Positions 1 through 64,000 of a DNA stretch of 64,000 nucleotides are shown piece after piece. The notes under the pieces are model-generated. The model ran no database searches and was not told the origin of the DNA. It was given only the letters and a program-made list of their open reading frames with translations. The translations under genes and the position numbers were made by a program. The DNA lies in assembly GCF_023347235.1 (NCBI RefSeq), contig NZ_CP094467.1:496001-560000 (forward strand), read 5' to 3'. Position 1 is the stretch's first letter, and the number at the start of each line of letters is the position of its first letter. The DNA comes from Faecalibacterium sp. I4-1-79. Lineage in GTDB: Bacteria; Bacillota; Clostridia; Oscillospirales; Ruminococcaceae.

Positions 1-458
1 CCGTGCACCATGGCCCAGTAAGAGCCATTGACCAGCGGCATGTGGAAGAACTGGGGGTACTTGACCAGCTGGTCAAGAGTAGAGGTGGTACCGGCGCGGC
101 GGGCAGAGCAGCAGACGGCGGCGGGCTTATAGGCCAGATACTTGCCGCCCGCGTAGGCCAGACGGTCCATAAAGCTGGCCATGTTGCCCGCAGCGGAGGC
201 GTAGTGCACCGGGCTGCCGAACACGAAGGCGTCGGCGGTCTTTGCCTTCTCAATGGCTTCGTTGACCACGCCGCCGAACACGCATCCGTTGCCGCTGCGG
301 CAGCCGCCGCAGCCGATGCAGCCGCCCACGGGCTGACCGCCGACGTGCAGGATCTCGGTCTCGATGCCCTGTGCCTTCAGTTCCCCGGCGATAAGGGAAA
401 GGGCGGTGTAGGTGCAGCCCTTCTCGTGGGGGCTGCCGTTGATGAGCAGAACTTTCAT
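1..458 (-). CDS. Flavodoxin-family NAD(P)H-dependent FMN reductase (3' end outside window)
   Basis: The minus-strand reading frame opens at ATG 458 and runs off the window edge after 152 codons. It begins MKVLLINGSPHEKGCT, the phosphate-binding loop of NADPH-dependent FMN reductase/iron-sulfur flavoprotein family flavodoxins, followed by a cysteine cluster (C47, C50, C53, C59) and the SPVHYASAAGNMASFMDRL segment typical of these proteins. The family uses bound FMN for electron transfer in the cytoplasm; the substrate cannot be told. An AAAGGAGA ribosome-binding site lies upstream. It is transcribed divergently from rsmD. The cysteine cluster might carry an Fe-S centre, as in the Isf subfamily, but that is inference. 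Confidence 0.85.
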   Translation of the reverse strand, partial: MKVLLINGSPHEKGCTYTALSLIAGELKAQGIETEILHVGGQPVGGCIGCGGCRSGNGCVFGGVVNEAIEKAKTADAFVFGSPVHYASAAGNMASFMDRLAYAGGKYLAYKPAAVCCSARRAGTTSTLDQLVKYPQFFHMPLVNGSYWAMVH

Positions 459-514
459 GCTGTATACTCTCCTTTGCTGAAATGCGCCGTAAAATGCGCA
501 ATATTGCTGCTATG

Positions 515-543
515 ATTGTAGCACAAAGCCGCCCGCAGCGCAA
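515..543 (-). promoter_or_regulatory. Promoter of the flavodoxin gene
   Basis: On the minus strand TTGCGC and TACAAT are separated by 17 bases, and the -10 is preceded by TG one base away (extended -10). It sits about 60 bases before the start codon at 458. Confidence 0.5.
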
Positions 544-550
544 TGCGGGC
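531..550. other. GC-rich hairpin between divergent promoters
   Basis: GCCCGCA and TGCGGGC form a 7-bp stem with a 6-base loop, lying across the -35 of the minus-strand promoter and just before the plus-strand promoter. It could be an operator or a weak terminator; the sequence does not decide. Confidence 0.3.
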
Positions 551-552
551 TC

Positions 553-581
553 TTGACAATGCTATGCAGTTGGGAGATAAT
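553..581 (+). promoter_or_regulatory. Promoter of rsmD
   Basis: TTGACA and GATAAT are separated by exactly 17 bases, a near-consensus sigma-70/SigA promoter about 65 bases upstream of the rsmD start. Confidence 0.7.
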
Positions 582-646
582 AAAGGATACGAAAGAGTTC
601 AAACTGGCTGCCGCGGGGGCGGCAGCTACGGCAAGGAGGTAACATC

Positions 647-1222
647 ATGCGCGTGATCGCAGGAGAAGCCCGGGGCCGCAGGCTGGAAGCACTGCCCGGC
701 ACCGATGTCACCCGCCCCACCCTCTCGCAGGTGAAGGAGGCGATGTTCAGCATCGTACAGTTCGACCTGCCCGGGGCACGGGTGCTGGATCTGTACGCCG
801 GCAGCGGCCAGCTGGGCATCGAGGCGCTGAGCCGGGGTGCGGCCCGGTGCGTCTTTCTGGACGAGAACCGGGAGGCTGTAAGCATCGTGATGCGCAACTG
901 CAAGGCCTGCGGCGTGTTCGACCGCAGCCGGGTGAATATCGGCGAGGCTGCGCGGTTCTTATCGGCCTGCCGGGAGCAGTTCGATCTGGTGCTGCTGGAC
1001 CCGCCCTTCCGCGGCGGCACGCTGGAAAAGATCCTGCCGGCCGTGGAAAAGTGCGTTGCCCCCGGCGGCATCGTGCTATGCGAGAGCGAAACAGGCATCG
1101 TGCTGCCCGCGCAGGCGGGCAGTCTGACCCTGCAAAAACAGTATAAATACGGCAAGGTGCTGCTGTGGAAGTACACAAAGCCCATGCAGCCCGCCGCTGA
1201 GCAGGAGGGAGAAGCCTTATGA
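647..1222 (+). CDS. rsmD: 16S rRNA (guanine966-N2)-methyltransferase RsmD
   Basis: This 191-residue protein matches the RsmD family, which uses S-adenosylmethionine to methylate N2 of G966 in 16S rRNA of the 30S subunit. Visible are the N-terminal MRVIAGEARGRRL segment, the SAM-binding motif LDLYAGSGQLG (residues 47-57) and the catalytic DPPF (118-121), the N-methyltransferase NPPY-type motif. Length is normal for the family. An AAGGAGG site lies just upstream of the ATG. The stop overlaps the next start (ATGA at 1219), so the two genes are translationally coupled. In many Clostridia rsmD is followed by coaD; coaD is not present here. Confidence 0.93.
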   Translation: MRVIAGEARGRRLEALPGTDVTRPTLSQVKEAMFSIVQFDLPGARVLDLYAGSGQLGIEALSRGAARCVFLDENREAVSIVMRNCKACGVFDRSRVNIGEAARFLSACREQFDLVLLDPPFRGGTLEKILPAVEKCVAPGGIVLCESETGIVLPAQAGSLTLQKQYKYGKVLLWKYTKPMQPAAEQEGEAL

Positions 1223-1680
1223 ACGTGAACGAGCTTTTGGATACCATTGAGGATGCACTGGAGGAGAGCGCAAATGTGCCCCTTTCCGGCGGCAAGCGCA
1301 TCGTGGATGTGGAGCAGATCCGGGATTATCTGGACGAGGTGCGGGCCGCGCTGCCCGGCGAGCTGCGGCAGGCGCAGCAGATCGTGAACGACCGGGCACA
1401 GATCGTGGACAGCGCTAACGCACAGGCACAGGCCATTGTGAAAAAGGCCGAGGAGCGCGCCCGCATTCTGGTCAGCGACGCCGAGATCGTCAAGGCCGCC
1501 CAGCAGCGTGCTTCTGAGATCACCTCCGCAGCCCAGACCGAGGCACGCACCCTGCGCCAGACCGTGACCGACTACTGCGAGAATATGCTGCGCACCACCG
1601 AGGATACCATGGTGGAAAACGCCGCACAGGTCAAAAACATCCGTAACAGCCTGCGCCAGAACGCCAAGAAAAACGGCTGA
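1219..1680 (+). CDS. Coiled-coil protein resembling ATPase subunit b/E type stalk proteins
   Basis: A 153-residue, alanine-, glutamine- and charge-rich protein with no membrane segment. From about residue 45 to 150 it is predicted by eye to be one long coiled coil (QAQAIVKKAEERARILV and similar heptads), the pattern that leads such proteins to be labelled ATP synthase subunit B/E-like or DivIVA-like. Its start overlaps the rsmD stop by 4 bases, and a strong terminator follows, so it is the last gene of a two-gene unit. Homologues commonly accompany rsmD in Clostridia, but I know no demonstrated function. A role in an ATP synthase is unlikely, since no other subunit is nearby. Confidence 0.8.
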   Translation: MNVNELLDTIEDALEESANVPLSGGKRIVDVEQIRDYLDEVRAALPGELRQAQQIVNDRAQIVDSANAQAQAIVKKAEERARILVSDAEIVKAAQQRASEITSAAQTEARTLRQTVTDYCENMLRTTEDTMVENAAQVKNIRNSLRQNAKKNG

Positions 1681-1725
1681 TAACGGTCAACTTTCCACAC
1701 AAATTCCACACATTGCGGAAAATGC

Positions 1726-1767
1726 AGTCCCTGTGAGCAAAAATGACGGCTCACAGGGACTTTTTTT
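1726..1767 (+). terminator. Intrinsic terminator of rsmD operon
   Basis: GTCCCTGTGAGC and GCTCACAGGGAC form a 12-bp perfect stem with a short A-rich loop, followed by seven T residues. Confidence 0.9.
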
Positions 1768-1802
1768 GTGGATTTTTGCGGCCAAAAGCCGCCCGAAAAC
1801 CC

Positions 1803-1831
1803 TTGCATTCACGGGTCTGATTTGCTACAAT
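1803..1831 (+). promoter_or_regulatory. Promoter of the dcw cluster
   Basis: TTGCAT and TACAAT are separated by 17 bases. Transcription would begin near 1838, placing the MraZ boxes just inside the transcribed leader. Confidence 0.75.
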
Positions 1832-1844
1832 AAACATGTATCGG

Positions 1845-1869
1845 TGGGGCAAAGTGGGTAAAAGTAGGG
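1845..1869 (+). promoter_or_regulatory. MraZ boxes (operator)
   Basis: TGGGG (1845-1849), TGGGT (1855-1859) and TAGGG (1865-1869) are direct repeats with exactly 10-base periodicity. This is the TGGGN-N5 array known to be bound by MraZ in other bacteria, so mraZ probably represses its own cluster. Confidence 0.8.
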
Positions 1870-1908
1870 CACACGCCCTGCAAACGCCCCTGAAAGGGGG
1901 AGCAGCGC

Positions 1909-2328
1909 GTGTTTTTTGGCCGTTATGATTACACCATCGACGCCAAGGGGCGGCTGAACTTCCCCGCAAAATTCCGCGATGCCATGGGCGAGAGCTTTGT
2001 GGTGCTGGAATGGGTGGACAACTGCCTGTTCGCACTGCCCATGGAAGAAGTGGAGCGGCTGGCGGACAAGCTGGAAAGCGATGAACTGATGGACAGCTGG
2101 GCCATCTCCGGCGATCTGTTCAGCACCGCCTGCGAGGTAGCGCCGGACAAGCAGGGACGCATCCTGCTGCCCGCCGAGCTGCGCGCCTACGCCGGGCTGG
2201 AAAAGGACGTGACCATCATCGGCAACCGCAACCACGCCGAGATCTGGGCCACCAAGGTCTGGAACGCCCGCCGCGCCGCCGTGACCAACGACCAGCGCGC
2301 CGAGCGGCTGCGCAAGCTGCACCTCTGA
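1909..2328 (+). CDS. mraZ: Transcriptional regulator MraZ
   Basis: A 139-residue protein with the two tandem SpoVT/AbrB-like half domains of MraZ: FFGRYDYTIDAKGRLNFPAK at the N terminus and VAPDKQGRILLPAELRAYAG near residue 80, each carrying the DxxGR signature. MraZ is a ring-forming DNA-binding protein that represses the division and cell-wall cluster it heads. The start is GTG; a GGGGGAG ribosome-binding site is 5 bases upstream and no in-frame ATG would keep the conserved N terminus. Three TGGGN boxes in its leader fit autoregulation. It begins the cluster that continues with rsmH. Confidence 0.95.
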   Translation: MFFGRYDYTIDAKGRLNFPAKFRDAMGESFVVLEWVDNCLFALPMEEVERLADKLESDELMDSWAISGDLFSTACEVAPDKQGRILLPAELRAYAGLEKDVTIIGNRNHAEIWATKVWNARRAAVTNDQRAERLRKLHL

Positions 2329-2364
2329 TGCAAAAAACTAAAACCGAGAAAGGAGGCCGTGCCA

Positions 2365-3330
2365 ATGGCCTTTGAAGAACAGCAGCCCTTTGACCCGGCC
2401 TCGTTTGAGCATATCCCCGTTTTGCTGAACGAGTGCCTGACAGGGCTTGCCATCGACCCGGCGGGCACCTATCTGGACGGCACCGCTGGCGGCGCGGGAC
2501 ATTCCCGCCAGATCGCCCTGCGGCTGGACGCCGCCAAGGGCGGCAGGCTCATCTCGCTGGATCAGGACCCGGATGCGGTGCAGACCGCGCGCTCCCGCCT
2601 TGCCGGGCTGCCTGCCACCGTGGTGCAGATCAATTTCCGCTATGCGGGGCAGGCGCTGGAGCAGCTGGGCATTGAGAAGATCAACGGCGCATTGCTGGAT
2701 CTTGGCGTTTCCAGCCACCAGCTGGACGATGCCGCACGGGGCTTTTCCTACCGGGCAGATGCACCGCTGGATATGCGCATGAGCCAGCAGGGCGAGACCG
2801 CTGCAGACCTTGTGAATACCGAGAGCCGCGAAGAACTGGCCCGCATCCTGCGGGATTACGGCGAGGAGCCCTATGCGTGGCAGATCGCGGGAAAGATCGT
2901 GGAGGCGCGGGAAACTGCTCCCATCCTGACCACCCTGCAGCTGGCAGATATCGTAGCAAGCGCCATGCCTCCGGCAGAGCGCCGCAAAAACAAAAACCCC
3001 TCCCGCCGCACCTTTCAGGCACTGCGCATTGCAGTGAACCACGAACTGGACGCGCTGGAAGAGGGCTTGGATACCATTTTCGATCACCTTGCACCGGGCG
3101 GCCGGTTGTGCGTGATCACCTTCCACTCTCTGGAGGACCGGCTGGTCAAGAACAAGTTCCGCCGCTGGTCCACAGCCTGTACCTGCCCGCCGGAGTTTCC
3201 GGTGTGTGTATGCGGAGGCAAGGCAAAGGCAAAGCTTATCACCCGCAAACCCATTGAAGCTAATACGCAGGAGTTAGAGGAGAACCGGCGCAGCCGTTCT
3301 GCCCACCTGCGTGTACTGGAAAAATGCTGA
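2365..3330 (+). CDS. rsmH: 16S rRNA (cytosine1402-N4)-methyltransferase RsmH
   Basis: RsmH (MraW) methylates N4 of C1402 in 16S rRNA using SAM. The protein shows HIPVLLNECL, the SAM loop YLDGTAGGAGHSRQI, the LLDLGVSSHQLDDAARGFSY motif, and the C-terminal FHSLEDRLVKN, all family hallmarks. I place the start at ATG 2365, eight bases after AGGAGG; the in-frame GTG at 2359 lies only two bases after that site. The protein is 321 residues, normal length. Near the C terminus a cysteine-rich stretch (CTCPPEFPVCVCGG) is typical of many RsmH proteins. Confidence 0.95.
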   Translation: MAFEEQQPFDPASFEHIPVLLNECLTGLAIDPAGTYLDGTAGGAGHSRQIALRLDAAKGGRLISLDQDPDAVQTARSRLAGLPATVVQINFRYAGQALEQLGIEKINGALLDLGVSSHQLDDAARGFSYRADAPLDMRMSQQGETAADLVNTESREELARILRDYGEEPYAWQIAGKIVEARETAPILTTLQLADIVASAMPPAERRKNKNPSRRTFQALRIAVNHELDALEEGLDTIFDHLAPGGRLCVITFHSLEDRLVKNKFRRWSTACTCPPEFPVCVCGGKAKAKLITRKPIEANTQELEENRRSRSAHLRVLEKC

Positions 3331-3369
3331 GATGCCGGAAGCACCGGCATCGTGAGGAGGAGAGGAATC

Positions 3370-3849
3370 ATGGGTCAGCCAGCATACGATCGTAACGCGG
3401 TGCGCCGCCGCAGGGCACCGCAGCCCCAGCGCAAAGCAAACCTGCGGGTAGCAAAGGGCGGCAAGCGGCGGTTGAACCCGCTGCAGGCCGCCGTACATAA
3501 CGCCATGAATCTGGTGGCAGCAGCACTGCTGGTGGGCTTTGCCATCAGCCTGCTGTGGAGCGAGGCACAGCTGGTGGAGCTGAACGACCAGATCCAATCC
3601 ACTAAGGCGCAGCTGGTCAGCGAGCAGAGCCAGTATACCTACTACAACAGCACTCTGAACAGCAAGACCAACATTGCCAGCGTGGAGGAGACCGCAGGGC
3701 GGCTGGGTCTGATGAAAGTAGACCCCAGCCAGATCACCTACATCCGCTTGGGGGAGAGCGGCGCACTGGTGCGCCGGGAATCCACCGTGCGGCAATGGAC
3801 CGACTTTTTGTACACCGGTGCGGTGAACATTCTGGGCACCGTGAGATAA
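3370..3849 (+). CDS. ftsL: FtsL-like division protein
   Basis: A 159-residue bitopic membrane protein: a basic, arginine-rich cytoplasmic tail (1-37), one membrane helix (about 44-64), then a short coiled coil and the segment VEETAGRLGLMKVDPSQITYI, which is characteristic of FtsL/septum-formation initiator proteins. Position between rsmH and the division PBP is where ftsL normally lies. FtsL forms a complex with FtsB and DivIB/FtsQ to control septal synthesis. The ATG at 3370 follows GAGGAGGAGAGG; an upstream in-frame GTG at 3352 would overlap that site. The coding region is followed by a strong palindrome. Confidence 0.8.
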   Translation: MGQPAYDRNAVRRRRAPQPQRKANLRVAKGGKRRLNPLQAAVHNAMNLVAAALLVGFAISLLWSEAQLVELNDQIQSTKAQLVSEQSQYTYYNSTLNSKTNIASVEETAGRLGLMKVDPSQITYIRLGESGALVRRESTVRQWTDFLYTGAVNILGTVR

Positions 3850-3886
3850 CCGAAAAAAGCGTGCGGCAGCGCACGCTTTTTTCGGT
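3850..3886. terminator. Bidirectional-looking terminator inside the dcw cluster
   Basis: CCGAAAAAAGCGTGCG pairs with CGCACGCTTTTTTCGG in a 16-bp stem with a 4-base loop. The stem carries six A on the left and six T on the right, so it could stop transcription from either direction or attenuate flow from ftsL into the PBP gene. Confidence 0.75.
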
Positions 3887-3962
3887 TTATGGACACCGCA
3901 GTCTGAACAAATAACAGCGCAGGGCGTGCGGAATGCAGTGCACGCCCCGCAGGAGAGAACCA

Positions 3963-6440
3963 ATGCAAGAACCTTTCCGTAACAAAAAAAGCAGGGGCTA
4001 CCGCCTGCGTCCGGCCACCGGACGGGATCGGCTGGACAGCCGGGTGCGGCGGCTTTGCAGCCGTCTGGGCATCCTTGCGGTGGTGGTGGCAGCAGCCATC
4101 GTTATCCGCAGCCTGTATAATATCCAGATCATCCACGGAGCCGAGTACCGCCAGTACGCCGCCCAGCAGCAGCTGCTGGATACCACCATCAAGGCCACCC
4201 GCGGCGAGATCTATGATGCTTCCGGTATCACCCTTGCCTCTACCAGCGTGGTGTGGACCATCTGGGCAGACCCCAGTTACAGCAGCATCCTTTATACCAG
4301 CAAGACCAATGATGACGACACCGTGACAAAAACGCTGGACCCCGCCATGTGTGCCGAGGTGAGCCGGGAGCTGACGTTGCGTCTGCTCTCCGGGGACGGC
4401 GAGAGCATGGACAGCGTGGACACCTCCTCGGCAGAGTACCAGCAGCAGTACCAGACCGTTTACGATGCACTTTCCCGGCTGGATTCTTCCTACGTCACCC
4501 TTGCCACCAAGGTGAACAACGCGGTGAAGCTTTCCATTGAAAAGTACGTTGCCAGCTTCAACAAGGCGCACAAAAAGGCTACCGACACCTCCCGCAAGGG
4601 GCGCATCTCAGTGTCCTCGGAAAAGAGCTTCCAGCGCAACTACCCCTACGGCGCCTTTGCCGCAGCGGTGCTGGGCTTTACGGATGCGGATGGCGTTGGC
4701 ACCTACGGACTGGAAAAATCCTACCAGTCCACCTTAGCCGGTGTGGATGGCCGCACCATCACCCAGCGCAACGCGGTGGGCAACGCCATTGCAGACGCCA
4801 ACGCCACCACCTTTGCCGCCAAGGACGGCTCCAATCTGGTGCTGTCGCTGGACGTGAATGTGCAGGAGATCGCGGAGCGGTACCTGAACGAAGCCATTGC
4901 AGCCAATACGGTAGAAAACCGCGGCTGCGCCATTGTGATGAATGTCAAGACCGGTGCCATCCTTGCCATGGCCTCCAAACCCGACTTTGACCCCAACGAC
5001 CCGCTGAACTACACCGCCAACGAGGCTTATCTCAACGAGCTGGTGCACGCAGAGCCGGAGCTTTACGGCGTCTATAAAAAGGACGCCGACGGCAACTACA
5101 TCACCGATGAACAGGGCAACAAAATTCTGGACGAGGAAGCGGACTATTCCGGCTACTACCGGGATATCCTGTGGAAAAACAAGGCCATCACCGAACTGTA
5201 CTACCCGGGCTCTGTGTTCAAGGTCATCACCTCTGCCATGGGCATCGACTCCGGCGTGGCGACCATGAACACCACCTTTACCTGCTCCGGCGCTTACGGC
5301 GTAGCCAAGGAGACCTACCACTGCGCCGGACGCAAGACGCACGGCCTGCTCAATATGGCCGAGGCGCTGCGCAAGAGCTGCAACATCTACTACATCCAGC
5401 TGGGGCAGCGCGTCGGCTCGCAGCAGTTCTATAACTACTTCGATGCTTTTGGCTTTACCGCCCGCACCGGCGTAGATCTGCCCAGCGAGACTAACTTTAT
5501 GCAGTACTACCGCGCCGACCAGCTGGGCGAGGTGCAGCTGGCGTCCTCCTCCTTCGGTCAGGCCATGGCCATCACCCCGCTGCAGATGTGCACCGCCATT
5601 GCAGCCACCGTCAACGGCGGGTATCTGGTCACCCCCCATGTGGTGGATAAGATCACCGATGCCAACGGCAACGTCATTCAGGAGATCGGCGCAAACGTGC
5701 GCCGTCAGGTCATCAGTCAGAGCGCCAGCGAGGTCATCCGGGAGATGATGGAGTACGAGGTGGGCAACGGTACCGGCGGCGGCAAAAACGCCTATGTGTC
5801 CGGCTACCGCATCGGCGGCAAGTCCGGTACCTCCGAGCAGCTGAATATGCACCGCCGCGCCGACGGCGACTATAAAAAGGTGGCCTCCTTTGTGGCAGTG
5901 CTGCCCGCCAACGACCCGGAAATTCTGGTCTACGTCATGCTGGACGACCCCAACAACGCCCGGACGGACTATTCCTCCATCCTTGCAGCCCCTGTGGCGG
6001 GCAATATCATCAGTGAGGTGGCTCCCTATCTTGGCATCGCCACCGACGGCGAGGACCGCAGCGGCACCATCGTCACCGTGCCGAACCTTGTGGGCACCGA
6101 GTGGAGCAACGCGCAGGTGAGCCTGAATATTCAGGGCCTGAAGCATCAGCTGCAGGAGAGTCAGAGCAGCCAGTCTGCTGCCCCGGTCACCTACCAGTAC
6201 CCCCACGCGGGCGCAAAGGTGCCCTACGGCACCACCATCTACCTGTATACCGATACCTACGAGGGCAGCCGCACCGAGGTGCCGGATGTGACAGGCAAGA
6301 GCCCGGACTTTGCCCGCCAGATGCTGAGCGCCGCCGGGCTGAACTGCGTGGTGGAGGGCAGCGGCACGGTGCAGGCGCAAAGCGCCGAGCCCGGCTCCAG
6401 CGTGCAGCGCGGCACCATCATCACCCTGACCTGTGGGTAA
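3963..6440 (+). CDS. Class B penicillin-binding protein with two PASTA domains (FtsI/PBP2x/SpoVD type)
   Basis: An 825-residue septal transpeptidase candidate. One membrane anchor (about 37-55) is followed by a PBP dimerisation domain (RGEIYDASG near residue 80) and the transpeptidase domain with S417 in SVFK, the SCN motif at 472-474 and KSG at 620-622. Two C-terminal PASTA repeats begin at TVPNLVG and EVPDVTG. This layout is shared by division PBP2x and sporulation SpoVD; the dcw context supports the division role, cross-linking peptidoglycan with FtsW. I choose ATG 3963, six bases after AGGAGA, over an earlier in-frame ATG at 3933. An acidic, glycine- and tyrosine-rich insertion lies between the dimerisation and active-site serine regions (about 360-405). 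Confidence 0.92.
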   Translation: MQEPFRNKKSRGYRLRPATGRDRLDSRVRRLCSRLGILAVVVAAAIVIRSLYNIQIIHGAEYRQYAAQQQLLDTTIKATRGEIYDASGITLASTSVVWTIWADPSYSSILYTSKTNDDDTVTKTLDPAMCAEVSRELTLRLLSGDGESMDSVDTSSAEYQQQYQTVYDALSRLDSSYVTLATKVNNAVKLSIEKYVASFNKAHKKATDTSRKGRISVSSEKSFQRNYPYGAFAAAVLGFTDADGVGTYGLEKSYQSTLAGVDGRTITQRNAVGNAIADANATTFAAKDGSNLVLSLDVNVQEIAERYLNEAIAANTVENRGCAIVMNVKTGAILAMASKPDFDPNDPLNYTANEAYLNELVHAEPELYGVYKKDADGNYITDEQGNKILDEEADYSGYYRDILWKNKAITELYYPGSVFKVITSAMGIDSGVATMNTTFTCSGAYGVAKETYHCAGRKTHGLLNMAEALRKSCNIYYIQLGQRVGSQQFYNYFDAFGFTARTGVDLPSETNFMQYYRADQLGEVQLASSSFGQAMAITPLQMCTAIAATVNGGYLVTPHVVDKITDANGNVIQEIGANVRRQVISQSASEVIREMMEYEVGNGTGGGKNAYVSGYRIGGKSGTSEQLNMHRRADGDYKKVASFVAVLPANDPEILVYVMLDDPNNARTDYSSILAAPVAGNIISEVAPYLGIATDGEDRSGTIVTVPNLVGTEWSNAQVSLNIQGLKHQLQESQSSQSAAPVTYQYPHAGAKVPYGTTIYLYTDTYEGSRTEVPDVTGKSPDFARQMLSAAGLNCVVEGSGTVQAQSAEPGSSVQRGTIITLTCG

Positions 6441-6483
6441 AACAGCTTTTTCGGCATCCTCGCCCAAGGCTTTCGGCATAAAG

Positions 6484-6501
6484 CACTGCCGCAAGGCAGT
6501 G
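6484..6501 (+). other. Small hairpin between the PBP gene and murF
   Basis: CACTGCC and GGCAGTG form a 7-bp stem with a GCAA tetraloop. There is no T-run after it, so it looks more like an RNA stability or processing element than a terminator. Confidence 0.4.
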
Positions 6502-6546
6502 ACGGATGAGGGTGCAGCATTCAATAGAACGAGAGGGGATAGAACA

Positions 6547-7929
6547 ATGGAAAAGATCCATGCAAGCAAGCTTCTGGCAGGGCTGGTGCCTGCCGGAAAA
6601 CTGACCAGTGACCCGGAGGTGGCACTGGTCACCACCGACAGCCGCGAGGTAAAACCCGGCTGCATTTTTGTGGCCTTCCCCGGCGAGCGGTTCGACGGCC
6701 ATGATTTCGCCGCCCGTGCGCTGGAGCAGGGCGCGGAGTATGTGGTGGTCAACCACCCCGTGCCCGGTGTGCCGGAGGAAAAGGCCATCCTTTGCCCGGA
6801 CAGCTACCACGCCATGATGGTGATGGGCGCAAACTACCGCAGCCAGTACCACCCCAAAATGGTGGGTGTGACCGGCAGCGTAGGCAAGACCACCACCAAG
6901 CAGATGACCTACGCTGCCCTGAGCGGTTTTGGCGAGACCATCAAGACCGAGGGCAACCAAAACAATGAACTGGGAATGCCCCGCACCCTGATGCGGCTGG
7001 AAAGCAGCACCGAGTACGCGGTCATCGAGATGGGCATGAGCCATGCGGGCGAGATCGACCGTCTGGCGCGGGCGGCACGCCCGGATGTGGGCATCATTAC
7101 CTGCATCGGCGTGTCCCATATCGGCAATCTGGGCAGTCAGGAGAATATCTGCAAGGCAAAGCTGGAGATCTGCAACGGCCTGCCGGAGGGCGCACCGCTG
7201 GTGCTGAACTACGATGACCCCTTCCTGCGCAAGGCAGTGCTGCCCGCCCATGTGCGCCCGGTGTGGTTCAGCCTGAGCGATGAAAACGCAGACGTCTGCG
7301 CCCTGTCCATCCGGCAGGAGACCGACGGCATGAGTTTTGTGCTGGAAGATCATGAGCACGGCACCTTTGTGGTGAACATCCCCGCCATGGGACGCCATAA
7401 TGTGGCAAACGCTCTGGCTGCCTACTGCGCCGCCACCCGTCTGGGCTGCGACGCCAAGAAGGTCATCCGGGGCCTTTCCAACTTTGAGCAGACCGGCCGC
7501 CGCCAGAAGGTGGTGGACAGCGAGGGCGTGACCGTCATCGAGGACTGCTACAACGCAAACCCGGACAGCATGAAGGCTGCGCTGGCGATGTTTAAAGATT
7601 TCCCCTGCAAGCGCCGCTTTGCCCTGCTGGGCGATATGCTGGAGCTGGGCGAGCTGAGCCGCGAAGCACACGAGGAGCTGGGACGCCTTGCCGCCGAGAG
7701 CGGGCTGTACTGCCTGATCACCTACGGTGAGCAGGCCAAGCGCACCGCTGTGGTGGCTGCGGCCAAGGGGGTAGAGACCCTGCACGCGGACAGCTACCGC
7801 GAGGCTGCCGATGCCCTGCTGAGCCGGGTGCAGCCCGGCGATGCCATTCTGGTAAAGGCCAGCCACGGCATGGCACTGGAAAAAGTGTTGGATATCTTCT
7901 ACGCAGAGCATAAAGAAGCGGAAGTATAA
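6547..7929 (+). CDS. murF: UDP-N-acetylmuramoyl-tripeptide--D-alanyl-D-alanine ligase MurF
   Basis: MurF adds D-Ala-D-Ala to the UDP-MurNAc tripeptide in the cytoplasm using ATP. The 460-residue protein has the Mur ligase P-loop GSVGKTTTK (110-118, Lys114), the substrate loop EGNQNNELGMP, the central AVIEMGMSHAGEI motif, and the C-terminal DCYNANPDSM and LLGDMLELG motifs diagnostic of MurF among the Mur ligases. The ATG at 6547 follows GAGAGGGG; a longer in-frame extension upstream would overlap the PBP stop and lacks homology. It sits between the division PBP and the MraY-like gene, the normal murF position. Confidence 0.95.
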   Translation: MEKIHASKLLAGLVPAGKLTSDPEVALVTTDSREVKPGCIFVAFPGERFDGHDFAARALEQGAEYVVVNHPVPGVPEEKAILCPDSYHAMMVMGANYRSQYHPKMVGVTGSVGKTTTKQMTYAALSGFGETIKTEGNQNNELGMPRTLMRLESSTEYAVIEMGMSHAGEIDRLARAARPDVGIITCIGVSHIGNLGSQENICKAKLEICNGLPEGAPLVLNYDDPFLRKAVLPAHVRPVWFSLSDENADVCALSIRQETDGMSFVLEDHEHGTFVVNIPAMGRHNVANALAAYCAATRLGCDAKKVIRGLSNFEQTGRRQKVVDSEGVTVIEDCYNANPDSMKAALAMFKDFPCKRRFALLGDMLELGELSREAHEELGRLAAESGLYCLITYGEQAKRTAVVAAAKGVETLHADSYREAADALLSRVQPGDAILVKASHGMALEKVLDIFYAEHKEAEV

Positions 7930-7957
7930 CTATTTGGCGAAATGGAGTGTCTGATCT

Positions 7958-8953
7958 ATGGAGCGTTTCGCCTTGGCAGCGGCGGTGGTGCTGGGCTTTG
8001 CCCTTACGGCAGCCCTGTGCAGCCTGTTTGTGCCGCTGCGGCGGGTGCTGGAACGCCGCGAACAACAACAGCAGCCGGTACAATCTGAGCAGCCCCGGCC
8101 TGCACCCCTGCGCGCCCCGCTGTGGGGTGGGCTGTGTGCTGCGGCGGGCACGGTGGCTGCGGTGGGCGTGGGCTGGCTTGCCGCCTGCGTGGGCCAGCCG
8201 GAGCTGCTGGGCAGCGAAGGCCGGTTGATGACGCGGCTGCTCACGGCACTGGCTGGGAGCCTTGCCTTTGGGGCAGTGGGTTTTGCAGAGGACCTTGCCC
8301 GGATGCGCAGCCCGGCGGCGCTGGGGCTGCGGCGGGACGTGCGGCTTTTGCTGGAAGCACTGGCTGCGGCCTTTGTCCTTTTGCTGCTGCGGGCAGCGGG
8401 CTGTCTGCCCCGGGGGCTGGGCGTGCCCGGGGCGGGGTATGTGCTGCTGGGCAGCGCCGTGCCCTTTTTATGGGCGGTGCTCATGGTGGCACTGGCCGAG
8501 TGCGCCCGCATCGCCGAGCGGGACGAGGGCGCAGTGTGCGGTGCAGCCTTTGTGGCCATGCTGGCGTTGATGATGGTAGAGGCCGGTCTGGGCGTTTCCG
8601 GGCTGGCGGTGCTGCCCGGAGCGCTGGCCGGGGCACTGGTGGCGCTGGGGCTGTGGGCGTTCCCTCCGGCAAGGCTGGGGGTGGGCTGCTGCGGCAGTCT
8701 GCTGGCAGCGGGTGCCATCGGCTGCATCCCGCTCAGTCTGGACATGACCAGCCTGACCGTGCCGCTGGCGCTGCCCTTCTGGGCGGCGGGCGGTCTTTTG
8801 GCAGCGCAGCTGCTGTGTGCAAAGCGCACCGGCAAGCCCTTGCGCTGCTGGGTAAAAAAGCATAAAATGAGCCCGGAGACGGTGTTCCTGTGCAGCTTTG
8901 CGCTGAGCGCTGTCGGCTATGTGCTGGCGCTGGCGCTGCTGCGCTGGTGCTGA
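7958..8953 (+). CDS. MraY-like membrane protein lacking MraY catalytic motifs
   Basis: A 331-residue polytopic membrane protein located exactly where mraY normally lies, between murF and ftsW. Segments align with MraY: FGAVGFAEDLARM (104-116) with the FGxxGFxDD helix, GVGCCGSLLAAGAIG (241-255) with MGDTGSLALGGALG, and a KKHKMSPETV tail region with the HHHFE-containing loop. But catalytic positions are replaced: the first aspartate of the DD pair is E111, the NLTDGLDGLA motif is unrecognisable (around 182-192), the GDTGS aspartate is C244, and the triple histidine is gone. MraY makes lipid I; this copy is unlikely to. A true mraY may lie elsewhere, with this one kept as a structural or regulatory paralogue. 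Very alanine- and leucine-rich. Confidence 0.75.
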   Translation: MERFALAAAVVLGFALTAALCSLFVPLRRVLERREQQQQPVQSEQPRPAPLRAPLWGGLCAAAGTVAAVGVGWLAACVGQPELLGSEGRLMTRLLTALAGSLAFGAVGFAEDLARMRSPAALGLRRDVRLLLEALAAAFVLLLLRAAGCLPRGLGVPGAGYVLLGSAVPFLWAVLMVALAECARIAERDEGAVCGAAFVAMLALMMVEAGLGVSGLAVLPGALAGALVALGLWAFPPARLGVGCCGSLLAAGAIGCIPLSLDMTSLTVPLALPFWAAGGLLAAQLLCAKRTGKPLRCWVKKHKMSPETVFLCSFALSAVGYVLALALLRWC

Positions 8954-8981
8954 CCGGGCACGGAGAGGGAAGGGAGCGCAG

Positions 8982-10295
8982 ATGGCGACTATCCGCAAAA
9001 AACACAGAGCGCCGGTGTCGGTGTTCCAGCGAGATCCGGGCCCGTGGTCCCGGCTGCTGATCGACTGGCTGGCTACGCTGGCTGTTATTATGATCTTTGG
9101 GCTGGTGATGCTGTTCAGTGCCAGCTACACCACCGGTTACCTGCGCATGGGCGACAGCTTCCACTATATCAAGCAGCAGGCGCTGTGCATGATGATCGGG
9201 CTGGCCTGTATGTTCCTGATGAGTTATATGGATCACCGCTTTTTGCGCAAGATGGTGGTGCCGGGCTACATCATTGTGCTGGCCATGCTGGCCGTCACCC
9301 TGACCATGGCACCCCTGAACGGCTGCCGCCGCTGGATCCGCTTCGGTGGGCTTACACTGCAATCCTCCGAGGTGGCAAAGTTTGAAATGATCCTGTTCAG
9401 CTCCCATCTTGCGGCAAAAGCGCCGCAGGTGGAGCGGCTGGACCCGGAGCGCCGCATCCTGCTTACACCCCGGGAGTGGCTGCGGGTGCGGGTGTGGAAG
9501 CAGCTGGTGGTGCCGGTGCTGCCCCTTATACCGGTGGTCATCCTGCTGGCGATGGAGCCGCACATGTCCGGCATCGTGCTGACGGTGGCGGTGGTGGGCA
9601 CCATCCTGCTGCTGTCCGGCAGCGGCGGTGTGCTGACATGGGCGGGTGCCATCACGGCAGGCGCCCTGCTGGAAACCCTGCTCTCCCATGTGGACTCCAT
9701 CCCTTACCTGCAAAAGCGTCTGGACGGATGGACACAGGATCTGAGCAAGATGACCGACCAGACCGTGCAGAGCCTTTACGCCATCGGCTCCGGCGGGCTG
9801 AAGGGGCTGGGGCTGGGCAACAGCGTGGAAAAGCAGCTCTGGCTACCGGAAAGCACCAACGACTTCATCTTCAGCGTGGTGTGCGAGGAGTTGGGCTTCA
9901 TCGGCGCAGTGCTCATTATCGTGTTGTTCGTGCTGTTCATCGTGCAGGGGCTGCTCATCGCCTATAAGGCGGAGAACCTGTACTGCACCATGGTGGGCAT
10001 CGGCATCATGGCACAGATCGCGTGGCAGGTGTTCTGCAATATCGCCGTGGTCACCAACACCCTGCCCAACACCGGCATCAGCCTGCCCTTCTTCTCCTCC
10101 GGCGGCACCAGCCTGATTTTGCTGCTGGCAGAAATGGGCGTGATGGTGAACATAGGCCGCAACGGCGAGCGGGTGGCGCAGCAGCGGGAGCAGATGCGTG
10201 CCCAGCGGGAAGCCGCCCGCGCTGAGCGCGAGGCAGAACTTGCCCGCAAGACTATTGACTTGGCTTCTGCCCGCGCAGCCCGCACAGAACAGTAA
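8982..10295 (+). CDS. ftsW: Lipid II polymerase FtsW (SEDS family)
   Basis: FtsW is the septal SEDS glycosyltransferase that polymerises lipid II together with its class B PBP. The 437-residue protein has about ten membrane helices, NGCRRWIRFGGLTLQSSEVAK, the PESTNDFIFSVVCEELG loop and the signature LPNTGISLPFFSSGGTSL. The start at ATG 8982 follows AGGGAGCG; the longer in-frame extension overlaps the preceding gene. A charged, arginine/glutamate-rich helix forms the cytoplasmic C terminus (about 390-437). RodA or SpoVE labels are possible for this fold, but the division cluster favours FtsW. Confidence 0.93.
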   Translation: MATIRKKHRAPVSVFQRDPGPWSRLLIDWLATLAVIMIFGLVMLFSASYTTGYLRMGDSFHYIKQQALCMMIGLACMFLMSYMDHRFLRKMVVPGYIIVLAMLAVTLTMAPLNGCRRWIRFGGLTLQSSEVAKFEMILFSSHLAAKAPQVERLDPERRILLTPREWLRVRVWKQLVVPVLPLIPVVILLAMEPHMSGIVLTVAVVGTILLLSGSGGVLTWAGAITAGALLETLLSHVDSIPYLQKRLDGWTQDLSKMTDQTVQSLYAIGSGGLKGLGLGNSVEKQLWLPESTNDFIFSVVCEELGFIGAVLIIVLFVLFIVQGLLIAYKAENLYCTMVGIGIMAQIAWQVFCNIAVVTNTLPNTGISLPFFSSGGTSLILLLAEMGVMVNIGRNGERVAQQREQMRAQREAARAEREAELARKTIDLASARAARTEQ

Positions 10296-10310
10296 AACAA
10301 ACCGCAAGCC

Positions 10311-10331
10311 CGCCCGGCCGCAGGCCGGGCG
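10311..10331 (+). other. Strong hairpin before murG
   Basis: CGCCCGGCC and GGCCGGGCG form a 9-bp perfect stem with a 3-base loop, followed by only TTTATA. It sits 20 bases before the murG start and may reduce read-through or stabilise the downstream transcript. Confidence 0.5.
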
Positions 10332-10350
10332 TTTATAAGGAGGAATCACC

Positions 10351-11478
10351 ATGCGTGTTCTCATCGCAGCCGGCGGCACTGCCGGACATATCAACCCCGC
10401 ACTGGCCATTGCCGGTGCTCTGAAAAAGGCTGACCCTACCGCCGAGATCCACTTTGCAGGCCGTAAGGAGGGCATGGAGTACCGTTTGGTCACACAGGCG
10501 GGCTACCCCTTCCACCACATCGAGATCACCGGTTTTCAGCGCAAGCTCAGCCTGCACAACATCAAGCGCAATATCATTACCCTGTGGAATCTGGCTCTCT
10601 CCAGCCCCAAGGCCAAGGCCATGATGAAAGAGGTAAAGCCGGATCTTGTCATCGGCTGCGGCGGCTATGTGTCCGGCCCGGTGGTGCGCTGCGCCGCCAA
10701 AATGGGCATCCACACCGCTTTGCACGAGCAGAACGCTTTTCCCGGTGTGACCAACAAGCTGCTGGCCCCGGATGTGGATATCGTGTTTGCCGCTGTGCCC
10801 GCCGCTGTGGAAAAGCTGGGCGCACCGGACAAGACCCTTGTGGTGGGCAATCCCGTGCGGCCGGAGGTGTTTGTACAGGCCGCGAATCGCGAGGCCATCC
10901 GTGCACAGCTGGGTGCGGGCGACCGCACCGTCATCCTGTCCTTCGGCGGCAGCTTGGGCGCACGCCGGGTCAACGAGGTGGTGGCAGACCTGTGCGCATG
11001 GGAGCAGCACGAGCACAAGCCGGTGCTGCATCTGCATGCCACCGGGCAGTACGGGGTGCAGCTGTTTGAGCAGCTGCAAAAGCAGAAGGGCTTTGCCCCC
11101 GGCGACAGCCTTGTGGTAAAGGAATACATCAACAATATGCCGGAGCTGCTGGCAGCGGCAGACCTCGTCATCAGCCGCGCCGGTGCGCTGACGCTGGCCG
11201 AACTGGAAGCCGTGGGACGCGCCGCTGTGCTGATTCCCAGCCCCAATGTGGCGGAGAACCACCAGTACTACAACGCCATGGAGCTGCAAAAGGCCGGGGC
11301 GGCTGTGGTCATTGAAGAAAAAGACCTGACCGGCGAAAAGCTGGTGCAGACTGTTTCTACTATGCTGGCACAGCCCGGCAAGCTGGCCGAAATGGGCAAA
11401 AATGCCCGCAGTCTGTCGGTGGACGACAGTCTGGACCGCATCACTGCGGCGCTGCTCAAGCTGGTCAAGACCCCGTGA
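10351..11478 (+). CDS. murG: UDP-N-acetylglucosamine--lipid I GlcNAc transferase MurG
   Basis: MurG transfers GlcNAc to lipid I at the inner face of the membrane, giving lipid II. The 375-residue protein starts with MRVLIAAGGTAGHINPA, the donor-loop GGTAGH (8-13), and has HEQNAFPGVTNKLL, SFGGSLGARRVN and the UDP-GlcNAc-binding PSPNVAENHQYYNA motif near the C terminus. A strong AAGGAGG site precedes the ATG. It lies between ftsW and ftsQ as in many dcw clusters. Its substrate depends on an MraY, whose cluster copy appears inactive. Confidence 0.95.
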   Translation: MRVLIAAGGTAGHINPALAIAGALKKADPTAEIHFAGRKEGMEYRLVTQAGYPFHHIEITGFQRKLSLHNIKRNIITLWNLALSSPKAKAMMKEVKPDLVIGCGGYVSGPVVRCAAKMGIHTALHEQNAFPGVTNKLLAPDVDIVFAAVPAAVEKLGAPDKTLVVGNPVRPEVFVQAANREAIRAQLGAGDRTVILSFGGSLGARRVNEVVADLCAWEQHEHKPVLHLHATGQYGVQLFEQLQKQKGFAPGDSLVVKEYINNMPELLAAADLVISRAGALTLAELEAVGRAAVLIPSPNVAENHQYYNAMELQKAGAAVVIEEKDLTGEKLVQTVSTMLAQPGKLAEMGKNARSLSVDDSLDRITAALLKLVKTP

Positions 11479-11512
11479 TGCAGACGTGGAATAAACAGGA
11501 AAGAAGGTGCGA

Positions 11513-13093
11513 ATGATGCAGCAGAACCGTGACCGCAACGGCAGACCCCGGAACACGAGACCCTATGATCTGAACCGGGATGTAGCGCGCACCTCTGCGC
11601 CTTCGCAGGATCATACGCCCCGGAGCACCGGTAGCAGCCGCTACGGCTACAACGGCGAGCCGCTCAGCCGCCCGCCCTCCCGCAGCGCCAACGGCAGTGT
11701 GCGCTCCTCCCGGGCAGATAACAGCATCCAGTTCCCCACCCAGTCCCAGACCCGCCGCCCGGCGCAGGGGCAGGGGAGCAATACCACCCAGTACCCCTCT
11801 GGCAGCCGTCCGGCGGGCAGCAGACCCAAAAACGCGAAGTCCGGCGGCAAGCAGCGCCGCCCGGCAAACAATGCCCGCAGCGGGCAGAACAGCCGGAAAA
11901 ACCAGAACGCGCAGAACCACCCGAACCGGCAGCACCCGGCGGGCAACGGTCAGCGCCTGCGCCCGGCGCAAAGCGCCCCGCAGCAAAACCCTGCCCGGCG
12001 GGAAATGCGCAAAAAGCGCAAGGTGACCCGCGCTACCCTGCGCCGCCGCCGGATACTGCGCCGCCTGACCGCCTTTGCCATGCTGCTGTGCGTCATTGGC
12101 GCAGGCATCTACCTGACCATGACCATGCTGTTCCGTATCAACTCCATTCAGGTGCAGACCCCGGACGGCAAGCAGGTGACTGAGATCGCGGGCTATTCCG
12201 CAGACAGCATTCTGCAGCGGATGGGCGTGCAGCTGGAGGAGAACATCTTCAGCTTTGAACCCGGCGAAAAGGCCGCTGTGCTGGAGCAGAATTTCCCACT
12301 GCTGGGCTCCATCAAGGTGATCCGGGACTACCCCAACACCGTGGTGGTGCAGGTGACCGAGGCCGTGCCCGCCTACGCGGTGCAAAACGGCAATAAATGG
12401 CTTGTGATCTCGGACAAATGGAAGATCCTGTCCGAGGAAAGCACCCAGCCCGAGGGGCTTTGCACCCTGTACGGCGGCAAGCTGCAGGACACCACTCCGG
12501 GACAGGGCTTCTGGTTCGTGGACGATGCGGACGCGGCAAGCGCCTCCGGGTCGGAAACCGCCGAGAGCGAAAGTGCAGTGAGCACCGAGACCGCCCGCAT
12601 GGAAGCGCTGCGCACACTGCGCAGCAAGCTGGAGGAATACGGCCTGTCGCAGGACGTGACACGGCTGGAAGTGGCAGACACCGAGCAGCTCGCATTTTTG
12701 TATCAGGACCGCATCAGCGTGCTGTTGGGTACGCTGAACGATCTGGATTATAAGCTGGACCGCGCCCGCTATGTGCTGACCAACGCCGACGGCAAGGGCT
12801 GCGGCCCCACCGACACCGGGCGGCTGGATTTCAGCCATACCAGCGCCAGCAGCACCCGCAAGATCTATTTTGCACAGGGCGAGCCTGCTTTGCCTTCCGG
12901 CTATGTGGTGCCGCCCAAGGCAGAGGAACCCGCCCCGGCAGAGGATGCCGCCGACAGCACCGACAGCACGGAAAGCACGGAAAGCGCGGATGCTGCCGAC
13001 ACCACCGAACCGGCAGCTGACGCGGACACCGAGCAGCTGCCCCTGACCCACCCTGACCGCATGACGGCCAACGAAGAAGAAAACCCCATGTAA
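11513..13093 (+). CDS. FtsQ/DivIB-type division protein with long basic N-terminal tail
   Basis: A 526-residue bitopic protein. The first ~180 residues are low-complexity and rich in Arg, Asn, Gln, Ser and Pro, presumably cytoplasmic and disordered. One membrane helix follows (about 185-207), then a POTRA domain (FRINSIQVQTPDGK to VVVQVTEAVPAYAV) and a beta domain, ending in an acidic Ala/Asp/Ser/Thr tail. This is the FtsQ/DivIB plan; these proteins scaffold FtsL/FtsB and control the septal synthase. The cytoplasmic tail is far longer than in classical FtsQ. Start codon choice among GTG 11507, ATG 11513 and ATG 11516 is uncertain; spacing from AAGAAGG favours an ATG. Confidence 0.88.
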   Translation: MMQQNRDRNGRPRNTRPYDLNRDVARTSAPSQDHTPRSTGSSRYGYNGEPLSRPPSRSANGSVRSSRADNSIQFPTQSQTRRPAQGQGSNTTQYPSGSRPAGSRPKNAKSGGKQRRPANNARSGQNSRKNQNAQNHPNRQHPAGNGQRLRPAQSAPQQNPARREMRKKRKVTRATLRRRRILRRLTAFAMLLCVIGAGIYLTMTMLFRINSIQVQTPDGKQVTEIAGYSADSILQRMGVQLEENIFSFEPGEKAAVLEQNFPLLGSIKVIRDYPNTVVVQVTEAVPAYAVQNGNKWLVISDKWKILSEESTQPEGLCTLYGGKLQDTTPGQGFWFVDDADAASASGSETAESESAVSTETARMEALRTLRSKLEEYGLSQDVTRLEVADTEQLAFLYQDRISVLLGTLNDLDYKLDRARYVLTNADGKGCGPTDTGRLDFSHTSASSTRKIYFAQGEPALPSGYVVPPKAEEPAPAEDAADSTDSTESTESADAADTTEPAADADTEQLPLTHPDRMTANEEENPM

Positions 13094-13116
13094 AGAAGCT
13101 TTTTGGAGGAGACTGT

Positions 13117-14595
13117 ATGAAGCTGGAACAACTGATGGAAGGCGTGCCCTTTACCCTTGTGCAGGGCAGTCTGGATACTGAGATCGCGGATATCATCTAC
13201 GACAGCCGCAAGGCTGCCCCGGGGCTTTTGTTCGTGTGCATCGTGGGCACCCAGCGGGACAGCCACACGTTTGCCGCTGACTGCGCCGCCAAGGGGGTCA
13301 GCGCGCTGGTCATCCAGCACGACATCGATCTTTCTGCCATGCCCGGAGTGACCGTGGTCAAGGTGGAGAGCAGCCGCTATGCCATGGCGCTGATGAGCGC
13401 CAACCTCTTTGGCAACCCTGCCCGCCAGATGACCATGATCGGCGTCACCGGTACCAAGGGCAAGACCACCACCACCCACATGATCAAAAGCGTGCTGGAG
13501 GCCGCAGGCCGCAAGGTGGGCATGATCGGCACCAATGGCATCTACTATATGGGACGCCACAAGGACACCGCCAACACCACCCCGGAAAGCTACGAGCTGC
13601 AAAAGACCTTCCGGGAGTTTCTGGATGCCGGCTGCGACACCGCGCTGATGGAAGTGTCCAGTCAGGGCCTGATGATGGATCGCGTGGCGGGCGTGCACTA
13701 CGATGTGGGCGTGTTCACCAACCTTTCGCCGGATCACATCGGCCCCGGTGAGCACAAGACCTTTGAGGAGTACCGCAGCTGGAAGGGACAGCTGTTCAAG
13801 CGCTGCGACGTGGGCGTGGTGAATATCGACGACGAGAACACCGCCGCCCTGCTGGAGGGCCACACCTGCAAGCTGGTGACCTACGGCCGCGATGAAAAGG
13901 CCGACTACCGCGAGACCGGCTACAAACTGCTGCGCACCCACGATTTTCTGGGCGTTGCCTTCCACATTACCGGCAAGGACGAGATGGACGTCAAGGTGAA
14001 TATGCCCGGCGAGTTCAGCGTGTACAACGCGCTGGCAGCGCTGGCCGTGGGCAAGGTGCTGGGTCTGCCGGATGCCGCCATCCACGACGGTCTGGGCAAG
14101 TGCGTGGTGAAGGGCCGTGTGGAGCTGGTGCCCATCAGCAAAAAGTTCACTATCCTGCTGGATTACGCCCACAACGAGGTATCCACCGAGAGCCTGCTTA
14201 CCACCCTGCGCGCCTACAAGCCCCACCGTCTGGTGGTGGTGTTCGGCTGCGGCGGCAACCGCTCCAAGCTGCGCCGCTACGGCATGGGCGAGATCTGCGC
14301 CAAGATGGCCGATTTCTCCATCCTCACCGAGGACAACAACCGCTTTGAAAAGGTGGAGGATATCATCGCGGACATCCGCGAAGGCATGAACAAGGGCAAC
14401 CCGGACGCAAAGTTCGTGGAGATCCCCGACCGTCTGGATGCGCTGCACTACGCGGTGGATCACGCACAGGAGGGCGATTTGATCGCCGTCATCGGCAAGG
14501 GGCACGAGACCTACCGCGACCGCGAGGGCGTCAAGACCCCCTTCCTTGAGCGGGAGCTGCTGGAGGAATACGCACAGCAGATCGGGCTGGAATAA
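13117..14595 (+). CDS. murE: UDP-N-acetylmuramyl-tripeptide synthetase MurE
   Basis: MurE adds the third amino acid of the peptidoglycan stem peptide. The 492-residue protein has the P-loop GTKGKTTTT (112-120, Lys116), TPESYELQ, MEVSSQGL, the DYAHNEVS and FGCGGNRSKLRR motifs and the C-terminal KGHETY. The specificity motif reads DNNR (406-409) where meso-diaminopimelate enzymes have DNPR and many lysine enzymes DNPA, so the arginine argues for a diamino diacid such as meso-DAP, with the Pro-to-Asn change unusual. A TTGGAGGAG site precedes the ATG. It closes the cluster, downstream of ftsQ rather than next to murF. Confidence 0.92.
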   Translation: MKLEQLMEGVPFTLVQGSLDTEIADIIYDSRKAAPGLLFVCIVGTQRDSHTFAADCAAKGVSALVIQHDIDLSAMPGVTVVKVESSRYAMALMSANLFGNPARQMTMIGVTGTKGKTTTTHMIKSVLEAAGRKVGMIGTNGIYYMGRHKDTANTTPESYELQKTFREFLDAGCDTALMEVSSQGLMMDRVAGVHYDVGVFTNLSPDHIGPGEHKTFEEYRSWKGQLFKRCDVGVVNIDDENTAALLEGHTCKLVTYGRDEKADYRETGYKLLRTHDFLGVAFHITGKDEMDVKVNMPGEFSVYNALAALAVGKVLGLPDAAIHDGLGKCVVKGRVELVPISKKFTILLDYAHNEVSTESLLTTLRAYKPHRLVVVFGCGGNRSKLRRYGMGEICAKMADFSILTEDNNRFEKVEDIIADIREGMNKGNPDAKFVEIPDRLDALHYAVDHAQEGDLIAVIGKGHETYRDREGVKTPFLERELLEEYAQQIGLE

Positions 14596-14620
14596 GAAAA
14601 TAATATTATTATTGAGGGAA

Positions 14621-14656
14621 AAGCCGCTGCACAAAGCACTGTGCAGCGGCTTTTTT
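14621..14656 (+). terminator. Terminator of the dcw cluster
   Basis: AAGCCGCTGCACA and TGTGCAGCGGCTT form a 13-bp perfect stem with a 6-base loop and a run of six T. Confidence 0.92.
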
Positions 14657-14736
14657 GCACCCTGTGCAGGGGGCTATATAAAAAGGAAGCAAACTGTGAC
14701 AAAAATGTAAAAGATAAAAATCTTTAACTAAAACCA

Positions 14737-14764
14737 TTGACTTATCCGACGGTTTGGCTATAAT
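14737..14764 (+). promoter_or_regulatory. Promoter of the fatty-acid synthesis operon
   Basis: TTGACT and TATAAT are separated by 16 bases. It lies 75 bases before acpP in an AT-rich leader, the only strong promoter seen ahead of the operon. Confidence 0.8.
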
Positions 14765-14776
14765 GGTCGTGTTCGA

Positions 14777-14796
14777 TACCTCATAAATTTTAGGTA
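14777..14796. promoter_or_regulatory. Candidate operator in the acpP leader
   Basis: TACCT and AGGTA form an inverted repeat with a 10-base AT-rich centre just past the expected transcription start. It does not match the FapR consensus. Binding by a fatty-acid regulator is only a suggestion. Confidence 0.3.
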
Positions 14797-14838
14797 AATA
14801 ATTAAACACAAACAGTGAACATAAAGGAGAACACTACC

Positions 14839-15066
14839 ATGACTTTCGAGGAAATGAAGAAGATCGTTGTCGATACCCTGAGCTGCGATGAGGACAAGGT
14901 GACCATGGAGGCCAGCCTGACCGAGGATCTGGAGGCCGACAGCCTGGACGCTGTGGAGCTGAACATGGCACTGGAAGAGGCCTGCGGCGTGTCCATCCCC
15001 GATGAGGAGCTGGCAAACCTCAAGACCGTGGGCGATATCTTCAACTACATCAATGCCCATGTCTGA
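14839..15066 (+). CDS. acpP: Acyl carrier protein
   Basis: A 75-residue acidic protein with the phosphopantetheine attachment motif ADSLDAVEL (Ser34 by position in LEADSLD). ACP carries growing acyl chains through the type II fatty-acid synthase. The ATG at 14839 follows AAAGGAGA with 8-base spacing; an in-frame GTG at 14815 lies upstream of that site. It heads the operon and is separated from accD by only 21 bases. Confidence 0.95.
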   Translation: MTFEEMKKIVVDTLSCDEDKVTMEASLTEDLEADSLDAVELNMALEEACGVSIPDEELANLKTVGDIFNYINAHV

Positions 15067-15087
15067 GGCTGACCGAGGCGAAACGCG

Positions 15088-15945
15088 ATGAACAGTATCA
15101 AAGACCTGCTGCCGGGCAGTATGCGGGAGCGCACCTTCCAGCTGAAAGCCCGGCGGGATGCGGGTGCCGTGTGGAACGACCCGCAGTTCGTGGAATGCAA
15201 AAAGTGCGGACGCCGCGCCACCCGCCAGATCTGGAACAAGGCGCAGTACGTCTGCCCCAACTGCGGAGTGCACCTGCCCATCGGCGGGTACTACCGCCTG
15301 AGCCTCGTCCTTGACAAGGGCAGCTTCCGGGAGCTGGACGCCGACCTTGCCCCGCAGGATGTGCTGCAGTTTCCCGGCTACCCGGAAAAGCTGGAAGCAC
15401 AGACCGGTAAGACCGGTCTGAAGGAAGCTGTGGTCACCGCCACGGGGCGCATCGAGGGCACCCCGGTTGTGGCAGCAGTGCTGGACAGCCGGTTCTTTAT
15501 GGGCAGCATGAGCACCACCGTAGGCGAAAAGATCACCCGCGCCGTGGAGCACGCCACCGCAAAGCATCTGCCGCTGATCATCTTCTCGGCCAGCGGCGGC
15601 GCCCGGATGCAGGAGGGCATTTTCAGCCTGATGCAGATGGCAAAGACCTCTGCCGCCATCGAGCGGTTCTCTGCCCGGGGCGGGCTGTACATCAGTGTGC
15701 TGACCCACCCCACCACCGGCGGCGTGACCGCAAGCTTTGCCAGCCTTGGCGACATCATGCTGGCCGAGCCCGGGGCGCTGATCGGCTTTGCGGGCCCCCG
15801 GGTCATTGAACAGACCATCGGCGAAAAGCTGCCCGCAGGCTTCCAGCGCAGCGAGTTCCAGTACGAGCACGGCTTTGTGGACAAGGTAGTGCCCCGTACC
15901 GAAATGCGCGAAACACTGGCGCAGCTGCTGCGGCTGCACGCCTGA
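15088..15945 (+). CDS. accD: Acetyl-CoA carboxylase carboxyltransferase subunit beta
   Basis: AccD and AccA form the carboxyltransferase that moves CO2 from carboxybiotin to acetyl-CoA, giving malonyl-CoA. The 285-residue protein has the N-terminal zinc ribbon C37-x2-C40-x15-C56-x2-C59, then the crotonase-like fold with SASGGARMQEG, THPTTGGVTASFA and GFAGPRVIEQT. The zinc ribbon identifies it as bacterial AccD. It is followed directly by accA. The biotin carboxyl carrier and biotin carboxylase (accB, accC) are not in this operon. Confidence 0.95.
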   Translation: MNSIKDLLPGSMRERTFQLKARRDAGAVWNDPQFVECKKCGRRATRQIWNKAQYVCPNCGVHLPIGGYYRLSLVLDKGSFRELDADLAPQDVLQFPGYPEKLEAQTGKTGLKEAVVTATGRIEGTPVVAAVLDSRFFMGSMSTTVGEKITRAVEHATAKHLPLIIFSASGGARMQEGIFSLMQMAKTSAAIERFSARGGLYISVLTHPTTGGVTASFASLGDIMLAEPGALIGFAGPRVIEQTIGEKLPAGFQRSEFQYEHGFVDKVVPRTEMRETLAQLLRLHA

Positions 15946-15960
15946 GGGAGGGAGCGCCTT

Positions 15961-16920
15961 ATGATCAAGGACATCTTACAACAGCTCGCACCGCTGGATG
16001 AAAAGATCGCCGCCCTGCGCGGCGACCCGGCGGACGAGAACATGACCGATATCACCAACCACGCTGCCGAGCTGGCAGAGCTTTCCGCACAGGAGGACGC
16101 TTTGCTGTCCGGCTGCGGGGCACTGACCGCAGAGGACAGGGTCTTTCTGGCCCGTCACCCGGAGCGCCCCCACATCGATGAGATCGTGGATGCACTGTTC
16201 ACCGACTTTTTTGAGCAGTGCGGCGACCGTCAGTGCAAGGAGGATGCCGCCATTCTGGGCGGTGTGGCGCTGTTCCACGGCCAGCCGGTCACAGTCATCG
16301 GCCACCGCAAGGGCAGCACACTGGAAGAAAACCTGCGCTGCAACTTTGGTATGCCCGGGCCGGAGGGCTACCGCAAGGCTCTGCGCCTGATGAAGCAGGC
16401 CGAAAAATTTGACCGTCCCATCATTACCTTCATTGACACCCCGGGCGCATACCCCGGCAAGGACGCCGAGGAGCGCGGACAGGGCGAAGCCATTGCCCGC
16501 AACCTGATGGAGATGAGCGGCCTGACCGTGCCGGTGATCGCAGTGGTCACCGGTGAAGGCTCCTCCGGCGGCGCACTGGCGCTGGGTGTGGCAAACCGCA
16601 TCCTCATGCTGGAAAATGCCGTCTACTCGGTGCTGAGCCCTGAGGGCTTTGCCAGCATCCTGTGGAAGGATTCCTCCCGCAGCGGCGAAGCCTGCGAGAT
16701 CATGAAGCTGACCGCGCAGGATCTGTACAAGGACGGCATCGTGGAGGAGATCATCCCGGAGCCGGTGGGCGGCGCCCAGCGCGCCCACGGGGTACTGTTC
16801 GGTGATCTGGACGAGGCACTGCGGCGTCAGCTGCGCAGCCTTGCCCGCATGAACGGCCGTCAGCTGGCCGAGCAGCGCTACCAGAAATTCCGTCAGATCG
16901 GAGAAATGAGGAAAGCATGA
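15961..16920 (+). CDS. accA: Acetyl-CoA carboxylase carboxyltransferase subunit alpha
   Basis: This 319-residue protein is the alpha subunit partner of AccD. It shows RPHIDEIVDALFTDFFE, the FGMPGPEGYRKALRLMK segment, TFIDTPGAYPGKDAEERGQGEAIA, and the oxyanion-hole region GEGSSGGALALGVAN, all characteristic of AccA. GGGAGGGAG precedes the ATG. The stop overlaps the fabH start by 4 bases (ATGA at 16917), indicating coupling with the elongation genes. Confidence 0.95.
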   Translation: MIKDILQQLAPLDEKIAALRGDPADENMTDITNHAAELAELSAQEDALLSGCGALTAEDRVFLARHPERPHIDEIVDALFTDFFEQCGDRQCKEDAAILGGVALFHGQPVTVIGHRKGSTLEENLRCNFGMPGPEGYRKALRLMKQAEKFDRPIITFIDTPGAYPGKDAEERGQGEAIARNLMEMSGLTVPVIAVVTGEGSSGGALALGVANRILMLENAVYSVLSPEGFASILWKDSSRSGEACEIMKLTAQDLYKDGIVEEIIPEPVGGAQRAHGVLFGDLDEALRRQLRSLARMNGRQLAEQRYQKFRQIGEMRKA

Positions 16921-17867
16921 AGGGTTTGCGTCTGATCGCCACCGGCGGGGCTTTGCCCGGCCGCACGGTCACCAACGAAGAGCTGAGCCGCACCGTGGAT
17001 ACCAGCGACGAGTGGATCACCACCCGCACCGGCATCCGCACCCGGCACTACTGCACCGAGGGCGAAAATGCCGCCACACTGGCCATTGCTGCCGCAAAGC
17101 AGGCGCTGCAGCGCAGCGGCCTTGCTCCGGCAGACATTGCCTGCTGCGTCTGCGCCACCCTTTCCGCGCCGGATGCCACCCCAAGCGTGGCCTGTCAGGT
17201 GCAGGCGGCGCTGGCGCTGCCGGAAAACCGCCCTGCACTGGACGTGAACGCCGCATGCTCCGGCTTTTTGTATGGCACGGCGGTGGCGCGCGGCCTGCTG
17301 GCTACGCTGGGCGGGCAGTACGCGCTGGTCATCGGCACAGAGGCGCTCTCCCGCCTGATGGATCCCGCCGACCGTTCCACCTGTGTGCTGTTCGGCGATG
17401 GTGCCGGTGCAGCGGTGTTTGAACTGACCGACACCTCCGTGCCCTTTGCCATCACGCTGGGTGCCCGGGGCGATGCCGCCATCCATGCCGGCGGCCCCAG
17501 CCGCGCAGGCTCGGCACCCATCAGCATGGACGGCAGGGCGGTGTTCCGCTTTGCGGTGGATGCCCTGCCCAAATGCCTGCACAACGTACTGGACGAGACC
17601 GGCCTTACGCTGGACAATCTGGACTGGGTGGTCTGTCATCAGGCCAACAGCCGCATCATCGACCACTGCGTCAAGGCGCTGCACGCCGACGGTGCAAAGT
17701 TCTACAAAAACATGGATCGCCACGGCAACACCAGTGCGGCCAGCATCCCGGTGGCACTGAACGAGCTGGCTGAGAGCGGCCAGCTGCACCCCGGCCAGAC
17801 CCTTGCCTGCATCGGCTTTGGCGGCGGCCTGACATGGGGCGGCATGATCGTGGAATATAAAGGATAA
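16917..17867 (+). CDS. fabH: Beta-ketoacyl-ACP synthase III
   Basis: FabH condenses acetyl-CoA (or a branched acyl-CoA) with malonyl-ACP to start fatty-acid synthesis. The 316-residue protein has the catalytic triad Cys114 (DVNAACSGFLYG), His241 (VCHQANSRIIDH) and Asn271 (GNTSAASIP), plus TSDEWITTRTGI near the N terminus. Length is normal. It starts within the accA stop and is followed five bases later by fabK. Confidence 0.95.
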   Translation: MKGLRLIATGGALPGRTVTNEELSRTVDTSDEWITTRTGIRTRHYCTEGENAATLAIAAAKQALQRSGLAPADIACCVCATLSAPDATPSVACQVQAALALPENRPALDVNAACSGFLYGTAVARGLLATLGGQYALVIGTEALSRLMDPADRSTCVLFGDGAGAAVFELTDTSVPFAITLGARGDAAIHAGGPSRAGSAPISMDGRAVFRFAVDALPKCLHNVLDETGLTLDNLDWVVCHQANSRIIDHCVKALHADGAKFYKNMDRHGNTSAASIPVALNELAESGQLHPGQTLACIGFGGGLTWGGMIVEYKG

Positions 17868-17872
17868 AGACC

Positions 17873-18808
17873 ATGAAACTTTTAAACGAGATCTTGGGGA
17901 CGAAATACCCCATCATTCAGGGCGGCATGGCAAACATTGCCACCGGCGAGTTCGCTGCTGCCTGCTCCAACGCCGGTGCGCTGGGCATCATCGGTGCGGG
18001 CGGCATGAATGCCGATACCCTGCGCCAGAACATCCGCCGCTGCCGGGAGCTGACCGACAAGCCCTTTGGCGTGAACATCATGCTCATGCACCCGCAGGCA
18101 GATGAGTTTGCCCAGATCGTGGTGGAGGAAAAAGTCGCCGTGGTCACCACCGGCGCAGGCAACCCGGGAAAGTACGTTTCCATGTGGAAAGCTGCCGGCA
18201 TCAAGGTGATCCCGGTGGTGGCTGCTGCCGTGCTGGCACGGCATCTGGAGCCGCTGGGCATTGACGCCGTCATTGCCGAGGGCACCGAAAGCGGCGGCCA
18301 TGTGGGCGAGATGACCACCATGGCGCTGGTGCCGCAGGTAGTGGATGTGGTCAGTGTGCCGGTCATCGCGGCGGGCGGCATTGCAGATGGCCGTCAGCTG
18401 GCGGCTGCGCTGGCGCTGGGCGCCTGCGGTGTGCAGGTGGGTACCTGCCTGCTGGCAAGCGAGGAGTGCCCCATCCACCCCAACTACAAGGCCGCGCTGC
18501 TCAAGGCCGGGGACAGTGACACCATCGTTACCGGGCGCACTGTGGGTGCACCGGTGCGTGTGCTGAAAAACCGCATGAGCCGGGAGTATGTCCGTCAGGA
18601 AAAGGCGGGCGCGGACAAGATGGAACTGGAAAAATACACGCTGGGCAGCCTGCGCCGCGCCGTCTTTGAGGGCGACACGGTAAGCGGCAGCCTGATGGCC
18701 GGTCAGGTAGCCGGAATGCTGCACGAGGTACGCCCCGTGGCCGACATCCTTGCCGACCTGTGGCAGGGCGGGAGGCAGCGCATTGCAGCGCTGAACACCG
18801 AATGCTGA
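17873..18808 (+). CDS. fabK: Enoyl-ACP reductase II (FabK, FMN-dependent)
   Basis: FabK reduces enoyl-ACP in the last step of each elongation cycle using FMN and NAD(P)H; it replaces the triclosan-sensitive FabI. The 311-residue TIM-barrel protein shows IIQGGMANIATGEFAAACSNAGALGIIG, the flavin-phosphate site GTESGGHVGEM and VIAAGGIADGRQLAAALALGACGVQVGT. No FabI or FabV is in the window. Its last codons overlap the next gene. Assignment as FabK rather than a nitronate monooxygenase rests on the operon and the typical ~315-residue length. Confidence 0.92.
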   Translation: MKLLNEILGTKYPIIQGGMANIATGEFAAACSNAGALGIIGAGGMNADTLRQNIRRCRELTDKPFGVNIMLMHPQADEFAQIVVEEKVAVVTTGAGNPGKYVSMWKAAGIKVIPVVAAAVLARHLEPLGIDAVIAEGTESGGHVGEMTTMALVPQVVDVVSVPVIAAGGIADGRQLAAALALGACGVQVGTCLLASEECPIHPNYKAALLKAGDSDTIVTGRTVGAPVRVLKNRMSREYVRQEKAGADKMELEKYTLGSLRRAVFEGDTVSGSLMAGQVAGMLHEVRPVADILADLWQGGRQRIAALNTEC

Positions 18809-19869
18809 CCCTTGGCGGCAAGCCCCTGCAACTACCCATTTTGCAGGGCGGCATGGGCGTGGGCGTCTCGCTGGGCGGGCTGGCCGGTGCGGTAGCAGCC
18901 TGCGGCGGCATGGGGTGCATCTCCACCGCCGATGCAGGCTACCGCGAGCCGGATTTTGCCCGCGACCCGGCGGCAGCCAATCACCGCGCCCTGACCGCAG
19001 AGATTCAAAAGGCCAAGGCCATTGCCGGGGGCATGGGTCTGGTGGCCATCAACGCCATGGTAGCCACCCGGGACTATGCCGACGCCATCCGCACCGCCGT
19101 GGCGGCGGGGGTGGATGCCGTGGTCTCCGGTGCGGGTCTGCCGCTGGAGCTGCCGGGCATCGTGGGCACCAAAGAGGTGGCCATTGCGCCCATCGTATCC
19201 AGCGCCCGGGCGGCAAAGCTCATCCTGCGCCGCTGGGCAAAGGGCTTTGACCGCACCGCCGATTTTGTGGTCATCGAGGGCTGCAAGGCGGGCGGGCATC
19301 TCGGCTTTGCCGAGGAGGACCTGCTGGCCGACCGCTGCCAGACCTTGGACGAAATTCTGCCCGGGGTGCTGGCGGAGGTAAAACCCTACGAGGAGCAATA
19401 CGGCCACGCCATCCCGGTATTTGTGGCGGGCGGCGTGTACACTGGTGCCGACATGGCACACTTTACAAAGCTTGGCGCTGCGGGTGTGCAGCTTGCCACC
19501 CGCTTTATCCCCACCTACGAGTGCGACGCCTCCCAGACCTACAAGGACGTGCTGCTGGCGGCAAAGCCGGAGGATGTGCGCATCATCCACAGCCCGGTGG
19601 GAATGCCCGGCCGCGCGCTGAACACCCCGCTGGTGCAGGCGCTGGCCGAGGGCAAGCGCTTCCCGCCCAAGCACTGCGCCCGGTGTCTCAAGACCTGCGA
19701 CCCCGCCGCCGTGCCCTACTGCATCACCCACGCCCTCATCGAGGCGGTGAAGGGCAACGTGGAGGAAGGGCTCTTCTTCTGCGGCGAAAACGTGGGCAGG
19801 CTGGACCGGATGCGCACCGTGCGCGAGCTGATGGACGAACTTGTGACCGAATGGAGGCAGAATTTATGA
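18802..19869 (+). CDS. Second FabK/nitronate-monooxygenase-like flavoprotein with C-terminal cysteine motif
   Basis: A 355-residue FMN TIM-barrel protein related to FabK: LPILQGGMGVGVSLGGLAGAVA at the start, VIEGCKAGGHLGF for the flavin phosphate and VAGGVYTGADMAHFTKLGAAGVQLATRF. Unlike the gene before it, it carries a C-terminal extension with HCARCLKTCDPAAVPYC, a cysteine-rich motif that could bind metal or an Fe-S cluster. The ATG at 18802 overlaps the fabK stop by 7 bases and its own stop overlaps fabD by 4. Tight coupling suggests a role in lipid synthesis, but the reaction is not known to me; nitronate monooxygenase is the usual automatic label. Confidence 0.8.
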   Translation: MLTLGGKPLQLPILQGGMGVGVSLGGLAGAVAACGGMGCISTADAGYREPDFARDPAAANHRALTAEIQKAKAIAGGMGLVAINAMVATRDYADAIRTAVAAGVDAVVSGAGLPLELPGIVGTKEVAIAPIVSSARAAKLILRRWAKGFDRTADFVVIEGCKAGGHLGFAEEDLLADRCQTLDEILPGVLAEVKPYEEQYGHAIPVFVAGGVYTGADMAHFTKLGAAGVQLATRFIPTYECDASQTYKDVLLAAKPEDVRIIHSPVGMPGRALNTPLVQALAEGKRFPPKHCARCLKTCDPAAVPYCITHALIEAVKGNVEEGLFFCGENVGRLDRMRTVRELMDELVTEWRQNL

Positions 19870-20798
19870 AGCTTGCCGTACTTTACGCCGGTCAGGGTGC
19901 GCAGCACCCCGGCATGGGCAAGGAATTTTACGAAGCATCTCCCGCCTTCCGGGCGGCCTTTGACAGCGCAGCGCTGGATTTTGACCTGCACCGCGTCTGC
20001 TTTGAGGACCCGGACGGCGTTTTGAACCAGACCGAATACACCCAGCCCTGCATGGTGGCCTTTGCCTGCGGCGTGACCGCCGTGCTGGCCGAAAAGGGCG
20101 TAAAGCCCGCCTATCTGGCGGGGCTTTCGCTGGGCGAATACTCCGCGCTGCAGGCAGCCGGGGTATTCACCGCAAAGCAGGCCATCGAGTTGACCGCCTT
20201 CCGGGGCAAGGCCATGGCCGAGGCTGCAAAGGGCCTTGCCTGCGGCATGACCGCCGTGCTGGGGCTGGACAGAGAAAAACTGTCCGCCTGCTGCGAGCAG
20301 GCGGCTGAGGCAGGCTGTGTGCAGATCTGCAACTACAACTGCCCTGGGCAGCTGGTCATCGGCGGCGAAAAGGCCGCTGTGGAGCAGGCTGCCGCGCTGG
20401 CAAAGGAAGCCGGTGCCCGCCGCTGCATCCCGCTGAAGGTCAGCGGCCCCTTCCACACAAAGCTGATGGCTCCCGCAGGGGATGCGCTGGCACAGCGCTT
20501 TGCGGGCGAAAGCTTCGGCACCATGGAGACGCCGGTGCTGTTCAACTGTCTGGGGCATGAAAAGGCCGAGACCGACAGCATCCCGCAGCTGCTGGTAAAG
20601 CAGGTGCAGAGCAGTGTCTACATGGAAGATACCCTGCGCCGTCTGGGCGAGCTGGGTGTGGACCACATTCTGGAAGTCGGCCCCGGCAATGCCCTGAGCG
20701 GTTTTGTGAAAAAGACCCTGCCCGGGGTGGTCTGCACCGCAGTGGAGACCCCGGAACAGCTGGATGCGGTGCTGACCGCATGGAAGGATGCAGAATGA
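19866..20798 (+). CDS. fabD: Malonyl-CoA:ACP transacylase
   Basis: FabD transfers malonyl from CoA to ACP. The 310-residue protein has YAGQGAQHPGMG near the start, the nucleophile Ser88 in GLSLGEYSAL and His197 in KVSGPFHTKLM, and ends with the ILEVGPGNALSGFVKKT segment. The ATG at 19866 lies in the ATGA overlap with the preceding gene; a much longer upstream in-frame reading is a shadow of that gene. The stop likewise overlaps fabG. Confidence 0.95.
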   Translation: MKLAVLYAGQGAQHPGMGKEFYEASPAFRAAFDSAALDFDLHRVCFEDPDGVLNQTEYTQPCMVAFACGVTAVLAEKGVKPAYLAGLSLGEYSALQAAGVFTAKQAIELTAFRGKAMAEAAKGLACGMTAVLGLDREKLSACCEQAAEAGCVQICNYNCPGQLVIGGEKAAVEQAAALAKEAGARRCIPLKVSGPFHTKLMAPAGDALAQRFAGESFGTMETPVLFNCLGHEKAETDSIPQLLVKQVQSSVYMEDTLRRLGELGVDHILEVGPGNALSGFVKKTLPGVVCTAVETPEQLDAVLTAWKDAE

Positions 20799-21544
20799 GT
20801 GAAGAAAAGCTGACCCGCGCCGCCATTGTTACCGGCGGCAGCCGGGGCATTGGCCGCGCAGTGTGCGTGGCACTGGCAAAGCAGGGCTGCAATGTGGTGG
20901 TGAACTACTGCCACGGCGCAGAGCCTGCGGAGCAGACGGCAGCCCTCTGCCGCGCCGAGGGCGTGCAGGCGGTGACCGTGCAGGCGGATGTATCCACCGC
21001 CGAGGGCTGCAAGGCGCTGTTCGATGCTGCCGCCGAGGCCTTTGGTCGGGTGGATGTGCTGGTGAACAACGCGGGCATCACCCGGGACAACCTGATTTTG
21101 CGCTTGACCGAGCAGGATTTTGACGCGGTGCTGGACACCAACCTGAAAAGCGCCTTTCTCTGCTGCAAGGAGGCCGCCCGTCGCATGGTGCGCCAGCGCT
21201 ATGGCCGCATCGTGAACCTTTCCAGCGTGGTGGCGCTGCGCGGCAACGCCGGGCAGACCAACTACGCCGCCAGCAAGGCGGGGCTCATCGGCCTGACCAA
21301 GAGCCTTGCCCGGGAGCTGGCTGCGCGGAACGTGACCGTGAACGCGGTAGCACCCGGCTTTATCGACACCGACATGACTGCCGTGCTGCCGGAGGCGGTG
21401 CGCACCGGCATGACGCAGGGCATCCCCGCAGGCCGTGCAGGCCAGCCGGAGGATGTGGCACAGGCAGTGGCGTTTTTTGCCGCAGAACAAAGCAGCTATC
21501 TCACCGGGCAGGTGCTCTGTGTGGACGGCGGCATGGCAATGTAA
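20795..21544 (+). CDS. fabG: 3-oxoacyl-ACP reductase
   Basis: FabG reduces 3-ketoacyl-ACP with NADPH. The 249-residue short-chain dehydrogenase has the cofactor motif VTGGSRGIGRA, NNAG at 91-94, and catalytic Ser144, Tyr157 and Lys161 (NYAASK). The ATG at 20795 sits in the fabD stop overlap; an earlier in-frame ATG at 20780 lies inside fabD. Normal family length, and the expected neighbour of fabD and fabF. Confidence 0.95.
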   Translation: MSEEKLTRAAIVTGGSRGIGRAVCVALAKQGCNVVVNYCHGAEPAEQTAALCRAEGVQAVTVQADVSTAEGCKALFDAAAEAFGRVDVLVNNAGITRDNLILRLTEQDFDAVLDTNLKSAFLCCKEAARRMVRQRYGRIVNLSSVVALRGNAGQTNYAASKAGLIGLTKSLARELAARNVTVNAVAPGFIDTDMTAVLPEAVRTGMTQGIPAGRAGQPEDVAQAVAFFAAEQSSYLTGQVLCVDGGMAM

Positions 21545-21556
21545 AGGAGAACCCTT

Positions 21557-22795
21557 ATGGAAAAACGCAGAGTTGTGATCACCGGCCTTGGCACGGTGAA
21601 CCCGCTGGGTAACAATGTGGCCGACAGCTGGGCGGCAGCCCGTGCCGGTAAATGCGGCATCGGCCCCATCACCCAGTTCGACACCACCGACTTCAAGTGC
21701 AAGCTGGCCGGTGAGGTAAAGGATTTTGACCCCGCGACCGTGGTGGACAAAAAGGAAGTCCGCAAGATGGCGCGCTTCACCCTGCTGGCACTGGGCGCTG
21801 CCGCCGAAGCCATTGCAGACAGCGGCCTTGATACCGAGGCCGAGGGCAAGGACATTGGCGTCATCCTGTCCAGCGGCATCGGCGGTCTGCCCACGATCGA
21901 GGAGCAGCACGCCCGCGGCGAGGAAAAAGGCATGGAGAAGGTAAGCCCCTACTTTGTGCCCATGGCCATTGCCAACATGGCAGCGGCACAGGTGGCTATC
22001 CGCTTTGGTCTGAAGGGGATGTGCACCTGCCCGGTCACGGCCTGCGCCGGCGGCACCAACGCTGTGGGCGACGCCTTCCACCGCATCCGGGACGGCTACG
22101 AGTCGGTAATGGTCTGCGGCGGCGCGGAGAGCTGCATCAGCCCCTTGGGCATCGGCGGCTTTACCAGCATGAAGGCGCTTTCCACCGCCACCGACCCGGA
22201 CGCTGCCAGCCTGCCCTTTGACGCCCGCCGCGGCGGCTTTGTCATGGGCGAGGGCAGCGGTGTGCTGGTGCTGGAAGAGCTGGAGCACGCAAGAGCGCGC
22301 GGCGCACACATCTACGCCGAGGTGGTGGGCTACGGTGCCAACTGCGATGCCTACCACTTTACCGCCCCGGCTCCCGGCGGCGCAGGTGCCATCGACTGCA
22401 TGAAGCTGACCTTGGCGGATGCTGGGCTTGCACCGGAGCAGGTGGACCACATCAACGCCCACGGCACCGGCACCCACATGAATGATGCCTGCGAGACTGC
22501 CGCCATTCACGCGGTGTTCGGCGCACATGCCAAGGAGATGACCGTGGTCAGCACCAAGAGCATGACCGGCCATCTGCTGGGCGGTGCGGGCGGCATTGAA
22601 GCCGTGTTTACCGCGCTGGCACTGCGGGACCAGTTTGCACCGCCCACCATCCACTACGCCCAGCCTGACCCGGAGTGTGATCTGGATTATGTGCCCAACA
22701 CCGGGCGGCAGCAGGAAATGCAGTATGCGCTGAGCAACAGTCTGGGCTTTGGCGGCCACAACGCCTGCATCGCCCTGCGCAGATGGGAGGGCTGA
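21557..22795 (+). CDS. fabF: Beta-ketoacyl-ACP synthase II
   Basis: FabF elongates acyl-ACP by condensing it with malonyl-ACP. The 412-residue protein has the Cys163 nucleophile (CPVTACAGGTN), His302 (NAHGTGT) and His339 (STKSMTGHLLGGAGG), giving the Cys-His-His triad. AAAGGAGA precedes the ATG. Full length. In most Clostridia accB would follow; here fabZ follows three bases later. Confidence 0.95.
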   Translation: MEKRRVVITGLGTVNPLGNNVADSWAAARAGKCGIGPITQFDTTDFKCKLAGEVKDFDPATVVDKKEVRKMARFTLLALGAAAEAIADSGLDTEAEGKDIGVILSSGIGGLPTIEEQHARGEEKGMEKVSPYFVPMAIANMAAAQVAIRFGLKGMCTCPVTACAGGTNAVGDAFHRIRDGYESVMVCGGAESCISPLGIGGFTSMKALSTATDPDAASLPFDARRGGFVMGEGSGVLVLEELEHARARGAHIYAEVVGYGANCDAYHFTAPAPGGAGAIDCMKLTLADAGLAPEQVDHINAHGTGTHMNDACETAAIHAVFGAHAKEMTVVSTKSMTGHLLGGAGGIEAVFTALALRDQFAPPTIHYAQPDPECDLDYVPNTGRQQEMQYALSNSLGFGGHNACIALRRWEG

Positions 22796-22798
22796 CCC

Positions 22799-23269
22799 AT
22801 GGCAGAGCCTCGTACCGTGCGTGAAAACGCCAACACCCTGAGCAGTGTGCAGATCGCAGAAATTCTGCCCCACCGCTACCCCTTTGCCCTCGTGGACCGT
22901 GTTCTGGACTACGAGCCGGGGCAGTGGGCCATCGGCCGCAAGTGCGTCACCCGCAACGAGGAATTTTTCAACGGCCACTTCCCGGCGCAGCCGGTCATGC
23001 CCGGCGTACTGCTGCTGGAGGCGCTGGCACAGACCGGTGCTGTGGCAGCGCTGAGCCTGCCGGAAAATAAGGGCAAGCTTGCGCTGTTCGGCGGCATCAA
23101 GAGTGCCCGCTTCCGCAAGCAGGTCACCCCCGGGGACGTGCTCACCCTCCACTGCGAGCTGGTGCAGCAGCACGGCGCTGTGGGCGTAGGCAAGGCCTCG
23201 GCATGGGTGGACGGCAAGTGTGCCGTCACCGCAGAGCTGACCTTTGTGCTGACCGAAGCAGCAGAATAA
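22799..23269 (+). CDS. fabZ: 3-hydroxyacyl-ACP dehydratase
   Basis: FabZ dehydrates 3-hydroxyacyl-ACP to trans-2-enoyl-ACP. The 156-residue hot-dog protein has [14 protein letters not shown] and the catalytic [21 protein letters not shown] with His60 and Glu74. It is the last gene of the operon and is followed by a terminator. Confidence 0.95.
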
Positions 23270-23280
23270 AATGAATGCAA

Positions 23281-23325
23281 AAAGAGATAGGCGATCCCTT
23301 TTCGGGAAAGCCTATCTCTTTTTTG
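23281..23325 (+). terminator. Terminator of the fatty-acid synthesis operon
   Basis: AAAGAGATAGGC and GCCTATCTCTTT form a 12-bp stem with an inner TCCC/GGGA stem, followed by a T-run. The A-rich left arm would also let it act for the convergent glycerophosphodiesterase gene. Confidence 0.88.
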
Positions 23326-23356
23326 CTGGGGTTATTTGTGCTTATTCCAAGCTGGC

Positions 23357-24403
23357 TTACTCTGCGGCGGCTGTCCCGGCGTCTGCTTCAGCAGTGGGGG
23401 CAGACTCTGCCGTGGCGGTTTCGGTTGGGGCGGTCGCCGCCTGCTCCTTCTCCACCCACTCCCGCACACGGTCGGGGCGGTTGGTGATGTAGGCATCGGC
23501 GCTGGTGCGCAGCAGGCTGCGGACGGAATCTTCCGTATCCACCGTCCACAAAGACACCTTGATGCCCATCTCGTGCAGTTTGTCAATGAAACCGGCGTTT
23601 TTGTAGGCGGTGTGGTACTCGCAGCTGACCCACTCCGGCACAAAGTCCAGACTGCGGATGTAGGCGGGCAGATCTCGCTGCGCCATCAGGTTTTTGTAGA
23701 TCTCGTTCAGGCTCTCGCCGGGAAAGTTTGCCCGCAGCATACTTACCTTATCGGTCATCCAGCGGGTCATCCAGCTGCAATTTTCCTCGTCGGCTGCGCT
23801 CTCCGGCAGGGCAGCATCCATGGCTTCCATGTCCTCTATGCCGTTGGTCAGTCCCAGATCCTTCCAGATGATGGGTGGCGGCAGCAGCATGCTTTCCAGC
23901 TCGCCGTATACCAGTGCACCTACCCGCAGTTCGGGCAGCAGCTGCTTAGCCTGCCGCAGCAGCGCGTGGTTGAAGGAAACAAGAATCACCTGTTTTACCA
24001 TCTCGGTCTGCTGCAGCACCTCCAACACCCGGGGCACAAAGTCCGGGTCGTTGTTCATGGTGGATTTCAGCTCCAGATGCACGGTGCATCCCGGCATCTG
24101 CTTGCACAGCTCCATGGCTTCCTGCAGGGTGGCGATCTTTTCGTCCTGATAGATGGCGTCCTTCCAGCTGCCGAAATCCAGCTCTTTCAGATCGCCCATG
24201 GTCATATCGTAGATCTTGCCGGAAATATCCGTGTGCAGATCGATCATATAGTCATGGTGGATCACAAGCCCGGCGTCAATGGTCTGCTGTACGTCCATCT
24301 CTACGCCGTCCGCGCCAATCTCCATGGCTTTTTTAAAGGCTGTCAGGGTGTTTTCCGGTGCAAGATAGGAAGCACCGCGGTGTGCAATGATCTGTGGTGT
24401 CAT
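23357..24403 (-). CDS. Glycerophosphodiester phosphodiesterase
   Basis: The enzyme hydrolyses glycerophosphodiesters to glycerol-3-phosphate and an alcohol. The 348-residue protein starts MTPQIIAHRGASYLAPENTLTAF with the His8-Arg9 pair, metal ligands Glu35 and Asp37 (GVEMDVQ), His50, and HLELKS for the next metal ligand: all GDPD-family residues are present. No signal peptide, so cytoplasmic. The final ~40 residues are an Ala/Thr/Glu tail of unknown use. It lies downstream of a GH1 gene on the same strand, 80 bases away, and is convergent with fabZ. Confidence 0.9.
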   Translation of the reverse strand: MTPQIIAHRGASYLAPENTLTAFKKAMEIGADGVEMDVQQTIDAGLVIHHDYMIDLHTDISGKIYDMTMGDLKELDFGSWKDAIYQDEKIATLQEAMELCKQMPGCTVHLELKSTMNNDPDFVPRVLEVLQQTEMVKQVILVSFNHALLRQAKQLLPELRVGALVYGELESMLLPPPIIWKDLGLTNGIEDMEAMDAALPESAADEENCSWMTRWMTDKVSMLRANFPGESLNEIYKNLMAQRDLPAYIRSLDFVPEWVSCEYHTAYKNAGFIDKLHEMGIKVSLWTVDTEDSVRSLLRTSADAYITNRPDRVREWVEKEQAATAPTETATAESAPTAEADAGTAAAE

Positions 24404-24440
24404 AAATTTTCTCCGTTATCGGTTCGTCCTCACACGTTTA

Positions 24441-24478
24441 CGCCCCGGCGCTGCCATACCGCAAACAGTGCCGGGGCG
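24441..24478 (-). other. Hairpin between the GH1 and glycerophosphodiesterase genes
   Basis: CGCCCCGGC and GCCGGGGCG form a 9-bp stem with a 20-base loop just past the GH1 stop. Without a T-run on the transcribed strand it may be a stabilising or partly terminating structure. Confidence 0.4.
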
Positions 24479-24483
24479 CTTGC

Positions 24484-26154
<1,671 letters not shown>

Positions 26155-26246
26155 TTAAACCGCGCGGCAGTATGGTAAAATAGTAAGGTAAGAACTGCGC
26201 CGCGCTGCTGCGCTGCTGAGAACATGGAAAAATGGAGTGTTTGATT

Positions 26247-27116
26247 ATGACAGAGTTCAAACCCATCAAAGAAGGCAAGGTCCGCGAGATCTACGACAAT
26301 GGCGACAGCCTGATCATGGTTGCTACCGACCGCATTTCTGCGTTTGACGTCATCCTGAAAAACAAGGTCACCAAAAAGGGCACCGTGCTCACCCAGATGA
26401 GCAAGTTCTGGTTCGATTACACCCGCGATCTGCTGCCCAACCACATGTTGAGCGTGGATGTGCAGGATATGCCGGAGTTCTTCCGCCAGCCCCAGTTCAC
26501 CGGCAACAGCATGATGTGCCGCAAGCTGACCATGCTGCCCATCGAGTGCATTGTGCGCGGCTACATTACCGGCAGCGGCTGGGCAAGCTACCAAAAGACC
26601 GGTAAGGTATGCGGCATCCAGCTGCCCGAGGGTCTGAAGGAGTCCGATAAGCTGCCCGAGCCCATCTACACCCCCTCCACCAAGGCAGAGATCGGCGACC
26701 ACGACGAGAACATCTCCTACGAGCAGAGCATCGACGTGCTGGAGAAGCAGTTCCCCGGTCACGGTCTGGAGTACGCCACTAAGCTGCGCGACTACACCAT
26801 TGCCCTGTACAAGAAGTGCGCCGAGTATGCACTGTCCCGCGGCATCATCATTGCCGATACCAAGTTCGAGTTTGGTCTGGACGAGGACGGCAACGTGGTG
26901 CTGGGCGATGAGATGCTGACCCCGGACTCCTCCCGCTTTTGGCCGCTGGAGGGCTACGAGCCGGGTCACAGCCAGCCCTCCTTCGACAAGCAGTTCGTGC
27001 GCGACTGGCTGAAGGCCAACCCCGACAGCAACTACGACCTGCCGCAGGATGTCATTGACAAGACCATTGCCAAGTATCTGGAGGCTTACGAGCTGCTGAC
27101 CGGCAAAAAGCTGTAA
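26247..27116 (+). CDS. purC: Phosphoribosylaminoimidazole-succinocarboxamide synthase
   Basis: PurC joins aspartate to CAIR with ATP in purine synthesis. The 289-residue protein has KEGKVREIYDNGDSLIMVATDRISAFDVIL, the MLPIECIVRGYITGSGW motif and DTKFEFGLDEDGNVVLGDEMLTPDSSRFWP, which together define SAICAR synthetase. The ATG at 26247 is 9 bases after GGAG; an upstream in-frame ATG at 26232 overlaps that site. It stands alone, closed by a terminator. Confidence 0.95.
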   Translation: MTEFKPIKEGKVREIYDNGDSLIMVATDRISAFDVILKNKVTKKGTVLTQMSKFWFDYTRDLLPNHMLSVDVQDMPEFFRQPQFTGNSMMCRKLTMLPIECIVRGYITGSGWASYQKTGKVCGIQLPEGLKESDKLPEPIYTPSTKAEIGDHDENISYEQSIDVLEKQFPGHGLEYATKLRDYTIALYKKCAEYALSRGIIIADTKFEFGLDEDGNVVLGDEMLTPDSSRFWPLEGYEPGHSQPSFDKQFVRDWLKANPDSNYDLPQDVIDKTIAKYLEAYELLTGKKL

Positions 27117-27140
27117 GCGTATCCCGTATCCATAAAAATC

Positions 27141-27178
27141 AAGGCTGCTGCGGAAAATTTTCCGCAGCGGCCTTTTTT
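27141..27178 (+). terminator. Terminator of purC
   Basis: GCTGCGGAAAA and TTTTCCGCAGC form a near-perfect stem flanked by AAGGC/GGCC, with a T-run of six. Confidence 0.88.
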
Positions 27179-27189
27179 GCACCCACCTC

Positions 27190-27218
27190 TTGACATTGAG
27201 CAGGGAGATGAGTAATAT
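27190..27218 (+). promoter_or_regulatory. Promoter of the MarR regulator
   Basis: TTGACA and TAATAT are separated by 17 bases, 60 bases before the MarR start. Confidence 0.7.
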
Positions 27219-27277
27219 ATGTATCGTATCAAACAGTTTCACATCGAACGATTTGACCGAAACAGAGGAAAACCATT

Positions 27278-27760
27278 ATGTGTACACAACACCCTATTGA
27301 AGAGCACTGCAAGCTGGACCCGCCGTGGGATGGGCCGCAGGTTATTCCCGCCCAGCTGCGCCGGGTGGATAACCTGATCTTCCGCAGGCTGAACCAGTTT
27401 TCCCGCGCCAACGGGGTAGAACAGACCACCCCCATGCACGGGTGGATCATCGAGTATCTCTACCGCCACCGGGACGAGCCGGTGTTCCAGCGGGACATCG
27501 AGAGGGAGTTTTCCATCACCCGCTCCACCGTGACGAACATTTTGCAGCTGATGGAGCGCAAAGGCTACATCCGGCGGCAGAGCGTGCCGCAGGACGCCCG
27601 GCTCAAGCAGCTGGTTTTGACCGAGGAGGGCATCCAACGGCACGAAAAGACCCTGCTTTCCTTCCACCAGACCGACGATTATGTGGCCGGACTGCTGACC
27701 GAGGAGGAGAACGCAGAGCTGCTGCGGCTGCTGAACAAGCTGCGGGAGGCGTTGAAATAA
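27278..27760 (+). CDS. MarR-family transcriptional regulator
   Basis: A 160-residue winged-helix regulator. The recognition region is FQRDIEREFSITRSTVTNILQLMERKGYIRRQSVPQDARLKQLVLTEEG, including the helix ITRSTVTNILQLM and the DxR wing motif (DARLK) of MarR proteins. Such proteins dimerise and repress transport or stress genes until a small ligand binds. It is separated by a 489-base repeat-rich gap from a two-gene ABC exporter whose promoter carries TTGTTTTGT repeats, so it probably regulates that exporter. Its own start is ATG 27278 after GAGG. Confidence 0.9.
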   Translation: MCTQHPIEEHCKLDPPWDGPQVIPAQLRRVDNLIFRRLNQFSRANGVEQTTPMHGWIIEYLYRHRDEPVFQRDIEREFSITRSTVTNILQLMERKGYIRRQSVPQDARLKQLVLTEEGIQRHEKTLLSFHQTDDYVAGLLTEEENAELLRLLNKLREALK

Positions 27761-28179
27761 CGTTGCTTGCCGAGGGATGTTCTCTTTTGGTGGCAAAAGA
27801 GAACCAGAAAACCACCAGCGATTTCGACGCGCTGGAGCCACGAAAAAGGGGCTGCTCGCCCCTTTTAACCCCAAAGAAGTGGGCTACACCGGAAAAAACT
27901 GAAGATTCACGCCTGTTCGGCGTGAAGATCTTTTAACCGTTTTTTCCGGCTCCGCCGATTTAAAGCCCCTCAGTCTCGCTACGCTCGACAGCTCCCCCCG
28001 GGGGAGCGGGTACGCCCGAAAACTTTGCGGGTTAGCCTAAGACTTTCCCACCATGCCAAAGGCTCCCTCCCAGAGGGAGCTGTCGCCGCAGGCGACTGAG
28101 GGAGTTCAGCTACCTTTTCCGTCAAAGCGCCGAAAAAGGACTTGCTAAATTAGCAATTATGAACATTTTGCGAAACGTC
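27761..28179. repeat. Intergenic repeat cluster of nested hairpins
   Basis: No gene is supported here. Visible structures are: an 11-bp stem with 4-base loop at 27779-27804; a 9-bp stem at 27844-27866 (AAAAGGGGC/GCCCCTTTT); a two-level structure with outer arms CCGGAAAAAAC and GTTTTTTCCGG (27889-27949) around TTCACGCC/GGCGTGAA (27906-27926); and two related elements in opposite orientation at 27966-28007 and 28061-28106, each containing a CTCAGTC, CGACAGCTCCC and GGGAG core. The last pair resemble short mobile or REP-like elements. Confidence 0.7.
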
Positions 28180-28215
28180 TTGACATTTAAATTGTTTTGT
28201 ATAAAATTGTTTTGT
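28180..28215 (+). promoter_or_regulatory. Promoter and probable MarR operator of the ABC exporter
   Basis: TTGACA at 28180 and TAAAAT at 28202 are 16 bases apart. The 12-base word AAATTGTTTTGT occurs at 28189-28200 and again at 28204-28215, 15 bases apart and spanning the -10, followed by ACAAACAA giving partial dyad symmetry. A repressor bound here would block the promoter. Confidence 0.65.
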
Positions 28216-28249
28216 AACAAACAAATAAATTCAACAGGAGGGAACTCAG

Positions 28250-30001
28250 ATGATCAAAAAGCTTGTGTCGCATCTGGGCGAGTATAAAGCCGCCTCGATC
28301 AAGACACCGCTCTTTGCTGCGCTGGAAGCCATTATGGATGTGCTGCTGCCCACCATCATGGCCTTTATCATCGATCAGGGCATTGAAAAGGGCGATATGA
28401 ACGCCATCATCCGCTACGGCCTGCTTACCTTTCTGGTGGCAGCCATTGCGCTGGTGCTGGGCGTGCTGGCGGGCAAGTACGCCGCCGAGGCATCCACCGG
28501 CTTTGCCGGAAATCTGCGCGATGCCATGTATGAAAACATCCAGCATTACTCTTTTTCCAACATCGACAAATTTTCCACGGCAGGTCTTGTCACCCGCATG
28601 ACCACCGACGTGACCAACGTGCAGAACGCCTTCCAGATGATTTTGCGCATGTGCGTGCGCGCCCCGGTGCATCTGGTGTTTGCAATGTTCATGGCTGTGG
28701 TCATCGGTGGCCCGCTGTCGCTGGTGTTCGTGGTGGCGGTGGCCTTTCTGGTGGCGGTGCTGGCTGCCATCATGATCCCCACCTTCCACATCTTTGACCG
28801 TGTGTTCAAGAACTACGATAACCTCAACGCCTCGGTGCAGGAGAATGTTTCTGCCATCCGCGTGGTAAAAAGCTTTGTGCGCGAGGGCTTCGAGAACGAA
28901 AAATACACTGCCGCCTGCGAGAGCCTGTACAAGCAGTTCGTCAACGCGGAAAGCCGCCTGAGCTTCAATAACCCCGCTATGCTGGTGGCGGTGTACGGCT
29001 GCAACATCGCGCTGAGCTGGTTCGGCGCAAAGTATGTGCTGCACGGTGCCATTACCACCGGCCAGCTGAACGCCCTGTTCGGCTATATCATGAACATCCT
29101 CATGGCACTGATGATGCTGAGCATGGCCTTTGTCATGATCGCCATGTCCGCCGCTTCTGCCAAGCGTATCGTGGAGGTGCTGGACGAGCACACCGACCTG
29201 CCCCCGGCAAAGCAGCCGGTGCAGCAGGTGGCAGACGGCAGCATCCAGTTTGACCACGTTACCTTCAAGTATAAGCACGGCAGCGGTCAGCCGGTGCTGA
29301 ACGATATCAGCTTTACCATCCAGCCCGGCGAGACGCTGGGCATCATCGGCGGCACCGGCAGTGCAAAGTCCAGTCTGGTGCAGCTGATCCCCCGCCTGTA
29401 CGATGCCGAGAGCGGCACCGTGCGTGTGGGCGGCGTGGACGTGCGGGATTATAACCTTGACGTGCTGCGCCGCGAGGTCTCCATGGTGCTGCAGAAGAAT
29501 GTGCTGTTCAGCGGCACCATTCTGGATAACCTCCGCTGGGGCGATGCCAACGCCACCGAGGAAGAGTGCATCCGCATGGCAAAACTGGCCTGCGCGGATG
29601 AATTCATCCAGCGCTTCCCGGATAAGTACAATACATGGATCGAACAGGGTGGCTCCAACGTGTCCGGCGGCCAGAAGCAGCGCCTGACCATCGCCCGCGC
29701 CCTGCTGCGCAAGCCCAAGGTGCTGATCTTGGACGACTCCACCAGCGCCGTGGATACCGCGACCGATGCCAAGATCCGCAAGGCCTTCCGGGAGGAGATC
29801 CCCGGCACGACCAAGATCATCATTGCACAGCGTATTTCCTCGGTGCAGGATGCAGACCGCATTCTGGTGCTGGAGAACGGTCAGATCAACGGTCTGGGTA
29901 CCCACGCAGAGCTGCTGGCGACCAACGCCATCTATCAGGAGGTCTACAACAGCCAGACGCAGGGCGGCGGCGATTTTGACAAGCAGGGAGGTGCGCAGTA
30001 A
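28250..30001 (+). CDS. ABC exporter half-transporter with degenerate ATPase site
   Basis: A 583-residue type IV (ABCB-like) exporter subunit: six membrane helices, then a nucleotide-binding domain with Walker A GGTGSAKSS (367-375, the usual second-last glycine replaced by Ala372), signature VSGGQ (471-475), Walker B LILDD with Asp496 in place of the catalytic glutamate, and Gln527 in place of the switch histidine. These changes are those of the non-catalytic half of heterodimeric exporters such as BmrCD or TM287/288. Its partner starts one base inside its stop. A multidrug or peptide substrate is plausible given the MarR gene upstream, but not shown. Confidence 0.92.
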   Translation: MIKKLVSHLGEYKAASIKTPLFAALEAIMDVLLPTIMAFIIDQGIEKGDMNAIIRYGLLTFLVAAIALVLGVLAGKYAAEASTGFAGNLRDAMYENIQHYSFSNIDKFSTAGLVTRMTTDVTNVQNAFQMILRMCVRAPVHLVFAMFMAVVIGGPLSLVFVVAVAFLVAVLAAIMIPTFHIFDRVFKNYDNLNASVQENVSAIRVVKSFVREGFENEKYTAACESLYKQFVNAESRLSFNNPAMLVAVYGCNIALSWFGAKYVLHGAITTGQLNALFGYIMNILMALMMLSMAFVMIAMSAASAKRIVEVLDEHTDLPPAKQPVQQVADGSIQFDHVTFKYKHGSGQPVLNDISFTIQPGETLGIIGGTGSAKSSLVQLIPRLYDAESGTVRVGGVDVRDYNLDVLRREVSMVLQKNVLFSGTILDNLRWGDANATEEECIRMAKLACADEFIQRFPDKYNTWIEQGGSNVSGGQKQRLTIARALLRKPKVLILDDSTSAVDTATDAKIRKAFREEIPGTTKIIIAQRISSVQDADRILVLENGQINGLGTHAELLATNAIYQEVYNSQTQGGGDFDKQGGAQ

Positions 30002-31920
30002 TGGCAGTAAAAGAAGTACATGGCCCCGGCCCGCGGGGCGCACGGGGGCCGCGCCCCAAGGTGGAAAACCCGGGCAAGCTGCTCAAGCGCATTATGGATG
30101 AAGTGTTCCGCAACTATCTGCCTCACTGCATCCTTGTGCTTATCTGCATCGTGGTCAGCGCGCTGGCCAATGTGCAGGCCAGCCTGTTCTTGCAGACTTT
30201 GATGGACGATTACATCGTGCCCATGACCCGCCAGCAGAACCCCAGCTTTGCACCGCTGGCGGGTGCACTGGTGCGGATGTGCTGCATCTACCTTGTGGGT
30301 ATTCTGGCCGCATGGGCCAACGCCCGCATTATGGTCAACGTAACGCAGGGCACGCTGCGCAATCTGCGCACCAAGCTGTTCACCCACATGGAAAGCCTGC
30401 CCATCCGGTATTTTGATACCCATCCCCACGGCGATATCATGTCCGTGTACACCAACGACGTGGATACCCTGCGCCAGATGCTCAGCCAGAGCATCCCGCA
30501 GCTGGTGTCCAGCGTCATCACCATCGTATCCGTGTTCTTCAGCATGTGCATGCTCAGCTGGCAGCTGACCATCGTTACCATGCTCATGGTGGCGCTGATG
30601 CTGTTCTGCTCCAAGCAGATCGCAGAAAGCTCCTCCAAGTACTTCATCCAGCAGCAGCGGGATCTGGGCAAGGTGAACGGCTACATCGAGGAGATGATGG
30701 AGGGCCAGAAGGTGGTCAAGGTGTTCACCCACGAGCAGCAGACCCTTGCCGGCTTCCGTGCGCTGAATGACCAGCTGAAGGAAAGCGCCAAGCAGGCCAA
30801 CGCCTTCTCCAACATCATGATGCCGGTCAACGCCCAGCTGGGCAACATCAGCTATGCCATCTGCGCACTGACTGGTGCAGCCATGGCTGTGGGCGGCGTT
30901 GGCGGCATGACCCTTGGCACCGTGGTGGCTTTCCTCAGCCTGAACAAGGGCTTCAATATGCCCATCAGTCAGGTGTCCATGCAGGCCAACAGCGTCATCA
31001 TGGCACTGGCCGGTGCCGAGCGCATCTTCAAGATGATGGACGAGCCCAGCGAGACCGACGAGGGCTATGTGACGCTGGTGAACGCCAAGTACGACCGCAA
31101 CGACCAGCTGGTGGAAACTGCCGAGCGCACCGGCCTGTGGGCGTGGAAGCACCCCCACCACGACGGCACCGTTACCTACCACAAGCTGGCGGGCGATATC
31201 ACCTTTACGGACGTAGACTTTGGCTATGTGCCGGAAAAGACGGTGCTGCATGACATCAACCTGTATGGCCGTCCGGGGCAGAAGATCGCCTTTGTCGGCT
31301 CTACCGGTGCGGGCAAGACTACCATTACCAACCTGATCAACCGCTTCTACGATATTCAGGACGGCAAGATCCGCTACGACGGCATCAACATCCACAAGAT
31401 CAAAAAAGCCGACCTGCGCCGCTCGCTGGGCATCGTGCTGCAGGACACCCACCTGTTTACCGGCACGGTGATGGAGAACATCCGCTACGGCCGGTTGGAG
31501 GCCACCGATGAAGAGTGCATCGCCGCCGCCCGCCTTGCCAACGCCGATGGCTTTATCAAGCGCCTGCCGGAGGGCTACAACACCATGCTGACCGGCGATG
31601 GCGCCAACCTCTCGCAGGGACAGCGTCAGCTGCTTGCCATTGCCCGCGCAGCCGTTGCTGATCCCCCGGTGCTGATCCTGGACGAGGCGACCTCCTCCAT
31701 TGATACCCGCACCGAGGCGCTGGTGCAGCGCGGCATGGACGGCCTGATGTACGGCCGCACCAGCTTTGTCATCGCGCACCGCCTGTCCACCGTCCGCAAT
31801 GCAGACTGCATCGTGGTGCTGGAGCAGGGCCGCATCATCGAGCGCGGCAGCCACGACGAGCTGATCGCCAAAAAGGGCAAGTATTACCAGCTTTATACCG
31901 GTAATCTGGCCGAGAACTAA
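30001..31920 (+). CDS. ABC exporter half-transporter with canonical ATPase site
   Basis: A 639-residue partner subunit with six membrane helices and a complete ATPase domain: Walker A GSTGAGKTT (433-441), signature NLSQGQRQ, Walker B LILDE with Glu562, and switch His593. A proline/arginine/glycine-rich N-terminal extension precedes the first helix. It also has an insertion of about 45 residues between the membrane domain and Walker A (DQLVETAERTGLWAWKHPHH region), common in this subfamily. Start and stop of the two subunits overlap as TAATG, so they should be made in equal amounts. Followed by a terminator. Confidence 0.93.
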   Translation: MAVKEVHGPGPRGARGPRPKVENPGKLLKRIMDEVFRNYLPHCILVLICIVVSALANVQASLFLQTLMDDYIVPMTRQQNPSFAPLAGALVRMCCIYLVGILAAWANARIMVNVTQGTLRNLRTKLFTHMESLPIRYFDTHPHGDIMSVYTNDVDTLRQMLSQSIPQLVSSVITIVSVFFSMCMLSWQLTIVTMLMVALMLFCSKQIAESSSKYFIQQQRDLGKVNGYIEEMMEGQKVVKVFTHEQQTLAGFRALNDQLKESAKQANAFSNIMMPVNAQLGNISYAICALTGAAMAVGGVGGMTLGTVVAFLSLNKGFNMPISQVSMQANSVIMALAGAERIFKMMDEPSETDEGYVTLVNAKYDRNDQLVETAERTGLWAWKHPHHDGTVTYHKLAGDITFTDVDFGYVPEKTVLHDINLYGRPGQKIAFVGSTGAGKTTITNLINRFYDIQDGKIRYDGINIHKIKKADLRRSLGIVLQDTHLFTGTVMENIRYGRLEATDEECIAAARLANADGFIKRLPEGYNTMLTGDGANLSQGQRQLLAIARAAVADPPVLILDEATSSIDTRTEALVQRGMDGLMYGRTSFVIAHRLSTVRNADCIVVLEQGRIIERGSHDELIAKKGKYYQLYTGNLAEN

Positions 31921-31942
31921 GCAATTTCCAACCTTCTCACAA

Positions 31943-31984
31943 AGCCGCCGCACAGCCATGCCGCCGTGCGGCGGCTCTTTTTTA
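31943..31984 (+). terminator. Terminator of the ABC exporter operon
   Basis: AGCCGCCGCAC and GTGCGGCGGCT form an 11-bp perfect stem followed by C and a run of seven T. Confidence 0.9.
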
Positions 31985-31998
31985 CTCCTATGAAGAAG

Positions 31999-32034
31999 CA
32001 ATTCTGGAAAATCCGCAGATTTTCCAGAATTGCA
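31999..32034. repeat. Perfect 16-bp inverted repeat
   Basis: GCAATTCTGGAAAATC and GATTTTCCAGAATTGC are perfectly complementary, separated by CGCA. Neither strand has a T-run after it, so it is not an ordinary terminator. An operator or an RNA element upstream of the GH2 gene are both possible. Confidence 0.7.
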
Positions 32035-32126
32035 AATATAAAAATAATTTTCCGCTGAAGATGGCCAAAGCGCACGCGGCGGCCATTCAAAATCGTCCGC
32101 TCCCCGGTATACAAACGCCCCGGGCT

Positions 32127-32136
32127 GTGCTAGAAT
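32127..32136 (+). promoter_or_regulatory. Extended -10 promoter of the GH2 gene
   Basis: TGCTAGAAT matches an extended -10 element; no good -35 is visible. It lies about 33 bases before the GH2 start. Confidence 0.4.
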
Positions 32137-32168
32137 GGAGCAAACGAGTAGAAAAGGCTGGTGAGTGT

Positions 32169-33938
32169 ATGCATCCTTTGACGGAATATCCCCGCCCCGC
32201 CATGCGCCGGGACAGCTACGAGAACCTGAACGGCCCGTGGCAGTACGCCATCACCGCCTCGGCACAGCGCCCGGCGGGCTGGGACGGTGAGATCTTAGTG
32301 CCCTACGCGCCGGAGTGCCGCGCCTCCGGGGTGGGGCGCACATTGCAGCCCGGGCAGTGGCTGCACTACCACCGATATTTTGCGCCGCCCGCCGGGACGG
32401 GCGGACGGGTGCTGCTGCATTTCGGTGCAGTGGACTACGCCTGTGCCGTGCAGGTGAACGGCCATCTGGTGGGCGGTCACCGGGGCGGCTACTGGCCCTT
32501 TACGCTGGATATCACCGCGCAGCTCAACGGCACAGGCCGCAACAGCCTGTGGGTGGCGGTGCAGGACCCCACCGGCCACGGCACACAGGCGCGGGGCAAG
32601 CAGACCTTGCAGCCCGGCGGGATGTTCTACCCCGCGCAGAGCGGCATCTGGCAGACCGTCTGGCTGGAGCGCGTGCCGGAAAATTACATCCAGTCTCTCA
32701 CCGTTACGCCGGACTACGATGCCCGCACCGTGACCGTGAAAGCCCATACCTCTGCACCCGGCGGCGCGGCGAACCTGTGGGCTGTAGTGCGCGCCGGGGG
32801 CGTGACCATTGCCGAGGACTGGGGCAGCGATGAGGCCGGCCAAGACGGTGAGGTGACGCTGCATATTGCGGACGAGTATTTCTTCCCATGGAGTCCGGAC
32901 ACGCCCTTTTTGTACGACCTGACCGTGGGCACCACGCAGGGAGAGGAAGAACAGTTCGACACTGTGCACAGCTACTTTGCCCTGCGCAAGTGGAGCTGCG
33001 CACCGGACGCAAGGGGCGTGCTGCGCTTTTGCCTGAACGATAAGCCTATCCTGCTCAACGGCCTGCTGGATCAGGGCTACTGGCCGGAGGGACTGTACAC
33101 CCCGCCCTCGGATGCGGCGGTGGAGCGGGAGCTGAGCGAGGTAAAGGCGCTGGGCTACAACCTGCTGCGCAAGCACGCAAAGATCGAGCCGCAGCGCTGG
33201 TACTACCACTGCGACAGGCTGGGGCTTGTAGTCTGGCAGGATATGGTCAACGGCGGCAGTAAGTATAACCTGTGGTTCGTCACCTACCTGACCAATGTTT
33301 TGCAGCCGCTTATGCGCCGCCTGCCGGACAAGGCGGCGCTGTGGGGGCTGCTGAGCCGGGGGAGCGAAAGCAGCCGCACCGAATACCGCCGGGAGCTGGA
33401 AGATACGGTACAGGCGCTGCGCTGTCACCCCTGCGTGGGCTGCTGGGTGCCCTTTAACGAGGGCTGGGGACAGTACGATGCCGCCGGGGCGGTGCAGGCC
33501 ATCCGCGCGCTGGACGACACCCGTCTTGTGGACGAAGCCAGCGGCTGGTACGATCAAGGCGGCGGGGATGTATACTCCCTGCACAACTACTTCTACCCCC
33601 TGCGGGTGCGCCCGCAGACCCGCACCATAGCCCTGAGCGAGTACGGCGGCATTGCATGGCCCATGCCCGGGCACGAGCCGCCCCGCAAGACTTACGGCTA
33701 CGGCACGGCCAAAAGCCGGGAGGAGCTGACCGCCCGCTACAAAAAATTGCAGCTGGGCACGGTGCTGCCGCAGCTGCAAAAGGGGCTTTCGGCGCTGGTA
33801 TACACCCAGCTGACCGACGTGGAGGACGAGGTGAACGGCCTGTTCACCTACGACCGCACCGCCATCAAGCCGGACGCCAACGCCGTCCGCTCGGTGAACG
33901 CCGCCCTTGCCGCAGAGTTTGCAAAAGTAATAAAATAA
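32169..33938 (+). CDS. Glycoside hydrolase family 2 enzyme (beta-galactosidase/glucuronidase-like)
   Basis: A 589-residue GH2 protein without signal peptide. A sugar-binding jelly roll (to about 170; RRDSYENLNGPWQYAI, VQVNGHLVGGH) and an immunoglobulin-like domain precede a TIM barrel. The acid/base is Glu431 (PFNEGWGQYD) and the nucleophile Glu491 (LSEYGGIA), so it looks active. The compact C terminus lacks the extra domains of LacZ. The ATG at 32169 is preferred since the family N terminus begins there; a longer reading from 32061 runs through the promoter. Substrate cannot be fixed: galactoside, glucuronide or mannoside are all used in GH2. Confidence 0.88.
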   Translation: MHPLTEYPRPAMRRDSYENLNGPWQYAITASAQRPAGWDGEILVPYAPECRASGVGRTLQPGQWLHYHRYFAPPAGTGGRVLLHFGAVDYACAVQVNGHLVGGHRGGYWPFTLDITAQLNGTGRNSLWVAVQDPTGHGTQARGKQTLQPGGMFYPAQSGIWQTVWLERVPENYIQSLTVTPDYDARTVTVKAHTSAPGGAANLWAVVRAGGVTIAEDWGSDEAGQDGEVTLHIADEYFFPWSPDTPFLYDLTVGTTQGEEEQFDTVHSYFALRKWSCAPDARGVLRFCLNDKPILLNGLLDQGYWPEGLYTPPSDAAVERELSEVKALGYNLLRKHAKIEPQRWYYHCDRLGLVVWQDMVNGGSKYNLWFVTYLTNVLQPLMRRLPDKAALWGLLSRGSESSRTEYRRELEDTVQALRCHPCVGCWVPFNEGWGQYDAAGAVQAIRALDDTRLVDEASGWYDQGGGDVYSLHNYFYPLRVRPQTRTIALSEYGGIAWPMPGHEPPRKTYGYGTAKSREELTARYKKLQLGTVLPQLQKGLSALVYTQLTDVEDEVNGLFTYDRTAIKPDANAVRSVNAALAAEFAKVIK

Positions 33939-33940
33939 AA

Positions 33941-34003
33941 ACAACGCCCGGGTTTTCCACCTCCCGCAGAAAGGATGTGGAAAACCCGGGCGTGTTGTTT
34001 TTA
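33941..34003. terminator. Bidirectional terminator between GH2 and the PrsA-like gene
   Basis: ACAACGCCCGGGTTTTCCAC pairs with GTGGAAAACCCGGGCG plus TGTTGT (one bulged T); A-run on the left and T-run on the right let it serve both convergent genes. Confidence 0.9.
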
Positions 34004-34011
34004 CAAAGCCA

Positions 34012-35139
34012 TTAGCTGTTGGCGCTGTTGGCGCTGGTGGCGTTCACGATCTTGGCGGCGGGCAGCTTGCTCATGGCAGAGCTGCTCAGGCTGTTATCCA
34101 GCTGAGCACCGTAGGCGGCAAGGGCGTCGTCCAGCTCCTCGCCCTTCAGGTCGCTCAGGATCTGGCTGCGCAGAGCATCCAGCGTGGAAACGCCCAGCGG
34201 GTCCAGACGGACGGCCAGCATCAGGGCGTAGCCGGAGTACTGGATGGCGGCTGCCTGCCCGTAGGCAAGGCCGCGCAGGGTATCGGCGGCACCCTCCTGC
34301 GTAAAGGCATCGGTCAGGTCGCTTTCGCTCAGCAGGTCGGTCTGCAGGGTGCTGGTGGAGGGAACCTCTGCGTCCAGCACGGCGCAGATATCGGTCAGTG
34401 CGCTGCTTGCGATGCTGTTAAAGACGGTCAGTTGGCTGGAAGTGTCCTCCGGGGCAGCGGCGTTGTAGCTGTCCGCAGCCTTCTGGGCAAGGGAGAGCAT
34501 CTCGGCCTTCTGGTCGTCGCTGGCAAAAGCAAAGGTGCTGGTGTTGTACAGGGGCACGGTGATAAAACCGATCTCGTACATGGTGCTGTCCAGATGCTCG
34601 GTCAGCTCGCCGTCCTCCACAGGGGTCTCGCCGTCCTTGCCGTAGACAAGATCCAGCAGCAGGGTGTGCTTGTATTGCAGCTGCTGGAACAGCTTCAAGG
34701 TCTCCAGCCCGATGCCGTTGGCGGTGTAGGCATCGCCGTAGTTGTCCATCAGCTGCTGGGCGTAGCTGTCGGCGGCAGACTTCTGCTCCTCGGTCAGCTC
34801 ACCGCCCAGTTCAGTAAAGCGGGCATCCACGGCGGCAAGGGTCTGCAAAGTCTCAAGGGTCTTTTGTGCCACATAGTCCTTTACCACGGCGGTCTCGCCG
34901 GTGTCGGCATCGGTGGTGATGGTGGCCTTGAGGAAGGACTTTACCTTGCTGGTGTCCTGCTCAGAGCCTGCCAGCTGCGCAGCCTGCTGGTAGGCATCGT
35001 ACTGCGCCAGCAGATACAGGCCGCTGGTCACCTCAAAATCGCCGATCTTGCCCACGGTGTCCGGGGTGGAGAGTGCGCAGCCCACAAGGCTGACGGTCAG
35101 TGCAAGTGCGCATACCAGCGCAAGCAGTTTCTTTTTCAT
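34012..35139 (-). CDS. PrsA/SurA-like lipoprotein (putative foldase)
   Basis: A 375-residue exported lipoprotein: signal peptide with lipobox LVGC and lipidated Cys21. The rest is helical and resembles the N-terminal chaperone domain of PrsA/SurA foldases; I see no clear parvulin PPIase domain, so isomerase activity is doubtful. PrsA-type proteins help fold secreted proteins outside the membrane. It follows mfd by 35 bases on the same strand, a pairing often seen in Clostridia. ACAAGGAGC precedes the start. The C terminus is a short Ala/Asn/Ser repeat. Confidence 0.78.
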   Translation of the reverse strand: MKKKLLALVCALALTVSLVGCALSTPDTVGKIGDFEVTSGLYLLAQYDAYQQAAQLAGSEQDTSKVKSFLKATITTDADTGETAVVKDYVAQKTLETLQTLAAVDARFTELGGELTEEQKSAADSYAQQLMDNYGDAYTANGIGLETLKLFQQLQYKHTLLLDLVYGKDGETPVEDGELTEHLDSTMYEIGFITVPLYNTSTFAFASDDQKAEMLSLAQKAADSYNAAAPEDTSSQLTVFNSIASSALTDICAVLDAEVPSTSTLQTDLLSESDLTDAFTQEGAADTLRGLAYGQAAAIQYSGYALMLAVRLDPLGVSTLDALRSQILSDLKGEELDDALAAYGAQLDNSLSSSAMSKLPAAKIVNATSANSANS

Positions 35140-35174
35140 GCGTTTTGCTCCTTGTTTGTTTTTATAAAACCTGC

Positions 35175-38100
35175 TCAGTCACGTTTGCGCGTGCCAGCTC
35201 CCCCTGTTTGGGGCGCTTTTTCGCGTTCGGTGCCGGTCAGGATATCTGCCATTGCTTTCAGGATGTTTTGCAGCAGTTCCAGCGGCTTTTCGTCCGGCTG
35301 TAATACCACCGAGAGATAGGGCTTTGTGCCCGCGCCGGCGGTGACACGGCCATTGAAAGCCTGTAACAGGCCGCGGATCATGGCAAGGTCCAGCGTTTCC
35401 AGATTCAGCACAAGGGTATCCTTCTTCTGGGTCACCTCATACACGCCCACGGCAGCGGCCTGTACGCGGACAAGGGAGACGTTGACCAGATCGCTCACCG
35501 AGGGCGGCGGGTCGCCGTAGCGGTCGATAAGCTCGTCCAGCACATCGGCGGCGTCCTCCGGGGTCTGGATGGCGGCAATGCGCTTGTAGGCTTCGATACG
35601 TCCTGCGCCGTCCGGGATATACTTTTCCGGGATAAAGGCGTCCACCCGCAGGTCCACAAGACAATCGCTCTTGTCCCGCTGGACGGGCTCGCCCCGCGCC
35701 CGGGCAATGGCCTGTCCCAGCATTTTAACGTAGAGGTCGTAGCCCACGGCTTCCATGTGGCCGTGCTGGCTGTGCCCCAGCAGACTGCCTGCGCCGCGAA
35801 TCTGCAAATCCCGCATGGCGATGCGGAAGCCCGAGCCAAAAGCGGTGAACTCCCGGATGGCAGAAAGCCGCTTCTGGGCGATATCGGTCAGGGTCTTGTC
35901 CCGGCGGAAGGTAAAGTAGGCGTAGGCCTTGCGGCCGGAGCGCCCCACCCGCCCACGGATCTGGTACAGCTGCGCCAGACCCATGCGGTCGGCGTCCTCA
36001 ATGATGAGGGTGTTGCAGTTGCGCACATCAATGCCGGTCTCAATGAGAGTGGTGCAGACCAGAATGTCGATCTCGCCGTTCAGCAGGTGCTGCCATACGG
36101 GGTTCAGCTCCTCCTCGGTCATCTTGCCGTGGGCAATACCCACCCGCGCCCCCGGCACCATCTGGCTGACATGGGCGGCGCAGGCTTCAATGTTGTCCAC
36201 CCGGTTGTGCAGGTAGTACACCTGCCCGCCCCGGGCAAGCTCCTTCTTCATAGCTTCGGCCAGAATAACGTCGTTGTATTCCAGCACAAAGGTCTCCACC
36301 GGCTGCCGCTCAATGGGCGGCTGCTCGATGGTGGAAAGATCCCGGATGCCGCTCATTGCCATGTTCAATGTGCGGGGAATGGGGGTGGCCGACAGGGTGA
36401 GCATATCCACCCCGATGAAGTTTTCCTTCAGCTTTTCCTTGTGCTTTACGCCAAAGCGCTGTTCCTCGTCGATGATGACAAGGCCGAGGTCGTGGAACTT
36501 CACATCTTTGGACAGCAGCCGGTGGGTGCCCACCACGATATCCACGCTGCCGGCCTGTAAGCCGCGTAACGTCTCCTTTTGCTGTTTTGCGGTGCGGAAG
36601 CGGGACAGCATCCCGATCTTCACCGGGAAGGCCTCCATGCGGGAGAGCAGGGTGTTGTAGTGCTGCCACGCCAGCAGGGTGGTGGGGGCCAGCAGGGCGC
36701 ATTGCTTGCCGCCCATGATGCACTTGAAGGCGGCGCGCAGCGCCACCTCGGTCTTGCCCACGCCCACATCGCCGCAGAGCAGCCGATCCATGGGGTAACC
36801 CTTTTCCATGTCCTGCTTGATCTCGGCGGTGGCGTGCAGCTGGTCGTCGGTCTCGTCGTAGTCAAAGCGGGTCTCAAAGTCCCGCTGCCAGTCGCCGTCC
36901 GGCGGGAAGGCGTAGCCCGTGGCCTGACGGCGGCGGGCGTAAAGCTCGATCAGCTCCTGCGCCATCTCCTCGGTGGCTTTTTTCACCTTGGCGCGGGTGC
37001 GCTGCCACTCGGTGCCGCCCAGCTTTGCCAGCTTTACCTTTTCCTCATCGCCGGGGGCGGTGTAGCGGCTGAGCAGATCCAGCTGGGTCACCGGCACATA
37101 CAGCACGTCCGAGCCGGAATACTGCACCTTGAGGTAGTCCTTGGTAGCGCCCTGCACCTCCAGCCGCTGGATACCGGCGTACATCCCGATGCCGTGGCTC
37201 TGGTGCACCACATAGTCCCCGGGCTTGATGTCCGAAAGGCTGGACAGGGCGTTTTTGTTCTTCTTGCGCTTTTTGGCTTCGGCGGCGGCTTCCTCGTCCA
37301 GCCCGTGGCGGCGGCTGGAAAGCACCGCCGCATGGGCAAAGGGGAAGGTGCACCCGGCGGTCAAGTGCCCGGGCAGCACCTGCAAAATGCCCTTGGCGGG
37401 GCGCACATCCCGGCTCATGCTCACGGCGTAGCCCTTGTCGGCAAGGTCGCGGGTCAGAGCGGCTGCGCCCTTGGGTGTGCCGGCAAACAGGGTGATGGCG
37501 TAGCCTTGGGCAATGAGCGGGTCTAAGTCCTCCCGCAGGGAGGCAAGGTCGCCGTTCCAGTTGGGGGCGGCAAAAGCCTCGGCGTTGATGAGGTCTTTCA
37601 GCTTGAACTCGTTCATCCCGCGCAGGAAATTCTCGCACAGCAGGGTGCTGTGGTTCTGGGCGGCAATGACAAGATCGTCCATGGTCTGGTACAGCACATC
37701 CAGCCCGGGGCAGAGTACGCCTTCTTCCAGCAGTCCGGTCAGCTCCTCGCTGCGGCGGAACTCAGTGGCCTTTTGGGCATCCCGGATGCCGCCAACTTCA
37801 TCCAGAATGAACAGCGGCGCGTCCAGATGGTCCAGCAGCGTGGCGGGGGCGGGGTAGCGGATGCCGTAATATTTATCCATAGCCTCCGGCATCAGGCCGG
37901 AATCCAGCTGGGAAAGATCGGCTTCGGTGGCCTTTTCCAGCGCGGTGCGGTGCTTGCCGCGCGCCTTTTTGATGGCGCTGCGCAGCGCCTCGGCAGTCTC
38001 GGCGGTGCTGCCGAACAGCACCTCGCGGGCAGGGGAGAGGTATATTTTTTCCAGTGCGCCGTCCCGCCGCTGGGTCAGCAGGTCAAAGGAGGACATGGAG

Positions 38101-38690
38101 TCGATCTCGTCGTCCCAGTACTCCACGCGGGCGGGCTGACGCATATCCGGCGCGTAGATATCCACGATATCGCCGCGCACGCTGAACTGTCCCGGGCCGT
38201 CCACCTGACTGCGCCGCACATACCCGGCGGCAAACAGCCGCGCTACCAGTGCTTCGCGGTTATACACCATGCCGGGCTTTAAGGTCAGGGTATTCTGGAT
38301 GAATTCAGCCCGGGGCACGGTGTACTGCAAAAGCGCTTCGGCGGGCACGCAGACGGCCTGCAGTCGCCCGCCCGCCAGTGCGCCCAGCACCGAAAGGCGG
38401 CGGTACTCATACTCGCGGCCTGCGCCCTCCACCGGGCGCAGCATAAAGTCCCGGGGCGGGAACACCGCAGCAGTAAGCCCCAGCGCCTTGAGGTCGTCCG
38501 CAAAGTGGGTGGCCTCGGCTTCGCCGGGGGTCACGATGCAGAGCACCCGCCCAAGGTCTTTTTGCAGGGCGGCATACAGCAGCGCCCTGCCTGCGGGCGG
38601 CAAGCCGAACAGCGCCGCCGGCCCGGCAGAGCCAAAGCTTGCGGCGACCTTCTGATATTCCGGGGTGGCCTTGAGTAAGGCTTCGTACAT
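35175..38690 (-). CDS. mfd: Transcription-repair coupling factor Mfd
   Basis: Mfd displaces RNA polymerase stalled at DNA damage and recruits UvrA. The 1171-residue protein has the UvrB-like N-terminal region, the RNA-polymerase-interaction domain (GDYVVHQSHGIGMYAGIQRL), the helicase Walker A GDVGVGKTE (Lys646), the DEEQ box (VIIDEEQRFGVKHKE), the GRVGRSGRKAYAY motif VI region and the C-terminal TRCF domain. I place the start at ATG 38690, after GGAAAGGAGG; a longer reading to 38795 lies upstream of that site. Length agrees with the family. It forms a unit with the downstream lipoprotein gene. Confidence 0.95.
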   Translation of the reverse strand: MYEALLKATPEYQKVAASFGSAGPAALFGLPPAGRALLYAALQKDLGRVLCIVTPGEAEATHFADDLKALGLTAAVFPPRDFMLRPVEGAGREYEYRRLSVLGALAGGRLQAVCVPAEALLQYTVPRAEFIQNTLTLKPGMVYNREALVARLFAAGYVRRSQVDGPGQFSVRGDIVDIYAPDMRQPARVEYWDDEIDSMSSFDLLTQRRDGALEKIYLSPAREVLFGSTAETAEALRSAIKKARGKHRTALEKATEADLSQLDSGLMPEAMDKYYGIRYPAPATLLDHLDAPLFILDEVGGIRDAQKATEFRRSEELTGLLEEGVLCPGLDVLYQTMDDLVIAAQNHSTLLCENFLRGMNEFKLKDLINAEAFAAPNWNGDLASLREDLDPLIAQGYAITLFAGTPKGAAALTRDLADKGYAVSMSRDVRPAKGILQVLPGHLTAGCTFPFAHAAVLSSRRHGLDEEAAAEAKKRKKNKNALSSLSDIKPGDYVVHQSHGIGMYAGIQRLEVQGATKDYLKVQYSGSDVLYVPVTQLDLLSRYTAPGDEEKVKLAKLGGTEWQRTRAKVKKATEEMAQELIELYARRRQATGYAFPPDGDWQRDFETRFDYDETDDQLHATAEIKQDMEKGYPMDRLLCGDVGVGKTEVALRAAFKCIMGGKQCALLAPTTLLAWQHYNTLLSRMEAFPVKIGMLSRFRTAKQQKETLRGLQAGSVDIVVGTHRLLSKDVKFHDLGLVIIDEEQRFGVKHKEKLKENFIGVDMLTLSATPIPRTLNMAMSGIRDLSTIEQPPIERQPVETFVLEYNDVILAEAMKKELARGGQVYYLHNRVDNIEACAAHVSQMVPGARVGIAHGKMTEEELNPVWQHLLNGEIDILVCTTLIETGIDVRNCNTLIIEDADRMGLAQLYQIRGRVGRSGRKAYAYFTFRRDKTLTDIAQKRLSAIREFTAFGSGFRIAMRDLQIRGAGSLLGHSQHGHMEAVGYDLYVKMLGQAIARARGEPVQRDKSDCLVDLRVDAFIPEKYIPDGAGRIEAYKRIAAIQTPEDAADVLDELIDRYGDPPPSVSDLVNVSLVRVQAAAVGVYEVTQKKDTLVLNLETLDLAMIRGLLQAFNGRVTAGAGTKPYLSVVLQPDEKPLELLQNILKAMADILTGTEREKAPQTGGAGTRKRD

Positions 38691-39060
38691 GGAAAAACCT
38701 CCTTTCCTGTCAGGATGCGGGAGAATAACGATTTTGAATATCCTCCGCTTATCGGGTTGCGGCACCCAGCATCCGCAGCGTGCCTTGGGCGGCACGTGCG
38801 TCTTGCTGGCCGCTGCCCCAACAACTCCTCCCTGTTTCCGCCACTGGCGGCGGTCGTCGTCGTTGCGCTCTGGATATTTTCAGCGGAAGAATTATTTATA
38901 ATTTCGCGTTTGGAGCGACCGCGTTTGCGGAGCGCAGCGTAGCAATGAAAGCCCCAGTGGGGCTTTTAAGCGGCAGAGCGGTCTGCGCTAGCAGATGGAG
39001 GGGCTTTGCCCCGACAAGCTCTGCGGAGCGCTCCAAACGCATTTTTACGAGTGGGGGCGT
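38691..39060. repeat. Intergenic gap with inverted repeats between pth and mfd
   Basis: No gene is supported. GCGTTTGGAGCG (38906-38917) and CGCTCCAAACGC (39029-39040) are perfect 12-bp arms of a 135-base palindromic element that also contains an inner AGCCCCAGTGGGGCT hairpin near 38950 and GCGGAGCG words at both ends. It is probably another species-specific intergenic repeat. Confidence 0.55.
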
Positions 39061-39639
39061 TTACCCGTTATACTTGCTCTGTGCCAGACTGAGCTTGCCG
39101 TCCATGATAAGCTTTGCGGCGGCTTCAAGGTCAGAGTAGCGGTCGGCGATGGCCTTGGCGTCCTCGGGCGGGAACTTGCCCAGCACCCATGCGGCAAGGT
39201 CGTAGTCCGGGTGGGGCTTTGCGCCGATGCCGATGCGGATGCGGGGGAAATTCTCCCCGCCCAGCCGGGCGATGATGCTCTTCAGGCCGTTGTGCCCGCC
39301 CGCAGAGCCGGAGGGACGGATGCGCAGCTTGCCGGGTGCCTGCGTAATGTCATCGCACAGCACCAGCACATGGTCGGCAGGAATCTTGAAAAAGCCCGCC
39401 ATAGGGGCGATGGAATCGCCGGAGAGGTTCATGTAGGTCAGGGGCTTCAGCAGCACTACCTTGTGGCCGTCCACCTCGCCCTGTCCCCACAGGCCTTGGA
39501 ACTTGGTCTTGCCCACAGAGATGTTCCACTTGTCGGCCAGCGCGTCCAGCGCGGCAAAACCGGCGTTGTGGCGGGTGCCATCGTACTTTGCTTCGGGGTT
39601 GCCCAGCCCTGCAATGAGCCAGATATCGGTTTCATTCAT
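39061..39639 (-). CDS. pth: Peptidyl-tRNA hydrolase
   Basis: Pth frees tRNA from peptidyl-tRNA dropped by ribosomes. The 192-residue protein has LIAGLGNPEAKYDGTRHNAGF with catalytic His24, LLKPLTYMNLSG, the DDI motif (Asp97) and GSAGGHNGLKSII. I choose ATG 39639, since the family core begins a few residues later and a promoter-like element lies at 39685-39693, which an earlier start at 39681 would almost overlap. It precedes mfd, as in many Firmicutes, but is separated from it by a repeat-bearing gap. Confidence 0.95.
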   Translation of the reverse strand: MNETDIWLIAGLGNPEAKYDGTRHNAGFAALDALADKWNISVGKTKFQGLWGQGEVDGHKVVLLKPLTYMNLSGDSIAPMAGFFKIPADHVLVLCDDITQAPGKLRIRPSGSAGGHNGLKSIIARLGGENFPRIRIGIGAKPHPDYDLAAWVLGKFPPEDAKAIADRYSDLEAAAKLIMDGKLSLAQSKYNG

Positions 39640-39684
39640 GATATGATAATACCTTTTCCTGATAATAGTGTGATACAACATCTA

Positions 39685-39693
39685 AGTATAACA
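39685..39693 (-). promoter_or_regulatory. Extended -10 promoter of pth
   Basis: TGTTATACT on the minus strand is an extended -10 element about 45 bases before the pth start; no clear -35. A second TATAAT lies at 39717-39722. Confidence 0.4.
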
Positions 39694-39725
39694 TACGCGC
39701 GCGCAAAAAGATATACATTATAAGC

Positions 39726-39757
39726 AAAAAATACCCCCGTGCCGCAGGGCACAGGGG
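39726..39757 (-). terminator. Terminator after the small anchored protein
   Basis: On the minus strand CCCCTGTGCC and GGCACGGGGG form a 10-bp stem followed by TATTTTTT. Confidence 0.85.
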
Positions 39758-39772
39758 CAGAGAAGCATTATA

Positions 39773-40291
39773 TTACAGGTTCAGCGTGATGGCAGAGGCT
39801 TTCCAGCGACCGTCCTCCTTCACCATGGTGATGGTGCCGGATACCTGCGCGGCGGTGCTGTCCGTGGAGGTCAGCAGGGCGGCGGAAAAGTCGTAGCAGT
39901 TTTCTGCCCCGGCGCGCTTTTTCAGGGTGAGGTCAGCGGGCACCAGCTTATCACCGGATTGCCCTGCCAGCGCAGTGATGCGGGTGGGCAGACGGTTTGC
40001 CATGACTTTATCAAGGCAGTCGGCTGTCATGGCATCGCCCAGCTGCGCCTGAAGAAAGGCGTACAGGCCATCGGTGTCCACAGCAGCAAGCCCCGGTTCA
40101 CTGCCGGCGGGCGCGGCGGCATCCACGGCCTGCTCTACGGCAGAGGAGCAGGAGAGCAGCTGCTGCACCACGAACTCGGCCTGCTTTTTGGCGGGGTCGC
40201 TGCGCAGACGGGTCAGGGCAAACACGGCGGCAATGGCCGCGAAGAAAAGGACAAGGCTCAGCGCCTGCTTGCGAAAGCTTTCAGACTTCAT
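39773..40291 (-). CDS. Small membrane-anchored extracellular protein of unknown function
   Basis: A 172-residue protein with a basic start and one membrane helix (about 9-26, LSLVLFFAAIAAVFALTRL), then a soluble outer domain ending in VSGTITMVKEDGRWKASAITLNL. That ending recalls the beta sheet of NTF2/SnoaL-like or DUF4878-type lipoprotein domains, but I cannot name the family. GGAAGGGAG precedes the start. It lies 24 bases downstream of the GlmU-like gene and ends at a terminator, so the two form an operon. Confidence 0.75.
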   Translation of the reverse strand: MKSESFRKQALSLVLFFAAIAAVFALTRLRSDPAKKQAEFVVQQLLSCSSAVEQAVDAAAPAGSEPGLAAVDTDGLYAFLQAQLGDAMTADCLDKVMANRLPTRITALAGQSGDKLVPADLTLKKRAGAENCYDFSAALLTSTDSTAAQVSGTITMVKEDGRWKASAITLNL

Positions 40292-40315
40292 ACGTAGCTC
40301 CCTTCCGGCAGAGCG

Positions 40316-41074
40316 TTACTTGCTCTGCTCGTTTTCCAGCTTCTGCTTTTTGGCGATGTAGGCTTCCATCTTGGGCTCTGCCCAGCCGTCCAGATTGGTC
40401 TGGCGCTCCCGGGCAATGCCCAGTGCCTGTGCGGGCACATCCTTGGTGATGGTGCTGCCGGCGGCGGTATAGGCACCATCGCCCACCTTGACCGGGGCCA
40501 CAAGGTTGGTGTTGCAGCCGATGAAGCAGTAGTCGCCGATCTGGGTGCGGAACTTATCCTTGCCGTCGTAGTTGCAGGTGACGGTGCCGCAGCCGAAGTT
40601 GCAGTACTTGCCCACATCGCTGTCGCCGATGTAGGTCAGGTGGCTCACGGTGTTGCCGCGGGCAAAGTTGGAGTTCTTGGTCTCCACATAGGCACCCAGA
40701 TGCACGCCGTAATCGGTGACAGTGTTCACCCGCACATGGGTGAAGGGGCCGATGTTGTTGTGGGGGCCGATATGGCTGCCGTAGATCTGGCTGGCGTTCA
40801 CGGTAGTGCCCTCGTCCACGGTGCTGTCCTCGATCAGGGTGTTGGGACCGATGACGCAGCCTGCGCCGATGACCGTCTTGCCCCGCAGGATGGTGCCTGC
40901 AAGAATGACAGCACCCGGGGCAATGACCACCTCCGGGGCAATCTGCACGGTGCGGCTGTCAATGACCACGCCGTTTGCAATGTGCTGCACAAGGATGTCC
41001 TCACGGGCAGCCTCGGCGGCGTCCAGCTGTGCCAGAGCAGCGGCGCGGGCCTGCTCAGAAATAGGATTCTGCAT
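40316..41074 (-). CDS. Stand-alone GlmU-type left-handed beta-helix acetyltransferase
   Basis: A 252-residue protein corresponding to only the C-terminal half of GlmU. Hexapeptide repeats start at about residue 45. The acetyltransferase active-site residues of GlmU are kept: Arg115, Lys133 (AYVETKNS), His145 and Tyr148 (SHLTYIGD) and Asn168 (TCNYDGK). This half acetylates glucosamine-1-phosphate with acetyl-CoA. The N-terminal uridylyltransferase half is missing; instead there is a ~40-residue helical lead-in. The start at ATG 41074 follows GGGAAGGGAG. UDP-GlcNAc synthesis would then need a separate pyrophosphorylase. Confidence 0.85.
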   Translation of the reverse strand: MQNPISEQARAAALAQLDAAEAAREDILVQHIANGVVIDSRTVQIAPEVVIAPGAVILAGTILRGKTVIGAGCVIGPNTLIEDSTVDEGTTVNASQIYGSHIGPHNNIGPFTHVRVNTVTDYGVHLGAYVETKNSNFARGNTVSHLTYIGDSDVGKYCNFGCGTVTCNYDGKDKFRTQIGDYCFIGCNTNLVAPVKVGDGAYTAAGSTITKDVPAQALGIARERQTNLDGWAEPKMEAYIAKKQKLENEQSK

Positions 41075-41491
41075 GAAAAAAATCTCCCTTCCCACCAAAG
41101 CGCGCGGCGGAAGAGAGGCAGAAAAGGCGACCGGAAAATTGTTGCCTGTCCGCCCCAGCACCCCGCTGCGGAAAGCTTTGTTCCGACAAAATAGAATTTG
41201 AAAAGTTACAGGGATAGAAAGTTGTATCCAACAGGACGAGAAATCGCGTGTACAAACAAAAAACCTCTCGAACTTTCTCCCATTCTATACTACCTTAAAA
41301 CTTGGCAAATTTCAAGGGATTTGCATAAAAAATAACAGACAAATTCGGGATTTTGCATGGTGGAAAGGAATGGATTTTCTGGTATAATAGTTTAGCATTC
41401 ATAAAACAATGTTCATCGTACGTTCAAGACAAGGCAAACGATGAGACCGCGGCCGCCATGCCGCCGGTCACGAATGGGAGGTAAACAACGC
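41075..41491. other. Divergent intergenic region and ppdK leader
   Basis: No gene is supported. On the plus strand a TGGTATAAT extended -10 (41380-41388) should drive ppdK with a ~100-base leader containing a GC-rich hairpin at 41443-41469 (GACCGCGGC/GCCGCCGGTC). The minus-strand promoter of the GlmU-like gene must also lie here but is not clear. Confidence 0.5.
41380..41388 (+). promoter_or_regulatory. Promoter of ppdK
   Basis: TGGTATAAT is a perfect -10 hexamer with an extended TG; a convincing -35 at the right spacing is absent. Confidence 0.6.
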
Positions 41492-44158
41492 ATGAGCAAA
41501 AAGTATCTGTACTACTTCAGCGAAGGCAATGAAGCTTTCGGCGGTGACAAGGTCACCATGAAGAACACGCTGGGCGGCAAGGGTGCCGGTCTGGCCGAGA
41601 TGACCGCAGCCGGTATGCCGGTGCCGCAGGGCTTCACCATCACTACCGACGCCTGCACCCAGTATTACGCAGACGGCCGTCAGATCAATGACGAAATTAC
41701 TGCTGACATCTTTGAGCACCTCAAGGGCTTGGAGAAGATCACCGGCAAGAAGTTCGGCGACAACACCAACCCCCTGCTGGTCTCCGTCCGTTCCGGCGCA
41801 CGTCAGTCCATGCCCGGTATGATGGACACCATCCTGAACCTGGGCCTGAACGACGAGGCTGTTGAGGGTCTGGCTAAAAAGACCGGCAACACCCGCTTTG
41901 CATACGACTGCTACCGCCGCTTCGTGCAGATGTTCGCCGACGTCGTTATGATGGTCCCGAAGAGCCTGTTCGAGGTCGAGATCGACAAGATGAAGGAAGC
42001 CAAGGGCGTCAAGAACGACGTTGACCTGACTGCTGATGACCTGAAGGAACTGGTCGGCACCTTCAAGAAGATCTACGAGGAGAACGAAGGCCGTCCCTTC
42101 CCGCAGGATCCCCGTGATCAGCTGATCGAGGCTGTCAAGGCCGTGTTCCGCAGCTGGGATAACCCCCGTGCAAACGTCTACCGTAAGATGAATGAAATCC
42201 CCTACGAGTGGGGCACCGCTGTCAACGTGCAGCAGATGGCCTTTGGTAACTCCGGCGACCGTTCCGGCACCGGCGTTGCATTCACCCGTGACCCCGCCAC
42301 CGGCGCTAAGAAGCTGATGGGCGAGTACCTGATCAATGCACAGGGCGAGGACGTTGTTGCCGGCGTGCGCACTCCTTCTCCCATCAGCCACCTGAAGGAT
42401 CAGATGCCTGAGGTGTACGATCAGTTTGTCGAGATCGCTACCCGTCTGGAGAACTACTTCCGCGATATGCAGGATATGGAGTTCACCATCGAGGACGGCC
42501 ACCTGTATATGCTGCAGACCCGTAACGGCAAGCGTACCGCACAGGCTGCTCTGCAGATCGCCTGCGATCTGGTGGACGAGGGCATGATCACCGAGCAGGA
42601 GGCTGTCCTGCGCGTGGAGCCCAAGCAGCTGGATACCCTGCTGCATCCCCAGTTCGATGCTGCTGCCCTGAAGGCCGCAGAGGTCGTCGGCAAGGGTCTG
42701 GCAGCTTCTCCCGGTTCTGCCTGCGGCCAGATCGTCTTTACTGCTGAAGAGGCAGAGGAGATGGTCAAGTCCGGCAAGATGAAGAAGGTCGTTCTGGTGC
42801 GTCTGGAGACCAGCCCCGAGGATATCGTGGGTATGCAGGTCTCTCAGGGCATCCTGACCGTCCGCGGCGGCATGACCAGCCACGCAGCCGTTGTTGCCCG
42901 TGGTATGGGCACCTGCTGTGTCTCCGGCTGCGGCAACGACAACGAGGTCAAGATCGATGAGGAGGCAAAGACCTTCGAGATCAACGGCCACAAGTTCGTT
43001 GAGGGCGACTGGATCTCCATCGACGGCTCCACCGGCAACATCTACGGCGAGCAGGTCGCAACCGTGGCAGCTACCGGCAACAAGAACTTCAACCGCTTCA
43101 TGGGCTGGGCAGACGCAGCTCGTCAGCTGCTGGTCATGACCAACGCTGATAACCCGCGTGACGCACAGCAGGCAGTGGATCTGGGTGCTGAGGGCATCGG
43201 CCTGTGCCGTACCGAGCACATGTTCTTCGCTGAGGACCGCATCAAGGCTGTCCGCGAGATGATCTGCGCACGCACCGTGGAAGAGCGCGAGGCTGCTCTG
43301 GCCAAGGTCGAGCCGTTCCAGCAGGGTGACTTCGAGGCCATGTACCGCATCATGGGTGAGCGCCCGATGACCATCCGTTATCTGGACCCGCCCCTGCACG
43401 AGTTCCTGCCCACCAAGGACGAGGACATCAAGGAACTGGCTGCCGACATGGGCATGACCTACGAAGACCTGAAGAACGTGGTTGCTTCTCTGCACGAGTT
43501 CAACCCCATGATGGGTCACCGTGGCTGCCGTCTGGCTGTTACCTACCCTGAGATCGCTGCTATGCAGACCCGCGCTGTGATCAAGGCTGCTCTGAACGTC
43601 TCTGCTGAGACCGGCCATGTGATCACCCCGCACATCATGATCCCGCTGGTCGGCGAGGTCAAGGAGCTGAAGTTCGTCAAGGACGTTGTCGTCAAGGTTG
43701 CTGACGAGCTGATCGCTGCTGCTGGCGTTGACATGAAGTATCAGGTCGGTACCATGATCGAGATCCCCCGTGCAGCCCTGACTGCCGGCGAGATCGCCAA
43801 GGAGGCTGAGTTCTTCAGCTTCGGCACCAACGACCTGACCCAGATGACCTTCGGCTTCAGCCGTGATGACGCTGCCAAGTTCCTGGGTGCATACTACGAG
43901 AACAAGATCTACGAGAGCGATCCGTTCCAGCATCTGGATCAGGTCGGCGTCGGCAAGCTGGTCAAGATGGCTGCTCACGACGGCCGTGAGACCCGCCCCG
44001 ATCTGGGTCTGGGCATCTGCGGCGAGCACGGCGGCGACCCCACGAGCGTGGAGTTCTGCCACAACGTCGGTCTGGACTACGTCAGCTGCTCTCCCTTCCG
44101 TGTGCCTATCGCACGTCTGGCTGCTGCTCAGGCTGCTATCAAAAATCCCAGAAAGTAA
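41492..44158 (+). CDS. ppdK: Pyruvate, phosphate dikinase
   Basis: PpdK interconverts pyruvate, ATP and phosphate with phosphoenolpyruvate, AMP and pyrophosphate, working in glycolysis or gluconeogenesis. The 888-residue protein has the ATP-grasp N-terminal domain (LGGKGAGLAEMTAAGMPVPQGF), the swivelling phosphohistidine domain with His464 (GGMTSHAAVVARGMG), and the PEP/pyruvate barrel with Cys843 (CGEHGGDP). GGGAGGTAA precedes ATG 41492. Unlike its neighbours it uses GCT, GTC and CGT codons freely, a bias typical of highly expressed genes. Single-gene unit with its own promoter and terminator. Confidence 0.95.
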   Translation: MSKKYLYYFSEGNEAFGGDKVTMKNTLGGKGAGLAEMTAAGMPVPQGFTITTDACTQYYADGRQINDEITADIFEHLKGLEKITGKKFGDNTNPLLVSVRSGARQSMPGMMDTILNLGLNDEAVEGLAKKTGNTRFAYDCYRRFVQMFADVVMMVPKSLFEVEIDKMKEAKGVKNDVDLTADDLKELVGTFKKIYEENEGRPFPQDPRDQLIEAVKAVFRSWDNPRANVYRKMNEIPYEWGTAVNVQQMAFGNSGDRSGTGVAFTRDPATGAKKLMGEYLINAQGEDVVAGVRTPSPISHLKDQMPEVYDQFVEIATRLENYFRDMQDMEFTIEDGHLYMLQTRNGKRTAQAALQIACDLVDEGMITEQEAVLRVEPKQLDTLLHPQFDAAALKAAEVVGKGLAASPGSACGQIVFTAEEAEEMVKSGKMKKVVLVRLETSPEDIVGMQVSQGILTVRGGMTSHAAVVARGMGTCCVSGCGNDNEVKIDEEAKTFEINGHKFVEGDWISIDGSTGNIYGEQVATVAATGNKNFNRFMGWADAARQLLVMTNADNPRDAQQAVDLGAEGIGLCRTEHMFFAEDRIKAVREMICARTVEEREAALAKVEPFQQGDFEAMYRIMGERPMTIRYLDPPLHEFLPTKDEDIKELAADMGMTYEDLKNVVASLHEFNPMMGHRGCRLAVTYPEIAAMQTRAVIKAALNVSAETGHVITPHIMIPLVGEVKELKFVKDVVVKVADELIAAAGVDMKYQVGTMIEIPRAALTAGEIAKEAEFFSFGTNDLTQMTFGFSRDDAAKFLGAYYENKIYESDPFQHLDQVGVGKLVKMAAHDGRETRPDLGLGICGEHGGDPTSVEFCHNVGLDYVSCSPFRVPIARLAAAQAAIKNPRK

Positions 44159-44214
44159 GATTGTTGCATGAAAATGCACTAATCGTGCAAAACATGGGAA
44201 GATAAACGTATGAT

Positions 44215-44264
44215 AAACCCTCCCCGGTGAAACTGAATGGTTTTGCCGGGGAGGGTTTGTTTTT
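44215..44264 (+). terminator. Terminator of ppdK
   Basis: AAACCCTCCCCGG and CCGGGGAGGGTTT form a 13-bp perfect stem with an 18-base loop, followed by GTTTTTT. It marks the edge of the core chromosome before the accessory region. Confidence 0.9.
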
Positions 44265-44276
44265 TAGGAGGAAACT

Positions 44277-45194
44277 ATGGAATTGTCAGAAGGCGAAAAA
44301 ATTATACAGGAAGCAATTAGAAGAAAAAAAGAGGATGAAAAAAGAGAGCGAAAGTGCAATCAAGAACTAAAAAAATGGGATGAAGTATATAAAGAAATCG
44401 TTTCACGATATGAAAATGTAAAGGAATCTCAGGAGACATTGACATTTCAAGAATACTGCCTGAAACAGTGGATGCGAAAAAATGGAGTTGAATTGAAGAT
44501 ATGTAAGATCACGGACGCAAAGGTTCAAAACTATCTTGATGAACAAGCAAAGAATAATGCTAAAAATAATAAGGCAGAAGATCCTGAATATAACCTTGAC
44601 GTAAGAGAGAAAAGAGAAAAAATAGGAAAGGAAATTAAAAAGAAACTCAAAATTATCATCGGAAATGAATATAAGAAATTGGTTACAATGATAGCGGATA
44701 AAACACTGCTTACAGCATCAAATATGGTGTTCTTTGATTTGCTTTTAGAGAGAAAAGAAGATGAATGGAAGAACTTTGTAGATAGACGTGAAAATCAACT
44801 TACATATCAGTTAGTGCAGTATCAGCTATCGGACATTGTGCTAGAAGAAATAATAATTAGAGGTTTTCAATCATTATGGGAGAATAAGGCAATGCATTTT
44901 AGTAAGAAGGCGATGATGACTAGGATGCAAGACCTTTTAATTGAAGAAAAAATGGAACTGACAAAATCCAAGACATGGATTTTGATTGAGGCAATGTATA
45001 ATACAATAACAGATTTTGATAATAATTATGATAGAAAAGAGAATAAAGCAGTATTTGATTTTGTGGATGGAGAACTAGAAAGCTGTATGGAGAAAATTAC
45101 ATACTGCTTAGAGACAATTGATTATGATATGGCTCATGATATGAAAAAGGAAGTGATACGCCAGTTAAAGCGGTATGAGAAGAAAAACGAATGA
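44277..45194 (+). CDS. AT-rich orphan gene, charged helical protein
   Basis: A 305-residue protein, very rich in Lys, Glu and Asn, with no membrane segment or signal. The first ~60 residues and 90-130 look like charged coiled coil. The DNA is strikingly AT-rich with AAA, GAA and ATA codons, unlike the GC-rich genes to its left, so it was probably acquired. It starts 12 bases after the ppdK terminator with a GGAGG site and ends near another terminator, forming an isolated unit. I do not recognise the family; the fragment TFQEYCLKQWMRKNG recalls the core-binding region of tyrosine integrases only weakly, and no catalytic residues follow. Confidence 0.65.
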   Translation: MELSEGEKIIQEAIRRKKEDEKRERKCNQELKKWDEVYKEIVSRYENVKESQETLTFQEYCLKQWMRKNGVELKICKITDAKVQNYLDEQAKNNAKNNKAEDPEYNLDVREKREKIGKEIKKKLKIIIGNEYKKLVTMIADKTLLTASNMVFFDLLLERKEDEWKNFVDRRENQLTYQLVQYQLSDIVLEEIIIRGFQSLWENKAMHFSKKAMMTRMQDLLIEEKMELTKSKTWILIEAMYNTITDFDNNYDRKENKAVFDFVDGELESCMEKITYCLETIDYDMAHDMKKEVIRQLKRYEKKNE

Positions 45195-45328
45195 AAGGGT
45201 GTACGGATGAAAAAAGTTTTTAACTGATATATATGAAGTAATGTTGCAGAATGTTGAAAAAATAAGGACGGTTTTTGTATATTGAATTGAAGAAACAACA
45301 AATAGTATCAATATATGAACGGAATATG

Positions 45329-45370
45329 AACAACGGTGCTCTTTTTTGAAAAAGAGCACCGTTGTTTTTT
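45329..45370 (+). terminator. Terminator after the AT-rich gene
   Basis: AACAACGGTGCTCTTTTT pairs with AAAAAGAGCACCGTTGTT, with a T-run. The A/T-rich arms suit both strands. Confidence 0.85.
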
Positions 45371-45461
45371 ACGTGAAGCTGAAAGCAGGGCTGAGTATAA
45401 TCATACCTGCAAACGACAGATACATTGTCGAAGCAAATTATTATTTATTTGGGAGGTCATA

Positions 45462-46034
45462 ATGATGACACAGAAAAGCAACGAAGAAATCTACAAATCA
45501 CTGAGCGAGGAGGAACGCAATGTTACAGTGACCAGTGTTGAATTGACTGACAAGGCATTCAAAGGAAAAACTGACTACTCAGCTATTGCTCGATTAAATG
45601 GTAAGGTAGTCTTCCGTGAAGGAGAATATTTCTCCACCCTTGAGGGACTTCAGCTTTTTGTTTTCAAGAATGGAAAGCAGATCACGGCCTACAATTGGAA
45701 AATTGAGGATGGAACTAAGAACTTTCGGATTCTGTACAGCACGAAAACCGACAAATCTGGAAAAATCTTCTTCGGCCTTATTCTCAGAGGAGATGTACCA
45801 ATCATCGTTGGTCATACCGAAGATATTGAACAGGAGACTCACTACGAGCTTTTGGTTCATGCTTGGGATACGGAAACTGGATACATCTGGGTTGGTGACA
45901 ACCAGGATGGTGGACTGACGAGAATTGATTATCTCATTTCTGGCAATACGACAGGTAAGCAGAACTTCATCGAGAATCTTATCGCGCAAAGCTACGTTCA
46001 GAAAACTTCTAAGGAGGAAGAAAAGCATGAATAA
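45462..46034 (+). CDS. Hypothetical protein upstream of the P4-type primase
   Basis: A 190-residue soluble protein without recognisable motifs. It ends in a charged KTSKEEEKHE tail and overlaps the primase gene by 8 bases, so the two are coupled. GGGAGG precedes the two adjacent ATG codons at 45462 and 45465. A replication accessory role is suggested only by this overlap. A longer in-frame reading from 45336 runs through the terminator and is not used. Confidence 0.7.
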   Translation: MMTQKSNEEIYKSLSEEERNVTVTSVELTDKAFKGKTDYSAIARLNGKVVFREGEYFSTLEGLQLFVFKNGKQITAYNWKIEDGTKNFRILYSTKTDKSGKIFFGLILRGDVPIIVGHTEDIEQETHYELLVHAWDTETGYIWVGDNQDGGLTRIDYLISGNTTGKQNFIENLIAQSYVQKTSKEEEKHE

Positions 46035-47697
46035 AGCCGAATTCAAGGAAAAACGAAAGAAATTGCTTGAGCAGCGTGTCCGGCCGACTGAAGGGACAGA
46101 AGCTGTGTCCGCATGGGATTACGATTTCAATGATTCTAATGAAGTTCTCCAGTCTGGTGAGGTTGAGCTATTAGAGAATATGACGTCGATTGTCCCTGAG
46201 GATAGACCGAAGACCGGCGAGATATTTAAGGAGAAACGGAACAAGACACGGCATAAGTTGGATGCGCCGATACTCTCCGAACAGTTTTCGGACTATCCCG
46301 GTTCTCTCAATGCGAGAGATGCAGTACCACCAATGGTCTTGATGATGGATGACGTACCAGATGATGTGCAGAAAAGCACATTGTCTGATCCAGTAAGTCT
46401 TCCAACACCAGAACTGGCCGTCAAGAAAGTTTCTAAAGATCAGTCCCTCGTGGACTTGACAAGGAAAGTGAAAAAAAACGTCCACATCATTTCCTATGGA
46501 AATACGCTGTATTATTACAACAACTATTACTACACACAGCTTGATGCAAAGCAACTGATCAAGCTATATCGTAAGTATGTGGACTATGAACTCAATCATG
46601 AATCCAGCCTCCATGGGTATAAGGATCTCTACGAGTGTTTCTTGACGGATCCCCAAATTGAGTGCAGTGAATCGGAAAATGGGCCGATTTATGCACCTTT
46701 GAAAAATGGTGTCTTTGAACTTGTAGAGTGGAAGCTTCACCCACACAGTCCTGATCAAATAACCTTTACCTATATTAATGCAAAATACGATCCTGACGCA
46801 AAATGCCCGATATTTGAGGGCTATTTGCATCAGGTCACGGGCGGTGATCCCCAGCTGATGGAGCGATTTTGGATGGTAATCGGGTATTTGCTTATCTATC
46901 CTGCACGGGGAAAGTTTTTCATTTTCATGAAAGGCGTCGGAAATAGCGGTAAGAGCGTTCTGGGAAGCTTTATCAAACACCTGTACCCCAAAGAATCCAT
47001 CAGCAATATCAAGCTCAAGCAGCTGACAAACCAATTTGGGATGGCATCCCTGGCAACTTCCGTCATCAATTTTGACATGGACATGTCCAGTTCCAAAATC
47101 AACGAGGAAGCGGCCTCCCGGCTGAAACAAATCACCGGAGGAGATTCAATGAATATTCCACGAAAATATCGCGATGATGCGTTGCTGGAAAGACGAATTA
47201 AGTTTGTCTTTTCTAGTAATCACCCGCTCTCCATTGACGGAGACGATGATGCTTTTCTGAAGCGTATCGTATATCTGCCCTTTAATTATGCAATCCCGGA
47301 TAATCAGCAAGACCCGGATTTGGGAGACAAAATCTGGGCCGAGCGGGACGCCATTGTTACAAAGGCACTGTATTATGCGCGAAAGCTTGTACAATACAAC
47401 TACATCTTCCCGGAGATTCCCTATGTGGACAGTGCGAAATATTCGCCTGTAAAAATGTTTGTGCAGGAGCGTTGTGATATAAGTGATATGGATGCAATGA
47501 CTGCATTGGATGACTTGTACAATGCCTATCTGCACTTTTGCAAGGAGAAGAACATAGGAGTGTGCAAAGACTCGGATCTCAGAAATGCGTTGAAAGCTAT
47601 GGGGTTTGAACACATACGTTCCAGATGTCCGGGCAATGACATGGTTATCCGCAGGAATGCTGTGTCAGCGTTCCGGGGTATCCGCCTTCGTCCGTAA
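46027..47697 (+). CDS. P4-type phage/plasmid primase-helicase (SF3 helicase domain)
   Basis: A 556-residue protein with the D5/P4-family arrangement: an N-terminal variable region, a D5_N-like domain (about 200-290) and a superfamily 3 helicase with Walker A GVGNSGKSV (303-311, Lys309), Walker B near NFDMDMSSSK (348-357) and a motif C segment KFVFSSNHPLS, then a winged-helix tail. Such proteins start and unwind replication of phages, plasmids and integrated elements. No zinc-ribbon primase motif is obvious at the N terminus, so it may be helicase only. It is coupled to the gene before it. Confidence 0.88.
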   Translation: MNKAEFKEKRKKLLEQRVRPTEGTEAVSAWDYDFNDSNEVLQSGEVELLENMTSIVPEDRPKTGEIFKEKRNKTRHKLDAPILSEQFSDYPGSLNARDAVPPMVLMMDDVPDDVQKSTLSDPVSLPTPELAVKKVSKDQSLVDLTRKVKKNVHIISYGNTLYYYNNYYYTQLDAKQLIKLYRKYVDYELNHESSLHGYKDLYECFLTDPQIECSESENGPIYAPLKNGVFELVEWKLHPHSPDQITFTYINAKYDPDAKCPIFEGYLHQVTGGDPQLMERFWMVIGYLLIYPARGKFFIFMKGVGNSGKSVLGSFIKHLYPKESISNIKLKQLTNQFGMASLATSVINFDMDMSSSKINEEAASRLKQITGGDSMNIPRKYRDDALLERRIKFVFSSNHPLSIDGDDDAFLKRIVYLPFNYAIPDNQQDPDLGDKIWAERDAIVTKALYYARKLVQYNYIFPEIPYVDSAKYSPVKMFVQERCDISDMDAMTALDDLYNAYLHFCKEKNIGVCKDSDLRNALKAMGFEHIRSRCPGNDMVIRRNAVSAFRGIRLRP

Positions 47698-47768
47698 CGT
47701 CTGAATTTTCGATGATACGTTATATCTGTGAGCCGAAGCACGATCACAAGCACTACGGAGGTGTTACG

Positions 47769-47912
47769 ATGATGGACGTTGACGAAAAGGCGATGGCTTA
47801 CTGTCTGATCGAAGCTCTTTTTGCGGCAGGACTGCTGAACCTGCCTACCTATCAGAACTTCCTTCGGATGAAGCGTGAGCAGGAGGAAGAATCGCCTGCA
47901 AAGGCTTCGTAA
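47769..47912 (+). CDS. Small element protein, 47 residues
   Basis: A short acidic protein, CLIEALFAAGLLNLPTYQNF in the middle, with the pattern of SHOCT-like C-terminal helices (hydrophobic, GL, TY, then a charged tail). GGAG lies 8 bases before ATG 47769. It sits between the primase and the serine recombinase, where similar small proteins are common in Clostridial mobile elements. Function unknown. Confidence 0.6.
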   Translation: MMDVDEKAMAYCLIEALFAAGLLNLPTYQNFLRMKREQEEESPAKAS

Positions 47913-47925
47913 GCGACAGAGAGAG

Positions 47926-47960
47926 GCTCTGGTGGAGATTTCTGCCAGAGCTTTTCTTTT
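47926..47960 (+). terminator. Terminator before the serine recombinase
   Basis: GCTCTGG and CCAGAGC form a 7-bp stem with a 12-base loop followed by TTTTCTTTTT. Confidence 0.7.
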
Positions 47961-47992
47961 TATCCTGAAATCTCAAAATGTGGAGGTAAAAT

Positions 47993-49732
47993 ATGCGAGT
48001 AGCAGTATATGCGCGTGTCTCAACCGAACATGAGGCACAGATCAATGCACTGGGAAACCAGTTGGAGTGGTATAAAATTGAAAGCTCCCGGCACTCGGAC
48101 TGGGAAATCGTGGAGGTCTATGTGGATCAAGGCATCACCGGAACACAGGCACAGAAGCGGCCAGAGTTTTTGCATATGATAGAGGATGCAAAGAAAGGTA
48201 AATTTGACCTTATCATTACCCGTGAGGTGAGCCGGTTTGCACGAAATACAGTTGATACGTTGTCCTATATCCGTGAGTTGAAGGCTGTGGGCGTGAATCT
48301 ATTTTTCATCAACGATGGTATCAACACGGCCACCGATTATGGTGAGCTTCGGTTGACGATTATGTCTTCCTTGGCACAGGATGAAAGCCGAAAAATTTCA
48401 GAGCGCGTCAAGGCGGGGCAAGAAATCAGTCGGGAGAAGCATGTTTTGTATGGCAACGGAAATATCTTGGGATACCGCAGAGAGAATGGAACCTATGTTC
48501 CAGATCCGGATCAGGCACAGACCGTAAAACTGATTTACCAGATGTATTCGACTGGAAAGGTTGGGCTTCAAAAAGTGGCAGCAGAATTATACAGGCTAGG
48601 CAGATTGGATGCAAGCGGCCATGTTTCGTGGGACGCTTCCAAGGTGAGCCGGGTGTTACATAATGCGACCTATAAGGGTTGTATCTGCTACAATAAATCC
48701 CACAGTGACGGCTACTTGACGCAAAAACGTGTCAAAAATCTGGACGAAAGCAGCTACGTCTATGTGAAAGGCGATTTTGAACCGCTGGTGTCAGAAGAAA
48801 CGTGGGACAGGTGCCAGCAGATTCTGACTTCAAAATCAGAACGAGTAATCGATGAAAACGGAAAGAAGCACAAGTATATGCGGAACACGCCGAAATCCAT
48901 CTGGACGGCAAAATTGCGTTGCAGTTGCGGTGCAGGATTTATTCAGTTCAAGTGGCGTGTGAACCGGGATGGTGCTGTAATTCATGGATTTCAGTGCTAC
49001 CGCCGTACACGCAGGCCGAGCATCAGCTACTTGCAGGAACATGGCCTTGATTTGAGCATCAGCTGCCAAATCAAGGCCATCAGTGAGTGGAAGCTGGATT
49101 TGATGGCGGCAAAGGTGTTTGAACATCTCACATTTGACAAAGGCAAGACCGTCAAAGAGGTATACCGGATTCTGAACCGCTGCATGGCAGAGGAAAAGAC
49201 TGTGCGTATTTCCAGAAAGGCAATGCTGGAAAAGAGCATCGCTAAGCAGAGAGAACGGCTGGACAAGTATATTGACCTGTGTGCTGATGGCATCATCACC
49301 AAACAGGAACTTATGGAACGTCGCAAAGGCTTAGACAACCAGATCGCAGATCTGCAATCTCAGTATGAGAGCGTAGAACAGGAGGATGAACGCAGTGGAG
49401 CGCTGGACATGAATCTGATCTCACAGAAGCTGGATGAATGGCAGCGGGCATCAAAGAACGATGTTGATCGGGAGCTTATCAACAGCTGTGTGGCGCAAAT
49501 CACGCCTTTGACAAATGAAGAATTTCGCTGGGTACTCGACTTTCAGATGTCAGAGGTACAGGCGAGAAACGCCGCAGCGTATACGATGGATGGCTTTGTA
49601 GAGATGGCACGCTTTTCGATTTCCTTCGAGGAGGCAAAGGCTTTTAAGGCATACCGAAATCAGGGAATCCGCAAAAATGAATGGCAGGATCTCACGGTGG
49701 TTGTGGGAATCTGGTCGAAAACGCAGAAGTAG
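47993..49732 (+). CDS. Large serine recombinase (integrase)
   Basis: A 579-residue site-specific recombinase. The resolvase domain begins MRVAVYARVSTEHEAQ with catalytic Ser10 and the ITREVSRFARN motif; a recombinase domain (GYRRENGTYVPDPDQAQTVKLIY), a zinc-ribbon region (LRCSCGAGF ... HGFQCYRR) and a C-terminal coiled coil follow. Large serine recombinases integrate and excise ICEs and phages between attP and attB without needing supercoiling. TGGAGGTAA precedes ATG 47993. It is probably the integrase of the element to which the primase belongs. Confidence 0.93.
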   Translation: MRVAVYARVSTEHEAQINALGNQLEWYKIESSRHSDWEIVEVYVDQGITGTQAQKRPEFLHMIEDAKKGKFDLIITREVSRFARNTVDTLSYIRELKAVGVNLFFINDGINTATDYGELRLTIMSSLAQDESRKISERVKAGQEISREKHVLYGNGNILGYRRENGTYVPDPDQAQTVKLIYQMYSTGKVGLQKVAAELYRLGRLDASGHVSWDASKVSRVLHNATYKGCICYNKSHSDGYLTQKRVKNLDESSYVYVKGDFEPLVSEETWDRCQQILTSKSERVIDENGKKHKYMRNTPKSIWTAKLRCSCGAGFIQFKWRVNRDGAVIHGFQCYRRTRRPSISYLQEHGLDLSISCQIKAISEWKLDLMAAKVFEHLTFDKGKTVKEVYRILNRCMAEEKTVRISRKAMLEKSIAKQRERLDKYIDLCADGIITKQELMERRKGLDNQIADLQSQYESVEQEDERSGALDMNLISQKLDEWQRASKNDVDRELINSCVAQITPLTNEEFRWVLDFQMSEVQARNAAAYTMDGFVEMARFSISFEEAKAFKAYRNQGIRKNEWQDLTVVVGIWSKTQK

Positions 49733-49930
49733 GAGACTGTGTCAGCTGTGCCGGTTGTGTCAGAGATTTTCAAAACAAGTTTTTTATATCCTTATATCTC
49801 CACCCATAAAACACCTGAAAGACACGAAAACACAAGACTGATTCGCAAAAACACGGACACATCGGACACACTTGGTACAAGTTAGGCGTATCTGAAGCAG
49901 ATATAATGATATATTATACCCTTGGATAGA
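49733..49930. other. Non-coding stretch after the recombinase
   Basis: No gene is supported. TGTGTCAG occurs twice 18 bases apart at the beginning (about 49738 and 49756), and a palindrome TATCTG-AAG-CAGATA (49889-49903) overlaps a TATAAT hexamer at 49902-49907. Attachment sites of serine integrases often lie beside the gene, but I cannot identify one. Confidence 0.4.
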
Positions 49931-49975
49931 AAGACCAGTAAGCAATCACATCAGCTTACTGGTCTTTGATTTTTA
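49931..49975 (+). terminator. Terminator upstream of the 34-residue peptide gene
   Basis: AAGACCAGTAAGC and GCTTACTGGTCTT form a 13-bp perfect stem with a 10-base loop, followed by TGATTTTT. Because a promoter-like TATAAT precedes it, it may also act as an attenuator for the genes downstream. Confidence 0.8.
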
Positions 49976-49997
49976 CAGAAAGACGGAGGAAAAATCA

Positions 49998-50102
49998 ATG
50001 GCAGAAATCTTTGAAAAAGTATTGGTGGAGGTGATGAAAGCAGTCGGAAAAGGTGCTGCGAAAATCATTGTCTGGATGGCTCATCAAATCGAAAAGAAAT
50101 AA
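49998..50102 (+). CDS. 34-residue amphipathic peptide
   Basis: A very small gene, MAEIFEKVLVEVMKAVGKG..., with a good GGAGG site 8 bases upstream. The product is a lysine-rich amphipathic helix, similar in form to small toxin peptides or membrane-active helices, but no antitoxin or immunity gene is obvious. It is placed at the head of the DUF932 operon, 29 bases before it. Confidence 0.55.
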   Translation: MAEIFEKVLVEVMKAVGKGAAKIIVWMAHQIEKK

Positions 50103-50131
50103 GACAATCAAAAATTTTGGAGGTAAAGATT

Positions 50132-51067
50132 ATGTCCGCAAACGTTGAAACCATGTTCTCTGTCCGTGAGACCCCTTGGCACGGTCTTGGCCGTATCGTG
50201 ATGGATGCCCCTGCAAGTCGTGAAGCCTTGGAGCTGGCTGGTCTGGATTGGCAGGTGGAAAGCCGCAACATCTATTCCGGCACGGGTGCTATGATCCCCG
50301 GCTATCGTGCCAATGTCCGCAGCACCGATGAAGCTGTTCTGGGCGTGGTGTCTGACCGCTACCGCATTGTGCAGAACGAAGAAGCGTTCCAGTTCACCGA
50401 TGACCTGCTGGGTGAGGGTGTTACTTACGAAACTGCCGGTTCCTTGCAGGGTGGCAAGAAAGTCTGGATGCTGGCAAAGCTGCCGGAGAAATACATCATC
50501 GCCGGAGATGAAGTGACCCCATATCTTGTGTTCTTCAATAGTCACGATGGCAGTTCTGGTGTAAAAGTAGCCATGACTCCGGTTCGTGTGGTCTGCCAGA
50601 ACACTTTGAATCTGGCACTGGGTACTGCAAAGCGCATCTGGACTGCTCGCCATACCGAAAACGTTCTGCTCCGGGTGCAAGATGCTCGTGAAACCTTACA
50701 GCTTGCCAACAGCTATATGGGGGAACTGGGCAAGGGCATCCATGAGCTGACCACCATCAAGCTGTCTGATCGCAAGGTGCAGGAGTTTATCAACGAGTTT
50801 TTCCCTGTCACTGAAGATCTGACCGATGGCCAGCGGAAGAACAACCTGCGCTTGCAGGAAGATTTGAAGGCTCGCTATTATAATGCACCCGATCTGGAGT
50901 GGGTCGGTAAGAATGGCTGGCGGTTCGTGAACGCTGTTTCCGACTTTGCCACCCATGCAGACCCCATCCGTAAAACTCGCAACTACAACGAAAACCTGTT
51001 CCTGCGCACCGCAGAGGGCAACCCCATGATCGACAAGGCTTATAAAATGGTGCTGGCAGCAGCCTAA
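50132..51067 (+). CDS. DUF932 / phage-plasmid-like protein
   Basis: A 311-residue protein with the DUF932 pattern: ETPWHGLGRIVMDAPASREALELAGLDW at the start, SDRYRIVQNEEAFQFTDDLLGEG, and the central TPVRVVCQNTLNLAL motif. It belongs to a family (TIGR03299) widespread in conjugative elements, plasmids and phages; no activity is established to my knowledge. TTGGAGGTAA precedes ATG 50132. GC content and codon use match the core more closely than the AT-rich gene at 44.3 kb. It leads an operon of element maintenance genes. Confidence 0.85.
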   Translation: MSANVETMFSVRETPWHGLGRIVMDAPASREALELAGLDWQVESRNIYSGTGAMIPGYRANVRSTDEAVLGVVSDRYRIVQNEEAFQFTDDLLGEGVTYETAGSLQGGKKVWMLAKLPEKYIIAGDEVTPYLVFFNSHDGSSGVKVAMTPVRVVCQNTLNLALGTAKRIWTARHTENVLLRVQDARETLQLANSYMGELGKGIHELTTIKLSDRKVQEFINEFFPVTEDLTDGQRKNNLRLQEDLKARYYNAPDLEWVGKNGWRFVNAVSDFATHADPIRKTRNYNENLFLRTAEGNPMIDKAYKMVLAAA

Positions 51068-51078
51068 AGGAGCGAACT

Positions 51079-51417
51079 ATGAATGATGTGAGCAACCGGG
51101 CTGTCCGGGAATTTTCTGAGTTCCTGAACAGCCTTGAAGCCGATTTTCCAAAGCCGACTTACACCACGGCATACGAGATCACGATGAAAAGCACTATCGT
51201 CAGTGCCTTGATTACGTTGGACACCGAAAAGCAGATGGACGAGCGTTTCTGGAACCATCTCCGGGTGCAGCGGAACATTCTGGATTTCCTGTATACCCTG
51301 TGGCTGGATGATGACCGCACCTTGGTGGATGAGTTTTCCACCATTATCAAAGACTTGGTGGAATATGATTTCTCTATCGTAGAAGAACAGCTGAAAGAGA
51401 GGCTGAACATTGCATGA
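51079..51417 (+). CDS. Hypothetical protein coupled to the YqaJ nuclease
   Basis: A 112-residue acidic helical protein starting MNDVSNRAVREFSEFLNSLE. No recognised domain. AAAGGAGCG precedes the ATG and its stop overlaps the next start by 4 bases, so it should be made with the exonuclease. Confidence 0.7.
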   Translation: MNDVSNRAVREFSEFLNSLEADFPKPTYTTAYEITMKSTIVSALITLDTEKQMDERFWNHLRVQRNILDFLYTLWLDDDRTLVDEFSTIIKDLVEYDFSIVEEQLKERLNIA

Positions 51418-52346
51418 AAAGGCTTGTATCTACATTGAATTTGTCCAAGGAAGATTGGCTTCGCTATCGCAAATGCGGCATTACCGGCACGGATGCCGGG
51501 GCTATCCTTGGCCTGAATCCCTATCGCTCTGCATTTCAGGTGTACCACGATAAAATCAGCGATACCATTGAAAATATCGACAACGAAGCCATGCGGCAGG
51601 GTCGTGACTTGGAGGATTATGTGGCGCAGCGGTTCTCCGAAGAAACGGGCTTTAAGGTGCGCCGTGCAAACGCTATCTACCAAAGCGAGGAACATCCGCT
51701 GCTTCTGGCAGACTTCGACCGCCTGATCGTTGGACAGAAGGCCGGGCTGGAATGCAAAACGGTCTCGCCGTTCTCCGCAGACAAGTGGGCAGATGGCAAA
51801 ATCCCGGCTCACTATCTGGCGCAGGTTGACCACTACTTAGCCGTCAGCGGCTTCGACTGCTGGTATGTGGCGGCTCTGATTTTCGGCAGAGAGCTCGTGA
51901 TCCACAAAATCGTGACGGATAAGCAAGTGCTTTCTGATCTTATTGATAAGGAAGAGCTTTTCTGGACGAACCATGTTGTGCCCCAGATTCCCCCTGCACC
52001 CAACGGTTGCGATTGTGACACCCAGCAGATCAACCAGATGTATGAGGTAGACAACCGAGACAAGACTGCTGACCTGAGTGCTCTGCATGGACTTCTGGAT
52101 AAGCGGCAGGAGCTTTCCGAGCAAATCGAGCAGATGGAACAGGAAAAGACGGCCATCGAGCAACAGGTCAAGCTGCAAATGCAGGATGCCGCCTATGGCA
52201 CAGCACCGGGTTATAAGGTATCGTGGGTATCCTCCGAAAGCAAACGAGTGGATTCCCAACGTCTGCGGAGAGAGCAGCCGGATATTTTCAACCAGTACAG
52301 CAAAAATGTAAGCAGCCGCAGGTTCACCATCATTCATGCGGCATAA
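51414..52346 (+). CDS. YqaJ-type (lambda exonuclease-like) nuclease
   Basis: A 310-residue PD-(D/E)XK nuclease of the YqaJ viral recombinase family. The signature GITGTDAGAILGLNPYRS (22-39), the metal-binding Asp100 (LLADFDRL), Glu113 and Lys115 (GLECKT) and the QVDHYLAV helix are all in place. It digests double-stranded DNA ends 5' to 3', leaving single strands for an annealing protein. A coiled coil (about 225-265) and a C-terminal domain follow. It pairs with the Sak-type protein two genes on, a phage-style recombination system. Confidence 0.9.
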   Translation: MKRLVSTLNLSKEDWLRYRKCGITGTDAGAILGLNPYRSAFQVYHDKISDTIENIDNEAMRQGRDLEDYVAQRFSEETGFKVRRANAIYQSEEHPLLLADFDRLIVGQKAGLECKTVSPFSADKWADGKIPAHYLAQVDHYLAVSGFDCWYVAALIFGRELVIHKIVTDKQVLSDLIDKEELFWTNHVVPQIPPAPNGCDCDTQQINQMYEVDNRDKTADLSALHGLLDKRQELSEQIEQMEQEKTAIEQQVKLQMQDAAYGTAPGYKVSWVSSESKRVDSQRLRREQPDIFNQYSKNVSSRRFTIIHAA

Positions 52347-52357
52347 CATTTGTAATT

Positions 52358-52392
52358 GGCGGCAGGGAGTAAATGCTCTGCCGCCTTTTTTC
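52358..52392 (+). terminator. Terminator between nuclease and annealing protein genes
   Basis: GGCGGCAG and CTGCCGCC form an 8-bp stem with a 12-base loop followed by six T. It should lower transcription of the annealing gene relative to the nuclease. Confidence 0.8.
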
Positions 52393-52405
52393 TTGGAGGT
52401 TTATT

Positions 52406-53122
52406 ATGTCCACAGAAAATCCATTCATAAAATTATTTGCGATTGACTTCAAAGATCATCTGGAAGTCAAAAAGTCCGGCAACACGGAGCTCAAATATGT
52501 GAGCTGGGCGTATGCCTGGGCAGAGGTGAAAAAGTTGTATCCTGCTGCCAGCTATGAGGTCAAGAAATTCAACGGCCTGCCCTATGTTTATGACCCCATA
52601 ACCGGGTTTATGGTGTACACCTCAGTCACGATTGAGGGCGTTTCGCATGAAATGTGGCTGCCTGTACTGGATGGCGCAAACAAAGCCATGAAAGCTGTGC
52701 CTTATACCTACACCACTCCGAAATGGGACTACAATCCGCAGACCCGTCGCCGTGAAAAGATCGGCATGGAAGAACGTACCGTAGAAGCAGCCTCCATGTT
52801 CGATGTGAATAAGGCTATCATGCGGTGCTTGGTGAAGAACCTTGCTATGTTTGGTCTGGGCCTGTATGTTTATGCCGGAGAGGATTTGCCGGAAGATGCG
52901 GCACCGCAGCCGGAGGCTGAACCTCAAAAGCAGCTGAGACCGAGATCCGCTACCCCGAAGCAGGAACAGCCGCCCATGCCCTGCATCTGTGCCCGGTGCA
53001 ATCAGCCCATCAAGAGGGTCAAGCTGAAGGATGGCTCCATCATGCAGGCGGCAGAGTTTGCAGCCACCCATGAGGGAATGTGCGCTGACTGCTATAAGGC
53101 TACAAGGCTAAACGTGGCATAA
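52406..53122 (+). CDS. Sak-type single-strand annealing protein (DUF1071)
   Basis: A 238-residue protein with the DUF1071/SSAP_Sak pattern: LKYVSWAYAWAEVKKLYP, a beta region (GFMVYTSVTIEG), and SMFDVNKAIMRCLVKNLAMFGLGLYVYAGEDLP. These Rad52-like rings anneal single strands in phage recombination. The C terminus adds a proline/glutamine linker and a four-cysteine zinc ribbon (CARCNQPIK ... MCADC), a common attachment in ICE copies. TTGGAGG precedes ATG 52406. It works with the YqaJ nuclease just upstream. Confidence 0.88.
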   Translation: MSTENPFIKLFAIDFKDHLEVKKSGNTELKYVSWAYAWAEVKKLYPAASYEVKKFNGLPYVYDPITGFMVYTSVTIEGVSHEMWLPVLDGANKAMKAVPYTYTTPKWDYNPQTRRREKIGMEERTVEAASMFDVNKAIMRCLVKNLAMFGLGLYVYAGEDLPEDAAPQPEAEPQKQLRPRSATPKQEQPPMPCICARCNQPIKRVKLKDGSIMQAAEFAATHEGMCADCYKATRLNVA

Positions 53123-53134
53123 GGAGATTTTACG

Positions 53135-53473
53135 ATGAAAGAGAAAAAAATCAAAGTCCTTGCGCTCATTCCAATGGAGCTGCCAAAGGAGATCGAGCTG
53201 GACAACACCCTTGAAGCCATGCAGAAATTTGTAGGCGGGCTGATTGAATGCATCACCTTAAGTGACACCGGTTCAGAGATTACACTGGTCTGCAATGATG
53301 AGGGCAAGCTGCTTGGCCTGCCTCTCAATCGTCCGCTGTGGGATGGAGCCGATGTTCTTGCCGGGCCGGGATTTCTGGCCGGATGTGACAACGAAGGGAA
53401 TCTAACTTCCCTGCCGCAGAGTGCAATGGATTACTACAAAGAGACATTCAGGGCTTTTATCATTGAAATCTAA
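53135..53473 (+). CDS. DUF3846-family small protein
   Basis: A 112-residue protein with the DUF3846 pattern: a short beta start, FVGGLIECITLSD, the VCNDEGKLLGLPLNRPLWDGADVLAGPGFLAG motif. These proteins occur in Clostridial ICEs, often beside LPD28 proteins, with no known activity. It follows the annealing gene by 12 bases with AAGGAG upstream. Confidence 0.82.
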   Translation: MKEKKIKVLALIPMELPKEIELDNTLEAMQKFVGGLIECITLSDTGSEITLVCNDEGKLLGLPLNRPLWDGADVLAGPGFLAGCDNEGNLTSLPQSAMDYYKETFRAFIIEI

Positions 53474-53486
53474 GGAGGAACGCTTT

Positions 53487-53840
53487 ATGACCTTTAATGC
53501 AATGACCGAACGTTACGAAGAAATCACGGTTTGCGGAAAGCCTGCGCTGTTCACCAGCATCCGTATCAAGAGAGATACTGTCCCGGACGGCCTGTACGCC
53601 TACGATGTCCGGCATGATGATGAGTGCCGGGGCATCCCTTGTGAGATCGCGCCCTTTGTGATGGTCAACCACTGGGGCACCATCATCCTTGCGGAACCTC
53701 TGGAACTACCGAACAATGGGCGGCGATATATTGACGAGGACACCGACTGGAACTATGCTCCGTTTGGAGGAACAGAGAAAAATCAAAAGCCATGTGTCAC
53801 AGTGGAAGAATTTATAGAGACCTATTTGAAGCAGGAATAG
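53487..53840 (+). CDS. LPD28-domain small protein
   Basis: A 117-residue protein matching the large-polyvalent-protein-associated domain 28: YEEITVCGKPALFTSIRIKR, VPDGLYAYDVRHDDE, VMVNHWGTIILAEPLEL. The family is found in mobile elements of gut Firmicutes, alone or fused in giant polyvalent proteins. Activity unknown. AAGGAGGAA precedes ATG 53487. It ends the operon that starts with the 34-residue peptide. Confidence 0.8.
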   Translation: MTFNAMTERYEEITVCGKPALFTSIRIKRDTVPDGLYAYDVRHDDECRGIPCEIAPFVMVNHWGTIILAEPLELPNNGRRYIDEDTDWNYAPFGGTEKNQKPCVTVEEFIETYLKQE

Positions 53841-53861
53841 CAGAAAACTTGTGCCGAAAAG

Positions 53862-53966
53862 GTATTAAAAATGCCGTTCGTCATTTTAGCGTTATCAATC
53901 TGCTAAGATAAATTGCCCAATCTCGCTGTAATTGATACTTTTCTGCACCTACGGCATTTTTGATAC
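53862..53966. repeat. Long-spaced inverted repeat upstream of the resolvase
   Basis: GTATTAAAAATGCCGT (53862-53877) and ACGGCATTTTTGATAC (53951-53966) are complementary at 15 of 16 positions, 73 bases apart, just before the serine resolvase gene. It could be the recombination site, the operator, or an end of a small element. Confidence 0.6.
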
Positions 53967-53981
53967 AGAAAGAAAAAAGTT

Positions 53982-54698
53982 ATGAGTATTTATGGCTATT
54001 GCAGAATTTCCACTGCAAAACAGAGTATCGACCGCCAGATCCGCAACATCAAGGCAGAATACCCGACTGCCCACATTGTACAGGAAGCCTACACCGGCAC
54101 ATCCATTTTTCGCCCGGAATGGCTGAAGCTCTACCGGATTCTGAGAGCCGGAGATGTGGTAGTGTTCGATTCGGTGTCCCGGATGTCCAGAAATGCAGAA
54201 GAAGGTTTTACTCTGTACGAAGACCTTTACCACAAGGGCATCCGGCTGGTGTTCTTGAAAGAGCACCACATCGACACCGAGACCTACAAAAAAGCCCTGT
54301 CCGGCAGCATTGCCATGACAGGGACAAATGTGGACTTCATCTTGAAGGGCATCAACGAGTATCTGATGGCCTTGGCAAAGGAGCAGATCAAACTGGCCTT
54401 TGAGCAGTCCGAAAAAGAAGTTGCCGATCTGCACCAGCGCACCCGTGAGGGCCTTTTGACCGCCCGGCTGAACGGCAAGCAGGTTGGCCGTAAGAAAGGC
54501 ATTGGCTTTGAAACCAAAAAGTCCAAAGCAGCCAAGGAGAAGATCCGTGCCCATTGTAAGGCGTTTGGCGGCACATTGGATGACATGGAGTGCATGAAAT
54601 TGACTGGACTTGCCCGGAATACATATTATAAGTATAAGAGGCAGATTCGGGCTGATTTGACTGACGAGGGAAAACTTAAAAAGGAAGAGCTGTTATGA
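53982..54698 (+). CDS. Serine resolvase/invertase-family recombinase
   Basis: A 238-residue small serine recombinase: catalytic Ser10 in MSIYGYCRISTAKQSIDRQ, the VVVFDSVSRMSRN motif, a long dimer helix and a C-terminal helix-turn-helix (LDDMECMKLTGLARNTYYKYK). Such enzymes resolve plasmid dimers or invert or resolve mobile DNA. The inverted repeat just upstream is a candidate crossover site. The ribosome-binding site is weak (AGAAAG). The stop overlaps the next small gene by 4 bases. Confidence 0.88.
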   Translation: MSIYGYCRISTAKQSIDRQIRNIKAEYPTAHIVQEAYTGTSIFRPEWLKLYRILRAGDVVVFDSVSRMSRNAEEGFTLYEDLYHKGIRLVFLKEHHIDTETYKKALSGSIAMTGTNVDFILKGINEYLMALAKEQIKLAFEQSEKEVADLHQRTREGLLTARLNGKQVGRKKGIGFETKKSKAAKEKIRAHCKAFGGTLDDMECMKLTGLARNTYYKYKRQIRADLTDEGKLKKEELL

Positions 54699-54835
54699 AA
54701 AACGAAAAATGTGTAAAAGATGAACCCCATAGCGACTTTACAAAGGAGGAACAACAGGAATTTTTGAAGTTGTTGAATCGCATAACCCCGGAACAGCGTG
54801 AAGCACTGAAAAAAGTTCTGAAGTCCTTTATCTAA
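54695..54835 (+). CDS. 46-residue protein coupled to the resolvase
   Basis: A short acidic protein, MKNEKCVKDEPHSDFTKEE..., ending in a predicted helix EQREALKKVLKSFI. Its ATG overlaps the resolvase stop (ATGA) and a terminator follows at once. The final helix resembles a small dimerisation helix. Function unknown. Confidence 0.6.
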   Translation: MKNEKCVKDEPHSDFTKEEQQEFLKLLNRITPEQREALKKVLKSFI

Positions 54836-54836
54836 T

Positions 54837-54884
54837 GAAGAAGGATGCCAGGTGACGCAATGGTCGCCGGCATCCTTCTTTTTT
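54837..54884 (+). terminator. Terminator of the resolvase unit
   Basis: GAAGAAGGATGCC and GGCATCCTTCTT form a 12-bp stem with a T-run of six. Confidence 0.85.
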
Positions 54885-54897
54885 GTAAGGGTTTGCT

Positions 54898-55230
54898 TTA
54901 TTCAGGCAGAAATGCCCGAATCAAATCCAAAATAGCGGTTCTTTGCGAGGGCGAAAGTCTATCCCAGATGGTCAAAAGGGATTTCTGCTCCTCTGTCAAA
55001 TGGTGAACAGCAGCGTCCTCTTCAAAAAATTGCGAGAGTGTGATGCCAAAGCCGTGACATATTTTTTCAATAGAGGTCACATTAGGCTGAAGATTTCTTC
55101 TGCGCCACGTTGATAAGGTGGATTGCGTTAGACCGGAGTTCTCGGCAAGTGTGTATTCAGACCATCCACGAGCCAACCGCTCCCGGTCGATCCTTCCCAG
55201 AATGTCAAAGTTTGGTTTCTCGCGTTCCAT
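54898..55230 (-). CDS. XRE-family transcriptional regulator
   Basis: A 110-residue regulator with an N-terminal helix-turn-helix (LARGWSEYTLAENSGLTQSTLSTWRRRNLQPNVTSIEKICHGFGITLSQFF, residues ~18-70) and a short C-terminal dimerisation helix (SPSQRTAILDLIRAFL). AAGGAGGTCT lies upstream of the ATG. It is divergent from two membrane-protein genes; three AAATCGTA words lie between, so it very likely represses its own gene and the divergent operon, as phage-type repressors do. Confidence 0.9.
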   Translation of the reverse strand: MEREKPNFDILGRIDRERLARGWSEYTLAENSGLTQSTLSTWRRRNLQPNVTSIEKICHGFGITLSQFFEEDAAVHHLTEEQKSLLTIWDRLSPSQRTAILDLIRAFLPE

Positions 55231-55249
55231 GTCATAGACCTCCTTGGAT

Positions 55250-55312
55250 AAATCGTAGTGTTACTTACGATTTTAAGGGTGGATAGCTTGACATGTAATT
55301 CTATAAATCGTA
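55250..55312. promoter_or_regulatory. XRE operator sites
   Basis: AAATCGTA (55250-55257) and its inverse TACGATTT (55266-55273) form a dyad with an 8-base centre, next to the XRE start; a third AAATCGTA (55305-55312) overlaps the -10 of the divergent promoter. Confidence 0.7.
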
Positions 55313-55316
55313 TAAT
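55288..55316 (+). promoter_or_regulatory. Promoter of the membrane-protein genes
   Basis: TTGACA and TATAAT, both perfect hexamers, are separated by exactly 17 bases. One operator word lies on the -10. Confidence 0.85.
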
Positions 55317-55446
55317 TTTTACAAGATAAATCCAATTACAGGCGAGTGCATTGAGCGTTATGGAAAAGGGGATGAATCGAAAACAGCAAGTTGCAAGGGT
55401 TCAATTCTGTGTGGCGGTACATTTGAGAAAGGTTGGAGCAAAAAAG

Positions 55447-55632
55447 ATGGAAATGGTTGTCTTTATCGTGTATTGTGTGTTGAGTTACTGGGCGGTCGGG
55501 CAGACCATCTACGCAAACAAAATTCAAATTGGGCCAATGAAGGATATTTTCCTGACAAGATTTGTTCTTGGCGTGCTGCTGGGACTGATTTTGATTCCAG
55601 TGGCGATTCTGAAAAAGCTGTTCATCCATTGA
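55447..55632 (+). CDS. Small two-helix membrane protein
   Basis: A 61-residue protein with two membrane helices (VVFIVYCVLSYWAVGQ and FVLGVLLGLILIPVAIL) joined by a short polar loop. TTGGAG lies 8 bases before ATG 55447, which is why I prefer it; in-frame ATGs at 55360 and 55372 would add a basic lead. It lies behind a perfect promoter controlled by the XRE operator, so it is a regulated element gene. It is coupled closely to the larger membrane protein. Function unknown. Confidence 0.6.
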   Translation: MEMVVFIVYCVLSYWAVGQTIYANKIQIGPMKDIFLTRFVLGVLLGLILIPVAILKKLFIH

Positions 55633-55648
55633 GATGGGAGGAAACATC

Positions 55649-57253
55649 ATGAAAGAACGATTTGAAATCTATGATGGCAGTGCAGAAGCTAAAAAAGCCA
55701 AAGGAAAATCCAAAAATCTGAGCGGCTTTCATCCGCTGTTTACCGCAGCTGCCCGCAGAAGCATTGCGCTGGATTCCTTAAAGATCTGGCTGCTGCTGGG
55801 GTTCGTTGTGGGCGTGGTGACAGGTGTTGCAACCGGTGCCGGAGCAGTGTCGGTCCTTTTGGGGCTTCTGATCGCCGCAGTGATCTACTTCGGCTTCCGG
55901 GATGATGTCTACAAAAAAGTATACGGCCCGGAGCATGATAGAGGCCAGCTGCCGTTGCCGGAAGGAATGAGCTGGGAGGAAGCCGTAGACCGCATCCGCC
56001 GTGGATTTGCCAACCCGGACGTTGAACAGGTCACAGATACTGCGGATGCCATGACCTTTTACAGCAAAAAGCGTGGTACTTATCAACTGAAAAACACAGC
56101 CGATGGTCTGAAAATGACCATCCTGACCAAACCGTCCAAAAGCAGTAAGAAAGAATATCTGTATGCAGTTTTCAGCAGCGTTCTGCTGTCGCAGGTGATC
56201 GCCATCCTGTACCCTGAAAAAATTTCTGCGGAGCAGGTGGAAGAAGAAAAGGCAGCGGTTCGGAAGCTGTTCGGCGCACACAAGATGCCGTTGTTGATTG
56301 AGCTGGCGATTACGGCGGCGTTTGTCGCGTTTGCGGTATATATGTTATATCCTGTGCTTTACTCAGACAATGCTCGCTCCAAAGGAATTTCGGACGGATA
56401 CTTTAGTGCTTTTCCGGCAGGAGCAACGGTTGGCGAGGTATTGGACGATTTTTTTGCAAATGGAACGTGGGAAAACTATGAACAGGACGGAGTGACTTTT
56501 GTCCACTACAGCGGTGAGTGCGTCAGCACACAAACGGGAGAAAAAGCCACCGTTGGCATCTATTTCAAGTTGAATGATGACGGCTCTTTTGAAATCGACC
56601 GGATGACCATGGACGGTGAAACGATGAACCTATTAAGGCAGAACATCACGCTTTCCGAGATCAGTAACAGCTATTGCAACGATCATGGAATTGCCAGCAG
56701 CAATGCGCTTGACGAATTGGAAAATGCTTTGGATGATGCGCTTGCAGATTCATCTTCCAGCGTCAGCATGGCAGAACCTGAGAGCGAAACCTACACAGAG
56801 GATACGGATTCCGACAATTCTGCCCAGACGGCTACCAGATCAGACCGTAAAGTTGTTAGCACGAATGGAATGGATACCTATTCGGAACTTTCTGGCGAGA
56901 TCTCTGTAGACGTCAACTCCTATGAGTTTGGAGAAATGCCGGAAAGCACGAAAGAGTACTACCTCAGCTATGGGAGTGATTTTAAGACTGCATGGCTGAA
57001 TGCAATGTATACGGATGTATACGAATACAGTGGAAAGTATAGCAATCTGGATGCTTTGTCACGATTTATAGAGTATCTGAAGTTTTACGATGAAGCTACT
57101 GATTATATGGAAGTTGAGGGGATGATACAAGACCTTCATGAGATATGGTATGATTTTGACATCGAAACATTGACGGAGGAAGATGCGGGAGTATATGTGG
57201 ACAGAGTGATTCAGATGGCTGAAGCCAACGGTGCTGAAATACAGATTTGGTAA
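55649..57253 (+). CDS. Large membrane protein of unknown function
   Basis: A 534-residue protein. Two adjacent membrane helices (about 50-90, IWLLLGFVVGVVTGVATGAGA and the following VLLGLLIAAVIYFGF) are followed by a soluble domain of ~100 residues, a third helix (~222-240), then a large polar domain with a Ser/Asp/Thr-rich linker (about 385-415) and an all-helical C terminus. The KSSKKEYLYAVFSS region resembles YcxB-like soluble domains weakly. GGGAGG precedes ATG 55649. Being in the XRE-controlled unit, it could be a surface or exclusion protein, but that is speculation. Confidence 0.6.
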   Translation: MKERFEIYDGSAEAKKAKGKSKNLSGFHPLFTAAARRSIALDSLKIWLLLGFVVGVVTGVATGAGAVSVLLGLLIAAVIYFGFRDDVYKKVYGPEHDRGQLPLPEGMSWEEAVDRIRRGFANPDVEQVTDTADAMTFYSKKRGTYQLKNTADGLKMTILTKPSKSSKKEYLYAVFSSVLLSQVIAILYPEKISAEQVEEEKAAVRKLFGAHKMPLLIELAITAAFVAFAVYMLYPVLYSDNARSKGISDGYFSAFPAGATVGEVLDDFFANGTWENYEQDGVTFVHYSGECVSTQTGEKATVGIYFKLNDDGSFEIDRMTMDGETMNLLRQNITLSEISNSYCNDHGIASSNALDELENALDDALADSSSSVSMAEPESETYTEDTDSDNSAQTATRSDRKVVSTNGMDTYSELSGEISVDVNSYEFGEMPESTKEYYLSYGSDFKTAWLNAMYTDVYEYSGKYSNLDALSRFIEYLKFYDEATDYMEVEGMIQDLHEIWYDFDIETLTEEDAGVYVDRVIQMAEANGAEIQIW

Positions 57254-57384
57254 AAGTACAAGAGTGTAAAATCCTTCTGGAAATTTGGCGGACGAACGCA
57301 TTAAAAATCAATAAGATTAAATCCCGCTGGATTCCTGCTGCGGAGTCCAACGGGATTCTTTTTGCCCCAAACGAAGGATACGGC

Positions 57385-57561
57385 TCACTGACAGTGGCTC
57401 ATATACTGGATCAGGTCTTGTTTGTAAACCTTCCAGAGTTTTCCCATCTTGAAGGCGGGAATTTCGCCGCTGTTCAGAAGACGAAGCAGTAGATTTCTTC
57501 CAACATGTGTAATTTCCATGACCTGCCGGAAGCTCAGGACATCGGGATAGTTGTCTAGCAT
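57385..57561 (-). CDS. Excisionase-family DNA-binding protein (58 residues)
   Basis: A short gene below usual size limits: MLDNYPDVLSFRQVMEIT..., then HVGRNLLLRLLNSGEIPAFKMGKLWKV. This is the winged-helix pattern of MerR-like excisionases (LSxxEVAExLxVSxxTVxRLIxxGxIPAxKxGxxWRI). GGAG lies 10 bases upstream. It is downstream of the Rep gene on the same strand; in related elements a tyrosine integrase would follow, but none is found before 57254, where an oppositely directed gene ends. Confidence 0.75.
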   Translation of the reverse strand: MLDNYPDVLSFRQVMEITHVGRNLLLRLLNSGEIPAFKMGKLWKVYKQDLIQYMSHCQ

Positions 57562-57632
57562 TGAAAATCAACTCCATTCTTGTGATTCTGGTGAATTTTC
57601 GTTCTGTTTTGCACGGATCATTTTTTGTTCGC

Positions 57633-58736
57633 TCAAAGCCCTTGTATCCTTGTGCATAAGGGCGCACATGGAAATCTGCCGCATTGACGATCGTTCAGGA
57701 TGCGGCAAGGGATGATCACGTCGTTGATCTCTAATTTTTCCAAAGCCTTTGCGATTTTCTTTTTATGATGTATCTTATCAGTCAGTTCCGGCTCATCCTG
57801 CGCTGCGATATACGCAGCGACAAGTTCTTTGGTATCGTCATCAAGGTTGCTCGTTTGTACGGCTTTCAGAGCAGTTGGAACGTTATACCACGAATGCTTG
57901 CCAAAAAAATCGACGGCATACCGATATAGAAAGAACGGAATATCATCGCTGATTTTATCAAAATAATGAAACAGCGCATGATTCCTAAACCGGAGTTTTG
58001 AAGATTCCAACTTATCGTGTTCAAATTCTTTCAGACTGGGGCGCTTTAATTGAATTTCATATCGAATCAGATTTTTTGAGCGTTCCAAATCATCTGGAGA
58101 AATCGGATAGCTCTCCTTTTCACAATTCAAGAGCTGCTGATGCTTGTCATAGAGTGCAAAATCGTACCATGTTTTTTCAAATTTACAGCTTCGGATCTCA
58201 TTGTGCTGGTTATAGTGCAGTGCGCGACCTTTCCTGTACGGGTCAACGCTTCCTGCATAACGAATAATTTTTACCATCAGCGAGGGATCGCATTTCACAT
58301 AGAAGTCTTGTGTAATATCCAACCGATGTATTTTCCATTTAACAGACTCCTCAATTTCAAGGAGTCCAAGCTGCTCCAATTCATCCAGAAATGCCTGCTC
58401 TTGCATGACCAAACCTTCTGGTGATAAGTCTGTTAAACTTAAACGAGATGGATCACCTGCAATCCGAGCGAGGTTCACACCAGATAACGTTATGTATCGC
58501 TTCTTAAAATCTGGATAATCTGCCAATGTGATGGTCAAACCGCCATCTTTTCTTTTATAAGAGTAGCCTTTTTTCGAGGAGCCATGATACGGAATCCGAT
58601 AGTATTTTCCAGCGGATACCATTTTTTGAATTGCCATAAAAACTGTGCGTTTCGCTTCGCAATCCGTGTACGTTCCGTTCACTTCAAATGTATGAATGGA
58701 AGGTGCTAAAAGTGGGAGTTTCTTTGCCATTGTCAT
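57633..58736 (-). CDS. Rolling-circle-type replication initiator (Rep_trans-like)
   Basis: A 367-residue protein whose middle section WKIHRLDITQDFYVKCDP matches the conserved beta strand of Rep_trans/phage replication initiators, followed by TWYDFALYDKHQQLL and LIRYEIQLKRPSLKEFEHDKL, segments usual in such Reps. These nick DNA to start rolling-circle replication. A catalytic tyrosine is plausible (TWYDFALYDK) but not proven. I choose ATG 58736, 6 bases after GAGGTG, over the GTG at 58745. With the excisionase it forms the Rep-Xis part of an IME. Confidence 0.78.
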   Translation of the reverse strand: MTMAKKLPLLAPSIHTFEVNGTYTDCEAKRTVFMAIQKMVSAGKYYRIPYHGSSKKGYSYKRKDGGLTITLADYPDFKKRYITLSGVNLARIAGDPSRLSLTDLSPEGLVMQEQAFLDELEQLGLLEIEESVKWKIHRLDITQDFYVKCDPSLMVKIIRYAGSVDPYRKGRALHYNQHNEIRSCKFEKTWYDFALYDKHQQLLNCEKESYPISPDDLERSKNLIRYEIQLKRPSLKEFEHDKLESSKLRFRNHALFHYFDKISDDIPFFLYRYAVDFFGKHSWYNVPTALKAVQTSNLDDDTKELVAAYIAAQDEPELTDKIHHKKKIAKALEKLEINDVIIPCRILNDRQCGRFPCAPLCTRIQGL

Positions 58737-59072
58737 AAAAAACACCTCATTTTGTGATTTATCAGGATGTTATGAATCAAATAGAAATTGATCGGGAGGA
58801 ACAACGACTATAAAAACGCATAGCATTCTATCTGGTGATTTATGACACTGTTATCCATAGATCGAAATCTAATAGAATGATAATAAACTGCTTTTTGGGG
58901 CTTTCTTATAGGGCGATTTGATCAAAGGCAGCGTATTTTCTATCTTTGCACTTCAAATTCATTGTGACAAATGAAAAAATCATTACAGATCACAGTAAAT
59001 CCAGTTTCGACATTTGGGATGGTTTTCGTCCGATCAGACAGGTCTGGTTTTCTTTATCAAGAGCCAGCGGGC
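58737..59072. other. AT-rich non-coding stretch upstream of Rep
   Basis: No gene is supported. Two direct 20-base repeats, starting GTGATTTAT and ending TGTTAT, lie at 58754-58773 and 58835-58854 and match at 16 of 20 positions. They could be Rep-binding sites or part of an origin. Confidence 0.35.
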
Positions 59073-59073
59073 A

Positions 59074-59120
59074 TTTTGTGTCTTGTTTTGTGAGTGGAAA
59101 GAAGGTACAATAATAGCAAA
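59074..59120 (+). repeat. Promoter-bearing 47-bp repeat, left copy
   Basis: Matches the copy at 62264-62310 at 40 of 47 positions. It contains TTGTTT and TACAAT 17 bases apart, and the gene at 59146 follows, so this copy is a working promoter candidate. Confidence 0.75.
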
Positions 59121-59145
59121 TGACTCACATCTGCGAGGTGATACC

Positions 59146-59589
59146 ATGCTGAACATCTACTTTGGAGATATGCCGGAGGCAGTCTACAATACGTCGGTCT
59201 ATTTTAACTATACCTACGAGGACGAGTGGCTGACTTCTGACTTTGCTAAAGAGGTCATCAAGAAAATTGATAAGTCCGACGTCAAAGGCCCTCATGCGGT
59301 GGAAAGCCCGGTTCTGGGGGTCATCTCGCCGGAAAAACTGTCTGGCGGCACGAAAACGCTTTTGCTGATGGCAAACGACCCGGAAAAGGTATTCAATGCC
59401 TCGACTTGTGGCGATAACTGTGCACCTTTTATTCTGAAGCTGGCGAAAAAGAAGAACTTGACCATCAACCTGCGGCATCTCATGGATTTCGGCAAGAAGA
59501 AATTCCCGGTGGATGTGAAAGTACTGAATACCGGTGATGTGGTGCACAGCATGGAAGAACTGATGCCGATTGCATTTCAGTTTGTGTGA
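59146..59589 (+). CDS. DUF4869-family protein
   Basis: A 147-residue protein with the DUF4869 pattern: MLNIYFGDMPEAVYNTSVYF at the start, LGVISPEKLSGGTKTLLLM, and FNASTCGDNCAPFILKLA with two conserved cysteines, then NLRHLMDFGKK. Function is not known. GCGAGGTG precedes ATG 59146, behind the repeat-borne promoter. An in-frame extension from 59014 has no support. It is followed by a restriction-gene remnant and the Septu genes, so it may belong to the same defence cargo. Confidence 0.8.
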   Translation: MLNIYFGDMPEAVYNTSVYFNYTYEDEWLTSDFAKEVIKKIDKSDVKGPHAVESPVLGVISPEKLSGGTKTLLLMANDPEKVFNASTCGDNCAPFILKLAKKKNLTINLRHLMDFGKKKFPVDVKVLNTGDVVHSMEELMPIAFQFV

Positions 59590-59656
59590 CAGCTGAAAGT
59601 GAGTTTTTTTTTGACGAATTGAAATGAAATTCTGAGATTGATGTTTTTCGGTTGCT

Positions 59657-59929
59657 ATGGTAAAAAAGCAGGTTGCTGATCTGCCCGCCATCGTCAGTAA
59701 AGACGAAGCCTATCAGAATGCTATAAAAAACTCAGATGCACGGAATGCTCGTGTTGAAAGCGACCGTGCAACGATGCAGGCGATTCTCGATTCCATGAGT
59801 ACGACGATTGAACTGTATAAGGCAGTGAACGAAAACCCGGCACTCTGTAGGTGGATTCAGGATATGGTTTTTGCCAACACGTATCAGACTTCGCCGCCTG
59901 CCAAAGAAGATCAGCCTGATTTCGATTGA
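59657..59929 (+). pseudogene. Remnant of a type I restriction subunit R gene (3' end)
   Basis: An open frame of 90 residues. AYQNAIKNSDARNARVESDR, then a helix ending WIQDMVFANTY, resembles the last ~80 residues of Firmicute HsdR proteins (AYQNAxKNSDxQNAxIExDxAL ... ELxKxFxDNxxFxxWxxDxVFxxTY). None of the helicase or nuclease domains is present upstream, so it looks like the 3' tail of a deleted hsdR. A small independent protein is the alternative; no clear ribosome-binding site precedes ATG 59657. Confidence 0.55.
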
Positions 59930-60038
59930 AACACCAAAAGATATGTGATAAAATCAACTTATGATAGGGGATTATGCCCATCACCGGGTGCTCGGCCTAT
60001 CAATTCGCATGAAATCTGGATTTTGGAAGGAAGCAGCT

Positions 60039-61337
60039 ATGCGTATTGACAATCTGACCTTGAAGAATTTCAGGAACTTTGAAAATGCCGAGATTCCGCT
60101 GAATCCTAAAATGAATATTGTGATCGGCAACAACGGAAGCGGAAAAAGTTCTCTGCTTATGGGTGCATTGACCGCCGCCAGCACTTTCTTCCTTGGAATT
60201 GACTATGCTTCTCCACGCAGCATTAAAGCGGAAGACGTTCGCCATGTGGCGTATGAAACCAATAAAATTTACCAGCAGCGCGAAGTTTATCCGGTTGAAG
60301 TGTCCTGTCAGGGTGTTGTAAACGGTAGTGCTTGTACATGGTCTCGCTCTCTGAGTGGACCAAAATCCAACACTACCTATGGTGCTGCATCGGATCTGAA
60401 AAAAATTGCATCGGAACTTCAAAAAGAAGCAGCACTTCCTTCTTCGCAAACGGTACTGCCACTCATTGCTTACTATGGTACGGGTCGCCTGTGGGCACAA
60501 AAACAGGCGAAGCAGAAGGAAAAACAGAAGCTGAAGTCCCGCTTTGAAGGCTATCAGGACTGCATCGCAGAGCAGGCCACGGACAAGCAGCTTATGGAGT
60601 GGTTCAGCGACATGACTCTCCTTGTCAGTCAGGAAGGACCTATTCCGCAGGTGAGTGCAGTCCAGCGGGCGTTGGAATGCTGCTTTGCGGATTTGATCGA
60701 CCATGATGAAACGCAGCGCGTTAAGGTGGAATATCGCCAGAGGTATCGGGCGATTGTTGTTGAATACGTTAATCGGAATGGTGAACATGAGCTTCATCCG
60801 ATGTCTGAGATGAGTGATGGATACCGGTCTGTGCTGAATATGGTAGCAGATATTGCGCACCGGATGGCTGTTTTGAATCCTCAGCTCGGCGATTCTGTTT
60901 TGGAAACACCCGGTATCATCATCATTGATGAGATTGAATTGCACTTGCATCCCGGCTGGCAAAAGCGAATTCTGAATGATTTGACAACGGTTTTTCCCAA
61001 TATTCAGTTTATTGTATCCACGCATTCCCCGGAAGTGATTACTTCCTATAAGGATGCAAATCTTATTCTGCTGAAACATGAGGGCAGTGCAACACAAATC
61101 GATTCTGCCTATGGCAAGGATGTAAACACTGTTCTGCGAAGCATCCTGCTGGTTGGAGATCGTCCGATTGAAATTGAAAAGCTCTTTGATAAATTCTCGG
61201 AGCTTCTCCATAAGGAGGATTACGCAAAAGCCAAAGAGGTGCTGGGAAATCTGGAACAGATTTTGGGATATGATGATCCGTCCGTCTATGAGGCCAGAAG
61301 CAGTCTGGAAATCGAGCAAATGGAGTGGCCGGAATGA
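60039..61337 (+). CDS. ptuA: Septu defence ATPase PtuA
   Basis: A 432-residue AAA/SMC-like ATPase. It starts MRIDNLTLKNFRNFENAEI with Walker A GNNGSGKSS (30-38), has a MSDGYRSVLNMVADIAHR signature motif, Walker B IIIIDEIELHLHP (Asp297-Glu298) and the STHSPEVITS His-switch. Overlap by 4 bases with an HNH gene of the TIGR02646 type identifies it as PtuA of a Septu anti-phage system rather than a general RecF-like ATPase. In Septu, PtuA oligomers bind PtuB and ATP state controls nuclease action. GGAAGG precedes ATG 60039. Confidence 0.9.
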   Translation: MRIDNLTLKNFRNFENAEIPLNPKMNIVIGNNGSGKSSLLMGALTAASTFFLGIDYASPRSIKAEDVRHVAYETNKIYQQREVYPVEVSCQGVVNGSACTWSRSLSGPKSNTTYGAASDLKKIASELQKEAALPSSQTVLPLIAYYGTGRLWAQKQAKQKEKQKLKSRFEGYQDCIAEQATDKQLMEWFSDMTLLVSQEGPIPQVSAVQRALECCFADLIDHDETQRVKVEYRQRYRAIVVEYVNRNGEHELHPMSEMSDGYRSVLNMVADIAHRMAVLNPQLGDSVLETPGIIIIDEIELHLHPGWQKRILNDLTTVFPNIQFIVSTHSPEVITSYKDANLILLKHEGSATQIDSAYGKDVNTVLRSILLVGDRPIEIEKLFDKFSELLHKEDYAKAKEVLGNLEQILGYDDPSVYEARSSLEIEQMEWPE

Positions 61338-62029
61338 GGTATATCAAAAAGTCAGAAACGGAACCGCGAGACTTGCGAGAGTATAAAAAGAACTGTCGCA
61401 AAGCATCCCCGCCGTTAAAAATCACCTATAAAGATATGCCGAAGGACGGTACACGGCAGCAGTTGGCACGAGACCAAGGTTACCTTTGCGCATATTGTAT
61501 GCGTCGTGTAAGTCTTGATCCGGCAGACCAACTCAACTATCTGAATATTGAACACCTTGATCCGCAAAATCAGTTGACGGATGAGGCAGCTACGGATTTT
61601 TCAAATCTTCTGGGCGTGTGTCCCGGAAATCGGAGTTCTACGGAAAATGCAAAAAAGACTTGCGATGCCTACCGTGGAATCTTGGAAGAAGATCAGCAGA
61701 CAATGCGCTTGAATCCGCTGGATGAAGCTCAGATGGATACAATCTTCTACCAAAGAAATGGTGAGATAGGATCAACCGACACGGAACTTAACAAGGAACT
61801 TTCCGACAAGCTCAACCTGAACAGTGAAGCGGCCTACTTACCGCAAAATCGTGAAACTGCTTACAGTCAGTTGGTAAGATTTCTGAAAGCCAAAAAGCCC
61901 ATAGGTGAATGGTCAAAGCCATTTCTTCAGCAGGCATGGCAGTTGTTTTGTACGCCGGACAAAACAGGGCTCTATCGGGAATATGTTGGGGTCTATGAAT
62001 ACTGGCTCAAGCATTGGATGAAGAAGTGA
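61334..62029 (+). CDS. ptuB: Septu defence HNH endonuclease PtuB
   Basis: A 231-residue HNH nuclease (TIGR02646 type): GYLCAYCMRRVSL with Cys52 and Cys55, NIEHLDPQNQ with His74, then NLLGVCPGN with Cys96. These are the zinc and catalytic positions of the PtuB fold. It starts in the ptuA stop (ATGA), so the two are coupled. Two-gene Septu systems give phage defence; retron-linked PtuAB also exist, but no reverse transcriptase lies here. A C-terminal helical region (from about 130) presumably contacts PtuA. Confidence 0.9.
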   Translation: MRYIKKSETEPRDLREYKKNCRKASPPLKITYKDMPKDGTRQQLARDQGYLCAYCMRRVSLDPADQLNYLNIEHLDPQNQLTDEAATDFSNLLGVCPGNRSSTENAKKTCDAYRGILEEDQQTMRLNPLDEAQMDTIFYQRNGEIGSTDTELNKELSDKLNLNSEAAYLPQNRETAYSQLVRFLKAKKPIGEWSKPFLQQAWQLFCTPDKTGLYREYVGVYEYWLKHWMKK

Positions 62030-62263
62030 TTTCGTGCTAAGTGTTAGTCTGCTATACCGGTGCTTGAAACACAAAGTCTGCTGCCAGGCTCAATATCATG
62101 TGTTTTATAGCCTGCTTAAAATAAAAACGGCATACCACCGTAAATCCCAATACTCTGTAATTTTGGCACCCGCCCAGGCTGCGATTAAGTCTCCCCGGAA
62201 ATAAAATCTGATAGGACAAAGAAGAAAAAAGCTCTTAGCTTCTGTAATGGAGGCCAAGAGCTT
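62030..62263. other. Non-coding stretch after Septu with terminator
   Basis: No gene is supported up to 62224. A terminator at 62225-62267 pairs AAAAAAGCTCTT with AAGAGCTTTTTT and has inner pairing; it ends just where the right copy of the 47-bp repeat begins. Confidence 0.5.
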
Positions 62264-62267
62264 TTTT
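62225..62267 (+). terminator. Terminator after the Septu genes
   Basis: AAAAAAGCTCTT and AAGAGCTTTTTT form a 12-bp stem with partial GCTTC/GAGGC inner pairing and a T-rich right arm. Confidence 0.8.
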
Positions 62268-62310
62268 GTATCTTGTTTTGTAAGCGGAAAGAGGTTCCAA
62301 TAATAGAAAA
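62264..62310 (+). repeat. 47-bp repeat, right copy
   Basis: Matches 59074-59120 at 40 of 47 positions. Its -10 reads TCCAAT instead of TACAAT, so the promoter is weaker. It is followed by an AAGGTGGTG ribosome-binding site and a 15-codon frame. Confidence 0.75.
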
Positions 62311-62345
62311 GAAAGCGTACATTGGTCGAATAAGGTGGTGGATTT

Positions 62346-62393
62346 ATGAATAGTTTAAAGTTAAAAGAAGAAGTATTTATGCACAAAAAATGA
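62346..62393 (+). pseudogene. 15-codon remnant behind the right repeat
   Basis: ATG 62346, preceded by GGTGG, encodes only MNSLKLKEEVFMHKK before a stop. Given the promoter copy and site it is probably what is left of a gene cut off by recombination; a leader peptide is the alternative. Confidence 0.35.
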
Positions 62394-62498
62394 CCGATAA
62401 AATTGTAAAAAAGGCGAATGGAATCTCTACGAATTTTATGTTAACATCTTATTACAACACGTGATTCCTCGGAAGCGTCAGTTGTACTTGTGAACAAA

Positions 62499-62562
62499 GG
62501 ATAGTGCTCGGTAGAGTGTCTATACCTGCAGGTATAATTGTGACTGCAGTCCGAGGTTTTTT
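62499..62562 (+). promoter_or_regulatory. Leader terminator/antiterminator of the BglG-type gene
   Basis: CTCGG (62507-62511) and CCGAG (62551-62555) enclose a perfect 16-base palindrome TATACCTGCAGGTATA (62521-62536); a second CTGCAG follows at 62543-62548, and seven T come after the outer arm. GGATAGTG at 62499 begins like a ribonucleic antiterminator (RAT). Alternative pairing between the two CTGCAG words could switch the terminator, as in bgl/lic leaders. Confidence 0.55.
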
Positions 62563-62591
62563 CTTTATCCGAAACGGAGAGGGTGGGTGCT

Positions 62592-63419
62592 ATGCGAATT
62601 GTTCGGAAAATCAATAACAGTGCCGCTGTTGCTCAGGACTCCCGCGGGAAGGAACTGATCGTGATTGGTAAGGGCATCGGGTTTCCGGCGGTTCCATACG
62701 AACTGACGGATATGTCGCGGATAGACCGCACGTTTTACGATATCGACCCGCGTTATTTTGAGATGATCAGTACTCTTCCGCAGGAGATTCTTCTGGCGAG
62801 TGCCGACATTACAGAAGATGCGCAGGTCGTACTGAATACGACCCTTAACTCCAACCTGCCGCTGACACTGGCCGACCACCTGAACTTTGCGGTGGAGCGT
62901 TTTCGCAGCGGGTTGAACCTGACGATCCCCATTGCCTATGATATCCGTCATCTGTATCCCAATGAGTTTGATCTGGGCGTAAAAGCATTGGATATCCTGA
63001 AGGAATACACGGGGGTCTCACTTCCGGATTCCGAAGCGGTCAGCATTGCAATGCATTTGATCAATGCTGAAATCGAAAACAGCGAGATCCATTCCCTCGT
63101 AAAGGCGTTGGAGATTCAGGAAGGCGTGGAGTCCATTGTGGAGCGGGAAATGAACCTGAAACTGGATAAGGACAGCTACAGTTACTACCGGTTCACGATG
63201 CATATCCGCTATCTCATCCAACGGCTGATGAGCGGTACTCAGAGCGAAACGGGGAGTGGCAGCATGGTAAAGATGCTGGCCAATGATTACCCTAAAACAT
63301 ATATCTGTGCTAAAAAGATTGCGGCTTTCTTGCAAAAGCAGGAGAATTGGTGCTGTAATGATGAAGAGCTTCTCTATTTGATGTTGCATATCAACCGCGT
63401 CTGCCAGAAAAATACATAA
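62592..63419 (+). CDS. BglG/LicT-family transcriptional antiterminator
   Basis: A 275-residue PTS-controlled RNA-binding antiterminator. The CAT RNA-binding domain (1-55: MRIVRKINNSAAVAQDSRGKE, GKGIGFP) is followed by two PRD domains with the four regulatory histidines at 96, 155, 204 and 266, the spacing of LicT (100, 159, 207, 269). Dimers bind RAT RNA and stop terminator formation when sugar is present; PTS phosphorylation tunes this. It is upstream of a beta-glucoside-type PTS gene, its expected target. GAGAGGG precedes ATG 62592. Confidence 0.93.
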   Translation: MRIVRKINNSAAVAQDSRGKELIVIGKGIGFPAVPYELTDMSRIDRTFYDIDPRYFEMISTLPQEILLASADITEDAQVVLNTTLNSNLPLTLADHLNFAVERFRSGLNLTIPIAYDIRHLYPNEFDLGVKALDILKEYTGVSLPDSEAVSIAMHLINAEIENSEIHSLVKALEIQEGVESIVEREMNLKLDKDSYSYYRFTMHIRYLIQRLMSGTQSETGSGSMVKMLANDYPKTYICAKKIAAFLQKQENWCCNDEELLYLMLHINRVCQKNT

Positions 63420-63463
63420 ACAGCTTCCGTTGCTTGGAGCGGCACTCGCCATTTGCGGGACGT

Positions 63464-63545
63464 GATCCGGGGACAGAGCGCATCCTACCTGAAAACGCTT
63501 GCGTTTTCAGGTAGTTTGAAGGCGCTTTGTGCCCGGATCTTTTAT
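63464..63545 (+). terminator. Branched terminator between the antiterminator and the PTS gene
   Basis: Outer arms GATCCGGG and CCCGGATC continue as ACAGAGCGC against GCGCTTTGT; inside is CTACCTGAAAACGC/GCGTTTTCAGGTAG, a 14-bp perfect stem. TTTTATT follows. It should cut transcription into the PTS gene unless opened, presumably by the antiterminator. Confidence 0.75.
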
Positions 63546-63613
63546 TACATATTGAATGAACAGCGGTGCAGGGCCCGCATCGTTTTTCAGATAAAAAATC
63601 AGGAGGATTAGCC

Positions 63614-64000
63614 ATGAAACAGGATGCATTCTTTCAAACTATCATACATCGCATCGGTGGTGAAGGCAATGTTGCACGAAAACGTTTTGACGGAGAGCAC
63701 CTGTATGTCACTGTGAAAGACAGCGGTATGGCAGATCTAGAAGAACTGAACCGTTTGGATGGGGTTTCCGGTACGGAACTGAACCGGAACATTCTGTCCG
63801 TTACCATCCAGGAAGATTTTTTGGAGGATGTTACAATGGCAAAAAATTTCAAACAGCTGGCGCAGAATATCATGACGTTGGCTGGAGCAAAGGAAAATGT
63901 TACTTCCGTATTTCACTGCATGACCCGTCTGCGTATGACGGTCAAGGACGTCAAGAAGGTAGACCAGAAAGCTATCAATGATCTGGACGGCGTGTTGGGC
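63614..64000 (+). CDS. Beta-glucoside-type PTS permease, tandem EIIB N terminus (3' end outside window)
   Basis: The frame opens at ATG 63614 and continues past the window end (129 codons). Residues 75-129 are a normal EIIB start, MAKNFKQLAQNIMTLAG with phospho-acceptor Cys102 (VFHCMTRLRM), as in BglF-type permeases, which begin right at this point. Residues 1-74 form a second EIIB-like domain with Asp26 where the cysteine would be. GGAGG at 63823-63827 stands 8 bases before the internal ATG 63836, so a short form starting with the standard EIIB may be made as well. AGGAGG precedes ATG 63614 too. EIIC and EIIA parts lie outside. Confidence 0.85.
   Translation, partial: MKQDAFFQTIIHRIGGEGNVARKRFDGEHLYVTVKDSGMADLEELNRLDGVSGTELNRNILSVTIQEDFLEDVTMAKNFKQLAQNIMTLAGAKENVTSVFHCMTRLRMTVKDVKKVDQKAINDLDGVLG

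Follow-up and report, generated by a model that had tools for sequence, protein, structure and literature searches.

ORF 7958-8953, which lies in the mraY slot of a Faecalibacterium dcw cluster, was confirmed by sequence comparison as an orthologue of the dcw-cluster MraY whose active site is gone. The window (the whole stretch of DNA analysed, 64,000 nucleotides) comes from a 3.23 Mb genome in a single contig. MraY is an essential enzyme and an antibiotic target, and Faecalibacterium is a major human gut commensal. The reading that we favour, at slightly better than an even chance, is that the ORF encodes a pseudoenzyme, that a second MraY (MraY2) encoded elsewhere in the genome took over the synthesis of lipid I, and that the dead copy was kept as a non-catalytic membrane scaffold, which may hold undecaprenyl phosphate (C55-P).

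The dcw copy of MraY and its catalytic site

The dcw cluster of the window contained, in order, mraZ, rsmH, a short ORF, a SpoVD/FtsI-type PBP, murF, ORF 7958-8953, an ftsW-like gene, murG, an ftsQ-like gene and murE (Table 1). Apart from ORF 7958-8953 the cluster was ordinary. The ORF was separated by 28 bp from murF and by 28 bp from the likely ftsW start at 8982. The short ORF, in the place of ftsL, gave no family hit. For the ftsW-like gene TIGR02614 was the best of six families, yet its score was under the cut-off of 337.5; the SpoVE score (242.5 bits) was near the FtsW score, and neither was over cut-off. In the window and in the Faecalibacterium dcw loci read (L034-L060) murE followed ftsQ; in the family's other genera the order was pbp-murE-murF. 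A MurJ search of 11 genomes gave no hit over cut-off, and ten of these, including a close relative of the window's genome, gave weak hits only. No similar DNA was found in phage records.

Table 1. Coordinates of the features discussed, in window positions unless a contig is named.
Feature	Position	Strand	Evidence
MraY orthologue, catalytically dead on sequence (pseudo-MraY), 331 aa	7958..8953	+	PF00953, hhalign, residue count
Former DD motif, now E111 D112	8288..8293	+	codons 111-112
Former NxxNxTDGxDG, now E181...R184...E187 R188 D189 E190 G191	8498..8530	+	codons 181-191
C244, replacing the Mg2+-coordinating Asp of MGDTGS (D265, Aquifex)	8687..8689	+	codon 244
R296 C297 W298, replacing HHH	8843..8851	+	codons 296-298, MAFFT with Faecalibacterium copies
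SpoVD/FtsI-type PBP	3933-6440		top score SpoVD, 440.1 bits, under cut-off
murF, upstream neighbour	6547..7929 (longest ORF from 6433)	+	TIGR01143 410.9 bits, over cut-off
ftsW-like SEDS gene, downstream neighbour	8982..10295 (longest ORF from 8919)	+	TIGR02614 261.2 bits
murG	10351..11478	+	TIGR01133 266.4 bits, over cut-off
murE	13117-14595		
MraY2 (P0002), 317 aa	C1:1958231-1959181		outside dcw, adjoining folD (named by reading)
MviN/MurJ-like protein, window's genome	G000:C1:2137554-2139029		232.5 bits, cut-off 235.55

The ORF product scored 36.4 bits on PF00953, over the gathering cut-off of 27, but with 17.9 bits it fell far short of the 192.05 that the MraY equivalog TIGR00445 requires. 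Profile-profile alignment (hhalign) of the window protein and three near relatives with intact MraYs gave a probability of 99.3% (E 1.6e-20) over 295 columns, and was gap-free through the DD, DGxDG and GDTGS motifs. Hydropathy of the window protein tracked that of intact MraY (r 0.84). The slot between murF and ftsW, together with the near full-length match to the dcw MraY profile, marks the ORF as an orthologue by descent. On the MraY protein tree the window protein sat with the dcw MraYs and away from MraY2, a weak placement on long branches. An AlphaFold run on three sequences reached a pLDDT of 40, and the model was not used.

Eight catalytic positions were scored (D107, D108, N177, N180, D183, D186, D240 and H298, numbered as in an intact relative). 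Passages of PMC6606608 and PMC4790310 supplied the three Asp residues of the triad and the first His, and the rest were chosen for their invariance in intact rows. The intact dcw MraY reference comprised 33 rows from 32 distinct genes (G099 was entered twice), a biased set as 30 of the 33 rows were the best scorers of the family search. All 33 rows kept 8/8 positions. The window protein kept one of the eight, D112. Passages of PMC6606608 report D117, D118 and D265 of Aquifex MraY as critical for activity, D265 being the Mg2+-coordinating Asp of MGDTGS; the window protein carries E111, D112 and C244 in their place and does not match this DDD motif. Four charges were retained: E111, D112, R115 and R129.

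At the HHH loop the two alignments differed. MAFFT with other Faecalibacterium copies (PLHRW... against PIHHH...) placed HHH at window residues 296-298, while hhalign slipped six residues near the end and set residues 305-306 on the Ser-Pro preceding HHH. Neither placement had a His at the loop. Another register restoring the motifs was ruled out by profile-profile alignment at DD, DGxDG and GDTGS, and at HHH by the lack of a His. An earlier note on this DNA had put the ORF in the mraY slot and aligned it with MraY, and had read E111, C244, a decayed DG motif and a lost HHH loop. These readings all held on alignment with intact MraYs, and the shift of register that it had raised as a counter-explanation was looked for without any alignment restoring the catalytic residues.

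MraY2 as the candidate lipid I synthase

The window's genome encoded exactly two PF00953 proteins, ORF 7958-8953 and MraY2. The MraY2 motifs were YLDD, NCTDGVDGLSA, LLMGDAGS and HDH, and all eight catalytic positions were kept. Five good PDB matches were all MraY; a sixth, at E 0.008, was unrelated. MraY2 scored 88.8 bits on TIGR00445 (cut-off 192.05), 62.1 bits on archaeal MraY and 45.2 bits on WecA, none of them over cut-off. The window group matched the MraY2 profile with a probability of 2.6%, so the two are no close paralogues. Altogether, 63 MraY2 rows were collected from 63 genomes (two rows were identical), and 8/8 positions were kept in 63/63. Given these intact motifs and the absence of a third candidate in the genome, MraY2 is the most likely lipid I synthase, and it very likely makes lipid I.

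MraY2 loops were of the HDH type, the middle His of HHH being absent from 63/63 rows. The equivalent of F262 was also absent from 63/63, and a basic residue at K121 was absent from 49/63. The loci behind these counts were L001, L061, L096-L100, L130, L145-L164 and L180-L184. Passages of PMC6606608 name F262 and H325, the latter being the middle residue of HHH, as contacts of nucleoside inhibitors in MraY. Since neither residue is present in MraY2, the effect of such inhibitors on these commensals may be different.

At E <= 1e-50, MraY2 turned up in 53 of the 297 family genomes, representing 17 of 126 genera. A sample drawn from the whole phylum (398 genomes) gave three with MraY2, and two of these three belong to the family. 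Among the 53 family genomes the dcw copy was degenerate in 34, barely altered in one, intact in nine and missing from an empty slot in eight; one (G241) was unread. In ten genomes no neighbour of MraY2 was common to more than three. A lateral origin of MraY2 is probable. A single clade uniting the MraY2 of Faecalibacterium with that of the closely related g19 and g80 was rejected (AU p 0.011), and g1 with g19 MraY2 alone as a clade gave an AU p of 0.019, the groups in these tests having been named after the tree was seen. As MraY2 does not form one clade, separate arrivals seem likely.

Spread, origins and selection of the dcw copy

An open, catalytically altered dcw copy was present in 27 of the 31 Faecalibacterium genomes searched, the window's included. 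Of the remaining four, one copy was frameshifted (G025), one was cut by a contig end (G019), and no dcw MraY hit was found in two genomes (G010 and G027). The G025 copy (L059) was the sole frameshifted one among 28 Faecalibacterium copies readable whole; this assembly is 79% complete and the frameshift is either real or an assembly error. G025 and G019 were omitted from column counts. The MGDTGS Asp was lost in 26 of the 27 open copies. An early Faecalibacterium branch (G020) kept 6/8 positions, including the MGDTGS Asp and DGIDG; in DD the first Asp was replaced by Glu, N180 had become His, and HHH was reduced to its first His. The window ORF was 98% identical to copies in F. prausnitzii ATCC 27768 and APC923/51-1, the only named relatives found.

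The wider family was searched with TIGR00445 in 297 genomes, of which 237 were over its cut-off. The dcw slot was then read in 40 genomes from 14 other genera; almost all of these genomes scored weakly. In 32/40 slots, spread over 12 genera, the frame was open and encoded a degenerate protein of 300-360 aa. The other 8/40 slots were empty and accounted for every slot read in genera g64 and g75 (8/8), where the gap between the murF and ftsW hits was 152-227 bp. Any role of the dead copy is therefore dispensable at least there. Across 59 open altered copies from 13 genera the Mg2+-binding Asp was lost in 58 (32/32 outside Faecalibacterium) and N180 in all 59; residues kept included G239 (59), G187 (57), G242 (56) and D108 (56).

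Ten genomes with MraY2 and a dcw-type MraY belonged to genera g19, g43 and g70, which, having an intact MraY alongside MraY2, may represent the state before the switch. Nine of the ten kept every position read, including a contig fragment (G286) with 6/6 positions intact, and the slot position was seen for 6/10. In the tenth (G072, L176, g43), which also had MraY2, the Mg2+ Asp was replaced by Asn and N177 by Asp, the sequence being normal elsewhere. At 240.4 bits this dcw MraY was over the TIGR00445 cut-off, and annotation would call it MraY. Perhaps it is a freshly inactivated copy, the first step of loss, unless its sequence is in error.

No MraY2 was found in three genomes with a degenerate copy: G132 (88% complete), G197 (85%) and G095 (99%). 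A lax search of G095 found the dcw copy alone. Three congeners of G095 carry MraY2, so an assembly gap is possible, and G095 stays an exception. Two further genomes, G275 (99% complete) and G127 (95%), were without a PF00953 match and without a murF over cut-off, and are perhaps wall-less or wall-reduced lineages.

Origins were counted on a tree of MurF, FtsW and MurG with 69 rows, in which G072 was entered as intact although its Mg2+ Asp is lost. This tree and the MraY protein tree included 11 of the 29 Faecalibacterium dcw rows. The MraY protein tree was kept out of the counts because it joins fast-evolving copies. The dcw state required eight changes on the MurF+FtsW+MurG tree. One clade of all degenerate and empty slots was rejected (AU p 2e-17). 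Faecalibacterium and g80 were drawn apart with intact g19 between them, and one origin for the two was not rejected (AU p 0.27). One origin for g31 and the large clade was borderline (AU p 0.045), and one clade of empty rows was not rejected (AU p 0.51). Loss in the dcw MraY thus arose at least twice, and perhaps up to six times.

Pairwise codon maximum likelihood was used to estimate dN/dS for 21 hand-chosen Faecalibacterium pairs, of which those with dS under 3 entered the medians. Pairs dropped for a dS of 3 or more numbered 2/21 for the dead copy, 1/21 for murF and 4/10 in other genera. The median dN/dS of the dead copy in Faecalibacterium was 0.085 (19 pairs), exceeding those of murF (0.059, 20 pairs), ftsW (0.060, 21 pairs), murG (0.043, 21 pairs) and MraY2 (0.032, 21 pairs). 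Between the window and its three nearest relatives dN/dS was 0.12, 0.091 and 0.071, and tests against neutrality gave likelihood-ratio statistics of 34-55. For G029/G028, a very close pair, the value was 0.56 at a dS of 0.03. In other genera the six estimable pairs of ten ranged from 0.105 to 0.209, above the neighbour genes save for a near tie (g126). A burst that speaks against steady constraint was seen in the window's lineage, with a dN to G012 of 0.353 against 0.055 for murF, 0.069 for ftsW and 0.050 for MraY2. The Faecalibacterium dead copies are under purifying selection.

Several residues were newly fixed in Faecalibacterium at sites that had been invariant before: K125R (27/27), Q129E (27/27), N177E (26/27), N180R (25/27) and H300W (25/27). 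The same sites changed differently in other genera, and the new fixed residues are those of Faecalibacterium. A plain pseudogene was ruled out for the genus by the open frames and dN/dS.

The earlier note had proposed that a second, working MraY exists and that the dcw copy became a conserved pseudoenzyme with a scaffold or regulatory role, or else that an unusual enzyme makes lipid I. The genome search that it proposed turned up one other PF00953 protein with intact positions, carrying HDH rather than HHH. The pseudoenzyme fits the altered open copies of 27/31 Faecalibacterium genomes and 32/40 slots of other genera, with dN/dS well below 1: across 59 open copies, open frames and purifying selection between species followed the loss of catalytic residues. 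The orthologues, whose absence or wealth of stops would have told against that note, were mostly open, except for the eight empty slots in two genera and the frameshifted G025. The broader interpretation stands as to the second MraY with 8/8 positions and the conserved dead copy; that MraY2 makes lipid I is a part that we infer. A new part of the divisome, as that note put it, would be dispensable at least in the two genera with empty slots.

Explanations for the retained copy and known systems

On the reading that we favour, a divergent MraY2 would have arrived, probably laterally, outside the dcw cluster, and lipid I synthesis would have moved to it. The freed dcw MraY would have lost its Mg2+ ligand, the Asn and Asp residues on the nucleotide side and the HHH loop, and would have retained the fold in the membrane and the position between MurF and FtsW/MurG, usually without loss of the gene. 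The dead copy would serve the lipid I/II assembly line as a membrane scaffold that takes no part in catalysis, and the Faecalibacterium copies may still hold C55-P. The scaffold is plausible; binding of C55-P is speculative.

C55-P holding is suggested by the charges kept, as E/D, R and R at the predicted site of the C55-P phosphate and as D at the neighbouring D118. Passages of PMC4790310 predict that Aquifex D117, with K121 and K133 around it, binds this phosphate. Positions 107, 108, 111 and 125 are equivalent to Aquifex D117, D118, K121 and K133, and in Faecalibacterium the charge class was kept at D107 in 27/27, D108 in 27/27, K111 in 25/27 and K125 in 27/27. Retention was weaker outside the genus (18/32 at 107, 16/32 at 111 and 21/32 at 125). 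The charge of D186, on the nucleotide side, was also kept in 26/27 Faecalibacterium copies. With this charge kept, retention weaker elsewhere and MraY2 itself lacking the basic residue at 111 (49/63), the C55-P site is no clean marker. Because the MraY2s seem to differ in origin and the dcw neighbours are co-inherited, retention would be better explained by a partner encoded in the dcw cluster (MurF, MurG or FtsW) than by one in MraY2. Published papers are said to deal with a scaffold role of MurG and with complexes of these wall proteins.

Decay masked by polarity is the main rival in our ranking, though an unlikely one. By this account the dcw copy was useless once MraY2 came, stops and frameshifts were selected against solely as polar on ftsW and murG, hydrophobicity was kept since a misfolded membrane protein harms the cell, and clean deletions finally remove the gene. 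The empty slots in two genera fit this account, as do catalytic residues that scatter differently in each lineage and a dead copy that outpaces its neighbours, with a burst in the window's lineage. However, its median dN/dS of 0.085 (19 pairs) is close to that of ftsW (0.060), and only 1/28 Faecalibacterium copies read whole was frameshifted. Moreover, 25-27 of the 27 Faecalibacterium copies share the polar or aromatic residues R129, E133, E181, R184 and W298 (window numbering), so hydrophobicity alone is no explanation.

A regulatory heterodimer, in which the dead MraY would pair with MraY2 and tune it, is an improbable alternative drawn from analogy with the dead subunits of other prenyl-lipid enzymes, such as Nus1/NgBR of cis-prenyltransferase. 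In its favour, passages of PMC9046198 couple the formation of the MraY dimer to C55-P binding, and a degenerate copy accompanies MraY2 in 34 of the 53 MraY2 genomes. Against it, MraY2 occurs without a dcw partner in eight genomes of two genera and beside an intact dcw MraY in nine, and three degenerate-copy genomes gave no MraY2. The MraY2s also apparently came from different sources, and the pairing would have had to evolve afresh with each of them.

Continued transferase activity of the dcw protein, by way of other residues or on another sugar nucleotide, is very improbable: PF00953 is still over cut-off and some charges are kept, but nothing is left of the Mg2+ ligand, the Asn pair or HHH, and D117, D118 and D265 are the residues that passages of PMC6606608 report as critical. 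A sequencing or gene-calling artefact is refuted, to near certainty, by the 98% identical copies in the two F. prausnitzii strains and by open orthologues in 26 other Faecalibacterium genomes (two of them probably those strains).

The scaffold reading has a wider form, which we hold tentatively and at rather less than even chances. The dcw MraY would have a second, non-catalytic role in wall assembly, split off repeatedly by foreign MraY2, with the dead copy retained for that role in most lineages, and ordinary MraYs would then probably have this role too. There it would go unseen, since a knock-out kills the cell by ending its supply of lipid I. Species that have separated catalysis from the dcw protein offer a natural separation-of-function experiment on MraY, in which a part of MraY in keeping the lipid I/II machinery together can be tested directly. 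The gene in the Faecalibacterium mraY slot is most likely not the one for the MraY enzyme, so a gene annotated, or a target predicted, from its position would be misassigned.

The literature searched showed no earlier description of MraY2 or of a dcw MraY without activity, a weak result as most subscription journals and all preprints lay outside the search. In the MraY-like family tree, as given in passages of PMC11915815, two sequences per organism occur in the WecA/WbpL group only, and for some organisms.

Compared with MraY (TIGR00445, PF00953; PDB 4j72, 5jnq), the dead copy has a like profile, hydropathy, place in the dcw cluster and set of structural glycines and prolines. Unlike MraY, it is without the Mg2+ Asp, both Asn residues, the DG motifs and HHH, as its 17.9 bits against 192.05 reflect. 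MraY2 of the same genome shares its superfamily with the dead copy and differs in lying outside the dcw cluster, in its intact catalytic positions, in its HDH loop and in its likely lateral origin.

Nus1/NgBR are dead subunits of cis-prenyltransferase, a prenyl-lipid enzyme. Like the dead MraY, they are pseudoenzymes of a polyprenyl-phosphate pathway that stand beside an active homologue. Their fold and reaction are different, however, and for the dead MraY a heterodimer is a hypothesis. The dcw FtsW/FtsI-type synthases of Clostridioides difficile, as described in PMC10693644, are alike in that they too are dcw products of a clostridium and in that a housekeeping vegetative job is done by another protein. 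Those synthases remain enzymes with a role in sporulation, whereas the Faecalibacterium copy is without its catalytic site.
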